A stretch of 64,000 nt of DNA from Tenacibaculum sp. MAR_2010_89 (GTDB lineage: Bacteria > Bacteroidota > Bacteroidia > Flavobacteriales > Flavobacteriaceae). A program made the position numbers and the translations under genes. Below are positions 1 through 64,000 of this stretch, one piece after another. Location of the stretch: contig NZ_FNUB01000005.1 in the NCBI RefSeq assembly GCF_900105985.1, positions 496,001-560,000 on the forward strand. Direction: 5' to 3'. The stretch's first letter is position 1. Every line of letters begins with the position of its first letter. Under the pieces are notes generated by a model that saw nothing but the letters and a program-made list of their open reading frames with translations, was not told the origin of the DNA and searched no databases.

Positions 1-162
1 AATACGTTAACCGTAAAAACGTCAGCTAATATTACCGGAGATGTAGTTATAGGCAAGTTATCAGTAGAGCCAGGGGCTACATTCAATGCAACATGTTCTA
101 TGAAAGGAGCAATAAAAGAATTGAAGAAAGATGGGCAAAAACGTGCCGAAAAAACCGCTTAA
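1..162 (+). CDS. Bactofilin family protein, C-terminal end (cut by window edge)
   Basis: The first frame is open from base 1 to a TAA at 160-162 and gives 53 residues. The stretch ITGDVVIGKLSVEPGATF shows the short, glycine-punctuated strands of the bactofilin right-handed beta-helix. The last 15 or so residues are lysine-rich and look disordered, as bactofilin tails do. Bactofilins polymerise into cytoskeletal filaments that organise envelope growth; that role is family knowledge and not visible here. The stop codon lies 32 bases inside the next gene (atpZ), so the two are probably co-transcribed and translationally coupled. The start and most of the helix lie upstream of the window. Confidence 0.75.
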   Translation, partial: NTLTVKTSANITGDVVIGKLSVEPGATFNATCSMKGAIKELKKDGQKRAEKTA

Positions 163-361
163 CAAATACATTCGGTTTACCACTATTGCTTTTCAAATGG
201 GGTTAACCATTTATTTAGGAAACTTACTAGGTGAATGGTTAGATACCAAATATTCAAATGAAGGAGGCTTATATGCTAAAATATGTACATTAGTGGCCGT
301 TTTTTTAGCAATGTTCTCCGTTATTCAACAAGTTACAAAAATTTCAAAAAACAATGATTAA
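131..361 (+). CDS. atpZ: AtpZ/AtpI-like ATP synthase accessory membrane protein
   Basis: This 76-residue protein has two hydrophobic helices, about residues 16-38 and 46-68, joined by a short loop. The first carries the G-x-x-L-G-x-x-L-D pattern (GNLLGEWLD) typical of AtpZ/AtpI proteins. In other bacteria these proteins assist assembly of the F0 c-ring or Mg2+ supply to ATP synthase. Its place just before atpB supports the call. The ATG at 131 lies inside the preceding bactofilin gene, in another frame. A second Met at residue 23 falls inside the first helix and is a poor start. Confidence 0.8.
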   Translation: MGKNVPKKPLNKYIRFTTIAFQMGLTIYLGNLLGEWLDTKYSNEGGLYAKICTLVAVFLAMFSVIQQVTKISKNND

Positions 362-734
362 ACGAATTTTGTTTTTTCTTGCTGCAGTACTTATAGTTTT
401 AGCAGTAAGTTATTTTCCGCATAATTATGTTATAATATCAAAAGAAATTCAATTATCATTTTCATTACTAGGAGTATATTTGTTTCATGTAGTATCAGCA
501 ATTATAGTGTATCTTATAGTTGAATTTGTGGCAGATAAAATGCCCAATCAAGCAGGTTATGCATACTTAGCTTCCATATTTTTAAAAATCGGATTTTTCG
601 TGTTAGTTTTTCAAGCTTCAGTTTTTACAAATGAACAACTTACTAAGCCAGAAAGGTTTTCATTAGTAATTCCGTTGTTTTTGTTTTTAATTCTTGAAGC
701 AATTGCTGTTTCAAAACTATTGAACAGCAAATAG
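354..734 (+). CDS. Small four-helix membrane protein between atpZ and atpB (DUF6168-like)
   Basis: This 126-residue protein consists almost entirely of four transmembrane helices (about residues 3-21, 32-59, 70-88 and 104-123), with no catalytic motif. It overlaps the end of atpZ by 8 bases. A protein of this size and topology between atpZ and atpB is, as I recall, a regular feature of flavobacterial ATP synthase loci and is classed as DUF6168. A role in ATP synthase assembly is inference from position. The next gene, atpB, has its own promoter, so this gene need not be made in the same amount as the synthase. Confidence 0.7.
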   Translation: MIKRILFFLAAVLIVLAVSYFPHNYVIISKEIQLSFSLLGVYLFHVVSAIIVYLIVEFVADKMPNQAGYAYLASIFLKIGFFVLVFQASVFTNEQLTKPERFSLVIPLFLFLILEAIAVSKLLNSK

Positions 735-800
735 TTTGCTAGTTTTTACTAGAAATAAATCTCATGAAAACATTCTCATAAAAACTAAATAAAAAAACGG

Positions 801-830
801 TTTGTAGTTTTAATTAATTGTTTACCTTTG
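801..830 (+). promoter_or_regulatory. Promoter of atpB (Bacteroidota type)
   Basis: A -33 TTTG at 801-804 and a -7 box TACCTTTG at 823-830 are separated by 18 bases, an excellent match to the Bacteroidota housekeeping promoter. Transcription would begin near 835, leaving a leader of about 35 bases before atpB. Confidence 0.75.
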
Positions 831-870
831 CACGGAAATTTAGAGACCACAACCCTATATTTAAAAAGGT

Positions 871-2010
871 ATGATGATAGCAAAAAAATCTATCAAATTT
901 TTAACAGTTTTAGCATTGGTTTTCACTTCTTTTGGAGTGTTTGCTGGTGGAGGAGATAAGAAATCTTCCGAAAACGACGGTGGAAAAGTAGACACCAAAG
1001 AAGAAATTAAAAACTACATCAAGCATCACTTAGCGGATTCACATGATTTTTCATTGTTTTCTTATTCAAACGATGCAGGTGAAAGAAAGCATATAGGCTT
1101 TCCTTTACCAGTGATTGTTTGGACTAGTAAAGGTTTGAAAACATTTATGTCGTCAAAATTTCATCATAATGATGATGGTAAGTTAGTTGTTGATGCTGGA
1201 GGTGTTAAGTTAACTAAAATTCATAGTAAAATTTATGAGTTAGATGCTAACGCTACAACAGTTGCTTTTGATGAAACTCATCATGCAACTAATGCACACA
1301 AGGTGTTAGATTTATCTATAACAAAAAGTGTTTTTGGAATTTTATTAGCAGGATTGTTAATGTTTTTAGGTTTTGGTTCGTTAGCTAAAGGGTATAAAAA
1401 AGGAGCGATTCCTACTGGAGTTGGTCGTGTTTTAGAACCATTGGTTTTATACGTAAGAGATGAAATAGCAAGGCCAAATATTGGAGAAAAAAAATATAAA
1501 AGATTTATGCCATATTTATTAACGGTGTTTTTCTTTATTTGGATATTAAACTTATTAGGATTAACACCATTAGGTTTTAATGTTACAGGTCAAATTGCAG
1601 TAACTGTATGTTTAGCATTGTTTACTTTAGTAGTTTATATAACTAACGGATCGAAAGATTTTTGGGCGCATACTTTATGGATGCCAGGTGTTCCAAAGAT
1701 TTTAAGACCAGTATTAGCTGTTTTAGAATTAGCAGGGTTTTTACTAATCAAACCATTTTCATTATTAGTACGTTTGTTTGCAAATATTACAGCAGGTCAC
1801 TCAGTAGTAATGGGTATTGCAGCACTTATGGTGTTGTTGAAAACTGAATTTGGAACAGTAGGTGCAACAGGTATTTCATTTTTGTTAACTATGTTTTTAA
1901 CAATTATTGAATTATTAGTAGCTTTTTTACAAGCATTTATTTTTACAATGCTTTCTGCTTTGTTTATTGGAATGGCAGTAGAAGAGCATGATCATGCACA
2001 TGATCACTAA
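871..2010 (+). CDS. atpB: F0 ATP synthase subunit a, with periplasmic N-terminal extension
   Basis: This 379-residue protein is the proton-channel subunit of F0. The C-terminal two thirds, from about residue 150, has five or six membrane helices and the family motif LLVRLFANITAGH, with the essential arginine at about residue 301. Before that lies a Bacteroidota-type extension of roughly 110 residues: a signal-peptide-like start (residues 1-25), then a charged segment that would sit in the periplasm. The C-terminus is histidine-rich (EEHDHAHDH). Two ATGs stand in tandem at 871 and 874; either could be used, and AAAAAGG lies just upstream. It leads a run atpB-E-F-H-A-G. Confidence 0.95.
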   Translation: MMIAKKSIKFLTVLALVFTSFGVFAGGGDKKSSENDGGKVDTKEEIKNYIKHHLADSHDFSLFSYSNDAGERKHIGFPLPVIVWTSKGLKTFMSSKFHHNDDGKLVVDAGGVKLTKIHSKIYELDANATTVAFDETHHATNAHKVLDLSITKSVFGILLAGLLMFLGFGSLAKGYKKGAIPTGVGRVLEPLVLYVRDEIARPNIGEKKYKRFMPYLLTVFFFIWILNLLGLTPLGFNVTGQIAVTVCLALFTLVVYITNGSKDFWAHTLWMPGVPKILRPVLAVLELAGFLLIKPFSLLVRLFANITAGHSVVMGIAALMVLLKTEFGTVGATGISFLLTMFLTIIELLVAFLQAFIFTMLSALFIGMAVEEHDHAHDH

Positions 2011-2049
2011 GAATTATTATAGAGTAGAATAAGAATTTGTTTAATTTAA

Positions 2050-2253
<204 letters not shown>

Positions 2254-2346
2254 TTCCGAAACAAAAACAACGAAAACATTTTCTGCAACGGTTGGTTGCA
2301 GAAATGTTTTTAAAATTAAACAACAAAAAGACAATAATTAAGTATT

Positions 2347-2844
2347 ATGGATATTTTTAATGATTTTTCGATAGGATTATTTGCAATGCAATTAACTATC
2401 TTAATTCTATTATTATTTTTATTAGCAAAGTTTGCATGGAAACCTATTTTAAATTCTTTAGATGAAAGAGAAGAAGGTATTCAAAATGCATTAGATCAAG
2501 CAGAGAATGCTCGTAAAGAAATGCAAAACTTGCAAGCTGATAATGAAAAGATGATAAAAGAAGCACGTGCAGAGAGAGATGCAATGATGAAAGATGCTCG
2601 TGAAATTAAAGATAACATTATAGCAGAAGCAAAAGAAGAAGCACAAGAACAAGCTTCTATCATGATTGAAAATGCTAAAGCAACTATTAAGCAAGAACAA
2701 CAAGCAGCTGTTGCTGAGTTAAAAAAGAATGTTGCTGAATTATCTATAGGTATAGCACAATCTGTTGTTAAAAAAGAATTAGCTTCACAAGACGAACAAT
2801 TAAAACTTGTTGAAGGAATGTTACAAGACGTTACTTTAAACTAA
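2347..2844 (+). CDS. atpF: F0 ATP synthase subunit b
   Basis: This 165-residue protein has one N-terminal membrane helix (about residues 8-28) followed by FAWKPI and a long, charged, Ala/Glu/Lys-rich helix. That is the peripheral-stalk b subunit, which dimerises as a coiled coil and ties F1 to F0. Length and layout are normal. The stop is 7 bases before atpH, consistent with coupled translation of the two stalk partners. Confidence 0.95.
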   Translation: MDIFNDFSIGLFAMQLTILILLLFLLAKFAWKPILNSLDEREEGIQNALDQAENARKEMQNLQADNEKMIKEARAERDAMMKDAREIKDNIIAEAKEEAQEQASIMIENAKATIKQEQQAAVAELKKNVAELSIGIAQSVVKKELASQDEQLKLVEGMLQDVTLN

Positions 2845-2851
2845 TTAATCG

Positions 2852-3409
2852 ATGAAAGGAGCAAGACCAGCATTACGTTATGCAAAAGCAGTTTTAAATT
2901 TAGCTAAAGAATCAGGTAATGATGCTTTAGTAAATGAAAACATGCAGCTAATCGTAAATACTATTGCTGAAAGTGATGATTTAGAGACAATGTTAAAAAG
3001 TCCAATAATCAAAGCTAAGGATAAGCAAAAAGTTTTAGTTGCGCTTTTTGGTGATAAAGTAGATACTATAGTAAAAGGTTTGTTTAATTTATTAGAAGAG
3101 AACAAACGTATGCTTATGTTAGAACCAATAGCTAAGCAATACACTATTATTTATGATTATCATAAAAGTATGCAAGTTGCTAAAGTTACTACTGCGGTAG
3201 CTTTAACTAAAGAGTTAGAAGATAAAATACAAGCAAAAATTGTTGACCTAACAGGTAACAGTGCTAGTATAGAAAATATAGTAAATCCATCTATTTTAGG
3301 AGGGTTTATTTTACGTGTTGGAGATGTGCAGTATGATGCAAGTATTTCTAATCAATTTAATGAATTAAGGAGAGAATTTGACAACAGTCATTATATTCCA
3401 AAAATTTAA
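2852..3409 (+). CDS. atpH: F1 ATP synthase subunit delta
   Basis: This 185-residue protein begins ARPALRYAKAVLNLA and ends with the conserved block SILGGFILRVGDVQYDASI, both typical of delta/OSCP, which joins the top of F1 to the b stalk. The N-terminal two thirds is helical. It lies between atpF and atpA with short gaps of 7 and 21 bases, in the standard order. Confidence 0.95.
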   Translation: MKGARPALRYAKAVLNLAKESGNDALVNENMQLIVNTIAESDDLETMLKSPIIKAKDKQKVLVALFGDKVDTIVKGLFNLLEENKRMLMLEPIAKQYTIIYDYHKSMQVAKVTTAVALTKELEDKIQAKIVDLTGNSASIENIVNPSILGGFILRVGDVQYDASISNQFNELRREFDNSHYIPKI

Positions 3410-3430
3410 TTTTACGTCAAAAGATATAAG

Positions 3431-5011
3431 ATGGCAGCAATTAAACCAGCTGAAGTATCAGCAATTTTAAAGGAACAATTAACAAATTTCGAAGCGAAAG
3501 CTTCGTTAAATGAAGTAGGAACTGTATTACAAGTAGGTGATGGTATTGCTCGTGTTTACGGTTTATCAAATGTACAATACGGTGAATTAGTTGAATTCGA
3601 TAACGGATTAGAAGGTATCGTATTAAACTTAGAAGAAGATAATGCAGGTGTTGTATTATTAGGTGCTTCTACATCTGTAAGAGAAGGTTCTACTGTAAAA
3701 CGTACTGAAAGAATTGCTTCTTTAAGAGCTGGAGAAGGAATTGTAGGACGTGTTGTAAACACTTTAGGTCAACCAATTGATGGTAAAGGACCAATTGAGG
3801 GTGATACTTTCGAAATGCCTTTAGAGCGTAGAGCTCCTGGTGTTATTTATCGTGAGCCTGTAACTGAACCTATGCAAACTGGTATCAAGTCTATTGATGC
3901 AATGATTCCTGTAGGACGTGGTCAACGTGAGTTAATTATTGGTGACCGTCAAACTGGTAAATCAACAGTTGCTATTGATACTATCTTAAATCAAAAAGAA
4001 TTTTATGATGCAGGGCAACCAGTGTACTGTATCTATGTAGCTATTGGTCAAAAAGCTTCAACTGTAGCGGCTATTGCTAACATGTTAGAAGAAAAAGGTG
4101 CTTTAGCATATACAACAATTGTTGCTGCAAATGCATCTGATCCTGCTCCAATGCAGGTATATGCACCTTTCGCAGGAGCTGCAATTGGTGAGTACTTCCG
4201 TGATACTGGTAGACCAGCATTAATTGTTTATGATGATTTATCTAAACAAGCAGTTGCTTACCGTGAGGTATCTTTATTATTAAGAAGACCTCCAGGACGT
4301 GAAGCATATCCAGGAGATGTATTTTACTTACACTCAAGATTATTAGAGCGTGCTGCAAAAGTGATCAATGATGATAAAATTGCAAGTGAAATGAATGATT
4401 TACCTGATTCTTTAAAAGGAATTGTAAAAGGTGGAGGTTCTTTAACTGCATTACCTATTATTGAAACACAAGCAGGTGACGTTTCAGCATATATCCCAAC
4501 AAACGTAATTTCTATTACTGATGGGCAAATATTCTTAGAGTCTGATTTATTTAATTCAGGTGTACGTCCAGCAATTAACGTAGGTATTTCTGTATCACGT
4601 GTTGGTGGTAATGCTCAAATTAAATCTATGAAAAAAGTATCTGGTACTTTAAAATTAGATCAAGCTCAATACCGTGAATTAGAAGCATTTGCTAAGTTTG
4701 GATCTGATTTAGATGCAGCTACAATGAATGTGATTTCTAAAGGACAACGTAATGTTGAAATTTTAAAGCAAGCTCAAAACGATCCTTTTACTGTTGAAGA
4801 TCAAGTAGCAATCATTTATGCAGGTTCTAAAAACTTGTTAAAAGATGTTCCAGTTAAGAAGGTAAAAGAATTTGAGAAAGATTATATAGAGTACTTAAAT
4901 GCTAAGCATAGAGATACTTTAGATACATTAAAGGCAGGTAAATTAACTGATGAAGTAATTGATACTTTAACAGCAGCTGCTAAAGAGATTTCAGCTAAAT
5001 TTTCAGCTTAA
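3431..5011 (+). CDS. atpA: F1 ATP synthase subunit alpha
   Basis: This 526-residue protein has the full alpha layout: N-terminal beta-barrel, nucleotide-binding domain with the P-loop GDRQTGKST at about 171-179, the VYDDLSKQA Walker B region, and a helical C-terminal domain. Codon use is the cleanest in the neighbourhood, with many GGT, CGT and TTA codons, as expected for a highly expressed gene. The catalytic beta subunit gene does not follow; in Bacteroidota, beta and epsilon are usually encoded at a second locus. Confidence 0.97.
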
Positions 5012-5027
5012 TAATAGTTAAAACAAT

Positions 5028-5050
5028 ATTCCCGCAAATTTTGCGGGAAT
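5028..5050 (+). terminator. Perfect inverted repeat between atpA and atpG
   Basis: Arms ATTCCCGCAAA (5028-5038) and TTTGCGGGAAT (5040-5050) pair over 11 bases around a single-base centre. No long T-run follows, so it is more likely a partial attenuator or an mRNA 3'-end or processing structure between atpA and atpG than a full terminator. Confidence 0.55.
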
Positions 5051-5074
5051 CTTATAAATTTTAAGTGCAATTAC

Positions 5075-5935
5075 ATGGCAAACTTAAAAGAAATACGAAA
5101 CAGGATTACTTCAATTAAATCAACAATGCAGATTACCTCTGCCATGAAAATGGTATCGGCTGCTAAGTTGAAAAAAGCTCAAGATGCAATTACGGCAATG
5201 CGTCCTTATTCATCTAAGCTTACTGAATTATTGCAAAGCTTAAGCGCTACTTTAGATAGTGATGCAGGTGGAGCATATTCAACGCAAAGAGAAGTAAACA
5301 AAGTGTTGTTAGTTACGATAACCTCAAACAGAGGTTTATGTGGTGGTTTTAATTCTTCAATTATAAAAGAAACAGTTAAAACGATTAATGAAACATACAA
5401 CGGAGTTACTGTTGACTTATTTACAATTGGTAAAAAAGGAAACGATATCTTATCAAAAGAAAATAATGTTATTGAAAATAGAAATGATATTTTTGATGAG
5501 TTAACTTTTGATAACGTAGCTTTAGTTGCAGAGCAATTAATGGATTTATACGTAGGTGGTTCTTATGATAAAATAGAAATCATTTATAATAGATTCAAGA
5601 ATGCTGCAACTCAAATACCACAAGTTGAACAGTTCTTACCTATTAAACCAATTGAAGGTGACGCAAACGTAAATTTAGATTATGTTTTTGAACCATCAAA
5701 AGAAGAAATTGTTTTAGAGTTAATTCCTAAATCATTAAAAACTCAGTTATATAAAGCCATTCGTGATTCATTTGCTGCTGAACATGGAGCTCGTATGACT
5801 GCAATGCATAAAGCAACTGATAACGCTACTGAATTACGTGACGAATTATTACTAACGTATAACAAAGCACGTCAAGCTGCGATTACTAATGAAATTTTAG
5901 AAATTGTTGGTGGTGCAGAAGCATTGAATAATTAA
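5075..5935 (+). CDS. atpG: F1 ATP synthase subunit gamma
   Basis: This 286-residue protein starts MANLKEIRNRITSIKSTMQI and ends in a long helix containing AMHKATDNATEL, the two coiled-coil halves of the rotating shaft. The central Rossmann-like part includes SNRGLCGGFN. It is the last gene of the operon and is followed by a strong terminator. A hairpin separates it from atpA, so its level could be set separately from the alpha subunit. Confidence 0.96.
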   Translation: MANLKEIRNRITSIKSTMQITSAMKMVSAAKLKKAQDAITAMRPYSSKLTELLQSLSATLDSDAGGAYSTQREVNKVLLVTITSNRGLCGGFNSSIIKETVKTINETYNGVTVDLFTIGKKGNDILSKENNVIENRNDIFDELTFDNVALVAEQLMDLYVGGSYDKIEIIYNRFKNAATQIPQVEQFLPIKPIEGDANVNLDYVFEPSKEEIVLELIPKSLKTQLYKAIRDSFAAEHGARMTAMHKATDNATELRDELLLTYNKARQAAITNEILEIVGGAEALNN

Positions 5936-5956
5936 GAAATTATTTATCTTATATAT

Positions 5957-5986
5957 AAAGCGAACCAACTTGGTTCGCTTTTTTTT
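5957..5986 (+). terminator. Terminator of the atp operon
   Basis: Arms AAAGCGAACCA and TGGTTCGCTTT with a three-base loop are followed by a T-run to 5986. This is a classic rho-independent terminator just after atpG. Confidence 0.9.
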
Positions 5987-6001
5987 ACATTATTTTCTAA
6001 A

Positions 6002-6880
6002 CTAAATAGATACTAAGTTTTTAATTGCCTTGGATTTTTGATTATTTCTATTTGCTAAGTATAGATAAACTAATAAGGGAATGAGTCCATGCGGTATTCT
6101 ATATAATACTAAATACATGTATTGATGCATAATACTCAATGATACATCATAACTTAGACCGCTTATTATTCTTGCAAAAGCGGTAATAAAACCCCAAAAG
6201 CAAGCATATAGCAACATCGTTTTTGCTACTTTAGGTATAAACAAACCAATTGCAATAATAAAATCTATAATCCCAGCTATAAATAATAGGTTTTTAGCGC
6301 TTGTTTCTGTGATGGGTAATATATTTAACGTCATTGTAACAAAGTTACCTGGTAACGGATAAAAAACACCAATAGCATACATTCCATGACAAGTAAAAGC
6401 TAAAGCAATGAAAATTTTTAACTTAAATATCAATTGATGAATATTTCGAGTTTTTAAATAATATATTAATGCTATTGGAACTCCAAATTGAATTGCATGT
6501 TCAAAGAACATAATTAAGTGATAAAACTTATTTTTAGTAATTAGCATCGCTAATACTACTATACTAACTGCTCCTAATTTCAAGATTGTTAGTTGCCATT
6601 TTTTAGAAGTTTCAGTAATAGTGAGTGATATTATTGCACAAACAGTGTATAAGCCACCTATACTTTTGGTTAAAAACTGTATAGCATGATCAGTATTTAA
6701 GTTTGTAACATACGATTGCCAAGATGTATTAAAAACAAAATTAATTATAGGTTCTAATAGTTGCTGATCCCAAAATACACTTCGATAAGGAGCATCCCAA
6801 AACAAATGTTGATATGCTCTACCAGAAAAAATAAAAAAGGTACTGATTTTTAAAAAATTAAGAAGAGTTGTTCGATTCAT
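6002..6880 (-). CDS. Multi-pass membrane protein, function unknown
   Basis: This 292-residue protein has about seven or eight hydrophobic segments. The N-terminal motif GRAYQHLFWDAPYRSVFWD recurs, as I recall, in uncharacterised Bacteroidota membrane proteins. I see no transporter or enzyme motif. The middle half (about residues 150-250) weakly recalls DoxX-like four-helix proteins, but I would not name it on that. It stands alone, convergent with atpG and divergent from the phosphatase gene, with its own promoter box at 6889-6896. Confidence 0.65.
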   Translation of the reverse strand: MNRTTLLNFLKISTFFIFSGRAYQHLFWDAPYRSVFWDQQLLEPIINFVFNTSWQSYVTNLNTDHAIQFLTKSIGGLYTVCAIISLTITETSKKWQLTILKLGAVSIVVLAMLITKNKFYHLIMFFEHAIQFGVPIALIYYLKTRNIHQLIFKLKIFIALAFTCHGMYAIGVFYPLPGNFVTMTLNILPITETSAKNLLFIAGIIDFIIAIGLFIPKVAKTMLLYACFWGFITAFARIISGLSYDVSLSIMHQYMYLVLYRIPHGLIPLLVYLYLANRNNQKSKAIKNLVSI

Positions 6881-6888
6881 AAAAAGAT

Positions 6889-6896
6889 CAAATATA
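6889..6896 (-). promoter_or_regulatory. -7 box of the 6002-6880 membrane protein gene
   Basis: The minus strand reads TATATTTG, a perfect TAnnTTTG, ending 8 bases before the ATG at 6880. It implies a near-leaderless transcript. Confidence 0.5.
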
Positions 6897-7023
6897 TAAT
6901 TACTACGATTTTCCTTTGTTAACTATGCGTTAGCAGATTATGTTTGTAGGGTTAACATATTGTTTAGTAGTTTATTATACTATTAATTCTTTTTTTTGGT
7001 TATATACTAATTATCAGTAAAAA

Positions 7024-7031
7024 TATATTTG
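7024..7031 (+). promoter_or_regulatory. -7 box of the phosphatase gene
   Basis: A perfect TATATTTG lies 39 bases before the ATG at 7071. A TTTG at 6995-6998 is upstream, but its 25-base spacing is longer than usual, so the -33 element is uncertain. Confidence 0.5.
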
Positions 7032-7070
7032 TAACTAAATTCTATTAACTAAACATAATCCCCCTTCAAG

Positions 7071-9749
7071 ATGAAAAAATCTTTTTTAAACATACTACTT
7101 TTTTTAGTAGTTACTTCTTACGCATCAAATGATAAGTACCGATTAATTCTAACAGATAATCCAGCGACTACAATTATGATTGGTTGGAATCAGATTTCTG
7201 GTACAAGTCCTAAAGTGCATTACGGCACTACAGATTATGGAACAAATTGGCAAAATTATCCAAGTTCAAAAAGTATAGATCGATCAATTTCTTATAAAGG
7301 AATGAGTAATACTTTTGCTAAATTGACTGGCTTAACCCCAAATACCAATTACTATTTCGTTATTAGAGATAGTCAAGGAACCAGTAACCGTTTCTGGTTT
7401 AAAACTGCTCCTAGTAATAATCAAAGAATGTCATTCATTGCAGGAGGAGATTCTAGGAATAATAGAGCCCCTAGAAGAAATGCTAACTTGTTAGTGTCAA
7501 AATTAAAACCAACAGCTGTTTTTTTTGGTGGTGATATGACTAACGGAGATTCAAGTTCAGAATGGCAAAGTTGGTTTAATGATTGGCAATACACAATAGC
7601 TACTGATGGAAGAATGTTTCCAATAATACCAGCTAGAGGAAATCATGAAGATTCAAACAATAGCATTTATAATTTATTTAATGTTTCTTCATCTAATGTA
7701 TATTATGATATTACTTTTGGAAATAATTTGTATACAATTTATACATTAAATTCTGAAATTTCTGCTGGCGGAAATCAATATTCTTGGTTGAACCAAAAAC
7801 TAAACGGAAATAGCTCTATATGGAAATCTGCTCAATATCATAAACCAATGAGACCTCACGTATCTTCAAAATCTGAAGGGAATGATGAATATGCTAACTG
7901 GGCTCAGTTATTTTATGATAAAGGTGTTAATTTAGTTTTTGAATCGGATTCACATACAGTTAAAACAACTTGGCCTGTGAAACCTTGTTCAGGTGGAAGT
8001 GGATGTGATGATGGTTTTATAAGAGATAATAACAATGGAACTACTTATGTTGGAGAAGGTTGTTGGGGAGCTCCATTACGTTCTTCAAATGATGCAAAAA
8101 ACTGGACAAGAAATAATGGTACTTTTAATCAGTTTAAATGGATTTTTGTTGAAGAATCAAAAATTGAAGTTAGAACAATTAAAGTAGATAATGCAAATAA
8201 TGTAGGTTCAGTAACTAATGATAATCCATTTACTACCCCTTCTAATTTAGATGTTTGGAACCCGTCAAATGGAAGTGTTGTAACTATTATAAACTCGAAC
8301 GTGAGTTATCCAGAAGTAACTCTAACTAACCCGATTGATGGTTCAACTCATAAAGTTAATATAGCAATAACTATCAATGCGAATGCCTCGGATAGCGATG
8401 GAACTATAGCTAATGTGAAGTTTTATGTAAATGATAACTTAATAAAAACTGATACAAGTTCACCGTATTCAACCAGTTGGACACCTAGTGTTAATAATCA
8501 ATCATATATTTTAAAAACTGTAGCAATAGATAATGATGGAAATGAAACAATATCAAAAGAAGTTTCAATCTTTGTAGGAGAGGTATCAAAAACAATAACA
8601 TCAACAATTAATAGTGGAGATGATGATGCTGAACAATATGAATCATCTGGTAAAATGTATATGAATAGTTCTGATTTAGAATTAGTGTATGATGGAAGTT
8701 CAAAAGGGAACCAACACATTGGTTTATTATTTAGAAATTTAAACATACCTACAAATGCTACGATTACAAGTGCATACATTCAATTCACTACAGATGAAAC
8801 TAATTCAGGAAATACTTCATTAGGGATAAAGATTGAAGATTCGTCAAATGCTCAAAATATAACTTCTCAAGGGTATAATATTACATCAAGATCGTATTAT
8901 AATAAAACGATTAATTGGAATCCAAACTCATGGACTACAGTTGGAGAATCTGGAAATAAACAAAAAACACCAGAGTTAAAAGAATTAGTACAAAAAATAA
9001 TAAATAAATCGAGTTGGAGTCTTGGTAACTCAATGATGTTTTATATCTCAGGAACAGGAGAGCGAACTGCTGAATCATATGAAGGAAGTAGTAGTAAAGC
9101 TCCAAAATTAGTTATAACGTATACAACTGGTAGTTCCGACGGAGGAGGAAATACTCCAAAATGTGAAGATGTTTATGTAACTCTAGTGTTTGATAAATAT
9201 TCAAAAGAAACATCATGGACATTGAAAAATAGTAGCAACGAAGTAGTTATGAGTGGAGGGAATTATACCCAAGGAAATGGAGAGTCAATTACGGTATCTA
9301 AGTGCTTACCAGTTGGGTGTTATGATTTTAGTATTAATGACACCTATGGAGATGGAATTTGTTGTGATTATGGAAACGGTTCATATAAAGTAACGAAAAC
9401 TGACGGTACAGTTTTGGTATCTGGTGGTAGTTTTACAAGTTCAGATACTAAACAATTTTGTTTAATGAATACTTCTGCAAGAAAAAAAGAAAAGAAAGAA
9501 ACATCATTAAAATCAAAAATTACTCTTTATCCGAATCCTACTTCCGATAGATTATTCATTAGTGGAGGTGAAAACACATTATTATGGATAGCGAAAGTTC
9601 TTGATATTTCTGGTAAAAAAATACTTGAAGTACCTGTAATAAATAGTTCTATAAATATTTCAAACTTAACTAATAATTCAATTTATTTTATTGAAATATT
9701 TAATGAACTTGGAGAAAATAAACTGTCAGAAAAAATAATAAAGAAATAA
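7071..9749 (+). CDS. Secreted multidomain metallophosphatase with T9SS sorting domain
   Basis: This 892-residue protein has a signal peptide (about 1-18), then a fibronectin-like domain as in purple acid phosphatases (about 25-112). A calcineurin-type metallophosphoesterase core follows, with metal ligands in GGDSR (Asp127), GGDMTNGD (Asp155), GNHED (Asn191, His192), His257 and SDSHT (His295). After it come an Ig-like domain (about 412-504), a DNRLRE/carbohydrate-binding-like beta-sandwich (about 510-690), a Cys-rich domain with YGDGICCDYGNGSY (about 698-800), and a type A T9SS C-terminal domain (LYPNPTSDR from about 819). It should be exported and anchored to, or shed from, the cell surface to release phosphate from organic esters. 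Substrate unknown. Confidence 0.88.
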   Translation: MKKSFLNILLFLVVTSYASNDKYRLILTDNPATTIMIGWNQISGTSPKVHYGTTDYGTNWQNYPSSKSIDRSISYKGMSNTFAKLTGLTPNTNYYFVIRDSQGTSNRFWFKTAPSNNQRMSFIAGGDSRNNRAPRRNANLLVSKLKPTAVFFGGDMTNGDSSSEWQSWFNDWQYTIATDGRMFPIIPARGNHEDSNNSIYNLFNVSSSNVYYDITFGNNLYTIYTLNSEISAGGNQYSWLNQKLNGNSSIWKSAQYHKPMRPHVSSKSEGNDEYANWAQLFYDKGVNLVFESDSHTVKTTWPVKPCSGGSGCDDGFIRDNNNGTTYVGEGCWGAPLRSSNDAKNWTRNNGTFNQFKWIFVEESKIEVRTIKVDNANNVGSVTNDNPFTTPSNLDVWNPSNGSVVTIINSNVSYPEVTLTNPIDGSTHKVNIAITINANASDSDGTIANVKFYVNDNLIKTDTSSPYSTSWTPSVNNQSYILKTVAIDNDGNETISKEVSIFVGEVSKTITSTINSGDDDAEQYESSGKMYMNSSDLELVYDGSSKGNQHIGLLFRNLNIPTNATITSAYIQFTTDETNSGNTSLGIKIEDSSNAQNITSQGYNITSRSYYNKTINWNPNSWTTVGESGNKQKTPELKELVQKIINKSSWSLGNSMMFYISGTGERTAESYEGSSSKAPKLVITYTTGSSDGGGNTPKCEDVYVTLVFDKYSKETSWTLKNSSNEVVMSGGNYTQGNGESITVSKCLPVGCYDFSINDTYGDGICCDYGNGSYKVTKTDGTVLVSGGSFTSSDTKQFCLMNTSARKKEKKETSLKSKITLYPNPTSDRLFISGGENTLLWIAKVLDISGKKILEVPVINSSINISNLTNNSIYFIEIFNELGENKLSEKIIKK

Positions 9750-9770
9750 TTAATAATAAGAATGACTTTT

Positions 9771-9804
9771 AAAAAACGGATTATTAATTAGTAATCCGTT
9801 TTTT
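9771..9804. terminator. Bidirectional terminator between phosphatase gene and dxs
   Basis: Arms AAAAAACGGATTA (9771-9783) and TAATCCGTTTTTT (9792-9804) flank a short AT loop. A/T-runs on both sides let it serve both convergent genes; the dxs stop codon overlaps its right edge. Confidence 0.85.
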
Positions 9805-11566
9805 ATTGAGTAATTAGTTTTAAAATACTTTGCGGATCAATTCCACATTGTAGTTGTAATTCTTCAGTAGTTCCGTGATGAATAAAATTATCAGGAATTC
9901 CTAAGACTTCTATTTTACCTTGATAATTATAGTTTGAGGCAATTTCTAAGATAGCACTTCCAAATCCACCATTTTTGCAACTATCTTCAATAGTAATTAT
10001 TCTATTAAAGGTTTTAAAAATATTTTTAAGTATTTCAATGTCTAGTGGTTTTACAAAACGCATATCATAATGAGCAACAAGATCTTTATTTTTAATGTTA
10101 TATACCGCTTCAGTGACATTTTTAGCTATTGTGCCAATTGATAGTATAGCTATTTTATTACCTTCTTTTAAACAAGTTGCTTTACCAATTTCTATTTTAT
10201 TAAAAGGAAGCTGCCAATTTTTGATGTTTCCTCTTCCTCTTGGATAGCGAATTGCTATTGGTTGCTTTAATTCTTTTTGAGCAGTGTATAATATATTTCG
10301 AAGTTCTATTTCGTTTCTAGGAGCAAATATTATTAAATTAGGAATACATCGTAAGTAAGCAATGTCAAAAACACCATGATGAGTAGCTCCATCTTGACCT
10401 ACTAGTCCAGCCCTATCTAAACAAAAAATAACTGGTAAATTTTGTAGCGCTACATCATGAATTACTTGATCATATGAACGTTGTAAAAAAGTAGAGTAAA
10501 TATTACAATAAGGAATTAACCCTTCAGTAGCCATACCAGCAGCTAAAGTTACTGCATGTTGTTCAGCAATACCAACATCAAAAGTACGTTCAGGAAACTC
10601 TTCCAACATAAATTTTAATGAACTTCCAGTTAACATAGCTGGAGTAATACCTACTATTTTTTTGTTTTTATGAGCTAATTCAACAATTGTTTTTCCAAAA
10701 ACATCTTGAAATTTAGTAAACTCATTTTTTTCTTTTGGTAAAACATCACCTGAAATTTTATCAAATTTACCAGGAGCATGATATTTTACTTGATTTTCTT
10801 CTGCTTGGCGTAATCCTTTTCCTTTTGTAGTAATTATATGTAAAAACTTAGGACCAGGAACCTTTTTTAAACGTTCAAGTTCTCTTAGTAATTCTTCAAG
10901 ATTATGACCATCTATAGGGCCAGAATAATCAAAATTTAATCCTTCAAAAATATTATGTTGTTCTACATCGTTTCGAGTAGATTTTATACGAGTTAAATAA
11001 TCTTTTAAAGCACCTACTGAAGGGTCAATCCCTATAGCGTTATCGTTTAAAATAACGAGTAAATTTGCATTAGTGTCTCCTCCATGATTCAACGCTTCAA
11101 ATGCCATACCGCTAGCAATAGATGCATCACCAATAACAGCAATATGATGTTTGTTTTTTCCTTGTAGTTTTGAAGCTATTGCCATACCTAAAGCTGCAGA
11201 TATTGAAGTAGAAGAATGCCCTACGCCAAAAGTATCATATTCACTTTCACTACGTTTTGGAAATCCAGAAATTCCATTTAACTGACGATTTGTATGGAAT
11301 ACATTTTTTCTACCAGTTAAAATTTTATGAACATATGCTTGGTGTCCTACATCCCAAACTAATAAATCTTCAGGAGTGTTAAAAACGTAATGCAATGCAA
11401 TTGTTAATTCAATTACCCCTAAGCTAGCACCTAAATGCCCTTCTTTAGTTGAAACTACATCAATAATAAAATCGCGTAATTCTTTAGCCACTGTAGGTAA
11501 ATTATTTACAGTGATTTTTCTTAAATCAGAGGGATATTCGATAGTATGTAATAGGCTTTCTGACAT
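9803..11566 (-). CDS. dxs: 1-Deoxy-D-xylulose-5-phosphate synthase
   Basis: This enzyme joins pyruvate and glyceraldehyde-3-phosphate, using thiamine diphosphate, in the first step of the non-mevalonate isoprenoid pathway; it also feeds thiamine and pyridoxal synthesis. The 587-residue protein has the TPP-binding GDASIASGMAFEALN, the pyrimidine-domain block DVGIAEQHAVTLAAGMA, and a C-terminal transketolase domain. I start it at MSESLL (ATG at 11564-11566), not at an ATG five codons upstream, because that upstream ATG falls within or beside the -7 box TACATTTG at 11571-11578. It is divergent from rsmI. Confidence 0.95.
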   Translation of the reverse strand: MSESLLHTIEYPSDLRKITVNNLPTVAKELRDFIIDVVSTKEGHLGASLGVIELTIALHYVFNTPEDLLVWDVGHQAYVHKILTGRKNVFHTNRQLNGISGFPKRSESEYDTFGVGHSSTSISAALGMAIASKLQGKNKHHIAVIGDASIASGMAFEALNHGGDTNANLLVILNDNAIGIDPSVGALKDYLTRIKSTRNDVEQHNIFEGLNFDYSGPIDGHNLEELLRELERLKKVPGPKFLHIITTKGKGLRQAEENQVKYHAPGKFDKISGDVLPKEKNEFTKFQDVFGKTIVELAHKNKKIVGITPAMLTGSSLKFMLEEFPERTFDVGIAEQHAVTLAAGMATEGLIPYCNIYSTFLQRSYDQVIHDVALQNLPVIFCLDRAGLVGQDGATHHGVFDIAYLRCIPNLIIFAPRNEIELRNILYTAQKELKQPIAIRYPRGRGNIKNWQLPFNKIEIGKATCLKEGNKIAILSIGTIAKNVTEAVYNIKNKDLVAHYDMRFVKPLDIEILKNIFKTFNRIITIEDSCKNGGFGSAILEIASNYNYQGKIEVLGIPDNFIHHGTTEELQLQCGIDPQSILKLITQ

Positions 11567-11570
11567 TAAA

Positions 11571-11578
11571 CAAATGTA
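11571..11578 (-). promoter_or_regulatory. -7 box of dxs
   Basis: The minus strand reads TACATTTG, ending 4 bases before the chosen dxs ATG. Transcription would start at or very near that ATG, so the mRNA may be leaderless. Confidence 0.5.
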
Positions 11579-11619
11579 CAAAAAGCATTATATAACCCTA
11601 CTGTAAGCATAAAACTTTG

Positions 11620-11627
11620 TAGTTTTG
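11620..11627 (+). promoter_or_regulatory. -7 box of rsmI
   Basis: TAGTTTTG matches TAnnTTTG and ends 4 bases before the rsmI ATG at 11632, which suggests a leaderless or nearly leaderless message. No clear -33 element is visible. Confidence 0.5.
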
Positions 11628-11631
11628 TAGT

Positions 11632-12303
11632 ATGAGTAAATTATATGTAGTGCCAACGCCAATTGGAAACCTAGAAGATATGACTTTAAGAGCAATTAGA
11701 GTTCTTAAAGAAGTTGATGCTATTTTAGCTGAAGATACACGTACAAGTGGGAAGCTATTAAAGCATTTCGAAATTGCAACACCAATGCAATCTCATCATA
11801 TGCATAATGAACATAAAACGGTAGATACAATTATTAGGCGTTTGCAAAGTGGTGAAACTTTTGCATTGATTTCTGATGCTGGAACTCCAGCAATTTCTGA
11901 TCCTGGTTTTTTACTAACACGAGCTTGTATTCAACACGAAATAGATGTTGAATGTTTGCCTGGTGCTACAGCCTTTGTTCCAGCTTTAGTTAACTCTGGT
12001 TTGCCAAATGACAAGTTTGTTTTTGAAGGTTTTTTGCCTGTTAAAAAAGGAAGGCAAACTCGTTTAAAATTACTTGCTGAAGAAACTAGAACGATGATAT
12101 TTTATGAAAGTCCGCATAAGCTTTTAAAAACATTAACTCATTTTGGTGAATATTTTGGTAACGATAGGCAAGTGTCAGTATCTAGAGAATTAACAAAATT
12201 ATTTGAAGAAACCAAACGAGGAAGCGTAGAAGAAGTGTTATCATATTATACAGTTAAACCTGCTAAAGGTGAAATAGTTATTATTGTTGATGGTAAAAAA
12301 TAG
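11632..12303 (+). CDS. rsmI: 16S rRNA (cytidine(1402)-2'-O)-methyltransferase
   Basis: The product methylates the ribose 2'-O of C1402 in the decoding centre of 16S rRNA, using SAM. The 223-residue protein shows the tetrapyrrole-methylase-type fold: LYVVPTPIGNLEDMTLRAI at the N-terminus, AEDTRTSGKLL, ALISDAGTPAISDPG, and FYESPHKLLKTL. It lacks the roughly 60-residue C-terminal domain of the E. coli enzyme, which is normal for Bacteroidota. It is monocistronic, with a promoter abutting the start. Confidence 0.95.
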   Translation: MSKLYVVPTPIGNLEDMTLRAIRVLKEVDAILAEDTRTSGKLLKHFEIATPMQSHHMHNEHKTVDTIIRRLQSGETFALISDAGTPAISDPGFLLTRACIQHEIDVECLPGATAFVPALVNSGLPNDKFVFEGFLPVKKGRQTRLKLLAEETRTMIFYESPHKLLKTLTHFGEYFGNDRQVSVSRELTKLFEETKRGSVEEVLSYYTVKPAKGEIVIIVDGKK

Positions 12304-12313
12304 GTTTCTCATT

Positions 12314-13021
12314 TTAAAAAGAAACTAATTGATATTCTGGATACTGTTTTTGTAATAATTTTTCTGATTTTTCAGGAATAACTTTAAGGGTTATATATGT
12401 TATAATTATTGAAAAGACAATCATGAAAGAAGAAAACATACAAAAGAATAGTCCCATTTCATAAAAATCTTTGTTGGTAGGTAAACTAATATCGAAAATG
12501 TAAAAAAGAATAAGAGTAAGACTTCCAATGCCTTGAGTTTTTATGATGTCTTCTAGCATCCATCTTTTTCCTGTTTTCTTATTTTTTTTCTTTAAATTTT
12601 TGCTAGAATAATAAACTGCTATGGTTTGTAGTAAACAAAGAGATAAATAGGTCGTAGTATATATGTAATAAGCAAAATTTAGTTGTTGAATTTGATAAAA
12701 AGACAATAACATTAATACAGTTAAAATGATTTTAGGAAGCTTAAACCAATCTTTAATAAATTGAAATACAATTTTAATATATTTTTTATTTAGTTGCTTT
12801 TGTTTTTCTTCAATTACATCCATAAAACCAAATATTCCAAATTTTTTAAAAGAAATATCTCTTGCTTTTTCGAAAGATAGTTGTGGTTTATTATCCCATA
12901 TTTGCTCAATATCATTAGCTAAATGATCTACAAGTTCAGTTTGTACATCATAATATTCTACATAATGCTGTCGGGTAAATATATACAACTCTTCTATATG
13001 TTTTTCTGTTAGCTTTTTCAT
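12314..13021 (-). CDS. HAAS-like membrane protein, fourth in tandem paralogue array
   Basis: This 235-residue protein is the last and most diverged of four paralogues downstream of a PadR regulator. Its N-terminal 60 residues carry the shared block (VEYYDVQTELVDHLANDIE). After about residue 90 come roughly four membrane helices and a cytoplasmic-looking basic segment (NLKKKNKKTGKRW). Its ATG overlaps the TGA of the preceding gene (ATGA), so translation is coupled. The N-terminal block resembles the HAAS/DUF1700-type domains that accompany PadR regulators in Firmicutes, a similarity of pattern and setting I cannot verify. Function unknown. Confidence 0.7.
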   Translation of the reverse strand: MKKLTEKHIEELYIFTRQHYVEYYDVQTELVDHLANDIEQIWDNKPQLSFEKARDISFKKFGIFGFMDVIEEKQKQLNKKYIKIVFQFIKDWFKLPKIILTVLMLLSFYQIQQLNFAYYIYTTTYLSLCLLQTIAVYYSSKNLKKKNKKTGKRWMLEDIIKTQGIGSLTLILFYIFDISLPTNKDFYEMGLFFCMFSSFMIVFSIIITYITLKVIPEKSEKLLQKQYPEYQLVSF

Positions 13022-13674
13022 AATGATAATTCTCTTTTTATGTTTTCAATTTTAGTGTATGCCATTCGAAAAATTTTGTAACCTGTATGCATTGCTACAT
13101 AGTATAAAGGAATTAATAATAACCACACTTTTTTTTGAATTACTTCAGAAGTGTATGGTATAAATTGGATAACCATGTTAAGAATTAAAAAAGTAAAAGA
13201 GAAATAGAAAACCCCATAGTTTATATGAACAGATTTCCCAAATTTTTTAAAATAGAGTATAACTGTGTGTATTAAACAAAAAACAATGGGTATTATGTAC
13301 AAGATAATGTTTAGCTGTTTAAAATATTTCAAAGAAATACTTTGAGCTAAAAAAAAGTAGGTTAATGTAAGTGTGAAAAAAACTAATACTTTTTTAAATG
13401 ATTTAAAGAAATCTATAAACATTTTAGAAAATTGTTTTCTGTAAAGAGTATTTATAGTTTTCCAACCGTTTTTATGGATTTCACGTAAGTTTTTATTCCA
13501 ACCAGATCTTTCTAAAGCATTTTTAAATTCACTTTTAAAAAGTGTAGTTTCAGAATTTAATTCAATATCAGAGACTAAGTGATCCACCATTTCTATCCTT
13601 TGATCCCAATATTCAATTCCGTTTTCCTTTAAATAATTATCTATGAATTGTATTTGTTCCTTAGTTAATTCCAT
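13018..13674 (-). CDS. HAAS-like membrane protein, third in tandem paralogue array
   Basis: This 218-residue protein starts MELTKEQIQFIDNYL and has the array's shared N-terminal block (IEYWDQRIEMVDHLVSDIE), then a charged helical stretch to about residue 80, then four predicted membrane helices. It starts two bases after the stop of the gene before it and overlaps the next by 4 bases. The conserved acidic/histidine pattern DxRxEMVDH suggests a small signalling or binding domain placed on the cytoplasmic side of the membrane part. Function unknown. Confidence 0.7.
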   Translation of the reverse strand: MELTKEQIQFIDNYLKENGIEYWDQRIEMVDHLVSDIELNSETTLFKSEFKNALERSGWNKNLREIHKNGWKTINTLYRKQFSKMFIDFFKSFKKVLVFFTLTLTYFFLAQSISLKYFKQLNIILYIIPIVFCLIHTVILYFKKFGKSVHINYGVFYFSFTFLILNMVIQFIPYTSEVIQKKVWLLLIPLYYVAMHTGYKIFRMAYTKIENIKRELSL

Positions 13675-13676
13675 AC

Positions 13677-14345
13677 TTATTCAATTAAGTAATTATATTT
13701 TTCTTTGATAGTATTCATTTTTGAGATAAAGCTTTCTCCTGAAAGAAATAAACCAAAAAAAGAAATAAGCATTGTATTAAAAAGGGAAGAATTCCAATCA
13801 CCATTATTATTACCAATTTTTGATAAATTAAAAAATTGAAAAGCTATATTGATTATGATTCCTCCTGCTAAAGAGTATGAATGAACAATTTTTAATTTTC
13901 CAAATGTTTTTATAAATTCTCTTGTTTTTAATACATAATATGTGATGTATCCAATCAATAAAATTATTGGAAAATACAAAGTGTTTATGTTTTGTAATTT
14001 ATTCATATAAAAACTAATGCTAGCGACTATGCTTATTATAGCTAAGTTTCTTGGTTTAATTGTCTGTTGAACCATATCTTTTAAAATAAATAAAGCATCA
14101 GACCAAAACTTTTTCTTCAATATTGAATCATACCTTTTTTTTAGTTCTTCTTTTCTACTTAACATATATTTTAAAAAATGAGTATGAAGTCGTTGGTCTT
14201 CATAAAAAGCAGGAATATTACTCACTTTATTTTCTATTTCTGAAGCGATATGATCTACCATTTCAAATCGGATGTCTATATATTCGACACCAATAGCCTC
14301 TAAAAAATTATTTATTTGTTGTACTTGTTCCTTAGTTAATTCCAT
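13677..14345 (-). CDS. HAAS-like membrane protein, second in tandem paralogue array
   Basis: This 222-residue protein starts MELTKEQVQQINNFL and carries VEYIDIRFEMVDHIASEIE, the clearest version of the shared N-terminal block. A helical linker with RKEELKKRYDSILKKKFW follows, then about five membrane segments. Its ATG shares one base with the stop of the gene before it (TAATG), a classic coupled arrangement. Its N-terminus is closest to that of the third paralogue. Function unknown. Confidence 0.7.
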   Translation of the reverse strand: MELTKEQVQQINNFLEAIGVEYIDIRFEMVDHIASEIENKVSNIPAFYEDQRLHTHFLKYMLSRKEELKKRYDSILKKKFWSDALFILKDMVQQTIKPRNLAIISIVASISFYMNKLQNINTLYFPIILLIGYITYYVLKTREFIKTFGKLKIVHSYSLAGGIIINIAFQFFNLSKIGNNNGDWNSSLFNTMLISFFGLFLSGESFISKMNTIKEKYNYLIE

Positions 14346-15001
14346 TAAAAAGAATATTTTTTCAACAATGTAAAGTGCTTTTTATAAAGCTTTATAGCTA
14401 GTTGAAACATAAATAAACTAACAACTAAAATCATTGTTTTTAATAAATCTAAGCCATCATGTTTGGTTATAAAAGAACCAGAAATCATAAAAGGAAATAA
14501 AACTACAGCCAACACTTGAGTTTCATATAAAAACCTGAAAGATGTTTTTTGCTTCGTAGAATATATATGGACGTAACCTAATATGATTAATAAAGAAAGA
14601 GCATAGGATACGGTTTGAAAAGTAATGTTTGCGATATCCGCTATAAGGGTTGAAACATTTAAAGAAATACTATCATTGAAACCTATTGAGAGTAGCATTA
14701 GAATAAATATACTCCATATTTTTATAGCATGTGGTTTTCCATATTTTTTCATTTTATTTATAATAAGTAAAGGTTTTACATAGCAATACCCTAAATAAAT
14801 ACTAGAAGAATTTTGTAAAAGAACATTCCATTTTTCAGTTGCTTTATTAAATGAATGATCAAAGTCTTTTTCAGTAAGCATAGTGCTTTCTATTTCCGAA
14901 ATTATGTGGTCAAGTACTTCAACTCTAATATCTATATAGTAAACCATTTTTTTATCTAGATACTTTTTTACTTGCTGTGTTTGGTTTTTAGTTAGCTCCA
15001 T
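14345..15001 (-). CDS. HAAS-like membrane protein, first in tandem paralogue array
   Basis: This 218-residue protein directly follows the PadR regulator with a 2-base gap. It starts MELTKNQTQQVKKYLDKK and has the shared block VYYIDIRVEVLDHIISEIE. The membrane part, from about residue 90, has four or five helices. The tight packing means regulator and all four paralogues are made from one transcript. In characterised PadR operons, the regulator represses its own operon and responds to small hydrophobic compounds or envelope stress; that such a signal applies here is inference. Confidence 0.7.
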   Translation of the reverse strand: MELTKNQTQQVKKYLDKKMVYYIDIRVEVLDHIISEIESTMLTEKDFDHSFNKATEKWNVLLQNSSSIYLGYCYVKPLLIINKMKKYGKPHAIKIWSIFILMLLSIGFNDSISLNVSTLIADIANITFQTVSYALSLLIILGYVHIYSTKQKTSFRFLYETQVLAVVLFPFMISGSFITKHDGLDLLKTMILVVSLFMFQLAIKLYKKHFTLLKKYSF

Positions 15002-15003
15002 AC

Positions 15004-15369
15004 TTAATCTAAATTTAATTTTGGATTTACTAATTGCTGCATAGTTTTTAAAAACTCTTGCATTTCTGCTAATTTATTAGCCGTTTCTTTTGTACCGCTT
15101 TCAGTCAACTTATAGTACTTTCGTAATCTGTTTCCAACTTTAGCTACTTCTACATCTAATAAGCCTTCAGCTTCTAGTTTGTGTAAAGCAGGATACAAAG
15201 CGCCTTCAGTAATTTGCAATTCTCCTTTTGTTAGTTCTTTTACTTTTTGTGTTATTTCGTAGCCATACATTTTATCATTTTGTGCTAAAAGTTTTAAAAT
15301 GATGGTTTGTAATGAACCTTTATATAATTTTTGATTTCCCATTTCGTTACCTGTCTTACTGTTTTGCAT
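15004..15369 (-). CDS. PadR family transcriptional regulator
   Basis: This 121-residue protein has the PadR winged helix: LYKGSLQTIILKLLAQNDKMYGYEI, then ITEGALYPALHKLEAEGLL in the recognition helix and wing, and a short C-terminal dimerisation helix. (The first block is quoted in parts: GSLQTIILKLL, then MYGYEI.) It heads the operon of four paralogous membrane proteins and probably autoregulates it. An imperfect palindrome lies 32-54 bases upstream of its start. A second Met at residue 10 is a possible alternative start; I keep the first because the promoter lies well upstream of it. Confidence 0.88.
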   Translation of the reverse strand: MQNSKTGNEMGNQKLYKGSLQTIILKLLAQNDKMYGYEITQKVKELTKGELQITEGALYPALHKLEAEGLLDVEVAKVGNRLRKYYKLTESGTKETANKLAEMQEFLKTMQQLVNPKLNLD

Positions 15370-15394
15370 TTTAAAAAACGCTTAAAACATGGTG

Positions 15395-15423
15395 TAAATG
15401 TATGCATAATTTTCTTATGTATA
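15395..15423 (-). promoter_or_regulatory. Likely promoter and PadR operator
   Basis: An imperfect palindrome, TATGCATAA (15401-15409) and TTATGTATA (15415-15423), with a 5-base spacer, has the ATAC/ATGT-type symmetry of PadR sites. It abuts a near-consensus minus-strand -7 box TACATTTA at 15395-15402. A repressor bound here would block the promoter of the PadR operon. Confidence 0.45.
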
Positions 15424-15479
15424 AAATTCTTAGGTGTTATTTTATGGAAACTCTAACTATTCATTCGTTATTAGTTTGT

Positions 15480-15487
15480 TACTTTTG
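15480..15487 (+). promoter_or_regulatory. -7 box of the PaaE-like reductase gene
   Basis: A perfect TACTTTTG lies 18 bases before the ATG at 15506. The -33 element is not clear. Confidence 0.5.
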
Positions 15488-15505
15488 CATGATATTACTT
15501 AAAGA

Positions 15506-16549
15506 ATGGCAAAATTTTACAAATTATCTATAAAAGAAGTTATTAAAGAAACTACTGACGCAGTTTCTATTTTATTTACAATTCCTGAAACATTAAAAGA
15601 AACTTTTTCGTTTGTAGCAGGACAATACGTTACTTTAAAGAAAGAAATAAAAGAAGAAGAAGTAAGAAGAGCGTATTCTATTTGTTCATCACCTAAAAGT
15701 GGAGAGCTTAAAGTAGCAGTAAAAGCTGTTGAAAACGGGAGGTTTTCTTCATATGCAACTTCAGAACTTAAAGCAGGTGATGAAATAGAGGTTACTGCAC
15801 CAGAAGGTAAATTTATATTGCAACCAGCAACTAATAAAAATTATATTGGATTTGCTGCAGGAAGTGGAATAACTCCTGTGCTTTCAATGATAAAATCAAC
15901 ATTAGAAAATTCTACTTCTACATTTACATTGGTGTATGGAAATAAAAGTGTTGCTGATACTATTTTTTATAAAGAATTAGGTGATTTACAACAACAATAT
16001 CCTGAGCAATTTAAGTTAAATTATGTTTTTAGTAGGGAGCGTAATGAACCATCGTTATTTGGTAGAATAGATAAAGGCAATGTTAATTATTTTATAAAGA
16101 ATTTATATAAAGAAATTTCTTTTGACGAAGCGTTTTTATGTGGTCCTGAAGAAATGATAAAAATAGCTTCTTCAGCATTAAGTGAAAATGGATTAAGTGA
16201 GAATGAGATTCATTTTGAATTGTTTACAGCGTCAGTTAATGAGGAAAATGTTTCTGAAATAAAAGATGGTGAAACAGAAATTACTGTGATGTTAGATGAT
16301 GAGGAAACTACCTTTACAATGAAACAAACAGATACGTTGTTAGCTGCAAGTTTACGAAATAAACTTGATGCTCCATATTCATGTCAAGGAGGTGTTTGTA
16401 GTAGTTGTATAGCTTTGGTAACTGAAGGTAAAGCTGTGATGACTAAAAACTCTATTTTAACAGATGATGAGTTAGAAGAAGGATTAGTTTTAACCTGTAT
16501 GGCCCATCCAACGACAGCTAAAGTAACTGTAGATTACGACGAGGTATAA
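15506..16549 (+). CDS. PaaE/Hcr-like flavin and 2Fe-2S oxidoreductase
   Basis: This 347-residue protein fuses a ferredoxin-NADP-reductase module (FAD-binding RRAYSICSSP near residue 55, NAD(P)-binding GFAAGSGITPVLS near 115, CGPEEM near 212) to a C-terminal plant-type 2Fe-2S ferredoxin. Its cluster ligands are Cys293, Cys298, Cys301 and Cys331 (PYSCQGGVCSSC and LTCMAHP). It passes electrons from NAD(P)H through FAD and the cluster to an unknown acceptor. The domain order is that of PaaE, the phenylacetyl-CoA epoxidase reductase, but no paa genes are near, so the partner cannot be named. Monocistronic with its own promoter. Confidence 0.88.
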   Translation: MAKFYKLSIKEVIKETTDAVSILFTIPETLKETFSFVAGQYVTLKKEIKEEEVRRAYSICSSPKSGELKVAVKAVENGRFSSYATSELKAGDEIEVTAPEGKFILQPATNKNYIGFAAGSGITPVLSMIKSTLENSTSTFTLVYGNKSVADTIFYKELGDLQQQYPEQFKLNYVFSRERNEPSLFGRIDKGNVNYFIKNLYKEISFDEAFLCGPEEMIKIASSALSENGLSENEIHFELFTASVNEENVSEIKDGETEITVMLDDEETTFTMKQTDTLLAASLRNKLDAPYSCQGGVCSSCIALVTEGKAVMTKNSILTDDELEEGLVLTCMAHPTTAKVTVDYDEV

Positions 16550-16608
16550 TTTGTAGAATACTCTAGTAGTTTAAATGATGGCTATTATTTATAAATAAAT
16601 AAAAATTA

Positions 16609-17295
16609 ATGGATTTTTACGATTTAAAAAATGCCTTTTTTGTAGGTGTAGTAATGTCTTTTATGATTGGTCCGGTGTTTTTTATGCTTATTAAAACAAG
16701 TATTTTAAAAGGCGCTAGAGCAGCAATTGCATTTGATATTGGTGTAATTTTAGGCGATATATTTTTTATGCTTATAGCATATTTTGGAAGTAGAAGTTTA
16801 TTAGAAAAAATTAAAGATGACCCTCGATTATTTTTAATTGGGGGTTTAATATTAATTGTATACGGATTAATAACTTACTTAGATAAAAGTAATAAAAAGG
16901 AGGTTGAAGTTTGTGAAGTAGATATTCCAGAAAGCAACAACTATTTGAAATTAGTTTTAAAAGGATTCGCTTTAAATTTTATTAATGTTGGTGTTTTGGC
17001 AGGATGGTTAGGTATAATTGTGGTAGTAGGTCCAACATTAAATATGAATCCTAGTTATATGTTTTGGTACTTTTTTACCGTAATAATTGGGTATGCTTTA
17101 AGCGATTTAGGTAAAATACTTTTAGCGAAACAATTAAAAAGCAAGTTAACACCATTGGTAATATATAGAATCAAAAGGGGGATGGGAGTTTTATTAATAG
17201 TTTTTGGAGCGCTTATAATGTTAAAAAGTTTTATACCTAAAGATCAAATAGATAGTTTGTTCCAAAAAGTAGAGCAAACAACTAAAAACCAATAA
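16609..17295 (+). CDS. LysE family translocator
   Basis: This 228-residue membrane protein has about six helices and the LysE/RhtB start pattern: VMSFMIGPVFFMLIKTSIL, then GARAAIAFDIGVILGD. The family exports amino acids or similar small metabolites; the substrate cannot be read from sequence. Its 3' end overlaps the 3' end of convergent mgtE by 14 bases, so no terminator separates them. Confidence 0.85.
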   Translation: MDFYDLKNAFFVGVVMSFMIGPVFFMLIKTSILKGARAAIAFDIGVILGDIFFMLIAYFGSRSLLEKIKDDPRLFLIGGLILIVYGLITYLDKSNKKEVEVCEVDIPESNNYLKLVLKGFALNFINVGVLAGWLGIIVVVGPTLNMNPSYMFWYFFTVIIGYALSDLGKILLAKQLKSKLTPLVIYRIKRGMGVLLIVFGALIMLKSFIPKDQIDSLFQKVEQTTKNQ

Positions 17296-18631
17296 TAACT
17301 TTGGCTATCCAGAAGTAAATTAAAATTCCAAAAATATCGTTACTTGTAGTTATAAATGGACCGGTAGCTATTGCCGGATCAATTCCTCTTTTATTTAAAA
17401 ATAAAGGAATAAATGTACCTACCAAACCAGCTACAATAATAACTACAAAAAGAGATACAGAAATAGCACTAGCTATATTCATGTCTTGTTCAGTAGCAAA
17501 AACATATATAAAAAGTAAAATAGCCAAAGCAAGTCCATTAATCATTGCTAAAGATACTTCTTTTAATAACCTATCGGTAATGCTTCCTTTTACATCATCA
17601 TTTGCTAAACCTTGAACTATAATAGCTGATGATTGTACACCTACATTTCCAGCCATCGCAGCTATTAACGGAGTAAACATAAAAAGAATTGCGTTTTCAG
17701 CAATAGCATCATCAAAAAAACCCATAATTCTTGCTGCACCTACACCACCTATTAAACCTAAAAATAACCAAGGTAAACGTGCTCTAGTTAATTGCCAAAT
17801 AGTGTCATCAGCTTCTACGTCTTGTGTAATACCTGCAGCTAATTGATAATCTTTTTCTGCTTCTTCTTTAATTACATCAACAATGTCATCAATAGTAATA
17901 CGTCCAACTAAAACACCCAATTCATCAATTACAGGAATCGCTTCTAAATCGTATTTGCGCATAATGTTAGCAACATCTTCAGCTTTTTCATGAACGTCAA
18001 CAAAATCTACTTTAGGAATATATACATCAGCAATTTTTGACCGAGTAGAGGCCATTAAAAGATCTTTTAATGATAAACGTCCTTTTAGTTTTCCATCATT
18101 ATCTGTTACATAAATAGAATGAACTCTGGTAACTTCTTCTGCTTGTTTACGCATTTCTTTTACGCAAGTAAGCACATTCCAGTTTTCATTAACCTTTACT
18201 AACTCTTTAGCCATTAAACCACCAGCAGTATCTTCATCATAACGTAGAAGTTCAACAATTTCTTTAGCATGTTCTTTATCTTCAATTTTTTGAATTACTT
18301 CCTGTTTACGTTCTTCAGGTAATTCAGCAATAACATCAGCAGCATCATCTGTATCAAGTTCGTCAATTTCTTCAGCAATTTCTTTGGCAGATAGTTGTTC
18401 TAGTACATTTTCACGAACATCTTCATCAACATCCATTAACACTTCTGAAGTGGTTTCAGAGTCAAGCAAACGAATAATATAAACGGCTTCATCAAATGAT
18501 AACTCATCTAATACTTCAGCAATATCTGCATGATGTACTTCTGCAAAAAAATTAGAAAGAGCAGTGTCTTTTTGATTTTTTATTAATTCTCGTACGTTAT
18601 CAATAAGGTCTTTAGTGATCTCTAATGCCAT
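17282..18631 (-). CDS. mgtE: Magnesium transporter MgtE
   Basis: This 449-residue Mg2+ channel has the acidic superhelical N-domain (repeated AEIxDELxxxDA motifs, about residues 20-130), two CBS domains (about 135-255), and a five-helix membrane domain with [12 protein letters not shown]. The cytoplasmic domains sense Mg2+ and close the pore when it is plentiful. Its start overlaps the end of rsmA by 20 bases, and it is the last gene of a four-gene operon. Confidence 0.95.
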
Positions 18632-19424
18632 CGTTTGCGATTTTAGACGTTAAGCTTATAAAGTCTTGTACCGACAATTGTTCGGGACGCTTCGCAAATA
18701 TAGGGTCTTCTTTTAAAGTAACCGAAAGATTAAAAGATTTTAAACTAGAACGAAGCATTTTCCTTCGCTGATTAAAAGCAGTTTTTACAACTCTAAAAAA
18801 TAATTTTTCATCAACCGGAAGCGTGTAATTTTCTTTTCTAGTTAAACGGATAACCCCAGAATCTACTTTAGGTGGTGGATTAAAAACAGTAGGAGGAACT
18901 GTAAATAAATATTCTGCATCAAAAAAAGCTTGTGTTAATACAGAAATAATACCGTATACTTTACTCCCTTCTTTTTCCGCAATTCGTTTAGCTACTTCTT
19001 TTTGAAACATTCCAGAAAATTCAGGAACAAACTCACGGTTTTCAATAGCTTTAAAAACTATTTGAGAAGAAATATTATATGGGAAATTGCCAATAATAGC
19101 AACTTGTTTTTTATTAAAAACTTTTGTGAAATCTTGTTTTAAAAAATCGCCTTCAATTATGGTAAATTTTTCTGAAGAAGTATTTAGTTTTAAATGTTCT
19201 AAAGGAAAGGTTTCTTTTAAATAAGTTACAGATTCAGTGTCTAATTCCATAACCGTAACTTTTGACTTTTTCTCTAACAAATATTTAGTTAGAACACCCA
19301 TTCCAGGACCAATTTCAAGTACATCTTCATATCCTGTTTCGGTTAAAGAATCTGCTATTCTTTTAGCAATACTCTCGTCATTTAAAAAATGTTGTCCTAA
19401 ATGTTTTTTTGCTCTTACTGTCAT
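18612..19424 (-). CDS. rsmA: 16S rRNA (adenine(1518)-N6/adenine(1519)-N6)-dimethyltransferase
   Basis: This enzyme (KsgA) dimethylates two adenosines in helix 45 late in small-subunit assembly. The 270-residue protein has [13 protein letters not shown] at the start, SAM motif [13 protein letters not shown], the catalytic [11 protein letters not shown] motif, and the family's C-terminal helical domain with [13 protein letters not shown]. It sits between a small membrane protein gene (9-base gap) and mgtE (20-base overlap). The rsmA-mgtE pairing is common in Flavobacteriaceae as I recall. Confidence 0.96.
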
Positions 19425-19433
19425 GTTCTAATA

Positions 19434-19628
19434 CTAATTATTTATAGTAGGTTTTTTTATTGAAAATACAATTATAAGTGCTCCCAATCCAAAACCACCT
19501 AAAAAGCCTCCAATTGTTTCCCAAGGTTCAATACCATAGTAAAAGTAGGTTATTAGGGCACCTAAAACTATTAAAAAAACACTTAAATAAAGAATAGTGT
19601 TTCTGTTTTGGTAAATTTTGTTTTGCAT
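19434..19628 (-). CDS. Small two-helix membrane protein, function unknown
   Basis: This 64-residue protein has two hydrophobic helices (about 12-29 and 36-55) around a short loop with EPWETIGG; the second helix is glycine-rich (GGFLGGFGLGALIIVF). It lies 2 bases after the DUF4286 gene and 9 bases before rsmA, so it is part of the same operon. Length, spacing and codon use support a real gene. No function can be assigned. Confidence 0.6.
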   Translation of the reverse strand: MQNKIYQNRNTILYLSVFLIVLGALITYFYYGIEPWETIGGFLGGFGLGALIIVFSIKKPTINN

Positions 19629-19630
19629 TT

Positions 19631-19960
19631 TTAATTGCTGCTTACCGTAGGGTAGAATTCGTTAATTACTTTTAATTCAGTTCTGAAGGCCAACATTTTG
19701 TCAGCAAATTTCTTCATTCCATCAGTACGAAGTTTATTTGCGTCATGGTTATAGTAATTGTCTAAATCTTCTCTTGTTTTTGCTGTATATTGAATAGAGT
19801 AGGTAGCACCCCCCATTTCTTCTTCCACTAAAACCTGTGTCATTTTAGCGCTTATAAACCTACCTGTAGCTAATACTTCAGGTATGTGTTTTTCTATCCA
19901 AATAAGCCATTCATTATGAATGCTTTCGTCTACGTTTATTGTTACGTTATATATATACAT
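19631..19960 (-). CDS. DUF4286 family protein
   Basis: This 109-residue protein starts YIYNVTINVDESIHNEWLIW and contains GGATYSIQYTAKTREDL, the pattern of DUF4286, a small ferredoxin-like alpha/beta fold common in Bacteroidota and related to dimeric alpha-beta barrel proteins. No catalytic residue is evident. It appears to be the first gene of the operon leading to rsmA and mgtE. Role unknown. Confidence 0.8.
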   Translation of the reverse strand: MYIYNVTINVDESIHNEWLIWIEKHIPEVLATGRFISAKMTQVLVEEEMGGATYSIQYTAKTREDLDNYYNHDANKLRTDGMKKFADKMLAFRTELKVINEFYPTVSSN

Positions 19961-20042
19961 AATTTGTAATGTAATACTATATCAATAAGTGTAATAGCAA
20001 AGATTAATTCTTGTGGCTATTGTATATGATATAAATAGTTAA

Positions 20043-21818
20043 TTAAATATTATCTCCCCTTAATTTTCTGTATTTTTTTCTAGCATCTACTAAGTAAATA
20101 CTGGAAGCGTGGTCAAAAATAATCTTTTGGTAGTATTCAGATGCCTTTTCAGGATTATTTAATTTTTTATTATATAACTCTCCTAATTCATATAGGCTAT
20201 TGTCAACTAAGATTCCTTCAGGATCTAATTGTAAAATTTTAGTAAAGTTATCAATAGCATTTGCATATGCTTCCTGTTTTACAAATAACTGAGCTTGTTT
20301 ATATAAGGCTTCATCTTCAATTGGTTGACTTTTATAAGTTGTTATTATTTCTGATAATAAACCGATGGCTTCTTTATTTTTATTTTGATACGCTAATAAA
20401 TCTGCCTTTGCGTATTCTTTTAGTCCAGTAGATATACTGTCTTTAGATTGATTGTCTGAAATTGTTAAAAAAAGCTCTGCGGCATCGTTGGCTATAAGTT
20501 GAGTTGCAGATCCTTTTAATATTTTTAATTGTGCTTTAGCCCATTTAAAATCATTTTTAAAATATGAGGCTTGAGCAACTTTAAAACGAGCTTCCTGTGC
20601 TAAAAAGTGATTTTTAAATTGAGTTTGTACTTGTGAAAAATAAATGAGTGCTTTATTGAAGTTTCTAGTAAAAACTAATATTTCTCCTAGTTTAAGTTTA
20701 ACGGAAGCTTTGGTGAATTTTGAATTAGTAAAACTCATTGCTTTTTCTAAAACTTTAATTCCTTTTTCAGGGTTATTTTTGGTAAAAGTTAAAAAGTCTG
20801 CGTAAGCTAATTGAATAAATAATGTATTTCTGTTTGAGCCAAACTTAGTAAATATTTGTTGAAACTTCTCTTCAATATTAGGCTGTTTTGTAACAATATC
20901 AACCTGTAAATTCATATAAACAGCTCTGAATTTATCAGTAGGGTAATTAGTTTTTTCTATTACGATATCAAAACATTCTTTAGCGGTTTCGTAGTCTTTG
21001 TTTTCAAAAGCTATTTTACCTAAATTTTTTATACCAGATAAATTATCAGCGTCCCTAGCAAGTAAAGCTTTATGTTGTATTAGTGCTTTTTGATATTGTT
21101 TTTGTTTAATAAATAACCAAGCAAGCAAATCATTCCACACATTTTTGGGCTTACTAATTGATTTTTTTAAAATTGATTTTCTTAATAAAGTATTATTCTC
21201 ATTCTCGCTATCATCGTTAATATATTTACTCGCATATCGTTTAATATTATTGAGGTATTTTTCATTTCTATCAACTAAATTAACATACGAGTCAAACATC
21301 TTTTCAAAATCACCTTTTTCACCATAAATTTGAGCAAGCTGAAATCCGTAATTTGCTTTTGGATTATTATCCATAATGCCATTGTAAGCTTTTAAAGCAT
21401 AATCTAACTTGTTGTAGTTTTTAAAAAGGTTTGCTATTATACCACCATATCCACTATTGTTTTTTACAGATTCTAATGCGTTTTTATATTGCTCATCGGC
21501 TTTGTTAATTTCTTGCTTACGTTCAAAATTATACCCTAACATCACATATGTGTATGTTTGTTTTGGGTATTTCTTTAGTTTTTTGAGAAGTAAAGATTCA
21601 GCAACTAAAAATTGGTTAGTTTCTTGGTAACAACTAATTAATCTTTTTAAATAAGTTGTATTATAAGGACTTTTGTTATGAAGCTCTTTATATAATTGTA
21701 TTGCTTTTTCATATTCACCATTTCTAAAATAATTTTCAGCAATTATAAAACCGTTTTGTTGAGAATAACAAAATAGACTGGAAATAAAAAAAGTAAATAA
21801 GAAGATAAGTTTTTTCAT
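20043..21818 (-). CDS. Secreted or periplasmic tetratricopeptide-repeat protein
   Basis: This 591-residue protein has a signal peptide (about 1-20) followed by TPR-type helix pairs along nearly its whole length, for example AENYFRNGEYEKAIQLYKEL near the N-terminus and YANAIDNFTKILQLDPEG near the C-terminus. Such proteins act as periplasmic scaffolds. I see no enzymatic domain. The gene stands alone between the DUF4286 operon and a divergent small-protein gene. Confidence 0.8.
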   Translation of the reverse strand: MKKLIFLFTFFISSLFCYSQQNGFIIAENYFRNGEYEKAIQLYKELHNKSPYNTTYLKRLISCYQETNQFLVAESLLLKKLKKYPKQTYTYVMLGYNFERKQEINKADEQYKNALESVKNNSGYGGIIANLFKNYNKLDYALKAYNGIMDNNPKANYGFQLAQIYGEKGDFEKMFDSYVNLVDRNEKYLNNIKRYASKYINDDSENENNTLLRKSILKKSISKPKNVWNDLLAWLFIKQKQYQKALIQHKALLARDADNLSGIKNLGKIAFENKDYETAKECFDIVIEKTNYPTDKFRAVYMNLQVDIVTKQPNIEEKFQQIFTKFGSNRNTLFIQLAYADFLTFTKNNPEKGIKVLEKAMSFTNSKFTKASVKLKLGEILVFTRNFNKALIYFSQVQTQFKNHFLAQEARFKVAQASYFKNDFKWAKAQLKILKGSATQLIANDAAELFLTISDNQSKDSISTGLKEYAKADLLAYQNKNKEAIGLLSEIITTYKSQPIEDEALYKQAQLFVKQEAYANAIDNFTKILQLDPEGILVDNSLYELGELYNKKLNNPEKASEYYQKIIFDHASSIYLVDARKKYRKLRGDNI

Positions 21819-22025
21819 TAAAAATTAAATGTATTTATTTTGAATACAATGTACACAAACTTCTTGAAAAAAGACCATATAATCAAATATTTAGCCTTTT
21901 AAAAGTTTAGTAAAACATGTGTTTTTTTGTTAAAAATTCATTAAAATTATATTTTTTATTAAAGTCCTTGTAACATTTTGGCACGAACTTTGTCTTACTA
22001 ATAAAAGAACTAAACAAATACTAGT

Positions 22026-22169
22026 ATGAAAAACTTATCTATACAATACAACTCGGCAAAAGAAAGAGCAAATGAGTTTATGAAGAAAGGTCAAATATCT
22101 CAATATTTTGAGGCACTTTTAGAAATGAATAAATGCAAAAAAATAATGACAGCTATTATAGCAAATTAA
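22026..22169 (+). CDS. 47-residue conserved-looking small protein
   Basis: An open frame from ATG at 22026 to TAA at 22167-22169 encodes 47 residues, helical, basic and cytoplasmic in character (for example KERANEFMKKGQISQYFEAL and an end with KKIMTAIIAN). It is flanked upstream by a promoter-like GAACTTTG (21985-21992) and downstream by a strong terminator that starts at its stop codon. That gene-sized, self-contained unit, together with natural codon use, is why I call it real. I recall similar short proteins with KERANEFMKKGQI in other Flavobacteriaceae but cannot check. Function unknown. Confidence 0.7.
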   Translation: MKNLSIQYNSAKERANEFMKKGQISQYFEALLEMNKCKKIMTAIIAN

Positions 22170-22206
22170 AAAAGTAAGTTTCAAACTTGAAACTTACTTT
22201 TTTAAT
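22168..22206 (+). terminator. Terminator of the small-protein gene
   Basis: A-rich arm ending AAGTAAGTTTCAA (to 22184) pairs with TTGAAACTTACTT (from 22187), loop of two bases, then a T-run. It is symmetric enough to serve convergent serS as well. Confidence 0.9.
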
Positions 22207-22226
22207 TTTAGTTATTTGTTTGCAAT

Positions 22227-23501
22227 TTAGTCAATGGTATCAAATCCACAATAAGGGATTAAAACTTCAGGTATTTTAATTCCGTTTTCTGTTTGGTAGT
22301 TTTCTAAGATACCAGCCAAAACTCTAGGTAATGCAAGCGAGCTACCATTAAGAGTATGTACTAATTGACTTTTCCCATCACTGTTTTTAAAACGTAACTT
22401 TAAACGGTTTGCTTGATAAGTTTCAAAGTTTGAAGCAGAGCTTATTTCTAACCAACGCTTTTGCGCAGTTGAATATAATTCAAAATCAAAAGTTAAGGCA
22501 GCAACAAATCCTGTATCTCCACCACACAAGCGTAAAATTCTATATGGTAATTTTAATTCACGTAAAATTTCTTTAATGTGCTCTACCATTCCATTTAATG
22601 CATTATAAGAATTATCTGGATGTTCAATTCTTACTATTTCAACTTTATCAAATTGATGCAAACGATTTAATCCTCGTACATGAGCACCATAACTACCGGC
22701 TTCTCTTCGAAAACATGGTGTGTAACCTGTGTATTGAATAGGTAAATCAGCTTCTTTTACTAAATCATTTCTATGAATATTAGTTATTGGTACTTCAGCA
22801 GTAGGAATTAAGTATAAATCATCTACAGATGCATGGTACATTTGTCCTTCTTTATCTGGTAACTGACCTGTAGCTATTCCTGAAGCTTCATTAACTAAAT
22901 GAGGTACTTGAACCTCTTTATAGCCAGCGTTAATATTTTTATCTAAAAAATAGTTGATTAATGCACGTTGTAAACGAGCACCTTTTCCTTTATAAACAGG
23001 AAAACCAGCTCCAGTAATTTTAGCACCTAAATCAAAATCAATAATATCGTATTTTTTAGCTAATTCCCAGTGTGGGAGTGCGTTTTCATTTAACTCAGGA
23101 ATAATACCTTCAGAAAAAATCTCTTCGTTATCTTCTTCGTTCTTTCCAGCTACAACAGAAGTATGAGGTATATTAGGTATTTGGTATAATAACTCTTGCA
23201 ACTCACTCGTAGCGATATTTAACTTTTCTGTTAACTCTTTAGATTGATCTTTTAACTGACCTGTTTTTTCTTTTAAAAGATTAGCTTTTTGTGCTTCTCC
23301 TGATTTAAATAAATTACCAATTTCTTTGGACAGTTTGTTTGATTCAGCTAAAATATTATCTAATAAAACCTGAGTTGATCTTCTGGTTTCATCAGTACTT
23401 AATACTTCTTCAATTATTGTTTGAGCATTAGCAAAACTACGTTTTGCTAATCCTTCTAAAACAGCTTGTTTGTTTTCTCGAATAAACTGAACCTGTAACA
23501 T
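22227..23501 (-). CDS. serS: Seryl-tRNA synthetase
   Basis: This 424-residue class II synthetase charges tRNA-Ser. It has the N-terminal antiparallel coiled coil that grips the tRNA (about 28-105), then motif 2 (FRREAGSYG with a nearby RGLNRLHQFDKVE) and motif 3 (LNGSSLALPRVLAGILENYQ). Length is normal. The gene is monocistronic, with a minus-strand promoter at 23526-23533. Confidence 0.97.
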   Translation of the reverse strand: MLQVQFIRENKQAVLEGLAKRSFANAQTIIEEVLSTDETRRSTQVLLDNILAESNKLSKEIGNLFKSGEAQKANLLKEKTGQLKDQSKELTEKLNIATSELQELLYQIPNIPHTSVVAGKNEEDNEEIFSEGIIPELNENALPHWELAKKYDIIDFDLGAKITGAGFPVYKGKGARLQRALINYFLDKNINAGYKEVQVPHLVNEASGIATGQLPDKEGQMYHASVDDLYLIPTAEVPITNIHRNDLVKEADLPIQYTGYTPCFRREAGSYGAHVRGLNRLHQFDKVEIVRIEHPDNSYNALNGMVEHIKEILRELKLPYRILRLCGGDTGFVAALTFDFELYSTAQKRWLEISSASNFETYQANRLKLRFKNSDGKSQLVHTLNGSSLALPRVLAGILENYQTENGIKIPEVLIPYCGFDTID

Positions 23502-23525
23502 CTTTTATTATTTTTTTAAGAAAGG

Positions 23526-23533
23526 CAAAGATA
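23526..23533 (-). promoter_or_regulatory. -7 box of serS
   Basis: The minus strand reads TATCTTTG, 24 bases before the serS ATG, with a TTG 20 bases further upstream (complement of 23554-23556) as a possible -33 element. Confidence 0.55.
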
Positions 23534-23569
23534 CAGGATGTAATACATTTAAGCAATGTGTTTTTAATA

Positions 23570-23797
23570 CTAAATTTGTTCGAGCATCATGAAAAAATCA
23601 GATAGTGTAATATTGAAATAATCACATATTTTTTGAATAGTAAAAACAGTTACATTTGTTTTTCCTTGTTCTATTCTTGCTAAATGAATGCCCGTATCAA
23701 TGTAAAATTCACTTAAAGTAACATCGTATTTAGTTCGTAAAGTTTTAATACAAAGGGCTATTTTTCTTAAAATTATCTCGTCTTTGGTAAGTATCAT
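23570..23797 (-). CDS. Small Xre-type helix-turn-helix regulator
   Basis: This 75-residue protein is a single Xre/Cro-type DNA-binding domain: IRKIALCIKTLR-type first helices (here LRKIALCIKTLR), an HTH with TLSEFYIDTGIHLARIEQGKTNV, and a last helix ICDYFNITLSDFF. (The HTH is quoted in parts: LSEFYIDTGIHLARIE, GKTNV.) No sensor domain is present, so it may respond through a partner. I start it at MILTKDE; an ATG 13 codons upstream (23836) would add a hydrophobic, non-family extension. It lies between serS and ribF on the same strand and has no obvious target. Confidence 0.75.
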   Translation of the reverse strand: MILTKDEIILRKIALCIKTLRTKYDVTLSEFYIDTGIHLARIEQGKTNVTVFTIQKICDYFNITLSDFFMMLEQI

Positions 23798-23873
23798 TTT
23801 TTTTGATACAAATTCTAAAAAACATATTGAAAACATAATGACAAGTCTGTCATTATTAAGAAATTAAAAAGAC

Positions 23874-23970
23874 TAACTTTGCCTTGGAAGTTACGTCAAA
23901 CAAACTATGTAATGTTTAAAACCGGGGGGCTTTAAATGAAATTTAAAATTAGTAATTGGCGTAACTTTTT
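23874..23970 (+). ncRNA. Candidate small RNA or structured element
   Basis: A perfect plus-strand -7 box TAACTTTG (23874-23881) is followed six bases later by AAGTTACGTC (23888-23897), which pairs with GGCGTAACTT (23958-23967). A T-run of five follows directly. Inside lies a second hairpin (TTTAAAACC, GGGG, GGCTTTAAA at about 23915-23936). Promoter, closing stem and U-tract are in the order expected for a short RNA of about 83 bases, antisense to the last codons of ribF. It could instead be a 3' structure of ribF read on the other strand. Confidence 0.35.
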
Positions 23971-24887
23971 AAAAAACTAATAGAAGTTTCTTTGTCGATT
24001 TTTAATTGATTTTTTAAATCGTTTATAGATTCAAATTTTTGTTCATCTCTTACAAAGTAAAGTAAATTAACACTTATTTCTTGGTCATAAATATTTTGAT
24101 TAAAATCAAAAAAATGAACTTCAATAGTTTGATCTTTCCCATCAACTGTAGGTCTGTTACCTATATTCATCATACCAAAAAATAATTCATTGTTAATTTT
24201 AGATTTAATTACATAAACACCTGTTTTAGGAATAAGTTTATAATTTTCAATAATGGCTATGTTAGCAGTTGGAAACCCTATTTTACTACCTAGTTGTTTT
24301 CCATTTACAACTTTGCCAGCAAGCGGAAAATTATAGCCAAGATATTTGTTTGCAGTTTTAAGTTTGCCACCTAATAAGGCTTTTCTAATTTTAGTAGAAC
24401 TTACAGAAACATCATTGATATCCTGTGCAGGAATTTCTTCAACATCAAAATCGTATAAGTGAGAATACTCGGTTAATTGTTCAATGTTACCTTCTCTATT
24501 TTTTCCAAAATGATGGTCGTAACCAATAATTAATTTTGAAGTGTTAAGTTGATTAACCAGAATATCACGAACAAAATCTAAAGCTGTTAATCTAGAAAAT
24601 TCTTTACTAAAAGGATGGATTATTAGGTAATCTAGCCCTAATTGTTCTAGATACTTTGTGCGTTCCTTAATCGTATTTATTAATTGAATTGAAACTTCTT
24701 TTTGAAGTACCATTCTTGGGTGAGGAAAAAAAGTTAATAAAACCGATTTCATGTTGGCTGATTTAGCATCTTCAACTAACTTTTTTATAATTTTTTGATG
24801 TCCTATATGTACACCGTCAAAGGTACCAATGGTAACAAATGTTTTTTGAGTAGGAGTAAAGTCAAAAATTGAGTGAGTTATTTCCAA
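23949..24887 (-). CDS. ribF: Bifunctional riboflavin kinase / FAD synthetase
   Basis: The 312-residue protein makes FMN from riboflavin and ATP, then FAD from FMN. The N-terminal nucleotidyltransferase domain has GTFDGVHIGHQKII (about 22-35) and IIGYDHHFGKNREG. The C-terminal kinase domain has GKQLGSKIGFPTANI (about 193-208) and a GVYV strand. Length and order are standard. It supplies the flavins used by several enzymes in this window, but genomic co-location is not evidence of coupling. Confidence 0.96.
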   Translation of the reverse strand: MEITHSIFDFTPTQKTFVTIGTFDGVHIGHQKIIKKLVEDAKSANMKSVLLTFFPHPRMVLQKEVSIQLINTIKERTKYLEQLGLDYLIIHPFSKEFSRLTALDFVRDILVNQLNTSKLIIGYDHHFGKNREGNIEQLTEYSHLYDFDVEEIPAQDINDVSVSSTKIRKALLGGKLKTANKYLGYNFPLAGKVVNGKQLGSKIGFPTANIAIIENYKLIPKTGVYVIKSKINNELFFGMMNIGNRPTVDGKDQTIEVHFFDFNQNIYDQEISVNLLYFVRDEQKFESINDLKNQLKIDKETSISFLKSYANY

Positions 24888-24904
24888 TTTTTAAAAAGTT
24901 TTAG

Positions 24905-24912
24905 CAAATGTA
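24905..24912 (-). promoter_or_regulatory. -7 box of ribF
   Basis: The minus strand reads TACATTTG, 17 bases before the ribF ATG. I saw no sequence resembling an FMN riboswitch in the short leader. Confidence 0.55.
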
Positions 24913-25021
24913 CAATATGTATAACATATAGAAAAAGCATAGTTAGTAATAATGAGAGAATTGTGATTAGCAATAAAGATTGAGTTATTATTTAATTTTT
25001 AATAAAATTTAACACAAATAT

Positions 25022-25049
25022 TTTGAAAATGAAAAAAAATCGTATTTTG
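25022..25049 (+). promoter_or_regulatory. Probable promoter of the receptor/SGNH operon
   Basis: A -33 TTTG (25022-25025) and a -7-like TATTTTG (25043-25049, one base short of TAnnTTTG) are 17 bases apart, 30 bases before the receptor's first ATG. Confidence 0.45.
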
Positions 25050-25078
25050 CGGTAAGTTAACAAATTATTTTACACATT

Positions 25079-27955
25079 ATGATGAAAAGATTATTACTTG
25101 TTGCATTTGCAGTGCTTAGTAGTGGGATGTTTGCACAGACTACTATTACGGGTACAGTAAATGACGCATCGCTTGGTGGACCGCTGCCAGGTGCAAACAT
25201 TAAGGTTTCCCGAAAGGCAGTCGGAACTAGTACCGATTTTGATGGGAAATTTACTTTAAAAGTAACCGACACTCCTCCTTTTACTCTTGAAATTTCTTTG
25301 CTAGGGTATGAAACAAAAAAAGTAGAAATAACACAGAATAACCAAATAGTAGAGGTGAGTTTAACTGAAAATGCAACTTCATTAGATGAGGTAGTTATTT
25401 CAGCATCAAGAACGCCAGAGCGTATTATGGAATCTCCTGTTACAATTGAGCGTTTTGATTCAAGAGCGATAAAAAACACATCTTCTCCTTCTTTTTATGA
25501 TGGTTTAGAGAATTTAAAAGGAGTTGATATTAACGCAAGTGGATTAACATTTAAATCAGTAAACACTCGTGGTTTTGCTGCTTTTGCAAATGAACGATTT
25601 GTTCAGTTAGTTGATGGAATGGATAATTCTTCTCCAGCTTTAAACTTTGCATTAGGTAACCTTTTAGGGATGTCTGAATTAGATGTAAAAACAGTTGAAA
25701 TATTACCAGGAGCTGCTTCTGCATTATATGGAGCAAATGCCTTTAATGGTATTATGTTAATGACTAGTAAAAATCCTTTTGACGATCAAGGTATAAGTGT
25801 TGTTTATAAAACAGGATATACAGTTCAGCAAGCTGCTGGAAACAATCGTTTTGATGATGCTAGTATTCGTATGGCTCATGCATTTGATAACAAATTTGCT
25901 GTTAAAGCTACGTTTTCTTACTTAAAAGGAGAAGAGTGGCACGCTACAGATTATAGAAATACAAGTGGAGTAGGTGGGAATTATTTACCAGGAGATAGAG
26001 ACTCAAGACTAGATTTTGATGGACTTAATGTTTATGGTGATGAGGCAGTTACTGATTTGAAAAGAGTAGTTGATGGTTTAGTAGCAAATGGAACTTTACC
26101 AGCATCTGCACAAGGAGTTGTTCCTAACGTTAGAGTTAGTAGAACAGGTTACAATGAGGTAGATTTAATGAGTAATGAAGCAAAAAGTTTAAAGTTTGGT
26201 GCTTCTTTACATTACCGCCCTTGGGGTAATGACCGTTTAGAAATTATTTGGAATTCTAAGTATGGTACTGGTAATACTATTTACCAAGGTCAAAACAGAT
26301 ATAATATTGCTAACTTCTTTATGGAGCAACATAAATTAGAGTTTAGAGGTAAAAACTTCTTTGTAAGAGGATATTATACAGGAGAAGATGCTGGAGATTC
26401 TTATGATACAAGATTTGCAGGTTTAAACATAAACAACCAATGGGTTATAAATCCAGCTACTGGTCAATTAGCTAATCCAAAAGATGCAGATAATACTTGG
26501 TTTGCAAGATATGTATTAGGATATTTTAACGCTGCTACACAAGGTGGTGCTAATCCTGCTAATGCTCACGTTGCGGCTAGAAGTTTTGCTGATCAAGGTC
26601 GTTATATGCCAGGTACTCCTGAATTTAAAGCTGCTTTTGATAAGGTAACTAAAGATCCAGATTTAACAAGTGGTTCTAAATTTCAAGATCAAACAAGTTT
26701 ATATCATGTTGATGCAAACTTAAATTTACGTGATTATATTGATTGGGCAGAGGTACAAGTAGGAGGTTCATACAGGCAATTTAACTTAAATTCTTTTGGA
26801 ACTATATTTACGGATGCTGATAGTCCTATTGCTTATGATGAGTATGGTGTATATACACAAATACAAAAGAAATTTTTAGAAGACCGTTTAAAGTTTACTG
26901 GTTCTGCTCGTTATGACAAAGCTAAAAACTTTAAAGGAAATGTTTCTCCTCGTTTATCTTTAGCGTATTCAGCTGGAGAATTTAAGAATCATAACTTTAG
27001 AGCATCTTTTCAAACAGGATTTAGAAACCCAACGACACAAGATCAATATATTGGTTTAACAACTGGTGGTGGTACATTAATAGGTACAGCTGAAGATAAC
27101 TTAGATCGTTTTACTTCTTTACCAATAGGTGTAAGTCCAGCTGGTAGAGCTGTATCTGGTTTAGGTGCTACTACAACATATACAGGTAGAGATGCTTTTG
27201 AGAATGCCTTTTCATTAAGTTCAATCGAAGCAGGAGCTCCATCTAAAGCAAATTTTGGTTTAGTTAAACCTGAAAAAGTAACCTCTTTTGAAGTTGGATA
27301 TAGAAGTGCTTTATCTGTTTCAGATAAAAAAGTAGGTGTTGATTTTAGTGCTTATTATAACGATTATCAAGACTTTATTGCTATTAAAAATATTGCAGTT
27401 CCTTTTTATGGAAAAGTAGGAAGTACTGCTCCTAGTGGAGTGCCAGGTGCTACTCAAGGTGATTTAGCTTTATTAGCATTAAGAAATGGAGATTTCGCAG
27501 GTGTTGGTTTTAGAACAAATTCAGCAGCAGATATTACTTCTTATGGAGTTGGTTTAGGGTTAACTACTAAAGTTTTCAATGGATTTAACGTTGGATTAAA
27601 CTATACTTGGTCTAAATTTGATTTTGATCAAACTTCTGATCCAGATTTTGAAGCAGGATTTAATACTCCTGAGCACAAAGTAAAATTACAATTAGGTAAA
27701 ACAGATTTATTTAAAAACTTTGGTTTTAATGTTAGTGCTAGATGGCAGAATGAATTTTACTGGGAGTCTTCTTTCTTCGAAGGAGATGTGGATTCAAGAA
27801 CTGTGTTAGATGCACAGGTGAATTATAGAATTCCAGCATGGAAGTCAGTAATTAAATTAGGAGGAGCTAACTTAACAGGAAAAGAATACTTTAGTGCACC
27901 AGGTGTTGGAGCAATAGGTTCTCAGTATTTCCTTTCTTGGACAATTAACAACTAA
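25079..27955 (+). CDS. TonB-dependent outer-membrane receptor
   Basis: This 958-residue protein has a signal peptide (about 1-20), a carboxypeptidase-regulatory-like domain (about 22-105), a plug domain with SVNTRGFA and PGAASALYGANAFNGIM, and a long beta-barrel. This is the CarboxypepD_reg plus receptor layout of SusC-like transporters, which pull large ligands through the outer membrane with energy from TonB. The partner is not a SusD but an SGNH-hydrolase lipoprotein whose ATG comes 5 bases after the stop, so the two probably act on one substrate. I infer a lipid- or ester-type ligand, not confirmed. Two tandem ATGs (25079, 25082) are possible starts. Confidence 0.88.
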   Translation: MMKRLLLVAFAVLSSGMFAQTTITGTVNDASLGGPLPGANIKVSRKAVGTSTDFDGKFTLKVTDTPPFTLEISLLGYETKKVEITQNNQIVEVSLTENATSLDEVVISASRTPERIMESPVTIERFDSRAIKNTSSPSFYDGLENLKGVDINASGLTFKSVNTRGFAAFANERFVQLVDGMDNSSPALNFALGNLLGMSELDVKTVEILPGAASALYGANAFNGIMLMTSKNPFDDQGISVVYKTGYTVQQAAGNNRFDDASIRMAHAFDNKFAVKATFSYLKGEEWHATDYRNTSGVGGNYLPGDRDSRLDFDGLNVYGDEAVTDLKRVVDGLVANGTLPASAQGVVPNVRVSRTGYNEVDLMSNEAKSLKFGASLHYRPWGNDRLEIIWNSKYGTGNTIYQGQNRYNIANFFMEQHKLEFRGKNFFVRGYYTGEDAGDSYDTRFAGLNINNQWVINPATGQLANPKDADNTWFARYVLGYFNAATQGGANPANAHVAARSFADQGRYMPGTPEFKAAFDKVTKDPDLTSGSKFQDQTSLYHVDANLNLRDYIDWAEVQVGGSYRQFNLNSFGTIFTDADSPIAYDEYGVYTQIQKKFLEDRLKFTGSARYDKAKNFKGNVSPRLSLAYSAGEFKNHNFRASFQTGFRNPTTQDQYIGLTTGGGTLIGTAEDNLDRFTSLPIGVSPAGRAVSGLGATTTYTGRDAFENAFSLSSIEAGAPSKANFGLVKPEKVTSFEVGYRSALSVSDKKVGVDFSAYYNDYQDFIAIKNIAVPFYGKVGSTAPSGVPGATQGDLALLALRNGDFAGVGFRTNSAADITSYGVGLGLTTKVFNGFNVGLNYTWSKFDFDQTSDPDFEAGFNTPEHKVKLQLGKTDLFKNFGFNVSARWQNEFYWESSFFEGDVDSRTVLDAQVNYRIPAWKSVIKLGGANLTGKEYFSAPGVGAIGSQYFLSWTINN

Positions 27956-27959
27956 AAAG

Positions 27960-29477
27960 ATGAAAAAAATAAATTTTAAATATAATTGGTTACCAGTTCT
28001 TTTTATAGGATTAGTAGCTTGTGATGTAAATAATGATTTAGATCCAATTAAGGATAATACCCCAGAAGTTCCAGTTGTTGCTGTGACAGAAGGAACAGCA
28101 GATTTTTCTAAATATATATCATTAGGAGCTTCTTTTACTGCAGGTTTTACAGATGGAGCTTTATTTAAGGAAGCTCAAAAAAATTCTTTCCCAAATATTT
28201 TAGCTAGTAAGTTTTCAATGGCTAAAGGAGGTGATTTTAACCAACCTCTAATGAAAGATAATATTGGAGGAATGGTAAGCGGAGCTAATGTAGCTTTACA
28301 GCCTAGATTTTATTTTAATGGTTCAGGACCTACAAGGTTAACAGTTAAACCAACAACTAAAGTAGGTTTTCCAGCAGATAATGCACCTGCTTTTAATAAT
28401 TATGGTATTCCTGGAGCAAAAAGTTTTCATTTTTTAGCTCCTAATTATGGAAGTGCAGCTGGTTTAGCTACAGTTCCTGCAACTGCAAACCCTTACTTTG
28501 TAAGAATGATGCCAACGCAATCTACATTATTAGCTGAGGCAGCGTCAAAATTACCAACATTTTTTACGCTTTCTGAAGTTGGTGGAAATGATGTATTAGA
28601 CTATGCTGTGGCCGGAGGTGCTAGTGGAGCAATTACTCCAAAAGCTACTTTTGATGCCGCTTTTGGTGCTATTATTAATACATTAACTGCACAAGGGGCT
28701 AAAGGAGTTGTTGCAAATTTACCGTACATAACTACATTACCTCATTTTACAACAGTGCCTCATAACCCAGTGCCTATGACAGCTACAGTAGCTGCTGCTT
28801 CTAATCAGGGATTTGCACTGTATAATGCAGGTATAAAACAAGCTTTTGCTTTCTTAGTAGCTAATACTCCTATGACTCAAGCTATGGCTGATGCTGAAAT
28901 AGCAAAAAGAACAATTAATTTTTCTGAAGGGAAAAATGCTGTTGTTATTGTAGATAAAAATTTAACAAATTTAACAGCGATTAATCCAGGATTAAAAAAT
29001 TATAGACAAGCAACTAGTGAAGATTTATTAGTACTACCTAGTTCTACTTTTATTGGTACTACTGTAGGAGGTAATCCTTTGTTAGTTAATGGAGTTTCAG
29101 TTCCATTAGAAGATAAATGGGTGTTAACAAAAACTGAGGTTGACGCTATAAAAACAGCTACAGATGGTTATAATACAACCATTAAAGCAATGGCAGATTC
29201 AAAAGGATTGGCTTTTGTAGATTTTAATGTTATTTTAAAAACTGCCTCAACTTCTGGTTTACAGTTTGATGAGTATACGTTGAATACTAGTTTAATTTTT
29301 GGTGGTTTAGTTAGTTTAGATGGAATTCACTTAACTGCTAGAGGTTATGCTTTAATGGCAAATAAAATGTTAGAAGCTATTGATGGTAAATATGGTTCTA
29401 ACTTTATGAAAGCTACTAAAGGTTTAGCTAAAGCTGCTGATTACCCAACGAATTACTCTCCAGCTTTGTTGAATTAA
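27960..29477 (+). CDS. SGNH/GDSL-family hydrolase lipoprotein
   Basis: This 505-residue protein has a lipoprotein signal with lipobox LVAC (Cys21), so it is lipid-anchored. The SGNH blocks are visible: nucleophile Ser58 in LGASFTAGF (the GDSL position), EVGGND with Gly208 and Asn210, and the catalytic pair Asp454/His457 in LDGIHLTARGY. The family cleaves esters of lipids or acylated glycans. It is coupled to the TonB-dependent receptor upstream and presumably works at the cell surface or just inside the outer membrane, trimming the ligand the receptor handles. A terminator follows. Confidence 0.88.
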   Translation: MKKINFKYNWLPVLFIGLVACDVNNDLDPIKDNTPEVPVVAVTEGTADFSKYISLGASFTAGFTDGALFKEAQKNSFPNILASKFSMAKGGDFNQPLMKDNIGGMVSGANVALQPRFYFNGSGPTRLTVKPTTKVGFPADNAPAFNNYGIPGAKSFHFLAPNYGSAAGLATVPATANPYFVRMMPTQSTLLAEAASKLPTFFTLSEVGGNDVLDYAVAGGASGAITPKATFDAAFGAIINTLTAQGAKGVVANLPYITTLPHFTTVPHNPVPMTATVAAASNQGFALYNAGIKQAFAFLVANTPMTQAMADAEIAKRTINFSEGKNAVVIVDKNLTNLTAINPGLKNYRQATSEDLLVLPSSTFIGTTVGGNPLLVNGVSVPLEDKWVLTKTEVDAIKTATDGYNTTIKAMADSKGLAFVDFNVILKTASTSGLQFDEYTLNTSLIFGGLVSLDGIHLTARGYALMANKMLEAIDGKYGSNFMKATKGLAKAADYPTNYSPALLN

Positions 29478-29500
29478 TTCTTATTGAAAATAAATATATT

Positions 29501-29528
29501 AAAAGCCTATCATTTGATAGGCTTTTTT
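29501..29528 (+). terminator. Terminator of the receptor/SGNH operon
   Basis: Arms AAAAGCCTATCA and TGATAGGCTTTT are followed by further Ts. The T-run merges into the -7 box of the next gene. Confidence 0.9.
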
Positions 29529-29535
29529 ATTTTTG
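29528..29535 (+). promoter_or_regulatory. -7 box of the 29560 beta-barrel gene
   Basis: A perfect TATTTTTG begins in the T-run of the preceding terminator and ends 24 bases before the ATG at 29560. Compact overlap of terminator and promoter. Confidence 0.45.
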
Positions 29536-29559
29536 CGAAAATTTTAAAAAAAAGAATTA

Positions 29560-30837
29560 ATGAAAAAAATGCTATTTTATGTTGCTGTTTTTTTAGCAAC
29601 AATTAATTGTTACTCACAAATTGAATTCGAAAAAGGTTATTTTATAAAAAATAATAATGAAAGAGTAGAATGTTTAATAAAAAATGAAGATTGGGATAAT
29701 AATCCTTTGAAATTTAAATATAAACTTAATCATGGTGCTCCTGAAATTTTTAATACTATAGAATCAGTTAAAGAATTTGGAGTTTATAATTTTTCAAAGT
29801 ATACAAGAGGAAATGTTGATGTTGATCAGTCAAGTAATGAAACTAGTAAATTGGATGGTTCTAGAAAACCTATTTTAAAAAAAGAAACTCTTTTTTTAAA
29901 AGTGTTGGTAGAAGGTAAGTCAAATTTATATAGATACAAGAGAGGTAATTTAAAAAGGTTTTTTTATAGTAATAAAGAGAAATCTATTAAACCTCTTATT
30001 TATAAAAGATACTTAAATTCAAAGCATAATGCTAACTTGAGTTCTTTTAACGGAAGTATTGTAAACAAAAATCTTAATCGAAATTTTATTTATGTAAATG
30101 AAAGGTATAAGCAGCAGTTATTTAAAAATTTAACTTGTAAAACGATTTCTTTAAAAGAGATAGAGAAGTTAAGATATAAAAAGCAAAGTCTAAGTAAGTT
30201 TTTTATTAAATACAATAAATGTTCAGGGTATTTAATTGATGATCAGTATGAAAAAGAAACCAAGGGGGTTTTTAAAGTTTCTTTAAAAGGAGGAGTAAGA
30301 AATACTACTTTAGATATTGACAATTCTTCTAGTTTTTTACCAAGTATTAGTTTCGATTCTAAAACTACATACAAAATAGGAGTGGAAGGTGAATACTTTT
30401 TGCCATTTAACAAAAATAAATGGTCTTTATTTGTAGAACCAACTTTTCAATTTTTTAGTGCTAAAAAAGAACTTCCTTTTGCGTTTCTAGTTGAGAAAAA
30501 AATAATAGTAGAAACTAATTATAAATCTATTGAAGTTCCAATTGGGATTAAACGCTATTTTTTTCTGAACGATGTTTCTAAAATGTTTATAGGTGGATCT
30601 GTTGTTTTAGATTTTAATTTTGATTCATACTTAAGATATACAAGAACTGATGGGGCTATTATTAAAGATTTTATTATAAGAACTAGTAGTAGTATTGGTT
30701 TTCATATAGGATATGTTTATAAGAACAATTATAGTTTAGAGTTGACATATCAAAATAATCGTGATTTTTTAACGACATATTCTAACATAAGTTCAAAATA
30801 CAGTACTATGTCCATAACAATTGGGTATACTTTTTAA
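29560..30837 (+). CDS. Outer-membrane beta-barrel protein with N-terminal domain, function unknown
   Basis: This 425-residue protein has a signal peptide (about 1-20), a lysine-rich globular region (about 21-240), and a C-terminal beta-barrel (from about 250) ending in the aromatic TIGYTF typical of barrel insertion signals. The first part begins with EFEKGYFIKNNNERVECLI, a pattern I recall from uncharacterised flavobacterial porin-like proteins. No enzymatic motif is visible. It is monocistronic between two terminators. Confidence 0.7.
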   Translation: MKKMLFYVAVFLATINCYSQIEFEKGYFIKNNNERVECLIKNEDWDNNPLKFKYKLNHGAPEIFNTIESVKEFGVYNFSKYTRGNVDVDQSSNETSKLDGSRKPILKKETLFLKVLVEGKSNLYRYKRGNLKRFFYSNKEKSIKPLIYKRYLNSKHNANLSSFNGSIVNKNLNRNFIYVNERYKQQLFKNLTCKTISLKEIEKLRYKKQSLSKFFIKYNKCSGYLIDDQYEKETKGVFKVSLKGGVRNTTLDIDNSSSFLPSISFDSKTTYKIGVEGEYFLPFNKNKWSLFVEPTFQFFSAKKELPFAFLVEKKIIVETNYKSIEVPIGIKRYFFLNDVSKMFIGGSVVLDFNFDSYLRYTRTDGAIIKDFIIRTSSSIGFHIGYVYKNNYSLELTYQNNRDFLTTYSNISSKYSTMSITIGYTF

Positions 30838-30842
30838 ATTTG

Positions 30843-30875
30843 AAAACCCGATGAGATTTATTTCATCGGGTTTTT
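30843..30875 (+). terminator. Terminator after the 29560 gene
   Basis: Arms AAAACCCGATGA and TCATCGGGTTTT enclose an 8-base AT loop and are followed by a T-run. Flanking A/T-runs also suit the convergent tas gene. Confidence 0.9.
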
Positions 30876-30936
30876 ATTTGATAGAAGTGTTTATTTTGAG
30901 TTTTAACACATAAGGGTTAAAAAATAATAAAAATCC

Positions 30937-31977
30937 TTAAGGAGCAGGATTTGGCATCTTATTGTGAGCTATTTCAATTTCCATTAAGATATCTTCACTA
31001 AGCTCAATATTTATAGAGTTAATATTTTCTTTTAATTGACTCATTTTTGTAGCTCCGATAATATTACTTGTTACAAATGGTAATTGATTAATGTAAGCAA
31101 GTGATAATTGTGTTAATGTTAATCCATGTTTATCAGCTATTTTTTGATACTCTAAAACTGCTTTTTTAGATCCTTCACCCATGTAACGAGAAATGAAACG
31201 TGGAAACAATGTACCTCTTGCTCCTTCAGGTTTCTTTCCTCCTAAATATTTTCCTGACAAAACACCTTGGGCTAGTGGAGAATAAGCTAGCAATCCAACA
31301 TCTTCTCTCATTGAAACTTCACTCATTCCATATTCATAACTTCTGTGAATTAAGGAATATGAATTTTGAATAGTTACCATTTTGGGTAAATTATGCTTCT
31401 CAGCAGTTTGCAAATATTTCATGGTTCCCCATGGAGTTTCGTTAGATAAACCAACATGTTTTATCTTCCCTTGTTTAACAAAATCATTAAGGGTTTCTAA
31501 AATTTCTAAATGCTTTTCAGCTTCTTTAGTTGAGGTTTTATATGGGTAATCACGAACACCAAAACAATTCACGCCACGATCAGGCCAGTGCAATTGGTAT
31601 AAATCAATATAATCAGTTTGTAAGCGTTTTAAACTACCTTCAATAGCATCAGAAATATTTTTTTTGTTAAAACCTCCAGTTCTAATGTGAGCTGTATAAT
31701 CGCCACCACCAGCTATTTTAGAAGCTAAAACAACTTTATCACGATTTCCTGTTTTCTTAAACCATGATCCAATAATTTTTTCTGTTGCTCCATAAGTTTC
31801 TGGAGTTGCAGGTACGGAATATAACTCAGCAGTATCAAAAAAGTTTACCCCTTGCTCTAAAGCGTAATCCATTTGTTCATGCCCTTCTACTTCAGTGTTT
31901 TGATTTCCCCAAGTCATGGTTCCTAAACATATTTTAGAAACTTTTACATCAGTATTTGGTAATGTTGTGTATTTCAT
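30937..31977 (-). CDS. tas: NADP(H)-dependent aldo-keto reductase, Tas family
   Basis: This 346-residue TIM-barrel reductase is close to E. coli Tas along its full length. It shares the start KVSKICLGTMTWGNQN, the catalytic Asp/Tyr region FFDTAELYSVPATPETYG, LYQLHWPDRGVNCFG, and the C-terminal cofactor part IIGATKMSQLKENI with the end NPAP. The substrate is unknown; E. coli Tas was found as a suppressor of tyrosine auxotrophy. Monocistronic. Confidence 0.92.
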   Translation of the reverse strand: MKYTTLPNTDVKVSKICLGTMTWGNQNTEVEGHEQMDYALEQGVNFFDTAELYSVPATPETYGATEKIIGSWFKKTGNRDKVVLASKIAGGGDYTAHIRTGGFNKKNISDAIEGSLKRLQTDYIDLYQLHWPDRGVNCFGVRDYPYKTSTKEAEKHLEILETLNDFVKQGKIKHVGLSNETPWGTMKYLQTAEKHNLPKMVTIQNSYSLIHRSYEYGMSEVSMREDVGLLAYSPLAQGVLSGKYLGGKKPEGARGTLFPRFISRYMGEGSKKAVLEYQKIADKHGLTLTQLSLAYINQLPFVTSNIIGATKMSQLKENINSINIELSEDILMEIEIAHNKMPNPAP

Positions 31978-32163
31978 TTTTGAAATATTTAGTCATTTAA
32001 TTTATGAATATCTAGCAATTTCTTCTTTTACACTCCTTAGCTGATTCAATAAAATTTGATGAGAGTCAAATTCTTTTAAATCTTTCTTTTTTGAATGTTG
32101 ATTTAATTACTTAAAAACATAAAAATACCAATATTTCTGAAAAGAAAAATGTAAAGTTTTTAT
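31978..32163 (-). other. Intergenic region with a short coding-like remnant
   Basis: The 186 bases between tas and the pgk terminator contain a minus-strand open stretch (32002-32106) of about 35 codons. It reads like protein (HSKKKDLKEFDSHQ, then RSVKEEIARYS) but has an in-frame stop upstream and no ATG. It may be a decayed gene end. I see nothing else here apart from AT-rich sequence. Confidence 0.3.
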
Positions 32164-32202
32164 AAAAAAATAAATCCCGCAATTTGCGGGATTTATTTTT
32201 TT
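32164..32202 (-). terminator. Terminator of pgk
   Basis: A near-perfect palindrome with core AAATCCCGCAA and TTGCGGGATTT and one central base is flanked by A- and T-runs. It lies just after the pgk stop in the direction of transcription. Confidence 0.9.
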
Positions 32203-32218
32203 AATATGATAAGTATAC

Positions 32219-33406
32219 TTATTGAAGTATCGCTTCTATACCAGGTAAGGTTTGACCTTCTAACATTTCTAGCATTGCACCACCACCAGTAGATACATAA
32301 CTTACTTTATTTCCAAAGCCAAATTGTTTAACTGCAGCAACTGAATCACCACCGCCTACTAATGAAAATGCTCCATTATTGGTTGCTTCTGCAATTGCTT
32401 TTCCTAATTCAATAGTTCCGCTTGCAAAGTTTTCCATTTCGAAAACTCCTAATGGTCCATTCCATAAAATAGTTTTAGATTTTGAGATAACTTCTGCAAA
32501 TTTTTCAGAGGTCTGTGGACCACAATCTAGTCCCATCCAACCGTCAGGGATTTCATTAGTGTTTACCGTTTTAGTATTTGCTTCATTGCTAAAAGAATCA
32601 GCAATAAGTGCATCAACTGGTAAATGAATTTCAGTATTCTTTTCTTTTGCTAATTTTAAAATAGCCAATGCTAAATTTAATTTATCATCTTCAACTAAAG
32701 AGTTTCCTATTTTTCCACCTAAAGCTTTGATAAAAGTAAATGTCATTCCTCCACCTACTATAATATGATCTACTTTGTCAATAATATTTTCAATTACTCC
32801 AATTTTTGAAGATACTTTTGCGCCACCTAAAATTGCTGTAACTGGTTTTTCTGAATTATTTAAAACCTTATCAATACTTTCAATTTCTTGAGCTAATAAA
32901 TTTCCAAAACATTTATTTTCAGAAAAAAACTGAGCTATTACAGCAGTTGATGCATGAGCTCTGTGCGCAGTTCCAAAAGCATCATTTACATAAATATCTC
33001 CCCATTTTGAAAGTTTTTCAGCAAATGTAACATCACCAGCTTTTTCTTCACCATAGAAACGTAAATTTTCTAATAATAAAATTTCACCAGCTTTTAAATT
33101 TGAGATAGCAGTTTCCACTTTATCTCCAATACAATCTTCAACAAAAGAAACTTTTACACCTAAAATAGTAGTTACTGTTTCTACAATATGACGTAATGAA
33201 TATTTTTCTTCAACACCTTTTGGGCGTCCTAAATGTGACATAAGTACACAACTTCCTCCATCTTCTAAAATTTTAATAATTGTTGGTTTTGCAGCTTGAA
33301 TTCTTGTGTCATCGGTTACTTCAAAAACATCATTTAAAGGAACATTAAAATCAACGCGTATTAATGCTTTTTTGTTTTCAAAATTATAATCGTTTAGTGT
33401 TTTCAT
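32219..33406 (-). CDS. pgk: Phosphoglycerate kinase
   Basis: This 395-residue glycolytic and gluconeogenic enzyme transfers phosphate between 1,3-bisphosphoglycerate and ADP. The signature [10 protein letters not shown], the substrate-binding SHLGRPKG, the hinge block [15 protein letters not shown], and the nucleotide-binding [13 protein letters not shown] are all present. Its length is normal. It stands alone with its own terminator. A small YciI-like gene lies 60 bases upstream on the same strand and may be co-transcribed. Confidence 0.97.
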
Positions 33407-33465
33407 GTATTGTTATTGTGTGTTTGTTCTTGTCAAAAAAATTGTATTTAAAAAGCAAATAGTTT

Positions 33466-33756
33466 TTAGTGCTCTATTAAAAACTTAAGTTTTTCATTAG
33501 TTTTCGTTGGTGTGAATTCAATTACTTCGTAATCTGCTAAATTATTTATTTTAAAAGGATCTAGTTTTATAATTTGCTCAACATTATCTTTATTTTTTGC
33601 TTTACAGAGTATAATCCCTCCGTTTCTAGGCTCTTTTCTTCCGGATGTTAAAAAAAAACCGTCTGTATATTGTTTATTTAAAAACTGTATGTGTGCTTCT
33701 AAAAATTGATCAATTTTTTTCAAAGGAGCTTTGTAGGTAAGGTTTATAATAAACAT
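33466..33756 (-). CDS. YciI-like protein
   Basis: This 96-residue protein has the small alpha/beta YciI fold: MFIINLTYKAPLKKIDQFLEAH at the start (in parts MFIINLTYKAPL, KIDQFLEAH), FFLTSGRKEPRNGGIIL, and IIKLDPF. The histidine in EAHIQFL and the aspartate in KLDPF match the putative active-site pair of the family, which is related to muconolactone-type dimeric folds. I start it at MFIINL; a frame-open ATG 12 codons upstream would add an atypical basic tail. Confidence 0.85.
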   Translation of the reverse strand: MFIINLTYKAPLKKIDQFLEAHIQFLNKQYTDGFFLTSGRKEPRNGGIILCKAKNKDNVEQIIKLDPFKINNLADYEVIEFTPTKTNEKLKFLIEH

Positions 33757-33845
33757 ATTTACTATTTTAATACTGTTCTTTTTCTTCAACAAAAATAACT
33801 ATTTAAAACTATATTAAAATAGGATTTGATTTAATAACAAACTTA

Positions 33846-33853
33846 TATATTTG
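33846..33853 (+). promoter_or_regulatory. -7 box of moaE
   Basis: A perfect TATATTTG ends 10 bases before the moaE ATG. Confidence 0.5.
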
Positions 33854-33863
33854 TTAAAAAAGA

Positions 33864-34286
33864 ATGGATACTATTTCTGTAAAAATACTGTCTGAAAAAC
33901 TAAATTTACAAGAATGTTATGATTTTGTAGCAGATCCTTCTTGTGGAGGAATCGCTGTATTTGTAGGTACAGTTAGGAACGCTACAAAAAATAAAGAAGT
34001 AACTCAGTTAGACTTTTCTACTTATAAGCCTATGGCTATAAAAGAAATGAAAAAGATAGCTAATATTGCCTTAACAAAATTTTCAGTAAAAAAAATAGCA
34101 ATCCATCATGCTGAGGGCTTATTAACTATTGGAGATATTCCTGTTATTATAACAGTTTCTTCTCCGCATAGAGGAGTTGCTTTTGAGGCTTGTCAGTATG
34201 CTATTGATACGCTTAAAGAGACTGTGCCTATATGGAAAAAAGAATATTTTTCTGATGGCGAAGTATGGGTAAATGCACATCCATAA
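33864..34286 (+). CDS. moaE: Molybdopterin synthase catalytic subunit
   Basis: This 140-residue protein is the large subunit that, with sulfur-carrier MoaD, turns precursor Z (cPMP) into molybdopterin. Seen here: CGGIAVFVGTVRNATKNKEV, the helix KPMAIKEMKKIA, VSSPHRGVAFEACQYAIDTLK with the conserved His-Arg, and a C-terminal KKEYFSDGEVWV with the catalytic lysines. No other moa genes are in the window, so MoaD and the rest of the pathway must be elsewhere if this gene is functional. Confidence 0.92.
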   Translation: MDTISVKILSEKLNLQECYDFVADPSCGGIAVFVGTVRNATKNKEVTQLDFSTYKPMAIKEMKKIANIALTKFSVKKIAIHHAEGLLTIGDIPVIITVSSPHRGVAFEACQYAIDTLKETVPIWKKEYFSDGEVWVNAHP

Positions 34287-34334
34287 AAATAATACCAATC
34301 CAAACTTGGTTATATTTCATTAAAAAGTGAATTT

Positions 34335-34868
34335 ATGATTGAATTTAAAACAACTGAAAATCTATTAGAGCTAGAGCAAATATTAGCATTACAAGCTGAA
34401 AATATACCTGTTAATTTAACTGAAGTTGACAAAAAGGAGCAGGGTTTTGTTACCGTACAACATGATTTAGCAATATTAAAAAACATGCATGAAGTACATG
34501 CGCATAGTATTGCTACCTGTAAAGGAAATGTTATTGGGTATGCTTTATCTATGTCTAAAAAATTTAGAGGTGAAATAGCTGTTTTAGCTCCTATGTTTAC
34601 TGAAATAGATAATTCTATAAAATCTGATAGTAATTATATTATTATGGGACAGGTTTGTATTGGCAAAGAATATAGAGGAAAAGGTGTTTTTAGAGGTTTA
34701 TATGCAAAGATGAGAGATGCTTTTACAGCTACATATGATTGTATAATTACTGAAATAGATGCCTTAAATATTCGTTCAATAAATGCACATAAAGCCGTTG
34801 GTTTTGAAGAGTTAGTACGTTACGATTATAACAATCAAACGTGGGTTGTAGTGTTTATGGATATTTAG
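34335..34868 (+). CDS. GNAT family N-acetyltransferase
   Basis: This 177-residue protein has the acetyl-CoA-binding motif A, MGQVCIGKEYRGKGVFRGLY (about residues 112-131), followed by an ITEIDALNIRSINAHKAVGF helix-strand. Both are standard for GNAT acetyltransferases, and the chain length fits a single domain. The substrate (small molecule or protein N-terminus) cannot be told. It follows moaE by 48 bases on the same strand and may be co-transcribed. Confidence 0.85.
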   Translation: MIEFKTTENLLELEQILALQAENIPVNLTEVDKKEQGFVTVQHDLAILKNMHEVHAHSIATCKGNVIGYALSMSKKFRGEIAVLAPMFTEIDNSIKSDSNYIIMGQVCIGKEYRGKGVFRGLYAKMRDAFTATYDCIITEIDALNIRSINAHKAVGFEELVRYDYNNQTWVVVFMDI

Positions 34869-34893
34869 TAACTAAATTTACTTTTTTAAATAT

Positions 34894-37647
34894 CTAATAC
34901 TTCAAATCAGTAGGCTCAATAAAAGAAGTTTCTGGGTTGTAAAGATCTTTTAGTATTTCTTTTATTTCATGCATAAATTCTTCCAATTTTCCTTCTGTAA
35001 TTTCATTGTCAGGAGTTTTGTAATTTGAAGAAAAATTCATTTTTAAAAAACCATTTTTTAAATTTTTAAATGAAATAATACCAGCTTCTAATGGTTTTGA
35101 AAAATCATAGTTAGTATGTTGTGTATATAAGAATGTATACAGCATTACTTGAATAGCCTTATGATATTTTAATTCAGGTAATAAACTAAAATCTAATACT
35201 TTTAAGTTTAACGCATCTACTTTACCCGTTTTGTAGTCAATAATTCTAGTAACTCCGTTTAATTCATCAATCCTATCAACCTGGCCATGAATTTTAATAG
35301 GAAAATCAAACCCTTCAATAGTTATTTGAGTAGCTAATGTTTGTTCAGTAGCAATTATTTTTAATTGATTACTGTCATCTTTAAGAAGTTCTTTTTCTTG
35401 TTTTAAAAAATTAATAACAAAACGATTAGCAACTTCAAAAATTAATCGATTTTTACCAGTGCTAATGTCTCCATTTTTAAAATGCTCTGAAAAATAGAAA
35501 ACAATTAACTCTTTAGTTTTTTGTTGCATTTTAGTAATGATCTCAACTGATATAAATTTACCTTCAAAAGGCTTGTATAAAGCTTCTAAAGTGTCATGTA
35601 CAACAGTTCCCATAGTATTTGCAGCAACAGTTTCTTCTACATCATCAAACTCTTTTATTTTTAATATTTTTTGTTTGTAAAAAGCTATCGGGTTATATAA
35701 ATAGTTGGTTAAGGCTGATGGAGATATCCCTTTCTTAGCTAGTTCTCGTAATTTTTCTAAAACTTCTTCGTTCTTTGTTATTTCTTTTTGTTGGGTTACG
35801 GTTGTAATTATTTTAGGACTTATAATTTCTTCTTTTAAGTCGCCTCTCATCATTTCTAACTGAGTAACGAAACGACTTTTTTCTCCACTTCCAAAAACAT
35901 CATGTTCTGTATTGTATAATATGTATATGTTTTTGGCACGTTGTAACACTCTAAAAAAGTGATATGAAAAAAGTGCATCTTTTTCTTTATAGGTAGGTAA
36001 TCCAAACTCTATTTTTACATCAAAAGGGATAAAAGAATTTTGTTGATTATTACCTGGTAAAACTCCTTCGTTTACTGAGGTAATGATTACGTTTTCAAAA
36101 TCTAATACACGAGTTTCTAATACTCCCATTAGTTGTAAACCTTGTAAAGGTTCTCCTTGAAAGGATAAACTTTCAGATTGTATTAGTTGTTTAAAAAACT
36201 GTTGAAGTGTTTTTAAATCTTGAATATAATTAAAGGTGTCATGTAAGTTTTGTAATTGTATAAATGCAGTAAAAAAACGATATAAGTATTCTTTTTCTAA
36301 CTCATTAGCAACTTCTTTTAAAACAATAATAACATTTAAAATACGTGATAAAAAGTCATCAACAGTAGTAAAAGGGTTAAAAAGAGGTAAAATAACATTT
36401 TGCGTTTCTATGGGGATTTGCGTAAAAAACTCTGTAATTTTTTCTTGATTGACAAATGTTGTATTACTTGCTACAATTACTTCAGAAATACTGTCTGCAA
36501 TATTATGTTCTTCAATATATAATAATTGATATATAGCGGGGTGTTTTAGTAAAGCTATTACATCTTTATAATAAAAAAGATGGTGATCTTTTTTTTGTAA
36601 TTTTTCTTGATTTATAAAAAGCTGAAAAATAATGAGTAATAAACTTGTGGTAGGAACATCTTTTAACGGATATCCCATTGTAATATTTATTGCATCAACA
36701 TTTTCAGGTAATGAGTTTAAGGTTATTGGAAGTAAAGATTCATCTGCTAATACTAATGCTGTATTGTTATGGTTAGAAAATTTTGATAATAACTCTCCAG
36801 CATACTTTATTTGCGTTATGTTTTTTGATGCTCCAATTACTTGAATATTCTTTGGAGATGAAAAATGTGTCGCAACTGTTTGTATAGGGTTCTTTTGATA
36901 ATATTTCCATCGGGTTTTATATTTTCTAATAAAGCTTCCAGCCTGGTGGTTACTTTCATAAAAAGCTTGGTCAATGTCCCAGTATACCTCAGTGTTTTTG
37001 GCTTCTAACATTTTTTGAAAGAGCAACTCTTCAGCTGCATTTAATGCATTGAAACCTATAAAAAAGAATTTCTTTTTTTTGTTTTTTAGAATATAATCAT
37101 CAATTAATTTGACAGATTCTCTATAAATCACTCCTTGATATCCTTTCTTTTCCGAAATTAAAAACTCATAAAAAATGGTGTAAAGCTTATGTAGTTTTTC
37201 CATAAAAGCAAAATGATCTTTCATCAATTCTGTTTCTTGAAATGTTCCAGAAACTGACCATTTTCGTAAGCGATGTATATCTCTTAAATACACAAAAATC
37301 TCTTGCGCATTTATTAAGTGTTGATCTATTTCATTAAAATCTTGTAATACGGTAAAAGCCCAAGATGAAAATACATCAAAAGTATCAGGATTAACCTCTT
37401 CCTTTTTATAAATAGAATAAAAATAAAATAGTAACTGAACAGAATCTGCTTTCTTCATTCCAGAAACATCTTCTATATAATCACCTATATTACTTATTTT
37501 AGGTAAAAAACCTGTTGTAATCTTATCTTTCAATGTTTGCTTAACAAATACCCCTGCTCTTTGAGATGGAAGTATAAACTCAACATCTTCAAATGATTTG
37601 GTAGTTTTTAAAATACTATCTAATGTATCAGAAATAAATGATTGCAT
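34894..37647 (-). CDS. AddB-like PD-(D/E)XK nuclease family protein
   Basis: This 917-residue protein resembles the AddB side of recombination helicase-nucleases: a degenerate, helicase-like body with PSQRAG in place of an N-terminal Walker A, and a C-terminal nuclease domain. There HGQVDRIDELNGVTRIIDYK shows the PD-(D/E)XK core, with Asp804 and the following Lys in DYKTGK. In Bacteroidota it is expected to work with a RecB/UvrD-like helicase-nuclease to process DNA ends; that partner is not in this window. I see no four-cysteine Fe-S motif like that of Bacillus AddB. Confidence 0.82.
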   Translation of the reverse strand: MQSFISDTLDSILKTTKSFEDVEFILPSQRAGVFVKQTLKDKITTGFLPKISNIGDYIEDVSGMKKADSVQLLFYFYSIYKKEEVNPDTFDVFSSWAFTVLQDFNEIDQHLINAQEIFVYLRDIHRLRKWSVSGTFQETELMKDHFAFMEKLHKLYTIFYEFLISEKKGYQGVIYRESVKLIDDYILKNKKKKFFFIGFNALNAAEELLFQKMLEAKNTEVYWDIDQAFYESNHQAGSFIRKYKTRWKYYQKNPIQTVATHFSSPKNIQVIGASKNITQIKYAGELLSKFSNHNNTALVLADESLLPITLNSLPENVDAINITMGYPLKDVPTTSLLLIIFQLFINQEKLQKKDHHLFYYKDVIALLKHPAIYQLLYIEEHNIADSISEVIVASNTTFVNQEKITEFFTQIPIETQNVILPLFNPFTTVDDFLSRILNVIIVLKEVANELEKEYLYRFFTAFIQLQNLHDTFNYIQDLKTLQQFFKQLIQSESLSFQGEPLQGLQLMGVLETRVLDFENVIITSVNEGVLPGNNQQNSFIPFDVKIEFGLPTYKEKDALFSYHFFRVLQRAKNIYILYNTEHDVFGSGEKSRFVTQLEMMRGDLKEEIISPKIITTVTQQKEITKNEEVLEKLRELAKKGISPSALTNYLYNPIAFYKQKILKIKEFDDVEETVAANTMGTVVHDTLEALYKPFEGKFISVEIITKMQQKTKELIVFYFSEHFKNGDISTGKNRLIFEVANRFVINFLKQEKELLKDDSNQLKIIATEQTLATQITIEGFDFPIKIHGQVDRIDELNGVTRIIDYKTGKVDALNLKVLDFSLLPELKYHKAIQVMLYTFLYTQHTNYDFSKPLEAGIISFKNLKNGFLKMNFSSNYKTPDNEITEGKLEEFMHEIKEILKDLYNPETSFIEPTDLKY

Positions 37648-37684
37648 CGGTTAATTATATAGGAGCAAAGTACAATTTTTATCT

Positions 37685-37692
37685 TATTTTTG
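37685..37692 (+). promoter_or_regulatory. -7 box of the nitrilase-family gene
   Basis: A perfect TATTTTTG, 32 bases before the ATG at 37725. Confidence 0.5.
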
Positions 37693-37724
37693 AGATATAA
37701 AAGATTTCATTTCAATCAAAAATA

Positions 37725-38507
37725 ATGACTAAAAAACTTACTATAGCATTAGTTCAATCGGATTTAGTTTGGGAAAATCCAGTGGCCAATAGAATGATTT
37801 TCGAGGAAAAAATAAAGACAATTACAGCTAAGTTAGATGTAATTATTCTTCCTGAAATGTTTACTACTGGTTTTACTATGAATGCAGCGGAAAATGCTGA
37901 GGTAATGGAAGGCGAAACCATAAAATGGATGCAAAATATGGCTAACTTAAAACAGAGTGCTATTGTTGGTAGTATTATAATTAAAGAGAATGAGAACTTT
38001 TTTAACAGATTACTTTTTGTTCATCCCTCTGGGAAAATTGATGCTTACGATAAGAAGCATACATTTACGTTAGCAAAAGAACATGAAACATATACCGCTG
38101 GCGAAAGCAATATTTTAATTGAGTATAAAGGATGGAAAATTCGTGCATTAATTTGTTACGATTTACGTTTTCCTGTTTGGGCAAGAAATACAAATAATTA
38201 CGACTTATTGCTATATATTGCTAGTTGGCCGAAACCAAGAATTAATGCTTGGGATACTTTGTTAAAAGCAAGAGCTATTGAAAATATGAGCTATTCTATT
38301 GGGGTTAATAGAGTAGGATTTGACGCTAATAAGTATGAGTATACAGGGAATTCAGTTTGTTATGATACTTTAGGAAATTGTTTAGTTAAGAATGATAAAG
38401 GAGAAGAAGCAATTTTAATTGTTGAGTTAGATAAAGAAGAACAAAATAAACGTAGAGATAAATTTCGTTTTTTAGAAGATAGTGATGCTTTTCAGTTTAT
38501 AGAATAA
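37725..38507 (+). CDS. Carbon-nitrogen hydrolase, omega-amidase (YafV/Nit2) type
   Basis: This 260-residue protein has the nitrilase-superfamily triad: Glu44 in LPEMFTTGF, Lys (110 or 111) in YDKKHTF, and Cys144 in LICYDLRFPVW. The combination MFTTGFTMNA and SWPKPRINAWDTLLKARAIE is typical of YafV-like omega-amidases, which hydrolyse 2-oxoglutaramate-type compounds in amide repair. It is monocistronic; the nuclease gene is divergent. Confidence 0.9.
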   Translation: MTKKLTIALVQSDLVWENPVANRMIFEEKIKTITAKLDVIILPEMFTTGFTMNAAENAEVMEGETIKWMQNMANLKQSAIVGSIIIKENENFFNRLLFVHPSGKIDAYDKKHTFTLAKEHETYTAGESNILIEYKGWKIRALICYDLRFPVWARNTNNYDLLLYIASWPKPRINAWDTLLKARAIENMSYSIGVNRVGFDANKYEYTGNSVCYDTLGNCLVKNDKGEEAILIVELDKEEQNKRRDKFRFLEDSDAFQFIE

Positions 38508-38651
38508 ACTGTTCGTTTGTCTGGTTAGCTCTTAAATCAGAGTTAGTATATATAAATGTAAGAGTAAAGGTAACAGTCAGAAGTTTTCTAATGACTGTTG
38601 TGAGCAACATAAGTATGAATATTTAGTTTATTCCAATATCTAATTTTAAAC

Positions 38652-38659
38652 TATTTTTG
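38652..38659 (+). promoter_or_regulatory. -7 box of the 38681 outer-membrane protein gene
   Basis: A perfect TATTTTTG, 21 bases before the ATG at 38681. The 170-base gap upstream holds no open frame longer than a dozen codons. Confidence 0.5.
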
Positions 38660-38680
38660 CTGATACTACGTTGTTAAGAT

Positions 38681-41600
38681 ATGATCAAAAATTTTTTTTG
38701 TGTTTTGTGTTTTTTAATCGGTGTTGTTGCGTATGCACAAACAAAACCAAAAGAATTTCGTTTAAAAAAAATACAAGTAAAAAAAGATACAGTTCAAATT
38801 GATAGTGTAAGTATTAATCCAACAAATTTTAAACTTCTTTCTAAAGAAGGTAGTCTTATAAATCCATCAAATTATAAAGTCAATTTTGGGTTGTCTCAAC
38901 TGATTATTGATAAAGAAAAGTATTCAGAAATAACCGTTGAATATTATCGATATCCAGAATTTATAACAAAAGAGTATTCTCCTTTTGACAAGCGATTAAT
39001 TGTAGAAAACACTAAAAATACAGGGAAATTATATAGTGAAACTACGAATAAAAAAACTTCGGATGTTCGTTTTTTTGATGGTTTAACTACACAAGGGTTT
39101 ATTACTAGGGGTGTTACTGGAGGGAACAACCAAAATGCAGTAACAAATTCATCGTTAGATTTAACAATTTCTGGGAAGTTATCAGATAAAGTAGGGATTA
39201 GAGCAAATATTTTTGATACTAACATTCCGTTGCAACAAAATGGGTATTCACAAAAAATCACTGATTTTGATCGGATTTTTGTTGAATTATATAGTAAGAA
39301 CTGGAGAGTTAAGGGAGGAGATGTAAGTTTAGAGAATAATGATAGTTATTTTTTGAATTTTAACAAGCAGGTTTCAGGAGTTGAGGTAGGAGCTAATTTA
39401 AGTGAAAGTACTAATGTTTTAGCATCTGGAGCTATTGTTCGTGGTAGGTTTTCGTCATTTAATTTTGTTGGTGTTGAAGGGAATCAAGGGCCGTATAAAA
39501 TTTTCGGATCAAATAATGAATCGGGTATTATTATAGTTTCGGGGAGTGATAAAGTGTTTGTAAACGGGGTGTTGTTGCAAAGAGGAGAAAATAAAGACTA
39601 TACTATTGATTATAACTTAGCGGAAATTAGATTTAATACAGCCTACCCTATAACTAACGATATGCGTATTCGTATTGAATTTCAATATTCTGATAGAAAT
39701 TACACACGATTTATTACCTATGAAAAAGCTCAATATAAAAAGGATAACTTTTCAATAGCTGGTTATTTTTATAATGAGAATGATGCCAAAAGTCAACCCA
39801 TACAACAAGCGCTTACAGATGCTCAAAAACAAATTTTAGCGAATGCAGGTAATGATATAACTAAAATGATGGCGCCTAGTTTTTTTGCAGATGAATTTTC
39901 TGTTAATAGGATTCAATATAAAAAAACAATAATCAGTGGAAATGAGGTTTTTGAATATACCACTAATGAGAATGATGAGGTATTTTCGGTGATTTTTTCA
40001 AATGTAGGAGCTGGTAAAGGAGATTATGTTGTTGATAAAACCATTGCTATTGGAACTATTTATAAATATCTAGGTAAAAACCAAGGAGGTTATAATCCTG
40101 TAGTTCAGTTAGTAGCTCCTTCAAAACTACAAGTAGCTGTTGTAAACTCAAAGTATTCACCTTCAGATAAAACAACGATACAAGCTGAACTAGCGTTTAG
40201 TGATAATGATGTGAATTTATTTTCAAACATTGACGATTCTAAAAATAAGAGAATAGCTACTAAGATTGGATGGAATCAACGATTGTTAGATAAAGACTGG
40301 AAAATTACCAGTGATGTGAACTACAAGTTTATTGAAAATAATTTTCAAACAGTACAACGATTTCAAGCGGTAGAATTTAATAGAAACTGGAATTTAGACA
40401 GTCCAACAGGAGATCAACATGAAATAGGAACTGTTTTAACTGCTCAAAAAAATAAAAAAACTACTATTTCTTATGGATTTCATCATTTAAAGTTTAGCAA
40501 TAACTTTTCAGGAAGTAAGCATACTCTTCAATCAAAGGTGAAATTTGATAGTACTAGTGTATGGGTGAATGGAAGTTGGTTAAAAAATAGTACAAATACT
40601 AGAAAAGATAATTTTTTTAGGGGGCAATCAAAAGTTGAACATAGTTTTGAGAAATCATGGTTAGGAGGTTTTGTAAATTTTGAAACTAATGAAAAGAAAG
40701 AAACGTCTACTAATAATTTTGATATAACAAGTCATCAATTTAAGGAGTATGAAGGATATTATGGAATTGGTGATAGTACTAAAGTATTTGCGAAATTTGG
40801 TGTGAATTATAGAACGAATGATAGTATAAAGAGTAACGCATTTACACAAATTAATAACCGTAAAACTTTTTATATTAATAGTAAAATAATACAGAATACA
40901 ACTACAAATTTATCACTCTATGCTAATTATAGGTTTACAGAAAATAGATTAGCTGATAATGAAACAACATTGAATTCTAGAATATTATATAATCAACGAT
41001 TTTTTAAAAACCTTTTAACTTTAGGAACGGCTTATGAAACATCTTCAGGTAATATAGCGCGACAGGATTTTATTTATGTAAAAACAGAACCAGGGCAAGG
41101 ATATTATACTTGGATAGATTATAATAATGATGGAGAACAACAGTTTAATGAGTTTGAAATAGCGCAATTTCAAGACCAAGCCACTTATTTACGAATAGCG
41201 TTACCTAACATACGATTTCTTGCTACTCAACGTGTAAAATGGAAACAATCCATTACTTTAAACCCTAAACAATGGGGTAGTAAAAAAGGATTTAAAAAAA
41301 CACTTTCACATTTTTATAATCAAACGTATGTAACTATTGATAACGAACGTTTACGAGCTGGAAGTGGTTTTAATTGGAATCCTTTCAATACATCTGGGGA
41401 TGGGGTATTAGGGTTAAATTTTAACTTTAGAAATAGCTTTTACTTTAATAGAAACCTTCAGAATTATAGTTGGACTTATACATTTGGTAAATCGCAAAAC
41501 AAACAACAGTTTTCTGTGGGAAATCAAGAAGGAAATTCATTTATTCATCAATTAGAATTTCAACATAAACTAACAAAATTCTGGTTATTTGAAACAAAAG

Positions 41601-42058
41601 CATCTGTAGGAGAGAATAAACTAAAAACAGAAAACTTAGCCAATAGAAATTATGAAATTTCAGTAAAAGAATTACAGCCTAAATTTACATTTATATACAA
41701 TAAAGATCATCGTTTTTCAGTTTCTTATCATTATAAGAACAAAGAAAACAATATGTTGAATTTTGAAAAGTTGCAGCAGCAAAAAATAGGACTTTCTTAT
41801 TTTTTTATAAGTTCAAAAAAGAATCAAATTAGTGCAGATACTGCTATGTTTTTAAATGATTTTACAGGGAATTCAAATTCGCCAGTAGGGTATCAAATGT
41901 TAGAAGGACTCCAGATTGGTAGGAACTATACCTGGAACTTGCAATTGAATCAAAAATTAACATCTGTTTTAAATTTATCGGTATCTTATTTAGGTAGAAA
42001 AAGTACGAATTCTAGTGCAATACATACGGGCACTGTACAATTAAAAGCTATTTTTTAA
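38681..42058 (+). CDS. Large outer-membrane beta-barrel protein of conserved Bacteroidota type
   Basis: This 1125-residue protein has a signal peptide (about 1-20) and is otherwise mostly beta-strand. Blocks such as GLTTQGFITRGVTGGNNQNA, QKITDFDRIFVELY and GVLLQRGENKDYTIDYN recur, as I recall, in a family of very large Bacteroidota outer-membrane proteins that shares a style with parts of SprA. Many later segments look like long-loop barrel strands. A loop with DYNNDGEQQFNEFEIAQF (about residue 820) resembles a calcium-binding, EF-hand-like sequence. No function is assigned. A small barrel gene follows 62 bases downstream. Confidence 0.65.
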   Translation: MIKNFFCVLCFLIGVVAYAQTKPKEFRLKKIQVKKDTVQIDSVSINPTNFKLLSKEGSLINPSNYKVNFGLSQLIIDKEKYSEITVEYYRYPEFITKEYSPFDKRLIVENTKNTGKLYSETTNKKTSDVRFFDGLTTQGFITRGVTGGNNQNAVTNSSLDLTISGKLSDKVGIRANIFDTNIPLQQNGYSQKITDFDRIFVELYSKNWRVKGGDVSLENNDSYFLNFNKQVSGVEVGANLSESTNVLASGAIVRGRFSSFNFVGVEGNQGPYKIFGSNNESGIIIVSGSDKVFVNGVLLQRGENKDYTIDYNLAEIRFNTAYPITNDMRIRIEFQYSDRNYTRFITYEKAQYKKDNFSIAGYFYNENDAKSQPIQQALTDAQKQILANAGNDITKMMAPSFFADEFSVNRIQYKKTIISGNEVFEYTTNENDEVFSVIFSNVGAGKGDYVVDKTIAIGTIYKYLGKNQGGYNPVVQLVAPSKLQVAVVNSKYSPSDKTTIQAELAFSDNDVNLFSNIDDSKNKRIATKIGWNQRLLDKDWKITSDVNYKFIENNFQTVQRFQAVEFNRNWNLDSPTGDQHEIGTVLTAQKNKKTTISYGFHHLKFSNNFSGSKHTLQSKVKFDSTSVWVNGSWLKNSTNTRKDNFFRGQSKVEHSFEKSWLGGFVNFETNEKKETSTNNFDITSHQFKEYEGYYGIGDSTKVFAKFGVNYRTNDSIKSNAFTQINNRKTFYINSKIIQNTTTNLSLYANYRFTENRLADNETTLNSRILYNQRFFKNLLTLGTAYETSSGNIARQDFIYVKTEPGQGYYTWIDYNNDGEQQFNEFEIAQFQDQATYLRIALPNIRFLATQRVKWKQSITLNPKQWGSKKGFKKTLSHFYNQTYVTIDNERLRAGSGFNWNPFNTSGDGVLGLNFNFRNSFYFNRNLQNYSWTYTFGKSQNKQQFSVGNQEGNSFIHQLEFQHKLTKFWLFETKASVGENKLKTENLANRNYEISVKELQPKFTFIYNKDHRFSVSYHYKNKENNMLNFEKLQQQKIGLSYFFISSKKNQISADTAMFLNDFTGNSNSPVGYQMLEGLQIGRNYTWNLQLNQKLTSVLNLSVSYLGRKSTNSSAIHTGTVQLKAIF

Positions 42059-42120
42059 GTAAGTTTGTGGTATTATAATTGCATAGTAACAACATTATAT
42101 TAATTAATAAAAATTTATAC

Positions 42121-42621
42121 ATGAAGAAAGTAATTTTAGCAGCTGTAATTTTTATCAGCTCATTTGCAAATGCACAGCAAGAAATAAAGGTAGATATAGC
42201 AGATGCTTTAGTAATGAAAACTTTAGAAGTGTCGTATGAATACTATTTAAGTGAACAGTCATCAGTTGGTATATCAGCGTTGTTTAATTTTGAAAAGAAG
42301 AGTTCAGATTTTAGATATAATGAAAATGAAATGTTTACGCCATACTTTCGTCATTATTTTACTACGAATCGTAACTGGAATCATTTTGGAGAAATATTTT
42401 TAGGAATAAACTCTGGAGAAACAGCTATTGAAGCTGGAGGAAAAACAATTGGATATAAAAAATATACTGATGGAGCTTTAGGGGTTGCAGTAGGGTCTAA
42501 ATATGTGTCTAATGGAGGTTTGGTAGTAGGTGCGTATGCTGGTTTAGGGAGAAACATGTTTTCTTCTGATTCCTATTCAGTAGTGCCAAGAGTTGGTATT
42601 AATGTTGGATACAGATTCTAA
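42121..42621 (+). CDS. Small outer-membrane beta-barrel protein
   Basis: This 166-residue protein has a signal peptide (about 1-19, MKKVILAAVIFISSFANAQ), then amphipathic strands, and ends in GINVGYRF with a terminal Phe, the mark of a BAM substrate. It is about the size of an eight-stranded barrel, with DUF3575-like style. I start at MKKVIL; an in-frame ATG 14 codons upstream would spoil the signal peptide. It probably shares a transcript with the large outer-membrane protein upstream, and a terminator follows. Confidence 0.75.
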   Translation: MKKVILAAVIFISSFANAQQEIKVDIADALVMKTLEVSYEYYLSEQSSVGISALFNFEKKSSDFRYNENEMFTPYFRHYFTTNRNWNHFGEIFLGINSGETAIEAGGKTIGYKKYTDGALGVAVGSKYVSNGGLVVGAYAGLGRNMFSSDSYSVVPRVGINVGYRF

Positions 42622-42642
42622 GAAAATCATCAGAAAATAAAC

Positions 42643-42673
42643 AAAAAAAGTCCACGAATGTGGACTTTTTTTT
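42643..42673. terminator. Bidirectional terminator before brnQ
   Basis: Arms AAAAAAAGTCCAC and GTGGACTTTTTTT with loop GAAT; A- and T-runs on both sides serve the convergent small-barrel and brnQ genes. Confidence 0.9.
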
Positions 42674-42697
42674 GTTTACAAAAGATCATGTTTTTAG

Positions 42698-43990
42698 TTA
42701 ATTTCTTTTGATGTTTTTTATAAGATTGACTACAATAAAACTTAAAATAGCTGGGATAACCCATCCTAAATGATGTTTTGAAAAAGGAATTAAGTTAGTT
42801 ACACTTACCAATTGTTTTTTATCAATAATAAACTGAAGAAAATCAGGAATGCTAAAAATAAAAGTAATTAAAACAACAATTTTAAAAACAACAGGAGTGG
42901 TTAGTTTTTTAGGAGCTATATTTAATAAAATTAATATAATTGTAATTGGATAAATAAACATTAGTACAGGAAGAGCTATTACAATAATAGAATGAAAATC
43001 TAATTGTCCAACTAAAACACCAAATAAACAGCTAATTACTGCAGTAATCACATATGCTTTTTGTGAGTTTTTAAACAATCCTTTAAAGTAATCAGCAGTA
43101 CCAGTAATTATTGCAACTGCAGTAGTAAAGCATGCTAAAGCAACTAAAACACTTAAAAATACAGCGCCAATATTACCTAGTGTTGCTATGCTAATTCCTC
43201 GCAATAAATTAGCTCTTTGCATATCGCTACTTAGAGTACCGTCAACCAATATTTCAGAGCCATAAAAAGCACCAACCGAAATTAAACCAGCATATATTAT
43301 AAAAAGCCCAGTTCCTGCAATGAATCCAGCTTTTTTAATTAATTCTTTTTTATCTGTATAAGAGCTATACCCTTTTAAATTTAAAGAAATTATAACAACA
43401 CCACCAACTACTACGGCTCCAATGGCATCAAAAGTTTGATATCCTTCTAGTAAACCGCTAACAACAGGGGTTTTGAACATACTAGGATTCATGATCATAT
43501 CACTAGAAAACAATCCAATACCAATAACTAGCACTAAAATAAGTACAATAAAAGGAGTTAAGTATTTACCAACTAGGTTTAAAACTTTTGACCTATTTAA
43601 AACAAAGATTAATACTAAGGCAAAATAACAACAGCTAGTTATCAAAGGGCTTGTTCCAAAAAAAGGATGAATAGCAATTTCATGAGTTGCAGAGGCTGTT
43701 CTGGGTGATGGAATAGCTATTGAAATAATATAAATAATTACACAGTATAGTAAGCTAAAAGTAGGAGATACTTTTTTTCCAAGGTCATATAAAGTACCTT
43801 GTAGCTTAGCATGTGCTAAAATTCCAAGAATAGGAATTACAACAGCAGTAATCATAAAACCAAGCGTTACCCAAAACCAATTATCACCAGCATTGTAACC
43901 TAAAAGAGGAGGTAGTAATAAGTTTCCTGCTCCAAAAAACAGTGAAAATAGTGCGAAACCAGTAACGAGTATTTCTTTTGTTTTATTCAT
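42698..43990 (-). CDS. brnQ: Branched-chain amino acid transport system II carrier protein
   Basis: This 430-residue protein has about 12 membrane helices and the LIVCS-family start FALFSLFFGAGNLLLPPLLG (about residues 12-31), plus IAIPSPRTASATHEIA. It imports leucine, isoleucine and valine with a cation, sodium being likely in a marine organism. Length is typical and the gene is monocistronic. Confidence 0.93.
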   Translation of the reverse strand: MNKTKEILVTGFALFSLFFGAGNLLLPPLLGYNAGDNWFWVTLGFMITAVVIPILGILAHAKLQGTLYDLGKKVSPTFSLLYCVIIYIISIAIPSPRTASATHEIAIHPFFGTSPLITSCCYFALVLIFVLNRSKVLNLVGKYLTPFIVLILVLVIGIGLFSSDMIMNPSMFKTPVVSGLLEGYQTFDAIGAVVVGGVVIISLNLKGYSSYTDKKELIKKAGFIAGTGLFIIYAGLISVGAFYGSEILVDGTLSSDMQRANLLRGISIATLGNIGAVFLSVLVALACFTTAVAIITGTADYFKGLFKNSQKAYVITAVISCLFGVLVGQLDFHSIIVIALPVLMFIYPITIILILLNIAPKKLTTPVVFKIVVLITFIFSIPDFLQFIIDKKQLVSVTNLIPFSKHHLGWVIPAILSFIVVNLIKNIKRN

Positions 43991-44030
43991 TTTGAGTACT
44001 AATTATTTCTGCCTATTGGCTCAATGAGGC

Positions 44031-44038
44031 TATCTTTG
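44031..44038 (+). promoter_or_regulatory. -7 box of the alpha/beta hydrolase gene
   Basis: A perfect TATCTTTG, 17 bases before the ATG at 44056. Confidence 0.5.
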
Positions 44039-44055
44039 CCGAAGATAAGTTAAAA

Positions 44056-44829
44056 ATGATTGTAGTATATAAGGGAGTAAATATTTTTTATACAGATAAA
44101 GGAAAAGGTAGTACAGTAGTTTTATTACATGGGTTTTTAGAGAATTCAACCATGTGGAATGGAATTACTGAAGAACTTTCTAAAAGAAACCGTGTTGTCT
44201 CTGTTGACTTATTAGGGCATGGGAAGTCAGATTGTTTAGGCTATGTACATACTATGGAAGATATGGCAGAGGTGGTAAAAGCAGTCTTGAAACAATTAAA
44301 AATCCGTAAAGCTATTTTTATTGGTCACTCAATGGGTGGGTATGTTTCGCTTGCATTTGCTAATAAATATCCTAAAAACGTTAAAGGGGTTTGCTTAATG
44401 AATTCTACTGCGCAAGAAGATGATGAAGAACGTAAAGAAATACGAAAAAAAGCAAGTAAAATAGTACAGCAGAATTTTAATATGATGGTTAAAATGGCAA
44501 TAAACAACTTATTTGCTTCTGCATCAAAAGAACTTTTTTCTAATGAAATAGAAAAAGTGCTAAATGAGGCTCTAAAAACTCCTGTAAGAGGTTATATGGC
44601 CTCTAATGAAGGTATGCGATTACGAAAAAATAGTGAAGAAGTTTTAGAACAAATACAAAAAAGAATAATTATTGCAGGTAAAGAAGATCCTGTTTTAAAT
44701 TACGAATCTATAAAAAGAGAAGCGATAAGAACTAATACAGATTTGAAGGTACTAGCTAATGGGCATATGAGTCATATTGAGAATAAGAAAGAATTGCTTG
44801 AAACTTTATTAGAATTTATAAGAAGTTGA
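44056..44829 (+). CDS. Alpha/beta-fold hydrolase
   Basis: This 257-residue single-domain hydrolase has the oxyanion-hole motif LLHGFLENSTMW, the nucleophile elbow GHSMGGY with Ser92, a catalytic acid region AGKEDPVLNYE, and the histidine in NGHMSHIENKKEL. The cap region (about 125-190) is short and helical. Such enzymes cleave esters or related bonds; the substrate is unknown. It lies 69 bases before the AraC-type regulator on the same strand. Confidence 0.9.
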   Translation: MIVVYKGVNIFYTDKGKGSTVVLLHGFLENSTMWNGITEELSKRNRVVSVDLLGHGKSDCLGYVHTMEDMAEVVKAVLKQLKIRKAIFIGHSMGGYVSLAFANKYPKNVKGVCLMNSTAQEDDEERKEIRKKASKIVQQNFNMMVKMAINNLFASASKELFSNEIEKVLNEALKTPVRGYMASNEGMRLRKNSEEVLEQIQKRIIIAGKEDPVLNYESIKREAIRTNTDLKVLANGHMSHIENKKELLETLLEFIRS

Positions 44830-44898
44830 TTTTATAAAAAAGAATAAGAGCTATATTTGAATTGAATGTTTTTAAAATATAGAAAAGTAAATTGAATC

Positions 44899-46026
44899 AT
44901 GGATAATTCATCAATTATAAGTGTTTTAGGTGTTATTATAGTATTACTTTTTCTGTTTTTTTCTGTTTTCTTATTTACAGTTAAAACCGAAAAAAAAACA
45001 AGTAATTATCTTTTGGCTGCTTTTTTAGTAGTTACAGCAATTGATATCAGTGCGTTTTTTTATTCAAACTTTATAGAGCTGCCATTAGCAATAGAAATGT
45101 TACGAATAAAGATTTCGAGTTTTAAAGACCCATTACTTTTTCTATATATTTTATCAATTATTTATTCAAATTTCAAGTTAAAAAAAATACATTTAATTTA
45201 TGCTGTTCCTTGGTTATTAGGTATAATAGTTTTAATGCCAAACTTTTTTTTAGCAGATAATGCTACTAAGCTAGATTTTTTTAATAGTTATGATGAAAAA
45301 CCGGAAGGAAAATTTTTAAATGTTTTTGGATATTTAGTTTCTCTAGCTTATCTGTTTTCTGAAATATATTATGTGATTAGATATCGAAAATTATTATTAG
45401 AAAATTATACAGATAAAAATGCTTTTAAAAATTACAATTGGCTTAAGCAATTATTAGTTTTATTAACCATTGGACAAATTATCACAGTTATTAAAAACGT
45501 TTCTAGGGGATTTTATTCTTCAGAAACTACCGATGTACTTAGAATAGTGACCCTACTTTTTGGAGTGTTTTTTATATTCTGGTTAGTGTTTAAGGCGTTA
45601 AATTCGCCTAAATTATTTAGAGGAGTTGATGTAAACTTAAATACATCAAAAGAAATGAAAGGTAATGTAGGTGGAGAAGCTAAAAATAATCAACAAATTA
45701 AGCTATTGAAAGATTATATGAATGAAGAAAAACCTTATTTAAATCCTTCACTAACTATTAGAAATCTTGCCGAGCAATTAAAAATACCTATGCGAGAATT
45801 ATCGGTATTAATAAACCAAGATTTAAAACAACACTTTTTCGATTTTGTAAATGAATATCGTATAGAAAAAGCAAAACATATTTTAAAAGATACTTCGAAA
45901 AGCAAACAAACTGTGCTTGAAATTTTATATGAAGTTGGTTTTAATTCAAAATCATCTTTTAATACCGCATTTAAAAAACATACAGGATTAACACCAACTC
46001 AATACAGGAAATCTTCTGTAAATTAA
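44899..46026 (+). CDS. Membrane-anchored AraC-family regulator
   Basis: This 375-residue protein has an N-terminal half of about seven membrane helices (to about residue 240) and a C-terminal AraC DNA-binding domain (about 275-375). The two HTHs are seen in LTIRNLAEQLKIPMRELSVL and EVGFNSKSSFNTAFKKHTG, ending TPTQYRKS. The membrane half probably senses an envelope or extracellular signal directly. Repeated GTCGAAC sites follow the stop, and the next gene encodes an outer-membrane receptor, which is the likely target. Confidence 0.88.
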   Translation: MDNSSIISVLGVIIVLLFLFFSVFLFTVKTEKKTSNYLLAAFLVVTAIDISAFFYSNFIELPLAIEMLRIKISSFKDPLLFLYILSIIYSNFKLKKIHLIYAVPWLLGIIVLMPNFFLADNATKLDFFNSYDEKPEGKFLNVFGYLVSLAYLFSEIYYVIRYRKLLLENYTDKNAFKNYNWLKQLLVLLTIGQIITVIKNVSRGFYSSETTDVLRIVTLLFGVFFIFWLVFKALNSPKLFRGVDVNLNTSKEMKGNVGGEAKNNQQIKLLKDYMNEEKPYLNPSLTIRNLAEQLKIPMRELSVLINQDLKQHFFDFVNEYRIEKAKHILKDTSKSKQTVLEILYEVGFNSKSSFNTAFKKHTGLTPTQYRKSSVN

Positions 46027-46039
46027 AGGTTTAACGTAA

Positions 46040-46097
46040 AGTCGAACGTTTTTAAAAAATAGTCGAACTGATTTTTTTAGTGTAAATCAGTTCGACT
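46040..46097. promoter_or_regulatory. Three AGTCGAAC sites; likely AraC operator, also terminator-like
   Basis: AGTCGAAC occurs directly at 46040-46047 and 46061-46068, exactly 21 bases apart (two helical turns), and inverted at 46090-46097. The second and third copies extend to a 14-base inverted repeat (AGTCGAACTGATTT and its complement) that could fold as a hairpin. Direct repeats at 21-base spacing fit AraC-type binding. The hairpin could also end the regulator's transcript. Confidence 0.5.
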
Positions 46098-46166
46098 TTG
46101 TGTTTTCGGTCGTATAGGTTTATACACTTGTGCACTTTTGTCTCATCGAAATAAAAACAAAATAAA

Positions 46167-48542
46167 ATGAGACGCTTAATTTTAACTTTTTTAGTATTTG
46201 TATCAATAAGTACATTTTCTCAAACAATTGTAGGTACTGTAAAAGATACTACAGAAAATATTGCATTTGCTGATGTTATTATAAAAAATAGTACAAATAA
46301 AATAATAGTTGGAGCTACAACTGATAATAATGGAAAGTTTAGTGTTAAAGTAAAAGAAGGAACTTATACAATTCTGATTTCTTTTTTAGGCTATAAAAGT
46401 TGGAGTAAGGAATTGATTGTTTCTAAAAATTTAAACTTAGGAAAAATTACCTTAAATGAAGACGCTGAAACATTAGATGAGGTTGTTGTAAAAACAAAAA
46501 AAAGAGTAATTCAAAGAAAAGTAGATAGGTTAGTTTTTAATGTAGAAAAAAGTATTGTAGCCTCTACAGGAAATGGGGTTGACATTTTAAAAGTTTCGCC
46601 AAGAGTACAGGTTCAAAATGGAGCTATAGAAATTATAGGAAAAGGTGCTTCTAGAATAATGATAAATGGACGAATTTCACCTTTGAGAGGAGAAGAGTTA
46701 ATTGATTTTTTAAGTGGGTTAGGAGCTAATGAGATAAAGAGTATTGAAGTTATTACTAATCCGCCAGCAAAGTATGAAGCGGCAGGAAATGGAGGCTTAA
46801 TTAATATTATCTTAAAAAAAGGAGTACAAAACTCTTGGAAAAACACTACTAGTTTAACGTATAATCAGAATAAGTATAATTATGCCAGTCTTAGAAATAG
46901 CTTCTTTTTAAATAAAAATAAGATTTCATTGACGGCTAGTATAAATGTTACCAAAGGAAGTTTTCTAAATTTTGAAAATTTGCAAATTGCATATCCATCA
47001 AATTTCTGGAACATGGAAGTTGATAATAAGTCAAAAAAGGATAATGTTTCTGGGCGTTTTTTAGTTGATTATGAAGTGTCAAAAACATTTACTTTGGGAG
47101 TACAGTATTTAGGTAGTTTTGGCCAGCCTGATTACTTACCAACTACCACATCGAGTATTTATAATTCAAATAATCAATTAGAAAAGAGATTGGTAAATAA
47201 AGGTGATTTTGATATTAATAATACAAATAACAGTTTTAATTTTCATGGAATAAAAAAGTTTGAGAACTCTAAGAAAAATATATCTTTTGATGTTGATTAT
47301 TTTGAATATGTCTCTGATAAAAAACGTGATTTTATTACAGAAACTTTTGATGGGAATAATTCATTTATAGGGATAAATTCAGCAGGATTAAATTTATCAA
47401 CTCAAGAAATTAAAAATGTTAGTTCAAAAATAGATGTAGAATACCCTTTAAACAAAGTGAACTTGTCATTCGGAGTAAAAGCTAGTTTTGTTAGTTCTAC
47501 TAGTAATGCTTTGTTTTTTAATACTATTACTGGAGTTCTTGTGTTAGATAAAAATATTTCTAATGAATTTAAATATAATGAGAATAACTATGCAGGTTAC
47601 ATATCAGGAAACACTAAATTAAATGATAAGTTAGAGTTACAATTTGGTTTAAGAATAGAAAATACAATAACGGAAGGAATGAACTTGACAATTAATCAGA
47701 TAAATAATAATAACTACACTAAATTATTTCCTACTCTTTACATTTCATATTCAAAGGATGACTTTAATAACTTTAATTTTTCTTATGGTAAAAGAATAAG
47801 TAGACCTTCTTTTGGTAATTTGAATCCATTTAGAGTATATGTTAGTGATAATAGTTATAGCGAAGGGAATCCTTTTTTAAAACCTTCTTTTACAGATAGT
47901 TTTGAGTTAACACATTCATATAAGAGAAATTTAATTTCTAGTGTTTTTTTTAATAGCACAAATGAAGGAAGAGGTACTGTTTTTACTTCAAATGAAGTTA
48001 ACCAAACTCAAATAGTAACAAGGCAGAATTATTATAATCAATATAATTATGGTTTCACAGAAAGTTTTTCATATAATAAAATATCTTGGTGGGAAAGTCA
48101 AAATGATATAACTTTTATAGGATATAAAACTACTTTTACTAAAGAAGTCGGTTCACAACCTAAAAATGGATTTGGAGTACGTGTTTCATCAAATAATACA
48201 TTTTTACTATCCGAAAACACAAAATTACAAGTTAACTCTTGGTATAATTCAAAAGTTAGCACTGGTTTATATAGTGTTGGCAGTATGTATAACTTGTCTT
48301 TTGGTTTACAACATAACTTTAAGAAGAGTAATATAAAAATGTCAATTTTTGCAAATGATATTTTAAATACTGCTAGTTTAAACAATTATGAATCTATTGT
48401 AAATGGGATAAAACAAACATATTTTAATAATCCAAGTTCAAGGAGTATTCAACTGGGATTATCGTATGATTTTGGAAATAGAAAAGTAAAAGAAAATAAG
48501 AGAGATTTTGGTAATGAAGATGAGAAAAATAGAACTCAATAA
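46167..48542 (+). CDS. TonB-dependent-receptor-like outer-membrane beta-barrel protein
   Basis: This 791-residue protein has a signal peptide (about 1-18), a carboxypeptidase-regulatory-like domain (VGTVKDTTENIAFADVIIKN onward, to about 105), a plug with MINGRISPLRGEEL and IEVITNPPAKYEAAGNGGLI, and a long barrel (about 215-775). The tail is basic. This is the OMP_b-brl_3 type, lacking a clear TonB box, usual in Bacteroidota beside a membrane AraC regulator. The ligand is unknown; peptide or signal uptake is a guess. A second small barrel protein follows. Confidence 0.87.
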   Translation: MRRLILTFLVFVSISTFSQTIVGTVKDTTENIAFADVIIKNSTNKIIVGATTDNNGKFSVKVKEGTYTILISFLGYKSWSKELIVSKNLNLGKITLNEDAETLDEVVVKTKKRVIQRKVDRLVFNVEKSIVASTGNGVDILKVSPRVQVQNGAIEIIGKGASRIMINGRISPLRGEELIDFLSGLGANEIKSIEVITNPPAKYEAAGNGGLINIILKKGVQNSWKNTTSLTYNQNKYNYASLRNSFFLNKNKISLTASINVTKGSFLNFENLQIAYPSNFWNMEVDNKSKKDNVSGRFLVDYEVSKTFTLGVQYLGSFGQPDYLPTTTSSIYNSNNQLEKRLVNKGDFDINNTNNSFNFHGIKKFENSKKNISFDVDYFEYVSDKKRDFITETFDGNNSFIGINSAGLNLSTQEIKNVSSKIDVEYPLNKVNLSFGVKASFVSSTSNALFFNTITGVLVLDKNISNEFKYNENNYAGYISGNTKLNDKLELQFGLRIENTITEGMNLTINQINNNNYTKLFPTLYISYSKDDFNNFNFSYGKRISRPSFGNLNPFRVYVSDNSYSEGNPFLKPSFTDSFELTHSYKRNLISSVFFNSTNEGRGTVFTSNEVNQTQIVTRQNYYNQYNYGFTESFSYNKISWWESQNDITFIGYKTTFTKEVGSQPKNGFGVRVSSNNTFLLSENTKLQVNSWYNSKVSTGLYSVGSMYNLSFGLQHNFKKSNIKMSIFANDILNTASLNNYESIVNGIKQTYFNNPSSRSIQLGLSYDFGNRKVKENKRDFGNEDEKNRTQ

Positions 48543-48616
48543 ATATGTTTTTTAATTTTTTATGGTATAGTTATTGTTTAATCACAGGCTGTTTAAAACT
48601 ACAAATTACTACTATT

Positions 48617-49165
48617 ATGAAAAACAAATTATTATTTTTAATTGCTATTGTGTTAAGTGTCTCATCTTTTGCTCAAGAGAAAGAAGTTTCTGTAGAAAAG
48701 TCAATATTTGGCGTTCAAGCAGGTTTATTTGGAATTTGGGGCTACAATGAAGCGAGACTATCAAATACTATAAGTTTAAGAACAGAGTTAGGATTAAATA
48801 TGGGCATTTGGGGAGGAACTTCTTATCCAAAAACAGGTTATATTTTATTTCCTACAATTTCTGTAGAACCTAGATATTATTATAATTTAAATAGAAGAAC
48901 AAAACTTAATAAAAAAACAGCAAATAATAACGGTAACTATTTTAGTTTAAAAACAAGTTATAACCCTAATTTATTTACAATTTCAAATTACAATAGTTAT
49001 GTACATAATCATATTACAGTGATTCCAAAATGGGGATTAAGGAGAAGTTTTGCTAAAAATTTTGAATATGAATTTTCTGTTGGAGTAGGATATGTTTATG
49101 ATTTTGATTTCAATGAAGGAGGAACTGGAGTAGACTTAGGCTTTAGAGTAGGGTATAGATTTTAA
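48617..49165 (+). CDS. Small outer-membrane beta-barrel protein
   Basis: This 182-residue protein has a signal peptide (about 1-19, ending SSFAQ) and strands running to VDLGFRVGYRF, with a terminal Phe. It probably forms an eight-stranded barrel. I start at MKNKLLF because an in-frame ATG 24 codons upstream adds a stretch with Cys and Trp that is not signal-like. It lies about 75 bases after the receptor gene and is likely co-expressed with it. Its end resembles that of the protein at 42121-42621, so both may belong to one loose family. Confidence 0.72.
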   Translation: MKNKLLFLIAIVLSVSSFAQEKEVSVEKSIFGVQAGLFGIWGYNEARLSNTISLRTELGLNMGIWGGTSYPKTGYILFPTISVEPRYYYNLNRRTKLNKKTANNNGNYFSLKTSYNPNLFTISNYNSYVHNHITVIPKWGLRRSFAKNFEYEFSVGVGYVYDFDFNEGGTGVDLGFRVGYRF

Positions 49166-49186
49166 AAGAAAATACGATATGTTTTA

Positions 49187-49222
49187 AAAGCTTTACTAGT
49201 TAATAGTAAAGCTTTCTTTTTT
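49187..49222 (+). terminator. Terminator before upp
   Basis: Arms AAAGCTTTACTA and TAGTAAAGCTTT with a five-base loop, followed by a T-rich run. Confidence 0.88.
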
Positions 49223-49248
49223 GTACTTTAGCGTTAAATCTGTTTTTT

Positions 49249-49902
49249 ATGAAAATACACCACATATCTCAAGAAAATTCTATTTTAAACAAGTTCTTAT
49301 CAGAAATAAGAGATGTTTCAGTTCAAAAAGATGCAATGCGTTTTAGAAGAAATATTGAAAGAATAGGAGAAATATTAGGATATGAGTTAAGTAAAAAATT
49401 AGACTTTTCTTCAACAACAACAACAACACCGCTTGGTGAAAAGAAAAAAGAGATTCCGGTAAATGATGTGGTATTGTGTTCAATTTTAAGAGCAGGATTA
49501 CCTCTTCATAACGGCTTGTTAAATTATTTTGATGATGCAGAAAATGCTTTTATTTCTGCTTATAGGCATCATCCAAATAATGATGAAGCATTTGAAATTG
49601 TGGTAGAGTATTTTGCTTCGCCATCTATAAACGATAAAACATTATTGTTAATTGATCCAATGCTGGCAACTGGTAAATCTTTAGTAGCAGTTCATGAAGC
49701 TATTAAAAAATATGGAAGTCCTAAAAAAATACATATTGTATCAGTTATTGGGTCATCTGATGGAGTTGATTATATAAAAAAGTATTTTCCTGATAATACA
49801 GATTTATGGATAGCAGCTATTGATGAAAATTTAAATGAAAAAGGCTACATAGTACCTGGTTTAGGTGATGCTGGCGATTTAGCATTTGGAGTTAAAATGT
49901 AA
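49249..49902 (+). CDS. upp: Uracil phosphoribosyltransferase
   Basis: The product salvages uracil with PRPP to form UMP. The 217-residue protein has the PRPP-binding loop LLIDPMLATGKSLV, the start block RDVSVQKDAMRFRRNIERIG, and the uracil-binding end GYIVPGLGDAGDLAFG. A run of five threonines (ACA codons at about 49413-49427) sits in a loop near residue 56 and is a small lineage quirk. Its neighbour on the minus strand ends 2 bases after it. Confidence 0.95.
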   Translation: MKIHHISQENSILNKFLSEIRDVSVQKDAMRFRRNIERIGEILGYELSKKLDFSSTTTTTPLGEKKKEIPVNDVVLCSILRAGLPLHNGLLNYFDDAENAFISAYRHHPNNDEAFEIVVEYFASPSINDKTLLLIDPMLATGKSLVAVHEAIKKYGSPKKIHIVSVIGSSDGVDYIKKYFPDNTDLWIAAIDENLNEKGYIVPGLGDAGDLAFGVKM

Positions 49903-49904
49903 AG

Positions 49905-50810
49905 TTATAGAAAAAACACAGTAATTGAAGCAATTACAAATACTATAATGAAAACATCAGCAAACCATTTTTTTTGAAATATTTCTAGTCCATTAGCTAA
50001 AATAACTGATGTAGGAAATAATAAAAATAAAAATTCAATACCTGATTTGTTTGGTATTAAAACAAATACAGCTCCAGAAACAATAAGATGAAATAAAACT
50101 AAGATCCAATTTTTTCTAAAACGATTAAGAATAGCCAAAGCTTTTGGAGTTTTTAATAATATGGCGAATAATGTAAAAAAACCAATAAAAACAATAGGAA
50201 ATAAATAATCGTTTTCTAAATATAAGCTAAAGTCAGAAGGAGCCTTCCAAGAAAAAAGTAGAAAAAAGTTTTCTAAAGCATTATACCAAAAACAATAGGT
50301 GAAATATAAAATAACAGGAGAGATAAATCCTAAAACAGGAATTAATAATGTTTGATAAGTAAAGCGTTGATGTAAGTATGTTGATGCATAAAGTAATAAA
50401 GCAAAAAAGATTGTAAATGGCTCAATTATAAAAGAAATACCTAACCATAGCCCTCCGTCAAAAAGTTTATGAAAAATGTTTTTAGAAGATTGTAAGCTGT
50501 ATACTTTTCTAAGAAAAAGTAAAATGGTTAAGTTGGCATAAAAAACAGAACCTACTGCAATATTTTTGATGAAAAAACCTATTAAAATAGTATAAAAAAG
50601 AAAGGCATAAGAATTATCGTATGTTACTTCATTTTTAGTGATTATAAAAATGTAAATAGAAAAAAGCACGATAAATAAAAAAAGTTCTTTACCAATAGAA
50701 AAAAGCGTAATATTTTTCGAAAATAAGGTTACAAAATAGTAACTCAAAAACAGTAGAAAAAGCACTATAAAATTTACAGGCTTAGATTTGCTGAAAAAAT
50801 TGGCTAACAT
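49905..50810 (-). CDS. Multi-pass membrane protein (DUF6427-like)
   Basis: This 301-residue protein has about nine or ten hydrophobic helices and few charged residues. I recall a DUF6427 family at this place (between upp and the small 50853 gene) in Flavobacteriaceae, but cannot confirm it. The tail-to-tail position with upp and head-to-head position with the next gene, with overlapping promoters, suggests opposed regulation. The topology recalls glycosyltransferase-C-type or polymerase membrane proteins, without a recognisable catalytic loop. Confidence 0.65.
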   Translation of the reverse strand: MLANFFSKSKPVNFIVLFLLFLSYYFVTLFSKNITLFSIGKELFLFIVLFSIYIFIITKNEVTYDNSYAFLFYTILIGFFIKNIAVGSVFYANLTILLFLRKVYSLQSSKNIFHKLFDGGLWLGISFIIEPFTIFFALLLYASTYLHQRFTYQTLLIPVLGFISPVILYFTYCFWYNALENFFLLFSWKAPSDFSLYLENDYLFPIVFIGFFTLFAILLKTPKALAILNRFRKNWILVLFHLIVSGAVFVLIPNKSGIEFLFLLFPTSVILANGLEIFQKKWFADVFIIVFVIASITVFFL

Positions 50811-50822
50811 CGATTCTTTTTA

Positions 50823-50838
50823 TATTTTTGCAAACGTA
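50823..50838. promoter_or_regulatory. Abutting divergent -7 boxes
   Basis: TATTTTTG (plus, 50823-50830) is followed at once by CAAACGTA (50831-50838), which reads TACGTTTG on the minus strand. Both match TAnnTTTG. A TTG at 50800-50802 is a good -33 for the plus promoter. The boxes serve the 49905-50810 and 50853 genes and cannot both be open at once. Confidence 0.6.
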
Positions 50839-50852
50839 AAGATAATCAAGTT

Positions 50853-51071
50853 ATGTTAGGTTTAAATATTTTTAGATTAATAGGAGATTTTTTTGAATTC
50901 ATATTAACACCATTTAAGTGGTTACGCTTAGAAGTGGCAAAATCAGATGCTGGTTGGTGGACTTCTAACCTTATAAACTGGGTGTTTTTGTTAGTTCTTA
51001 TAGTTTTATTAGCGTATTGGATGAAAGAATCTTTACGTTTCAAAAATGAAGGAATAGAAGACAAAGCTTAA
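50853..51071 (+). CDS. Small membrane protein (DUF6341-like) upstream of trmB
   Basis: This 72-residue protein has one clear membrane helix (about 42-60, NLINWVFLLVLIVLLAYWM, 19 residues) and an amphipathic N-terminal stretch (LNIFRLIGDFFEFILTPFKWL, in part). The pattern KSDAGWWTSNLINW recalls DUF6341, a flavobacterial family. It is the first gene of a run with trmB, a LysE-family gene and an alkyltransferase-like gene. Function unknown. Confidence 0.7.
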   Translation: MLGLNIFRLIGDFFEFILTPFKWLRLEVAKSDAGWWTSNLINWVFLLVLIVLLAYWMKESLRFKNEGIEDKA

Positions 51072-51083
51072 TTTCTACATACA

Positions 51084-51755
51084 TTGGGAAGTAAAAACAA
51101 ATTAAAACGTTTCAAAGAAAATGATACGTTTCCTAACGTTATTCAACCTACAAGAGAAGAAGTAATAGACAACTTTCAGCACAAAGGGAAGTGGAAAAGC
51201 TTTTTTGAGAATGAAAATCCTATCGTTTTAGAATTAGGATGTGGTAAGGGTGAATACACAATAGCACTAGCTGAAAAAAATCCAGATAAAAATTTTATTG
51301 GAATTGATATTAAAGGAGCTCGATTTTGGAGAGGTGCAAAAACTGCTATTGAAAACAACATGAAAAATGTTGCTTTTATTAGAACACAAATAGAATTAAT
51401 TAATTTTATTTTTGCAGAAAATGAAGTTGATGAAATATGGATAACTTTTCCAGACCCACAAATAAAATATAAACGAACAAAACATCGTTTAACAAATTCT
51501 GAATTTTTAAAGAAGTATAACCATATATTAAAGCCTGAAGGAACTATTAATTTAAAAACTGATAGTGAATTTATGCATGGTTATACATTAGGTTTATTGC
51601 ATGGTGAAGGGCATGAAATATTGCATGCTAATCATGATGTATATAAAGATTATTACTCGCCAGAGGAAGTAACGGGTACTCAAACTTTTTACGAAAAACA
51701 ATATTTGGAGAAAGGAAAACCAATAACATACGTCAAATTTAGGGTGAAATATTAA
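51084..51755 (+). CDS. trmB: tRNA (guanine(46)-N7)-methyltransferase
   Basis: The product adds m7G at position 46 of many tRNAs, using SAM. The 223-residue protein has the SAM motif ELGCGKGEYTIALAEKNPD, IGIDIKGARFWRGAKTA, and the TrmB signature ITFPDPQIKYKRTKHRL. The start is a TTG at 51084 (TTG GGA AGT), which gives the expected MGSKNKLKRF start; no ATG lies nearby in frame. It comes 12 bases after the small membrane gene. Confidence 0.94.
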   Translation: MGSKNKLKRFKENDTFPNVIQPTREEVIDNFQHKGKWKSFFENENPIVLELGCGKGEYTIALAEKNPDKNFIGIDIKGARFWRGAKTAIENNMKNVAFIRTQIELINFIFAENEVDEIWITFPDPQIKYKRTKHRLTNSEFLKKYNHILKPEGTINLKTDSEFMHGYTLGLLHGEGHEILHANHDVYKDYYSPEEVTGTQTFYEKQYLEKGKPITYVKFRVKY

Positions 51756-51768
51756 AAACACCTAAAAA

Positions 51769-52380
51769 ATGATTTTGTCTAACTTGGTTCTTGGTTTTGT
51801 AACATCTTACATTGGTTACATGTCTCCGAGCATGTTAAATATTACAGCAAGCAAGATAAGGTTAGAGAAAAGTAAAAATGAAGCTCATAAGTTTATTTTA
51901 GGAGTTTTATTAATTGTAGTTCTTCAATTATTTGTTTCAATTTCATTAATGTCTTTTTTGAATAAATACCCTGAACTAATTGCTTATCTTAAAAAGATTG
52001 CTGCAATAGTTTTTTTTATACTTTCAATAGTTTTTATTAAAAAAGGACTTACCAAAAAAACATCAGAAAATAGAGTATATATTGAAAATAGCTTTTCTTT
52101 AGGAATGGTACTGTCTTTAATAAATATGTTTGCCATTCCTTTTTTTATTGTAGAGTACAAATTTTTTTTAATGTATGGTTGGCTAATGAAAACGACAAGT
52201 TCAACTATTTTTTTTGGATTAGGCTCTGTATTAGGAGTGTTTTTGGTACTATCAAGTTATGTTTTTTTGGTTAATAAGTTTGAAAACAATTTGTTAAGGG
52301 TAACAAAATATTTTAATGTTTTTATTGGAATTGTAATGAGCTTAGTTGCTTTGTACTCTTTTTTAATATCGTATTTTTAA
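51769..52380 (+). CDS. LysE family protein
   Basis: This 203-residue protein has six membrane helices and a LysE-like start, LVLGFVTSYIGYMSPSMLNI, followed by a charged loop and the second helix pair. It is shorter and more diverged than the LysE member at 16609. It lies 13 bases after trmB and 3 bases before the alkyltransferase-like gene, in one operon. The substrate is unknown. Confidence 0.75.
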   Translation: MILSNLVLGFVTSYIGYMSPSMLNITASKIRLEKSKNEAHKFILGVLLIVVLQLFVSISLMSFLNKYPELIAYLKKIAAIVFFILSIVFIKKGLTKKTSENRVYIENSFSLGMVLSLINMFAIPFFIVEYKFFLMYGWLMKTTSSTIFFGLGSVLGVFLVLSSYVFLVNKFENNLLRVTKYFNVFIGIVMSLVALYSFLISYF

Positions 52381-52383
52381 AGC

Positions 52384-52719
52384 ATGAGCAAATCAGATAA
52401 TTTTTTTGAAAGAGTGTATGATGTAGCACGTTTAATTCCTTATGGTAAAGTAACAAGTTATGGTGCAATTGCTACCTACTTAGGAGCGGCCAAATCTGCA
52501 AGAATGGTTGGGTGGGCTATGAATAACTCAAGTAATCAAAAAGAAGAAGTTCCAGCACATAGAGTAGTGAATAGAAAAGGACTTCTTACTGGAAAACATC
52601 ATTTTGATGGAACAAATTTAATGCAGCAATTGTTAGAAAGCGAAGGGATTGAAGTTGTTGATAACCAAATTCAAAATTTTAAAAATGTGTTTTGGAATCC
52701 TTTAGAAGAATTGAGTTAA
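52384..52719 (+). CDS. Alkyltransferase-like protein (MGMT-type, no active-site Cys)
   Basis: This 111-residue protein is the DNA-binding domain of O6-alkylguanine-DNA methyltransferase: RLIPYGKVTSYGAIATYLG is the recognition helix region. The usual active-site PCHR is PAHR here (Ala58, in EVPAHRVVNRKG), so it cannot accept an alkyl group. Such ATL proteins bind O6-alkylguanine and hand the lesion to nucleotide excision repair. The arginine finger (SARMVGWAM) is kept. It ends an operon with trmB. Confidence 0.9.
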   Translation: MSKSDNFFERVYDVARLIPYGKVTSYGAIATYLGAAKSARMVGWAMNNSSNQKEEVPAHRVVNRKGLLTGKHHFDGTNLMQQLLESEGIEVVDNQIQNFKNVFWNPLEELS

Positions 52720-52804
52720 AATAAGATGATAAGCTATATAAATACTACTTATTGCCTTATAAATATTCCTAATTTAAAGGCTTTATTTTCTAAGGGCTAA
52801 AACG

Positions 52805-52812
52805 TATCTTTG
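52805..52812 (+). promoter_or_regulatory. -7 box of apbC
   Basis: A perfect TATCTTTG lies 63 bases before the chosen apbC start, leaving an AT-rich leader of about 55 bases. Confidence 0.5.
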
Positions 52813-52875
52813 TAGCTGAGATAAAATAGATATAAACAACCTGTTTAAAGCTAGTTGTATAAAGTTAATGACAAA

Positions 52876-54006
52876 ATGAGTTTTAAAAAACAAGATATAT
52901 ACAAAGCGTTAGAAACAATAACTGCTCCAGGAGAAGGTAAAAGTTTAGTAGAAAACGAAAATGTAACGAATGTTGTAACTTTTGGTGAAGAGGTAATAGT
53001 AGATGTTACAATCAATAATCCATCTTTACAAGCAAAGAAGAAAATTGAAGTTGAAATCATGAAAGCAATTCATGAGCATGTAGATCAAAAGATAGACGTT
53101 AAGGTAAACGTTAAAGTTGAGGTAGCGCCTAAAGAAAACCCAAATCAAATAAGAGGAAAAGAAATTCCAAACATCCAAAATATAATAGCTATAGCTTCTG
53201 GTAAAGGAGGTGTAGGGAAGTCTACAATAACTTCTAACATGGCAGTTTCATTAGCAAAAATGGGATTTAAAGTTGGTGTTTTAGATGCCGATGTGTATGG
53301 GCCTTCACAACATTTAATGTTTGATGTAGCTCAAGAAAAACCATTAGCTGTAAATGTTAAAGGGCGTTCAAAAATGAAGCCAGTTGAGAATTATGGAGTA
53401 AAGTTATTGTCTTTAGGTTTTTTTACAGACCCTAATCAAGCAGTTATTTGGAGAGGCCCAATGGCTTCAAAAGCATTAAATCAATTAATCTTTGATGCAG
53501 ATTGGGGAGAGCTAGATTTCTTATTAATTGATTTACCTCCAGGAACAGGAGACGTACATTTATCAATAGTTCAAGCTGTGCCAATTAATGGAGCAGTTGT
53601 AGTTAGTACTCCACAAAACATTGCTTTAGCTGATGCTAAAAAAGGAGTAGCAATGTTTAAACAAGAAAGCATCAATGTACCAGTATTAGGAATTGTTGAA
53701 AACATGGCGTATTTTACACCAGCGGAATTACCTGATAATAAATATTATATTTTTGGTCAAGGAGGAGCTAAAAATTTAGCAGAAGATATAGATACAAGCT
53801 TTTTAGGAGAGATACCTTTAGTGCAAAGTATTCGTGAAGCAGGTGATGTGGGTCATCCCGTAGCGTTACAAGAAAATACACCATTAGCAGAAGCGTTTAC
53901 AAACGCTACAAAAGAAATGGTTTCACAATTATTAAAAAGAAATGCAAATTTACCACCAACAGAAGTTGTTAGAATAACAACAATGAGTGGTTGTAGTACA
54001 AAATAA
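52876..54006 (+). CDS. apbC: Iron-sulfur cluster carrier ATPase ApbC/Mrp
   Basis: The 376-residue protein has an N-terminal MIP18/DUF59-type domain (about 1-85) and a P-loop ATPase with the deviant Walker A GKGGVGKST (about 109-117), DADVYGPSQH, and LIDLPPGTGD. It ends CSTK and has a Cys in MSGCSTK; I do not see the classic CxxC in its middle. It binds and delivers Fe-S clusters. I use the ATG at 52876; an in-frame TTG 7 codons upstream is less likely. The NifU-type gene follows 6 bases later, in one transcript. Confidence 0.92.
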   Translation: MSFKKQDIYKALETITAPGEGKSLVENENVTNVVTFGEEVIVDVTINNPSLQAKKKIEVEIMKAIHEHVDQKIDVKVNVKVEVAPKENPNQIRGKEIPNIQNIIAIASGKGGVGKSTITSNMAVSLAKMGFKVGVLDADVYGPSQHLMFDVAQEKPLAVNVKGRSKMKPVENYGVKLLSLGFFTDPNQAVIWRGPMASKALNQLIFDADWGELDFLLIDLPPGTGDVHLSIVQAVPINGAVVVSTPQNIALADAKKGVAMFKQESINVPVLGIVENMAYFTPAELPDNKYYIFGQGGAKNLAEDIDTSFLGEIPLVQSIREAGDVGHPVALQENTPLAEAFTNATKEMVSQLLKRNANLPPTEVVRITTMSGCSTK

Positions 54007-54012
54007 GTAGTT

Positions 54013-54249
54013 ATGGCAGCAACAGAAACAAGAAATAACGTAGAGAAAGCTTTAGAAGAAATTCGTCCTTTTTTAGTAAGTGATGGAGGAAATATTAAGT
54101 TGTTATCTATTGAAGAAAATACAGTTAAAGTTCAATTAGAAGGTGCTTGTAGTGGATGTTCAGTAAATCAAATGACCTTGAAAAATGGAGTTGAAGCTAC
54201 TATTAAAAAATATGCACCAGAAATTAAAGAGGTGATTAATGTAGCATAG
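54013..54249 (+). CDS. NifU C-terminal-type Fe-S scaffold protein (Nfu)
   Basis: This 78-residue protein is a stand-alone Nfu domain: RPFLVSDGGNIKLLSIE and GACSGCSVNQMTLKNGVE, with the cluster-binding CxxC at Cys46/Cys49. It carries a 4Fe-4S or 2Fe-2S cluster to target proteins and works with ApbC, encoded just upstream. The pair precedes the ferredoxin-reductase cluster, whose ferredoxin would be a client. Confidence 0.92.
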   Translation: MAATETRNNVEKALEEIRPFLVSDGGNIKLLSIEENTVKVQLEGACSGCSVNQMTLKNGVEATIKKYAPEIKEVINVA

Positions 54250-54316
54250 GCTGATATAAATCAGTTTTTAATTTAAGTTTACACTGTAAATTTGAACATT
54301 TAATTATTTAAAAAAT

Positions 54317-54346
54317 ATTCCTGTCTTTATATTTTAAGACAGGAAT
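54317..54346 (+). terminator. Terminator-like hairpin after the nfu gene
   Basis: Arms ATTCCTGTCTT and AAGACAGGAAT with an eight-base AT loop; no T-run follows, so termination may be partial. Confidence 0.5.
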
Positions 54347-54364
54347 CTCAGTATAAAAAAAGAA

Positions 54365-54372
54365 TATTTTTG
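54365..54372 (+). promoter_or_regulatory. -7 box of the ferredoxin-NADP reductase gene
   Basis: A perfect TATTTTTG, 8 bases before the ATG at 54381. It implies a very short leader and independent transcription of the redox cluster. Confidence 0.5.
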
Positions 54373-54380
54373 TAAAAGAA

Positions 54381-55436
54381 ATGATACAAACAGACATATT
54401 AATTATAGGTGCAGGACCAACAGGATTATTTACGGTTTTTGAAGCAGGGCTACTAAAACTTAGATGTCACTTAATTGATGCTTTAGCACAACCAGGTGGT
54501 CAATGCTCAGAGATATATCCTAAAAAGCCAATTTATGATATTCCAGCTTACCCAGAAATATTAGCAGGTGATCTAACAGATAAATTAATGGAGCAAATTA
54601 AACAATTTGAGCCAGGGTTTACTTTAGGAGAAAGAGCAGATACTATTGAAAAACAAGATGATGGAAGCTTTATTGTTACTACAAATAAAGGAACTAAACA
54701 TCAAGCACCAATAGTTGCTATTGCAGGTGGGTTAGGAAGTTTTGAACCACGTAAACCACCTATTCCAAATATAGTTGATTTTGAAGATAAGGGAGTTGAA
54801 TACATTATTAAGGAGCCTGAGTTGTATCGTGATAAAAACGTAGTAATTGCTGGAGGTGGCGATTCTGCTTTAGATTGGTCAATATTCTTAACTGATATAG
54901 CTAAATCTGTAACTTTAATTCATAGAAGAAATGAATTCCGTGGAGCATTAGATTCTGTTGACAAAGTACAAGAGTTAAAAGATGCTGGAAAGTTAATGTT
55001 AATAACACCAGCTGAAGTAAAAGGAATCGTTGGTACTGATACGGTAGAAGGTGTTATAGTTGAACAAAAAGATAAAGAAGCATTTACTTTACCTACGGAT
55101 CATTTCATTCCATTGTTTGGTTTATCTCCAAAATTAGGTCCTATTGCTGATTGGGGGTTAGAAATTGAAAAAAATGCCATAAAAGTAAACAATGCATTAG
55201 ATTATCAAACTAATATTCCTGGTATATACGCAATTGGTGATGTTAATACATATCCTGGTAAATTAAAGTTAATTTTATGCGGGTTTCATGAAGCAACATT
55301 GATGTGTCAAAGCGCTTATAAAAGAATTTTCCCAGATAAAAAATATGTAATGAAATATACTACTGTAGGTGGTGTTGATGGTTTTGATGGAACCAGAAAA
55401 GAGGCTCCTAAAGCTGTAGTTAAAAAAATTGAGTAA
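54381..55436 (+). CDS. Ferredoxin-NADP reductase, thioredoxin-reductase-like type
   Basis: This 351-residue flavoprotein has the FAD dinucleotide site IIGAGPTGLFTVFEAG (about 7-22), ALAQPGGQCSEIYPKKPIYD, the NADP site VVIAGGGDSALDWSI, and YAIGDVNTYPGKLKLILCGF for the flavin end. It lacks the CxxC of thioredoxin reductase, and the sequence is close in style to YumC-type FNR. It passes electrons between NADPH and ferredoxin. The four genes behind it (small membrane protein, hydroxylase-type enzyme, a second small membrane protein, ferredoxin) run on the same strand and look like its circuit. Confidence 0.9.
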   Translation: MIQTDILIIGAGPTGLFTVFEAGLLKLRCHLIDALAQPGGQCSEIYPKKPIYDIPAYPEILAGDLTDKLMEQIKQFEPGFTLGERADTIEKQDDGSFIVTTNKGTKHQAPIVAIAGGLGSFEPRKPPIPNIVDFEDKGVEYIIKEPELYRDKNVVIAGGGDSALDWSIFLTDIAKSVTLIHRRNEFRGALDSVDKVQELKDAGKLMLITPAEVKGIVGTDTVEGVIVEQKDKEAFTLPTDHFIPLFGLSPKLGPIADWGLEIEKNAIKVNNALDYQTNIPGIYAIGDVNTYPGKLKLILCGFHEATLMCQSAYKRIFPDKKYVMKYTTVGGVDGFDGTRKEAPKAVVKKIE

Positions 55437-55484
55437 CTCAATTAGAGTTTAAGTTTTACTTTAGATAATAATTAAATTAAAAAT

Positions 55485-55805
55485 ATGATTGCTTTAAATT
55501 TCTTAATAATTAATCCTTTTGAAAACTTGATTACAAGTTTTGATGTTTTTGTTATAAGTTCTTTATTTATTTTAATTTCTTATCTTAAATATATAGAAAA
55601 ACCTATAAAAAGAAAGGAAAAGGCTACCGTTTTTGAATTAGATATTCCAATCTATAAATCTAAAGACATTCTTTTACAAGGAAAGAATAATTACTTTACA
55701 AAAGATAAAAATTCTATTTGGGTTGATTTATTTGTAATTGCTTTTGTTTTTATAGTTATTATTACTCCTTTGCATGAGTTATTAGGTATTGAATACTTTT
55801 TATAA
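55485..55805 (+). CDS. Small membrane protein, paralogue of 56790-57137
   Basis: This 106-residue protein has two membrane helices (about 18-36 and 83-102) around a soluble middle with IYKSKDILLQGKNNYFTKDK and SIWVDLF. The paralogue downstream has IYDSKDILLQERTIESNYLI and SIWVKAI in the same place, and both end in TPL, then the short GI/GL tail. The shared block SKDILLQ, then SIWV, is not from any family I know. The two genes flank the hydroxylase-type gene. A role in holding or feeding the enzyme at the membrane is inference. Confidence 0.7.
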   Translation: MIALNFLIINPFENLITSFDVFVISSLFILISYLKYIEKPIKRKEKATVFELDIPIYKSKDILLQGKNNYFTKDKNSIWVDLFVIAFVFIVIITPLHELLGIEYFL

Positions 55806-55878
55806 ATAACTTGTTTAAACAACACATTAAAAAAGTATCTTAAGAAAGAAAGTTGAATTTATATTAAGAAAAAAATAA

Positions 55879-56778
55879 TTGACATTAACTGATTACATAG
55901 AACAATTAGCAAGCGATAAGCTTTTATATTTTGCATTACCAGTATTTTTTATTTCAATGTTGGTTGAATATCAATTTGCAAAAGAAAAATATCATGGTAA
56001 AGACACTGGCGTTTCGTTATTAATGATGGTTTTTTCTGCAATAATTGAATTTATTCCTAAGATTCTTGCTTTCGTAGCTTTTTTCTATTTACATGAAATA
56101 AGTCCTTTGAAAGATATCGTTCAACGTCAATGGTGGGCATGGGTTATTTTATTATTTGCAGATGATTTTGCGTATTATTGGTTTCATCGTTTAAATCACG
56201 AAGTTCGTTTATTTTGGGCTGGCCATGTACCGCATCATTCATCAATCCATATGAATTTGGGAACAGCATTGCGTCAAGGAGTTGGTGAACGTGTTCATAA
56301 GTTTTTCTTTTGGTTATGGATACCTCTTTTAGGTTTTGATCCATTAATGATGTTTATTATGATGGGAGTAAGTTTAATTTATCAGTTTTTTGTACATACA
56401 GAGTTAGTAAATAAGTTGCCTAAACCAATTGAGTTTATTTTTAATACGCCATCACATCATAGAGTTCATCATGCCTCAAATATTCGTTATTTGGATTGTA
56501 ATCATGCAGGAATTTTAATTATTTGGGATCGAATTTTTGGCACATTTTCTAAAGAATTAACCAATATTGATAAACCTGTATATGGATTAACAGTAAATAT
56601 TGAAACATTCAACCCTATTAAAGTAGCAACTCATGAATATGGAGCAATTTGGAAGGATGTTAAGAGAGCTAGTAAGTTGAAAGATAAGCTAAATTATATT
56701 TTTAACTCACCAGGTTGGAGCCATGACGGAGAAGATAAAAGAGCAAAGACTTTGAGAAAAAAGAAAGTGAATTGTTAA
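55879..56778 (+). CDS. Fatty acid hydroxylase / sterol desaturase superfamily protein
   Basis: This 299-residue membrane enzyme carries the di-iron histidine clusters of the superfamily: HRLNH (His103, His107), HVPHH (His116, His119, His120) and HHRVHH (His193, His194, His197, His198), between four or so membrane helices. It would hydroxylate or desaturate a lipid with O2 and two electrons. The start is TTG at 55879, right after an in-frame TAA, so no earlier start exists. The gene sits in a reductase-ferredoxin cluster that could supply its electrons. The product could be a hydroxylated fatty acid, carotenoid or hopanoid-like lipid. Confidence 0.9.
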   Translation: MTLTDYIEQLASDKLLYFALPVFFISMLVEYQFAKEKYHGKDTGVSLLMMVFSAIIEFIPKILAFVAFFYLHEISPLKDIVQRQWWAWVILLFADDFAYYWFHRLNHEVRLFWAGHVPHHSSIHMNLGTALRQGVGERVHKFFFWLWIPLLGFDPLMMFIMMGVSLIYQFFVHTELVNKLPKPIEFIFNTPSHHRVHHASNIRYLDCNHAGILIIWDRIFGTFSKELTNIDKPVYGLTVNIETFNPIKVATHEYGAIWKDVKRASKLKDKLNYIFNSPGWSHDGEDKRAKTLRKKKVNC

Positions 56779-56789
56779 AAAAGTAAACT

Positions 56790-57137
56790 ATGAATTTAAA
56801 TGCTGATTTATTAGGAGTAATTAATTGTTTGGGATTAAGTTATAAAACGGGTTTGTCAGGTTATGATTTATTTGCTTTTTTCTTAGGGTCATGCGTTGTT
56901 GTTAGTTTATTGATTTGGTATTATGGTAAAATATCAAGCTGCCAAACAATCAAGTTAAATGTAAGTGCTTTAATTTACGATTCAAAAGATATTCTTTTAC
57001 AAGAAAGAACTATAGAAAGCAATTATTTAATAGGAGAGAGTACTTCAATTTGGGTTAAAGCAATCATATATGTTTTAATAATATTAGTTGCTACAACTCC
57101 TTTATTTAAGCTTTTTGGATTACAATTATATATATAA
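56790..57137 (+). CDS. Small membrane protein, paralogue of 55485-55805
   Basis: This 115-residue protein has a membrane helix at about 26-46 and another at about 90-112, with a soluble block between (IYDSKDILLQERT, then STSIWVKAI). It matches its paralogue in the order helix - SKDILLQ block - SIWV helix - TPLFKLFGL tail. It starts 11 bases after the hydroxylase-type gene and ends 6 bases before ferredoxin, so its translation is linked to both. No function is known. Confidence 0.7.
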   Translation: MNLNADLLGVINCLGLSYKTGLSGYDLFAFFLGSCVVVSLLIWYYGKISSCQTIKLNVSALIYDSKDILLQERTIESNYLIGESTSIWVKAIIYVLIILVATTPLFKLFGLQLYI

Positions 57138-57143
57138 TTAATA

Positions 57144-57479
57144 ATGGATACTCAGGATATAAAAATAAAAATTACTGATAGGGAAGGGGTTACTCATGAG
57201 GTTATTGCACCTACTGATATGGCTATGAATTTAATGGAAGTTGTTCGTTCTTATGAATTAGCTCCTGAAGGTACAATAGGTATTTGTGGAGGTATGGCAA
57301 TGTGTGCATCATGTCAGTGTTATGTGAAATCTGATCATGAATTACCTGAAATGACTGATGATGAAGATGCAATGTTAGCTGAAGCTTTTGATGTAGAAGA
57401 TAACAGTCGTTTAGGGTGTCAAATACAAATGACTCCTGAAATGGATGGTTTAGAAGTTGAATTAGCTCCTGAGAGCTAA
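57144..57479 (+). CDS. Adrenodoxin-type 2Fe-2S ferredoxin
   Basis: This 111-residue electron carrier has the cluster ligands Cys48, Cys54, Cys57 (IGICGGMAMCASC) and Cys92, the adrenodoxin/Fdx spacing C-x5-C-x2-C-xn-C. It is very acidic, as such ferredoxins are. It ends the redox operon that begins with its likely reductase at 54381. Its final codons are repeated at 58816-58851. It is tail to tail with the flavodoxin gene on the other strand, with one gene between. Confidence 0.93.
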   Translation: MDTQDIKIKITDREGVTHEVIAPTDMAMNLMEVVRSYELAPEGTIGICGGMAMCASCQCYVKSDHELPEMTDDEDAMLAEAFDVEDNSRLGCQIQMTPEMDGLEVELAPES

Positions 57480-57485
57480 TTCAAC
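57450..57485 (+). repeat. 36-base repeat, copy 1 (ferredoxin 3' end, hairpin)
   Basis: It covers the last 9 codons of ferredoxin, its stop, and the following bases. The arms GTTGAATTAGCTC and GAGCTAATTCAAC pair over 13 bases around CTGA. Copy 2 lies at 58816-58851, identical at 34 of 36 bases, in the same orientation. Confidence 0.85.
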
Positions 57486-57505
57486 TGTGTTATTGTTGGT
57501 TAAAT

Positions 57506-58642
57506 TTAATTTTTAACTTGTTCTTTGATCTTTACTTCTTTTTTGATTGGAGGTAATCTTTTTCTCAAAAATAAAATTTGACCTAAATGACTAGATTGGT
57601 GTTCCATAATGTGAAACCAAGACCATTGATTAGATAATGTTTTTCCAGGGTTTACTTCTTTAAACCATTTATCATCTCTTTTTCGTAATTCTTCAATAGT
57701 TTTTTTTCTAACTGCATCAAATATTTCCAAGTAATAACTTATTGGTTTGCCCTTAAGTATTTCTCTACCTTTTTCATCTAAATCCATTCCAGCTTTCCAT
57801 AATTCAGGTTCTTTTTCTTCAAAAACAGATTTGCCAAACGTGTATTTCTGATAATAAACTTCGGCTGCAGCTAAATGCATTACCAATGCACCAATACGAT
57901 TTGCTTTAGGATCGTGTAAGTGATCAACATGTTCAAGAGGTAGGTTTTTTACTATTCGATGAACTCTAGCTTTTAAATCTTCTAGCATAGAAATCATATT
58001 GTCAATTTGAGGATTTTCAGCATCCTTTTTACCTATTTTACCATACTCGTATTCAGGAACTTTAATACCTGAACCAATGATTAATAATGATCTTTTACCA
58101 GAAACTGCATCTGAACTAGATGATAATTTAAATTCTTTTATTCGTCTAATTTTTTTCTTATTAGTAGATTCTCTCCAGCTTTTTATTTCTTGATTAGCTA
58201 CTTTTTTTTCGAAATCACTATTTAGAATGCTAACTTTTTTAAATTCTCCATTTTCATCTTCTATGAACAATCTTATATTGTCAAAATAAAACTTACCATT
58301 ATTAATACATAATCCCCCAAAATTTAAACTTTTAGAGTTTTTGTTCAAAGTACCCTCAATGGTGTATTCTTTCCAATTGTTATCTTTTACACCTCTATCT
58401 TGCATGTTATCAAAAAAACCTCGTTCAGAGTTTTTTGTATCTACTCTTGCCCATAAGCCTGCCCAAGCAATTTTGTCAGCAGGTTCAACTTTAATACTTC
58501 CAATTAACTTGAATTTTATTTCAGAATCAGATGTTATATCAATAGATTGTGTAAAAGAAGTCCAGCTTCTAGATATTTCTTTTTTAGATTGAGAAAAAAT
58601 AGAGATACTGAATAAAAAGAAAATAAAAAATAACTTTTTCAT
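57506..58642 (-). CDS. Secreted DinB-like protein with N-terminal beta-sandwich
   Basis: This 378-residue protein has a signal peptide (about 1-18), a carbohydrate-binding-like beta-sandwich (about 20-150; SLNFGGLCINNGKFYFDNIR is typical), a linker, and a C-terminal DinB four-helix bundle. The DinB metal ligands appear as His256 in LVMHLAAAE and the H-x3-H-x3-H run His344/348/352 (HIMEHQSSH). DinB proteins bind a divalent metal; many act as thiol-dependent transferases. An exported form with a sandwich domain is unusual. The gene stands alone between two copies of a 36-base repeat. Confidence 0.82.
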   Translation of the reverse strand: MKKLFFIFFLFSISIFSQSKKEISRSWTSFTQSIDITSDSEIKFKLIGSIKVEPADKIAWAGLWARVDTKNSERGFFDNMQDRGVKDNNWKEYTIEGTLNKNSKSLNFGGLCINNGKFYFDNIRLFIEDENGEFKKVSILNSDFEKKVANQEIKSWRESTNKKKIRRIKEFKLSSSSDAVSGKRSLLIIGSGIKVPEYEYGKIGKKDAENPQIDNMISMLEDLKARVHRIVKNLPLEHVDHLHDPKANRIGALVMHLAAAEVYYQKYTFGKSVFEEKEPELWKAGMDLDEKGREILKGKPISYYLEIFDAVRKKTIEELRKRDDKWFKEVNPGKTLSNQWSWFHIMEHQSSHLGQILFLRKRLPPIKKEVKIKEQVKN

Positions 58643-58815
58643 GGTTTTAAATAATTATGTTAAGTAAATTAAAAATTTAGGCGAAAATATAATTTTTAAA
58701 GAAAACCTTAATAGAAAAGTTAAAATATAAATAAACTATTGATTTAATTGTTTGCCTGTTGGTTTTTATGAAATATCTGTTGAAGTGATAATAGATAAAA
58801 CTAAAAGTAGTTAGC

Positions 58816-58851
58816 TTAGAAGTTGAATTAGCCCCCGAGAGCTAATTCAAC
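58816..58851 (+). repeat. 36-base repeat, copy 2 (ferredoxin-tail remnant)
   Basis: It is 34/36 identical to 57450-57485 and keeps, on the plus strand, the ferredoxin ending LEVELAPES plus stop. Both differences (GCT/GCC, CCT/CCC) are silent in that frame. On the minus strand it encodes the C-terminal residues of flavodoxin, so it overlaps that gene's 3' end. Confidence 0.85.
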
Positions 58852-59379
58852 AGTAACATTATTATATTCTTCTTGTAAAATGGCTAACCAGTTATTAATA
58901 CGATTTTGAGTTAGTTCTGGCTCATTGTCTTCATCTATAGCTAAGCCATAAAATAAATCTTCCCCTATAATTTCGGCCTTTGATTCGGTAAAGTCATAGC
59001 CTTTTGTAGACCATTTTCCTATTATTCCTCCACCATTTGCAATAACAACTTTGGCTAGCATACCAACACCATCTATAAAATACTCTCCATAACCATATTG
59101 ATCACCCAAACCAAAAATGGCAACTGTTTTGTTTGAAAAATCAATAGTTTTAAATTCATCAAAATAACTTTCCCAGTCGCTTTGTAAATCCCCATCATAC
59201 CATGTTGAAAGCCCCAAAATTAAAAAATCAAATCTTTCAAAATCTGACAAGCTTGCATTTGAAACTTCTATAACTTCAACATCACTAACATTCCATTCAT
59301 CTACAATGTTATGAGTAATTTCTTCTGTCATACCAGTGTCTGATCCGTAAATTATTCCTATTTTATTATTCATGTTCAT
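58828..59379 (-). CDS. Flavodoxin
   Basis: This 183-residue FMN protein has the phosphate-binding loop GSDTGMTEEI (about 11-20), LGLSTWYDGDLQSDWESY, and FGLGDQYGYGEYF, the long-chain flavodoxin blocks. It replaces ferredoxin when iron is scarce. It is the last gene of an iron-uptake operon and overlaps the methyltransferase gene by 4 bases (ATGA). Its last residues (VELALGG) are encoded within repeat copy 2. The ATG at 59373 (M3) is an equally good start. Confidence 0.93.
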   Translation of the reverse strand: MNMNNKIGIIYGSDTGMTEEITHNIVDEWNVSDVEVIEVSNASLSDFERFDFLILGLSTWYDGDLQSDWESYFDEFKTIDFSNKTVAIFGLGDQYGYGEYFIDGVGMLAKVVIANGGGIIGKWSTKGYDFTESKAEIIGEDLFYGLAIDEDNEPELTQNRINNWLAILQEEYNNVTVELALGG

Positions 59380-60041
59380 TGTTTTAATATGGTTAATGTA
59401 TATTCTCTATTTACATAATCACCAGTTTTACTTTTTATGTTTTCTGTTTTATGTATTGTGTTAGTTATCTTAAAGGGAGTGTTTTTCAACAATAATCTTA
59501 TATCTTCAGTTGTATATAGTTTAAATTTTGAATTTACAAAAGGAAGTGTTTTCATAAATTCTTTTTTAGCATAAGTTAAAATGCAAACACCTTCTTTTTT
59601 TAAAACTCTTGAAATCTCTTGTAAAAAAGCTATTGGTTTTTTCCAGAAATAAATTGTATTTACTGTAAAAACTTTATCTATTGAATTGTTTTCAAAAGGA
59701 AGTTTTTCCCCGTTATATAGTTGAAAAGATGCATTTATAGCGCTATCCATATTATTTGAATTAAGTATAGCTTCTTGATTCATTGTTTTAGAAATTTCTA
59801 AACCTATATAATGAATATTCAATGCTTTGTTTAGAAGGTATTTCAGATGGCCACAGTTACCGTGGCCAATTTCTAAAACAATATCATTGTTAGCAATATT
59901 TAGAAGTTCAATAGAAGTTTTGGTCATGCTAATGTTATTAACATTCATAGAGTTTGCAATTTCTATACCTTTTGAACCATTAGGGCAACTCAATTGGTTT
60001 TCTATTTCTTTTAAATCTTCTTTTCTGAGCTTCTTTTCCAT
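59376..60041 (-). CDS. SAM-dependent class I methyltransferase
   Basis: This 221-residue protein has the SAM-binding motif VLEIGHGNCGHLKYLL (about 63-79), a motif II/III region LPFENNSIDKVFTVNTIYFW, and ISRVLKKEGVCILTYAKKEF. This is the UbiE/Methyltransf_11 style. The substrate is unknown; it may modify a siderophore or quinone. It lies 7 bases after the PepSY gene and overlaps flavodoxin by 4 bases, so it is part of the iron-regulated operon. Confidence 0.87.
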   Translation of the reverse strand: MEKKLRKEDLKEIENQLSCPNGSKGIEIANSMNVNNISMTKTSIELLNIANNDIVLEIGHGNCGHLKYLLNKALNIHYIGLEISKTMNQEAILNSNNMDSAINASFQLYNGEKLPFENNSIDKVFTVNTIYFWKKPIAFLQEISRVLKKEGVCILTYAKKEFMKTLPFVNSKFKLYTTEDIRLLLKNTPFKITNTIHKTENIKSKTGDYVNREYTLTILKQ

Positions 60042-60048
60042 TGTATTT

Positions 60049-62115
60049 TTAGTTAATAGTTTCTTTTCTCCATTCGTTTATGTTCTTAATCAAAAACACA
60101 TTTGCTATGACTAATAATAATAAAATTAAAATCTCAGATATATTTGAGGCTTCATATATAACAGCAGTAATAATGTGATAAACATTAAATAAGCCTAAAA
60201 TAATAGCCCAGACAAATGATGTTAAGATATACCACTTTTTAGAAACTTCAATAGTTAATAACCCAAATGTAAGTGCTAGTCCTTCCATTAAAATACGCCA
60301 TTGGTGGGCCCAGAATGGTGTTTCTCCTGTTGATCCTTCAATAAAGACAGACTCGTTAAAAAATACTGTTGCTAAACCGTATATATGATGAAAAATAAAT
60401 CCGATAGCGATGAATATCCATAAAAGTGAAATTTTTGTTTTCATTGGTATTTGTGTATTAGTGTTAATAGTAGTTTTATTTTGAGGAGTTGTATTGTTTT
60501 TTAAAGCTTCTTCCTCTTTTAAAGCTTTTAAGTTTTTATAATCTATAGGTGCTTTAGAAAAGGCACTTTTAGTTTTAATAGTTGGTTTTATTTTAAAGTA
60601 AAACAGCAATGAAAAGAGTGCAATGAAAGTCCATAATAAATCAATACATAAAATTTCAAATTGATGATTGATGTATGTTTTCCAAACCCAATTCCCAGTT
60701 ATAACACCGTTACTAATTGGGATTAAAAATCCAAGAATAGTACCAAGCAATAAAGATGTTTTGTTGGTGTAGTAATTGTCTCTTTTAAATCTGTAAAAAG
60801 CAATAAATATTAGCCAAGTAATAAAGTAAAAATAGTAGATACTAGTTTGTTTGTCAGTATAATATCCGTTGGTGAGTTTTACAAATAAAAAAGCTAACGC
60901 AGTAACGGGTAACATAGATAAACAAATGGAAAGGTAAATATGTCCAACTTTTGCAGTATATAAACGTTGACGTATAGTCATACTTTTTTTGTTACGAGCC
61001 TCAATCCATATTAAAACGCCAGTAATAATGACAAAGCAAGTGATTAATGAAAGAATGAAATAGATGATTTTGATAAATGACCCTCCATAATCACCAAAAT
61101 GTAAACGTGTTAATACACGTTGAGTATCTTCATTATAATTTAAATTATTTGGATTTTTCTCTATTTCTATTTTATCAGTATAAGGGTCAAAAATTAACCT
61201 TCCTATTCCAACAAAACGATTACTCTCCTTTAATTCACCAATAATGGTATATTTCATATTTACACCACCATAATTTTTTATAAACGCTTGCGTAAGGTGA
61301 AAATCTTCCCAATGATCAGCTGTTTTTTGAACAAAAGAATTAAAACTAGGTATCTCTTCATTTGATGTTGAAACCCATTCATAGTTTTTACGTTCAGGAC
61401 GTAAGTCTTCTAATAACTTATCTTGATTACCATTGTATAAAAAATTAGCAGGAAGTAATACTAAAATGCTTAACCCAAAATAGGTTCCAGTAACAGCGAA
61501 AATAAATTGAAAGGGTAAACCTATAACTCCAAGTGCTGTATGAGCATCAGTCCAAACCTTTTTTAAAATTGCTTTAGGATTAAAAGAATAAAATTTAGGA
61601 ATAATTTTTTTCCAATGTACAATGACACCAGTTACAATAGCAAATAAAAAAAATAAGGAAACAAAACCGGCTAAATAAATACCTATAACAGGAAACTGTT
61701 GAAAAAAGTGAAGACGATATAGAAATTCTCCAAGGCTATATTGTTCAATATAAGATTTGGTTTCTTTTGATTTAATATCTACATAAAAATAATTAGGAAC
61801 CTTTCCTTTAGTAGAAGCTAATGTGTCTTTACTTGCAGTCATATTAACAAAAATATGATCGCTTTTTTCTCCAAAATTAATGTGTAAATCTCTTCCTGTT
61901 AATTCGTGATTTTTATCTAACGAAGATAAAATATCATCGTAATTTATATTTTTTCGTTCAGTATGACTAATCGATTTTCCTTCTTCCCAGAGTTGAATCT
62001 CTTCTTTAAATAAAGCAAAAGCACCTGCAAAGAATATTATATATAAAGCAACACTAATTACAATTCCACTAATAGTGTGCGTGTTAAAAAAAACATTGTA
62101 GTTTCGATTGCTCAT
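60049..62115 (-). CDS. PepSY-domain membrane protein, likely ferric-siderophore reductase
   Basis: This 688-residue protein has an N-terminal PepSY_TM region (membrane helix about 15-35 with THTISGIVISVALYIIFF, periplasmic PepSY-like domains, and helices near 145-165, 190-225 and 350-370). A long helical C-terminal part (about 560-688) adds four membrane helices. Such proteins reduce ferric siderophores at the inner membrane with heme help; conserved histidines in HTISG, HFGDYGG and HIYLSI are visible. The C-terminal extension seems unusual. The gene shares one base with the stop of the DUF3649-type gene (TAATG). Confidence 0.85.
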   Translation of the reverse strand: MSNRNYNVFFNTHTISGIVISVALYIIFFAGAFALFKEEIQLWEEGKSISHTERKNINYDDILSSLDKNHELTGRDLHINFGEKSDHIFVNMTASKDTLASTKGKVPNYFYVDIKSKETKSYIEQYSLGEFLYRLHFFQQFPVIGIYLAGFVSLFFLFAIVTGVIVHWKKIIPKFYSFNPKAILKKVWTDAHTALGVIGLPFQFIFAVTGTYFGLSILVLLPANFLYNGNQDKLLEDLRPERKNYEWVSTSNEEIPSFNSFVQKTADHWEDFHLTQAFIKNYGGVNMKYTIIGELKESNRFVGIGRLIFDPYTDKIEIEKNPNNLNYNEDTQRVLTRLHFGDYGGSFIKIIYFILSLITCFVIITGVLIWIEARNKKSMTIRQRLYTAKVGHIYLSICLSMLPVTALAFLFVKLTNGYYTDKQTSIYYFYFITWLIFIAFYRFKRDNYYTNKTSLLLGTILGFLIPISNGVITGNWVWKTYINHQFEILCIDLLWTFIALFSLLFYFKIKPTIKTKSAFSKAPIDYKNLKALKEEEALKNNTTPQNKTTINTNTQIPMKTKISLLWIFIAIGFIFHHIYGLATVFFNESVFIEGSTGETPFWAHQWRILMEGLALTFGLLTIEVSKKWYILTSFVWAIILGLFNVYHIITAVIYEASNISEILILLLLVIANVFLIKNINEWRKETIN

Positions 62116-62417
62116 TATAAAAAGGGATTGTTTTGGTTACCAAAATAATATGCTATGTATAATAGCAAGGAAATGATTAAGTATAAAGCCCAAGCTTTCC
62201 ATCCATTTTTAAATAGAAACGGAATAATTAAGCAAGCGCACCATACTATAAACGTACTAAAGATTGAAGTAACCATTATTTCTTTTGAATATGGTAACCA
62301 TAGTGCTAAAACCATATGCAATAATGCACTGATTATATAACCACCTAAAACTCCTGCTGATACTTTAGCGAATTGTTGTGAAGGTGATTTTGTTAAATAT
62401 TTAGTGTTTGCAGGCAT
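62115..62417 (-). CDS. DUF3649-like small membrane protein of iron-uptake loci
   Basis: This 100-residue protein has three membrane helices (about 20-40, 45-65 and 75-92) and an SPSQQFAKVSAGVLGGYIIS start, matching the DUF3649 pattern of proteins encoded next to TonB-dependent siderophore receptors and PepSY proteins. Position supports this: it overlaps the PepSY gene start by one base. A structural role in the inner-membrane reduction complex is inferred. Confidence 0.75.
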   Translation of the reverse strand: MPANTKYLTKSPSQQFAKVSAGVLGGYIISALLHMVLALWLPYSKEIMVTSIFSTFIVWCACLIIPFLFKNGWKAWALYLIISLLLYIAYYFGNQNNPFL

Positions 62418-62419
62418 GT

Positions 62420-62749
62420 TTATGATGTTAAAAACTCTATAGTTAAACTTATTATAAAAAGAAGAATGAGAAATTTATAATTTGCTTCCTTAATAGGGTT
62501 AAAAAGTATGAGTATGCTTAGAGTTAATAATAAAAGAGTTAAGTTTATTAATATACCAGTAGTTATTCCATATGTTACTGCAGAAGTAGTAAAAGAAAGT
62601 AGGACTACTATAAGGCCAATAATTTTAACTTTTAAGGCATTGTTTTTTATCAACTTCTCTAATAAATTATTATGCAAAATTGCTTCCTTAGAAGTGTTTA
62701 ATAACATAAAAACACTCATAAAATTTAATAATAGTATAACTGTATTCAT
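62420..62749 (-). CDS. Small membrane protein of the iron-uptake operon
   Basis: This 109-residue protein has three membrane helices (about 3-18, 43-62 and 68-103). The order beside a DUF3649-type gene, and its size, suggest a DUF3325-like protein, but sequence evidence is weak. I start at M of MNTVILLL (62749); the first ATG at 62791 lies inside the right arm of a terminator hairpin. It begins the operon's second part, 2 bases before the DUF3649-type gene. Confidence 0.6.
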   Translation of the reverse strand: MNTVILLLNFMSVFMLLNTSKEAILHNNLLEKLIKNNALKVKIIGLIVVLLSFTTSAVTYGITTGILINLTLLLLTLSILILFNPIKEANYKFLILLFIISLTIEFLTS

Positions 62750-62780
62750 CTTTAAGTTATTTATGTAATTATTTAAAAAG

Positions 62781-62814
62781 GCATAACTCAAAGTTCAAAA
62801 ACAATGAGTTATGC
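62781..62814 (-). terminator. Terminator after the siderophore receptor gene
   Basis: Arms GCATAACTCA and TGAGTTATGC pair on the minus strand with a 14-base loop and are followed there by CCTTTTT. Readthrough would supply the downstream PepSY-flavodoxin genes at a reduced level. Confidence 0.7.
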
Positions 62815-62873
62815 TCGCATTTAATAAATGACAATTCAAATTATAATAGACACAATTTATGTGAAAATTATTA

Positions 62874-64000
62874 TTAAAATTTATATGTTAAAGTTCCTAA
62901 AAATGCTCTAGGTGCTTGCGGAGTTACCGTACTCCAACCTTTATAATATTCTTTGTCAGTTAAATTGTTTGCTTTTACACTTATTCTAAATTTATCATGC
63001 TCATAGTAAAGAGAAGCATTAAAAATGGTGTATGCTGGAAGAATAAAATCACCAGCTATAGGGTAACCAACCATAGTGTTATAATCACTAGCACCATTAA
63101 CACCGAAACCTAAACCAAAGTTTTTAGCAATTCCTTCTAAGAATTTATAATCAGCCCAAAAGTTGTATGATGTTTCTGGACCAGCTTCAGCTAAACGTTT
63201 TCCAATTAAATCTGGCCTAGAAACTGATTTTGTTACTTTAGCATCATTATAGCTAAATCCACCACGAAGGTTTAAGCCCTCTATAGGATTAGCATTTAGT
63301 TCTAACTCAAAACCTTTACTATTAACAGTTCCGTCTTGTTGCTTGCTAGCACCGAATCCCATTATTTTATCTTTTACAGTAATATCATAGTAGCTAAGAG
63401 AAGCTTCTAATTTATTATTGAATAAGTTTGTTTTTACACCAAACTCTAATTGGTTAGCTTGTTCTAAATCGTATGATTGTAATTTTGTTCCAGCAGCAGG
63501 GTTAGCTACATCAATAGGTACTATTTCTGGGTTTACGTATGAGAAGCCGTTTTGATAATTAGCAAATACTGATAATTGATTCAGTATAGGTTGGTAAACA
63601 ATTCCAAACTTAGGTGAAAAAGTAGATTTTGAATATGCTTTTTGATCATCAGTAGCATCGTTTGCATCACCATCATATTTGAATCTATCATAACGAACTC
63701 CCGCCATAACAGATAATTCTGGTAAAATATTTACTACGTCTGAAATATATCCACTAAGAACATCTTGATTAATATCAGTATTTGATCTTGGAACATTTGC
63801 TAAAACAGCACTAAGGCTAGCTTGATTTGTAGGCAAATTTGCGAAACCAAAAGCTGCTGGTACTGGAATTAATTGACCTTGTGGTGTTGTAACATTAATT
63901 CCTCTGAAACCAGAACTATTATCCATAATTTGAGATTTTAAATAATCAACACCAATTACAACTCTGTTTCTAATAGTTCCTAATTTAAAATCACCAGTAA
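62874..64000 (-). CDS. TonB-dependent siderophore receptor, C-terminal part (cut by window edge)
   Basis: The frame is open from the window end (first whole codon at 63998) to a TAA at 62874-62876, giving 374 residues of beta-barrel with no start or plug. Blocks such as KLGTIRNRVVIGVDYLKSQ, VRYDRFKYDG, KFGIVYQPILNQLSVFANYQ and LEFGVKTNLFNNKLEASLSYYD, and the end GTLTYKF, fit the ferric-siderophore family (FhuA/FecA-like). (The fourth block is quoted in parts: LEFGVKTNLFNN, LEASLSYYD.) It leads the iron-uptake operon. Its start and plug lie beyond the window. Confidence 0.9.
   Translation of the reverse strand, partial: TGDFKLGTIRNRVVIGVDYLKSQIMDNSSGFRGINVTTPQGQLIPVPAAFGFANLPTNQASLSAVLANVPRSNTDINQDVLSGYISDVVNILPELSVMAGVRYDRFKYDGDANDATDDQKAYSKSTFSPKFGIVYQPILNQLSVFANYQNGFSYVNPEIVPIDVANPAAGTKLQSYDLEQANQLEFGVKTNLFNNKLEASLSYYDITVKDKIMGFGASKQQDGTVNSKGFELELNANPIEGLNLRGGFSYNDAKVTKSVSRPDLIGKRLAEAGPETSYNFWADYKFLEGIAKNFGLGFGVNGASDYNTMVGYPIAGDFILPAYTIFNASLYYEHDKFRISVKANNLTDKEYYKGWSTVTPQAPRAFLGTLTYKF

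Follow-up and report, generated by a model that had tools for sequence, protein, structure and literature searches.

In ferr_ferrR_AlkB, an alkane monooxygenase, AlkB is fused to a ferredoxin reductase and a ferredoxin in a single polypeptide (PMC8918992), and the non-haem di-iron beta-carotene hydroxylases take their electrons from ferredoxin and a ferredoxin oxidoreductase (PMC2288588), according to the excerpts of these reports used here. For alkylglycerol monooxygenase (AGMO), the excerpted report lists nine essential histidines together with Q162, D233, N235, Y236, W243 and D244, and the animal enzyme is described as dependent on tetrahydrobiopterin, not on ferredoxin (PMC7911779).

We analysed a window of 64,000 nucleotides from Tenacibaculum sp. 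MAR_2010_89. Like ferr_ferrR_AlkB, the locus studied here brings together a di-iron hydroxylase of the membrane type, a ferredoxin reductase and a ferredoxin of its own, but the functions are carried by three genes and the enzyme belongs to PF04116, whereas the fused protein is described as an alkane hydroxylase. The beta-carotene hydroxylase is likewise a histidine-motif membrane enzyme needing ferredoxin and an oxidoreductase, a likeness in description; it acts on a carotenoid, while no sign of a carotenoid substrate was seen at this locus. Searches of open-licence PMC articles returned none that dealt with the operon, with the small proteins or with an AGMO linked to ferredoxin, which is no proof of their absence elsewhere.

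Layout of the locus and its redox proteins

The initial annotation had described five genes on one strand with gaps of 6 to 73 bases; all five are real and stand where it placed them, with intergenic gaps from FNR1 to the ferredoxin of 48, 73, 11 and 6 bases. The Mrp ATPase encoded upstream scored 284.9 bits with the ApbC model, under the cut-off of 348. Three terminator-like sites were found between 52,500 and 57,700, with 1.9 expected. A scan for separate promoters gave no signal: promoter-like matches were fewer than in shuffled sequences (15 versus a mean of 27.1), and a Bacteroidetes-style promoter pattern matched 8 times in the window, 8.6 being expected, and 0 times in 54,000-57,500.

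Table 1. Annotated features of the locus (positions within the window; assignments are predictions)
Feature	Position	Strand	Remarks
72-aa membrane protein, outside the system	50853-51071	+	rate-of-change control
Mrp/ApbC-type Fe-S cluster carrier ATPase	52855-54006	+	constant upstream neighbour; PF10609 305 bits
NifU-like (Nfu) Fe-S scaffold domain protein	54013-54249	+	constant upstream neighbour
FNR1, thioredoxin-reductase-like ferredoxin-NADP reductase	54381-55436	+	351 aa; Pyr_redox_2, solved FNR relatives, no CxxC
Small protein 1, hypervariable family, predicted to have two membrane helices	55485-55805	+	106 aa
Membrane di-iron hydroxylase, FA_hydroxylase superfamily, AGMO-like residues	55879-56778	+	299 aa; TTG start
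Small protein 2, paralogue of small protein 1	56790-57137	+	115 aa; 6 bases to ferredoxin gene
Fdx1, adrenodoxin-type [2Fe-2S] ferredoxin	57144-57479	+	111 aa
Terminator-like hairpin, 14 pairs	57455-57486	+	overlaps ferredoxin gene end; consensus match

The best solved relative of FNR1 is 5ygq, deposited as 'Ferredoxin--NADP reductase' (E 9.5e-107), followed by 3ab1 (E 2e-70) and 3lzw (E 2.3e-69). The thioredoxin reductase model reached 143.9 bits against a cut-off of 343.45. Thioredoxin reductases are recognised by a redox CxxC, and this motif was absent from the FNR1 sequence. By its kinship and the missing CxxC, FNR1 is classed as a ferredoxin-NADP reductase of the thioredoxin reductase type. 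Fdx1 matched PF00111 barely above the cut-off (21.1 bits versus 21); its solved relatives are of the adrenodoxin and putidaredoxin types, and its cysteines, C48-x5-C54-x2-C57 and a distant C92, follow the adrenodoxin-type pattern. An assignment of Fdx1 as ISC-system ferredoxin (TIGR02007) was rejected at 37.2 bits against a cut-off of 132.1.

The hydroxylase, to which the initial annotation had ascribed a full set of histidine clusters, matched PF04116 with 93.6 bits (cut-off 31) and does carry the HxxxH, HxxHH and HxxHH motifs by which the FA_hydroxylase superfamily is recognised. Compared with the AGMO residues in the excerpted report (PMC7911779), it shares the nine histidines and Gln162, as well as Asp233, Asn235, Trp243 and Asp244 at the same spacing, whereas Y236 of AGMO is a histidine in this enzyme. 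The last four shared residues are present in all 7 paralogues of the hydroxylase in its own genome, so that only Q162, found in 1 of the 7, discriminates for AGMO likeness. The sole NCBIfam model matched was NF052566, the ornithine lipid hydroxylase OlsE, an identity that we rejected at 51.9 bits versus a cut-off of 475.

Conservation of the probable electron-transfer genes

In 41 of the 42 Tenacibaculum-group genomes with the hydroxylase, the three genes follow each other as FNR-hydroxylase-ferredoxin; in the exception, G144, the hydroxylase lies apart from the other two genes. Two further Flavobacteriaceae records have the same order, and a third matches it up to a contig end within the hydroxylase. 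This gene order supports the view that FNR, hydroxylase and ferredoxin form one unit, as does the known supply of electrons to membrane di-iron enzymes by a ferredoxin and its reductase; the idea that all five genes make a single system held for these three and failed for the small proteins. Two ferredoxins are kept in 36 of 42 genomes with the hydroxylase versus 13 of 124 without it. Few changes underlie this link, since an Mrp tree of 68 genomes shows 5 changes of label, and a test with independent pairs decided nothing. A similar FNR or ferredoxin was absent from the stretches covered at the other 64 of 80 named loci, covering relatives down to 40% identity and with short flanks in several; by eye, no ferredoxin-reductase pair was obvious in the ORF lists of 10 of those 64. 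The hydroxylase can thus work without this pair as a neighbour.

We found also a second FNR-ferredoxin pair in the same genome (run L330), surrounded by genes for sulfite reductase, tetrapyrrole methylase, sirohaem synthase and cysteine metabolism. Like FNR1-Fdx1, it adjoins an enzyme using such electrons, here the sulfite reductase, but unlike the locus it has no hydroxylase, small protein or Mrp-Nfu genes beside it. Among the 27 loci checked, all 19 Mrp-unlinked FNR-ferredoxin pairs were in a sulfite reductase/cysteine setting. FNR1 is 87% identical to the FNR of the second pair and Fdx1 88-89% identical to Fdx2, and each ferredoxin might serve both acceptors.

A hypervariable family of small membrane proteins

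The paralogy proposed for the two small proteins was confirmed (E 5.4e-7, about 39% identity over about 54 residues). Their C-terminal halves are 41% identical and their N-terminal halves 16%, below the mean of 24% for the shuffled whole proteins. They had been said to fit no family, and indeed no Pfam or NCBIfam model matched either above its cut-off: NCBIfam gave none, and Pfam gave weak matches of small protein 1 only, to 7tm_1 (E 0.0072, 16.3 bits, cut-off 30.5) and Sigma_reg_N (E 0.35). Extended to 19 family members, the Pfam search touched 19 families with 1-2 members each (best E 5.7e-05), none of them shared; PADLOC matched one member at E 0.035, and the best E value of a PDB profile search with the family was 0.84. 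Matches to the small proteins within their own genome (E 0.0027, 0.119 and 0.295) were taken as chance. Two helices were predicted in 28 of 28 family members, in which K/R counts were 22, 179 and 4 for N-end, loop and C-end, and the proteins are predicted to span the membrane twice with a basic loop in the cytosol.

After five genomes had been dropped (G003, G034, G100, G182 and G188; E 2.2e-4 to 0.0089), the family was counted in 48 of 166 genomes. Its presence does not track the hydroxylase, as the initial annotation would have had it: 16 of 42 genomes with the enzyme and 32 of 124 without it have a member (Fisher p = 0.17, no association). Mrp and/or Nfu lie upstream of the small-protein gene in 46 of the 48. 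FNR is directly upstream in 25, with a following ferredoxin in 5 and none within the stretch fetched in the other 20, and it lies upstream in the locus, not adjacent, in 15 more. A member is found inside the FNR-hydroxylase-ferredoxin locus in 15 genomes. A draw of 346 genomes from the order gave 4 matches, of which 3 belong to the genus; the one outside it, in G474, is weak (E 6.6e-5), has none of the usual neighbour genes within the stretch covered and was taken as chance. In-frame stops were read as decay at first sight in G014, G028, G033, G037 and G148, where the gene merely ends earlier; G036 and G038 have stops too, and their loci were not settled like those five.

Sequence divergence was compared between close genomes, leaving out of the pair counts 4 of the 48 that gave no usable frame (80-230 aa); for 35 of the remaining 44, the locus used included Mrp. 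In 18 of 33 close pairs the small protein was less than 45% identical; in these pairs, where compared, FNR was 91-100%, the hydroxylase 91-99% and the ferredoxin 94-100% identical. For 25 of these pairs the 72-aa control membrane protein had 76-99% identity, each time more than the small protein. Breaks in similarity fall inside the small-protein gene, between flanks that are 88-97% identical, and one gain of a small gene is a short recombination tract (G196 versus G100). In the 16 most alike pairs dN/dS was 0.14-0.47, which places the family under purifying selection by this measure. What is new, judged from these alignments, is that the family occupies one chromosomal spot as a slot for hypervariable alleles, swapped between related species. 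Coupling to the ferredoxin is possible in some lineages, since the family is under purifying selection and 17 of 18 small-protein genes adjoining a ferredoxin gene lie 1-16 bases from it.

Proposed explanation and alternatives

The best explanation as a whole, to which we give a probability of roughly 0.7, is a ferredoxin-fed hydroxylase accompanied by exchanged small-protein alleles that are not its subunits. Electrons would most likely pass from NADPH to the FAD of FNR1, to the [2Fe-2S] cluster of Fdx1 and on to the hydroxylase, whose gene lies between theirs. With O2, this enzyme would oxidise a membrane lipid; the AGMO-like residues suggest an alkyl chain adjoining a heteroatom as a possible target. 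The hydroxylase gene would have been inserted between those for FNR and ferredoxin, on the downstream side of the iron-sulfur genes Mrp-Nfu. The small proteins would stand outside the circuit as alleles of a lineage-restricted, putative two-helix membrane protein, whose gene sits just downstream of Mrp-Nfu(-FNR) irrespective of hydroxylase or ferredoxin and whose sequence would be exchanged between species by recombination via the conserved flanking genes. As a tentative extension, the small genes could encode a recognition- or exclusion-type membrane protein in a fixed slot, with the conserved iron-sulfur/ferredoxin operon genes as recombination arms and two alleles flanking the hydroxylase, giving several specificities at once. 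Such roles might include protection from a competitor's toxin, keeping phages out or recognising kin.

A possible but doubtful alternative has the small proteins serving FNR1, or the Mrp-Nfu iron-sulfur machinery, as adaptors at the membrane, constrained only in their C-terminal half. The frequent FNR gene upstream, adjacent or not, is consistent with it, and so is the better kept C-terminal half in G123/G141 (84% versus 28% for the N-terminal half); however, the small gene follows Nfu without FNR in six genomes, FNR is present in 156 of 166 genomes and the family in 48, and alleles down to 20-30% identity lie beside FNR proteins that are 98-100% identical. For the electron-transfer genes, it is rather unlikely that FNR1-Fdx1 serves general or iron-sulfur metabolism with the hydroxylase as a mere co-transcribed neighbour. 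The ferredoxin is indeed present in 213 of 249 genomes at family level and adjoins Mrp and/or Nfu, with no hydroxylase there, in 25 of 29 loci read, but the hydroxylase keeps its place between FNR and ferredoxin in 41 of 42 genomes despite GrpB, a 23S-IVP protein and other insertions in the same gaps, and the second FNR-ferredoxin pair adjoins another ferredoxin-type acceptor.

That the small gene is neutral or decaying filler, drifting fast and without function, we consider improbable: its presence is patchy, the proteins have no homologues of known function, and the matched stretches of G050 and G108 contain several in-frame stops and appear degraded, yet the low dN/dS and the two helices kept throughout speak against it, and divergence near saturation beside such similar flanks could not be produced by drift at a neutral rate. 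The initial suggestion, in which the two small proteins would act as dedicated subunits tethering the FNR-ferredoxin-hydroxylase circuit to the membrane, agrees with the short distance from small protein 2 to the ferredoxin gene, the 15 loci holding a member and a predicted loop in the cytosol, where redox partners would be, but is highly improbable. As a general rule it was dropped on the distribution of the family: the hydroxylase is missing from 32 of 48 family genomes, the family from 26 of 42 genomes with the hydroxylase, and 20 FNR-linked members have no ferredoxin within the stretch fetched. Small paralogues are thus widespread apart from hydroxylase or ferredoxin, an outcome that the initial annotation had named as refuting. 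The small protein also varies beside partners conserved at 91-100%, unlike a fitted subunit.

On the reading preferred here, of a ferredoxin-fed hydroxylase beside exchanged alleles, the three-gene set offers a test bed for the lipid oxidised by a marine flavobacterial PF04116 enzyme and for the question whether ferredoxin can replace pterin in driving an AGMO-like enzyme. With one FNR-ferredoxin pair at a sulfite reductase and its duplicate at the hydroxylase, carriers seem to be matched to consumers by location, which a single strain would suffice to test. Of greater importance than the hydroxylase part are the small proteins. Near-unrelated alleles swapped between sister species within a housekeeping operon imply selection from outside the cell's redox machinery, because the neighbouring genes barely change, and learning what the small proteins respond to could uncover a recognition or protection system.

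The gene run and its redox core

The five genes and the gaps between them lie where the initial annotation had placed them; the genome measures 4.17 Mb and is assembled into 5 contigs. Tenacibaculum accounts for most of the hydroxylase's named close relatives (78-89% identity), and the 166 genomes compared are therefore termed the Tenacibaculum group, here the genus (G, compared genome; L, locus read; C, contig).

Features of the window and related loci in the same genome
Feature	Position	Strand	Description
Mrp/ApbC-type ATPase	52855..54006		upstream of the five-gene run
NifU-domain protein (Nfu)	54013..54249		upstream of the five-gene run
Five-gene run	54381-57479	+	FNR, small protein 1, hydroxylase, small protein 2, ferredoxin
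FNR		+	thioredoxin-reductase-like kind
Hydroxylase		+	PF04116
Ferredoxin		+	adrenodoxin kind
Terminator-like hairpin			3' of ferredoxin, closing the run
PF04978 gene	57506-58642	-	DinB/mycothiol-transferase-like domain at residues 218-362; N-terminal half of ~200 residues with no domain match, start resembling a signal peptide
Second FNR-ferredoxin pair	L330:3977-14946; C5 ~1.428-1.439 Mb		within a run of genes for sulfite reductase, sirohaem and cysteine
Seven more FA_hydroxylase-type paralogues	C5 2.24, 0.32, 3.30, 2.35, 2.81, 1.69 Mb; C4 0.53 Mb

FNR was found in 156/166 genomes of the genus, the ferredoxin in 155/166 and this hydroxylase in 42/166 (E up to 1e-110). All 42 hydroxylase loci were read, and 41 keep the order FNR, hydroxylase, ferredoxin, the exception being G144, with its hydroxylase located elsewhere; Mrp and Nfu lie upstream in 40 of the 41, the remaining locus being interrupted by a contig end. 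This maintained order supports the circuit from NADPH through FNR and ferredoxin to the hydroxylase, which we infer, as the initial annotation did, on sound and rather ordinary grounds. Among 80 named hydroxylase loci, 15 have the same order, one more runs FNR-hydroxylase to a contig end, and in 64 FNR and ferredoxin of this kind are absent from the examined stretch; three of the order-bearing loci, including the contig-cut one, are from Flavobacteriaceae not named Tenacibaculum.

For AGMO (alkylglycerol monooxygenase), a review (PMC7911779) lists by number nine histidines and another six residues as essential. On that numbering, the hydroxylase has the histidine blocks, Gln162, Asp233, Asn235, Trp243 and Asp244 at equal spacing, and a His in place of Tyr236. 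Since four of the matching residues are common to all seven own-genome paralogues tested, only Gln162 discriminates, setting the hydroxylase apart jointly with one of the seven. We describe the enzyme as AGMO-like and do not call it AGMO.

An older iron-sulfur frame and a second redox pair

The ferredoxin is present in 213/249 genomes of the Flavobacteriaceae. In the stretch examined around 29 ferredoxin loci outside the genus, Mrp and/or Nfu lay upstream in 25 and FNR in 12, and none of the 29 held the hydroxylase or a small protein. The frame is older, so the hydroxylase entered, or was retained in, a housekeeping iron-sulfur/ferredoxin neighbourhood.

The second FNR-ferredoxin pair (FNR 87%, ferredoxin 89% identical to that of the window) lies downstream of a sulfite/nitrite reductase, flanked by sirohaem genes and by a hexapeptide transferase (PF00132) and a PLP enzyme (PF00291), which we take to be serine acetyltransferase and cysteine synthase, respectively. 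Of 27 loci checked, 19 were unlinked to Mrp-Nfu, all 19 in the cysteine neighbourhood. Two ferredoxins occur in 36/42 genomes with the hydroxylase versus 13/124 without (p = 2e-19); this association is weakened by the relatedness of the genomes: a tree built from 68 Mrp genes shows only 5 changes of the hydroxylase label, and a comparison of independent pairs leaves the matter undecided.

Distribution and architecture of the small proteins

A profile built from 19 members of the small-protein family matched 53/166 genomes of the genus at E up to 0.01, and 48 (E up to 1.1e-6) were retained for counts. The small gene follows FNR with neither hydroxylase nor ferredoxin in the examined stretch in 20 of these, stands between FNR and ferredoxin without hydroxylase in 5, lies behind Nfu without FNR in 6 (one then followed by ferredoxin), and falls within the FNR-hydroxylase-ferredoxin locus in 15, of which the window alone has small genes on both sides of the hydroxylase; the other two are a copy at a contig end and one apart from Mrp-Nfu. 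Mrp and/or Nfu are upstream in 46/48. Presence of hydroxylase and small protein showed no association across the 166 genomes (p = 0.17). The proposal that the small proteins are dedicated hydroxylase subunits is, with these mostly hydroxylase-free contexts, refuted as a general rule. A search of 346 genomes drawn from the order matched 4, three belonging to the genus; the small-protein family therefore seems confined to this lineage. A tandem pair of members behind FNR, without hydroxylase, occurs at L280 and L281 (G135, G136).

All 28 members tested have two hydrophobic stretches. Because Lys and Arg concentrate between them (179, against 22 before and 4 after), the loop carrying the SKDILLQ and SIWV blocks is predicted by the positive-inside rule to be cytosolic, with both ends outside; it also holds 137/213 acidic residues. 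No known family fitted in Pfam, PADLOC and PDB profile searches. Longer members (L107 in G114, 179 aa; L120 in G158, 170 aa; L282 in G145, 187 aa; and those of G004 and G008, 181-182 aa) share an additional mid-protein hydrophobic stretch and are perhaps fused or inserted copies.

A hypervariable slot

In 33 genome pairs whose Mrp genes share at least 87% DNA identity (pairs not mutually independent), the best small-protein identity was <45% in 18, 45-70% in 10 and at least 70% in 5. Where both sequences were available, FNR was 91-100% (22 pairs), hydroxylase 91-99% and ferredoxin 94-100% identical. The control was a 72-aa membrane protein that is encoded ~5.7 kb upstream of small protein 2 and occurs in 155/166 genomes; it was better conserved than the small protein in 25/25 close pairs (20 genomes, pairs not mutually independent), with median identities of 90% versus 37%, and 24% for shuffled small proteins. 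The slot is hypervariable.

Along the locus, DNA identity breaks sharply. For G127/G187 it is 88-96% upstream, 93% downstream and 37-53% inside the small gene; for G123/G141, 52-54% in the first half of the gene and 81-89% in the second; and for G127/G140, 93-97% throughout. The dN/dS of 0.14-0.47 in the 16 most alike pairs shows that purifying selection acts on the gene where alleles are alike, and the unlike alleles cannot be the product of drift. Between G196 and G100, FNR and hydroxylase are 95-100% identical, and G196 alone has the small gene; identity falls to 83% over the final portion of the hydroxylase and 93% at the first part of the ferredoxin, where G196 aligns nearer G195, which is the mark of a short recombination import.

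The gaps that hold the small genes also harbour others. In 7/71 loci (L037, L044, L100, L102, L108, L112, L127; genomes G021, G027, G100, G105, G115, G126, G196), FNR and hydroxylase are separated by a GrpB-family gene, PF04229 being shown for the L044 copy. 23S rRNA-intervening-sequence proteins are normally met in rRNA inserts; here such a gene (PF05635) stands free in gaps before the ferredoxin in 2/71 loci (L038 and L135; G054 and G102). The FNR-hydroxylase gap of L122 (G187) holds a 78-aa soluble-looking gene with no Pfam match.

What is unexpected is that a conserved redox operon holds a membrane protein that is hypervariable and exchanged. On the boldest reading, drawn from the pattern alone, the small proteins may have a role in recognition or exclusion.
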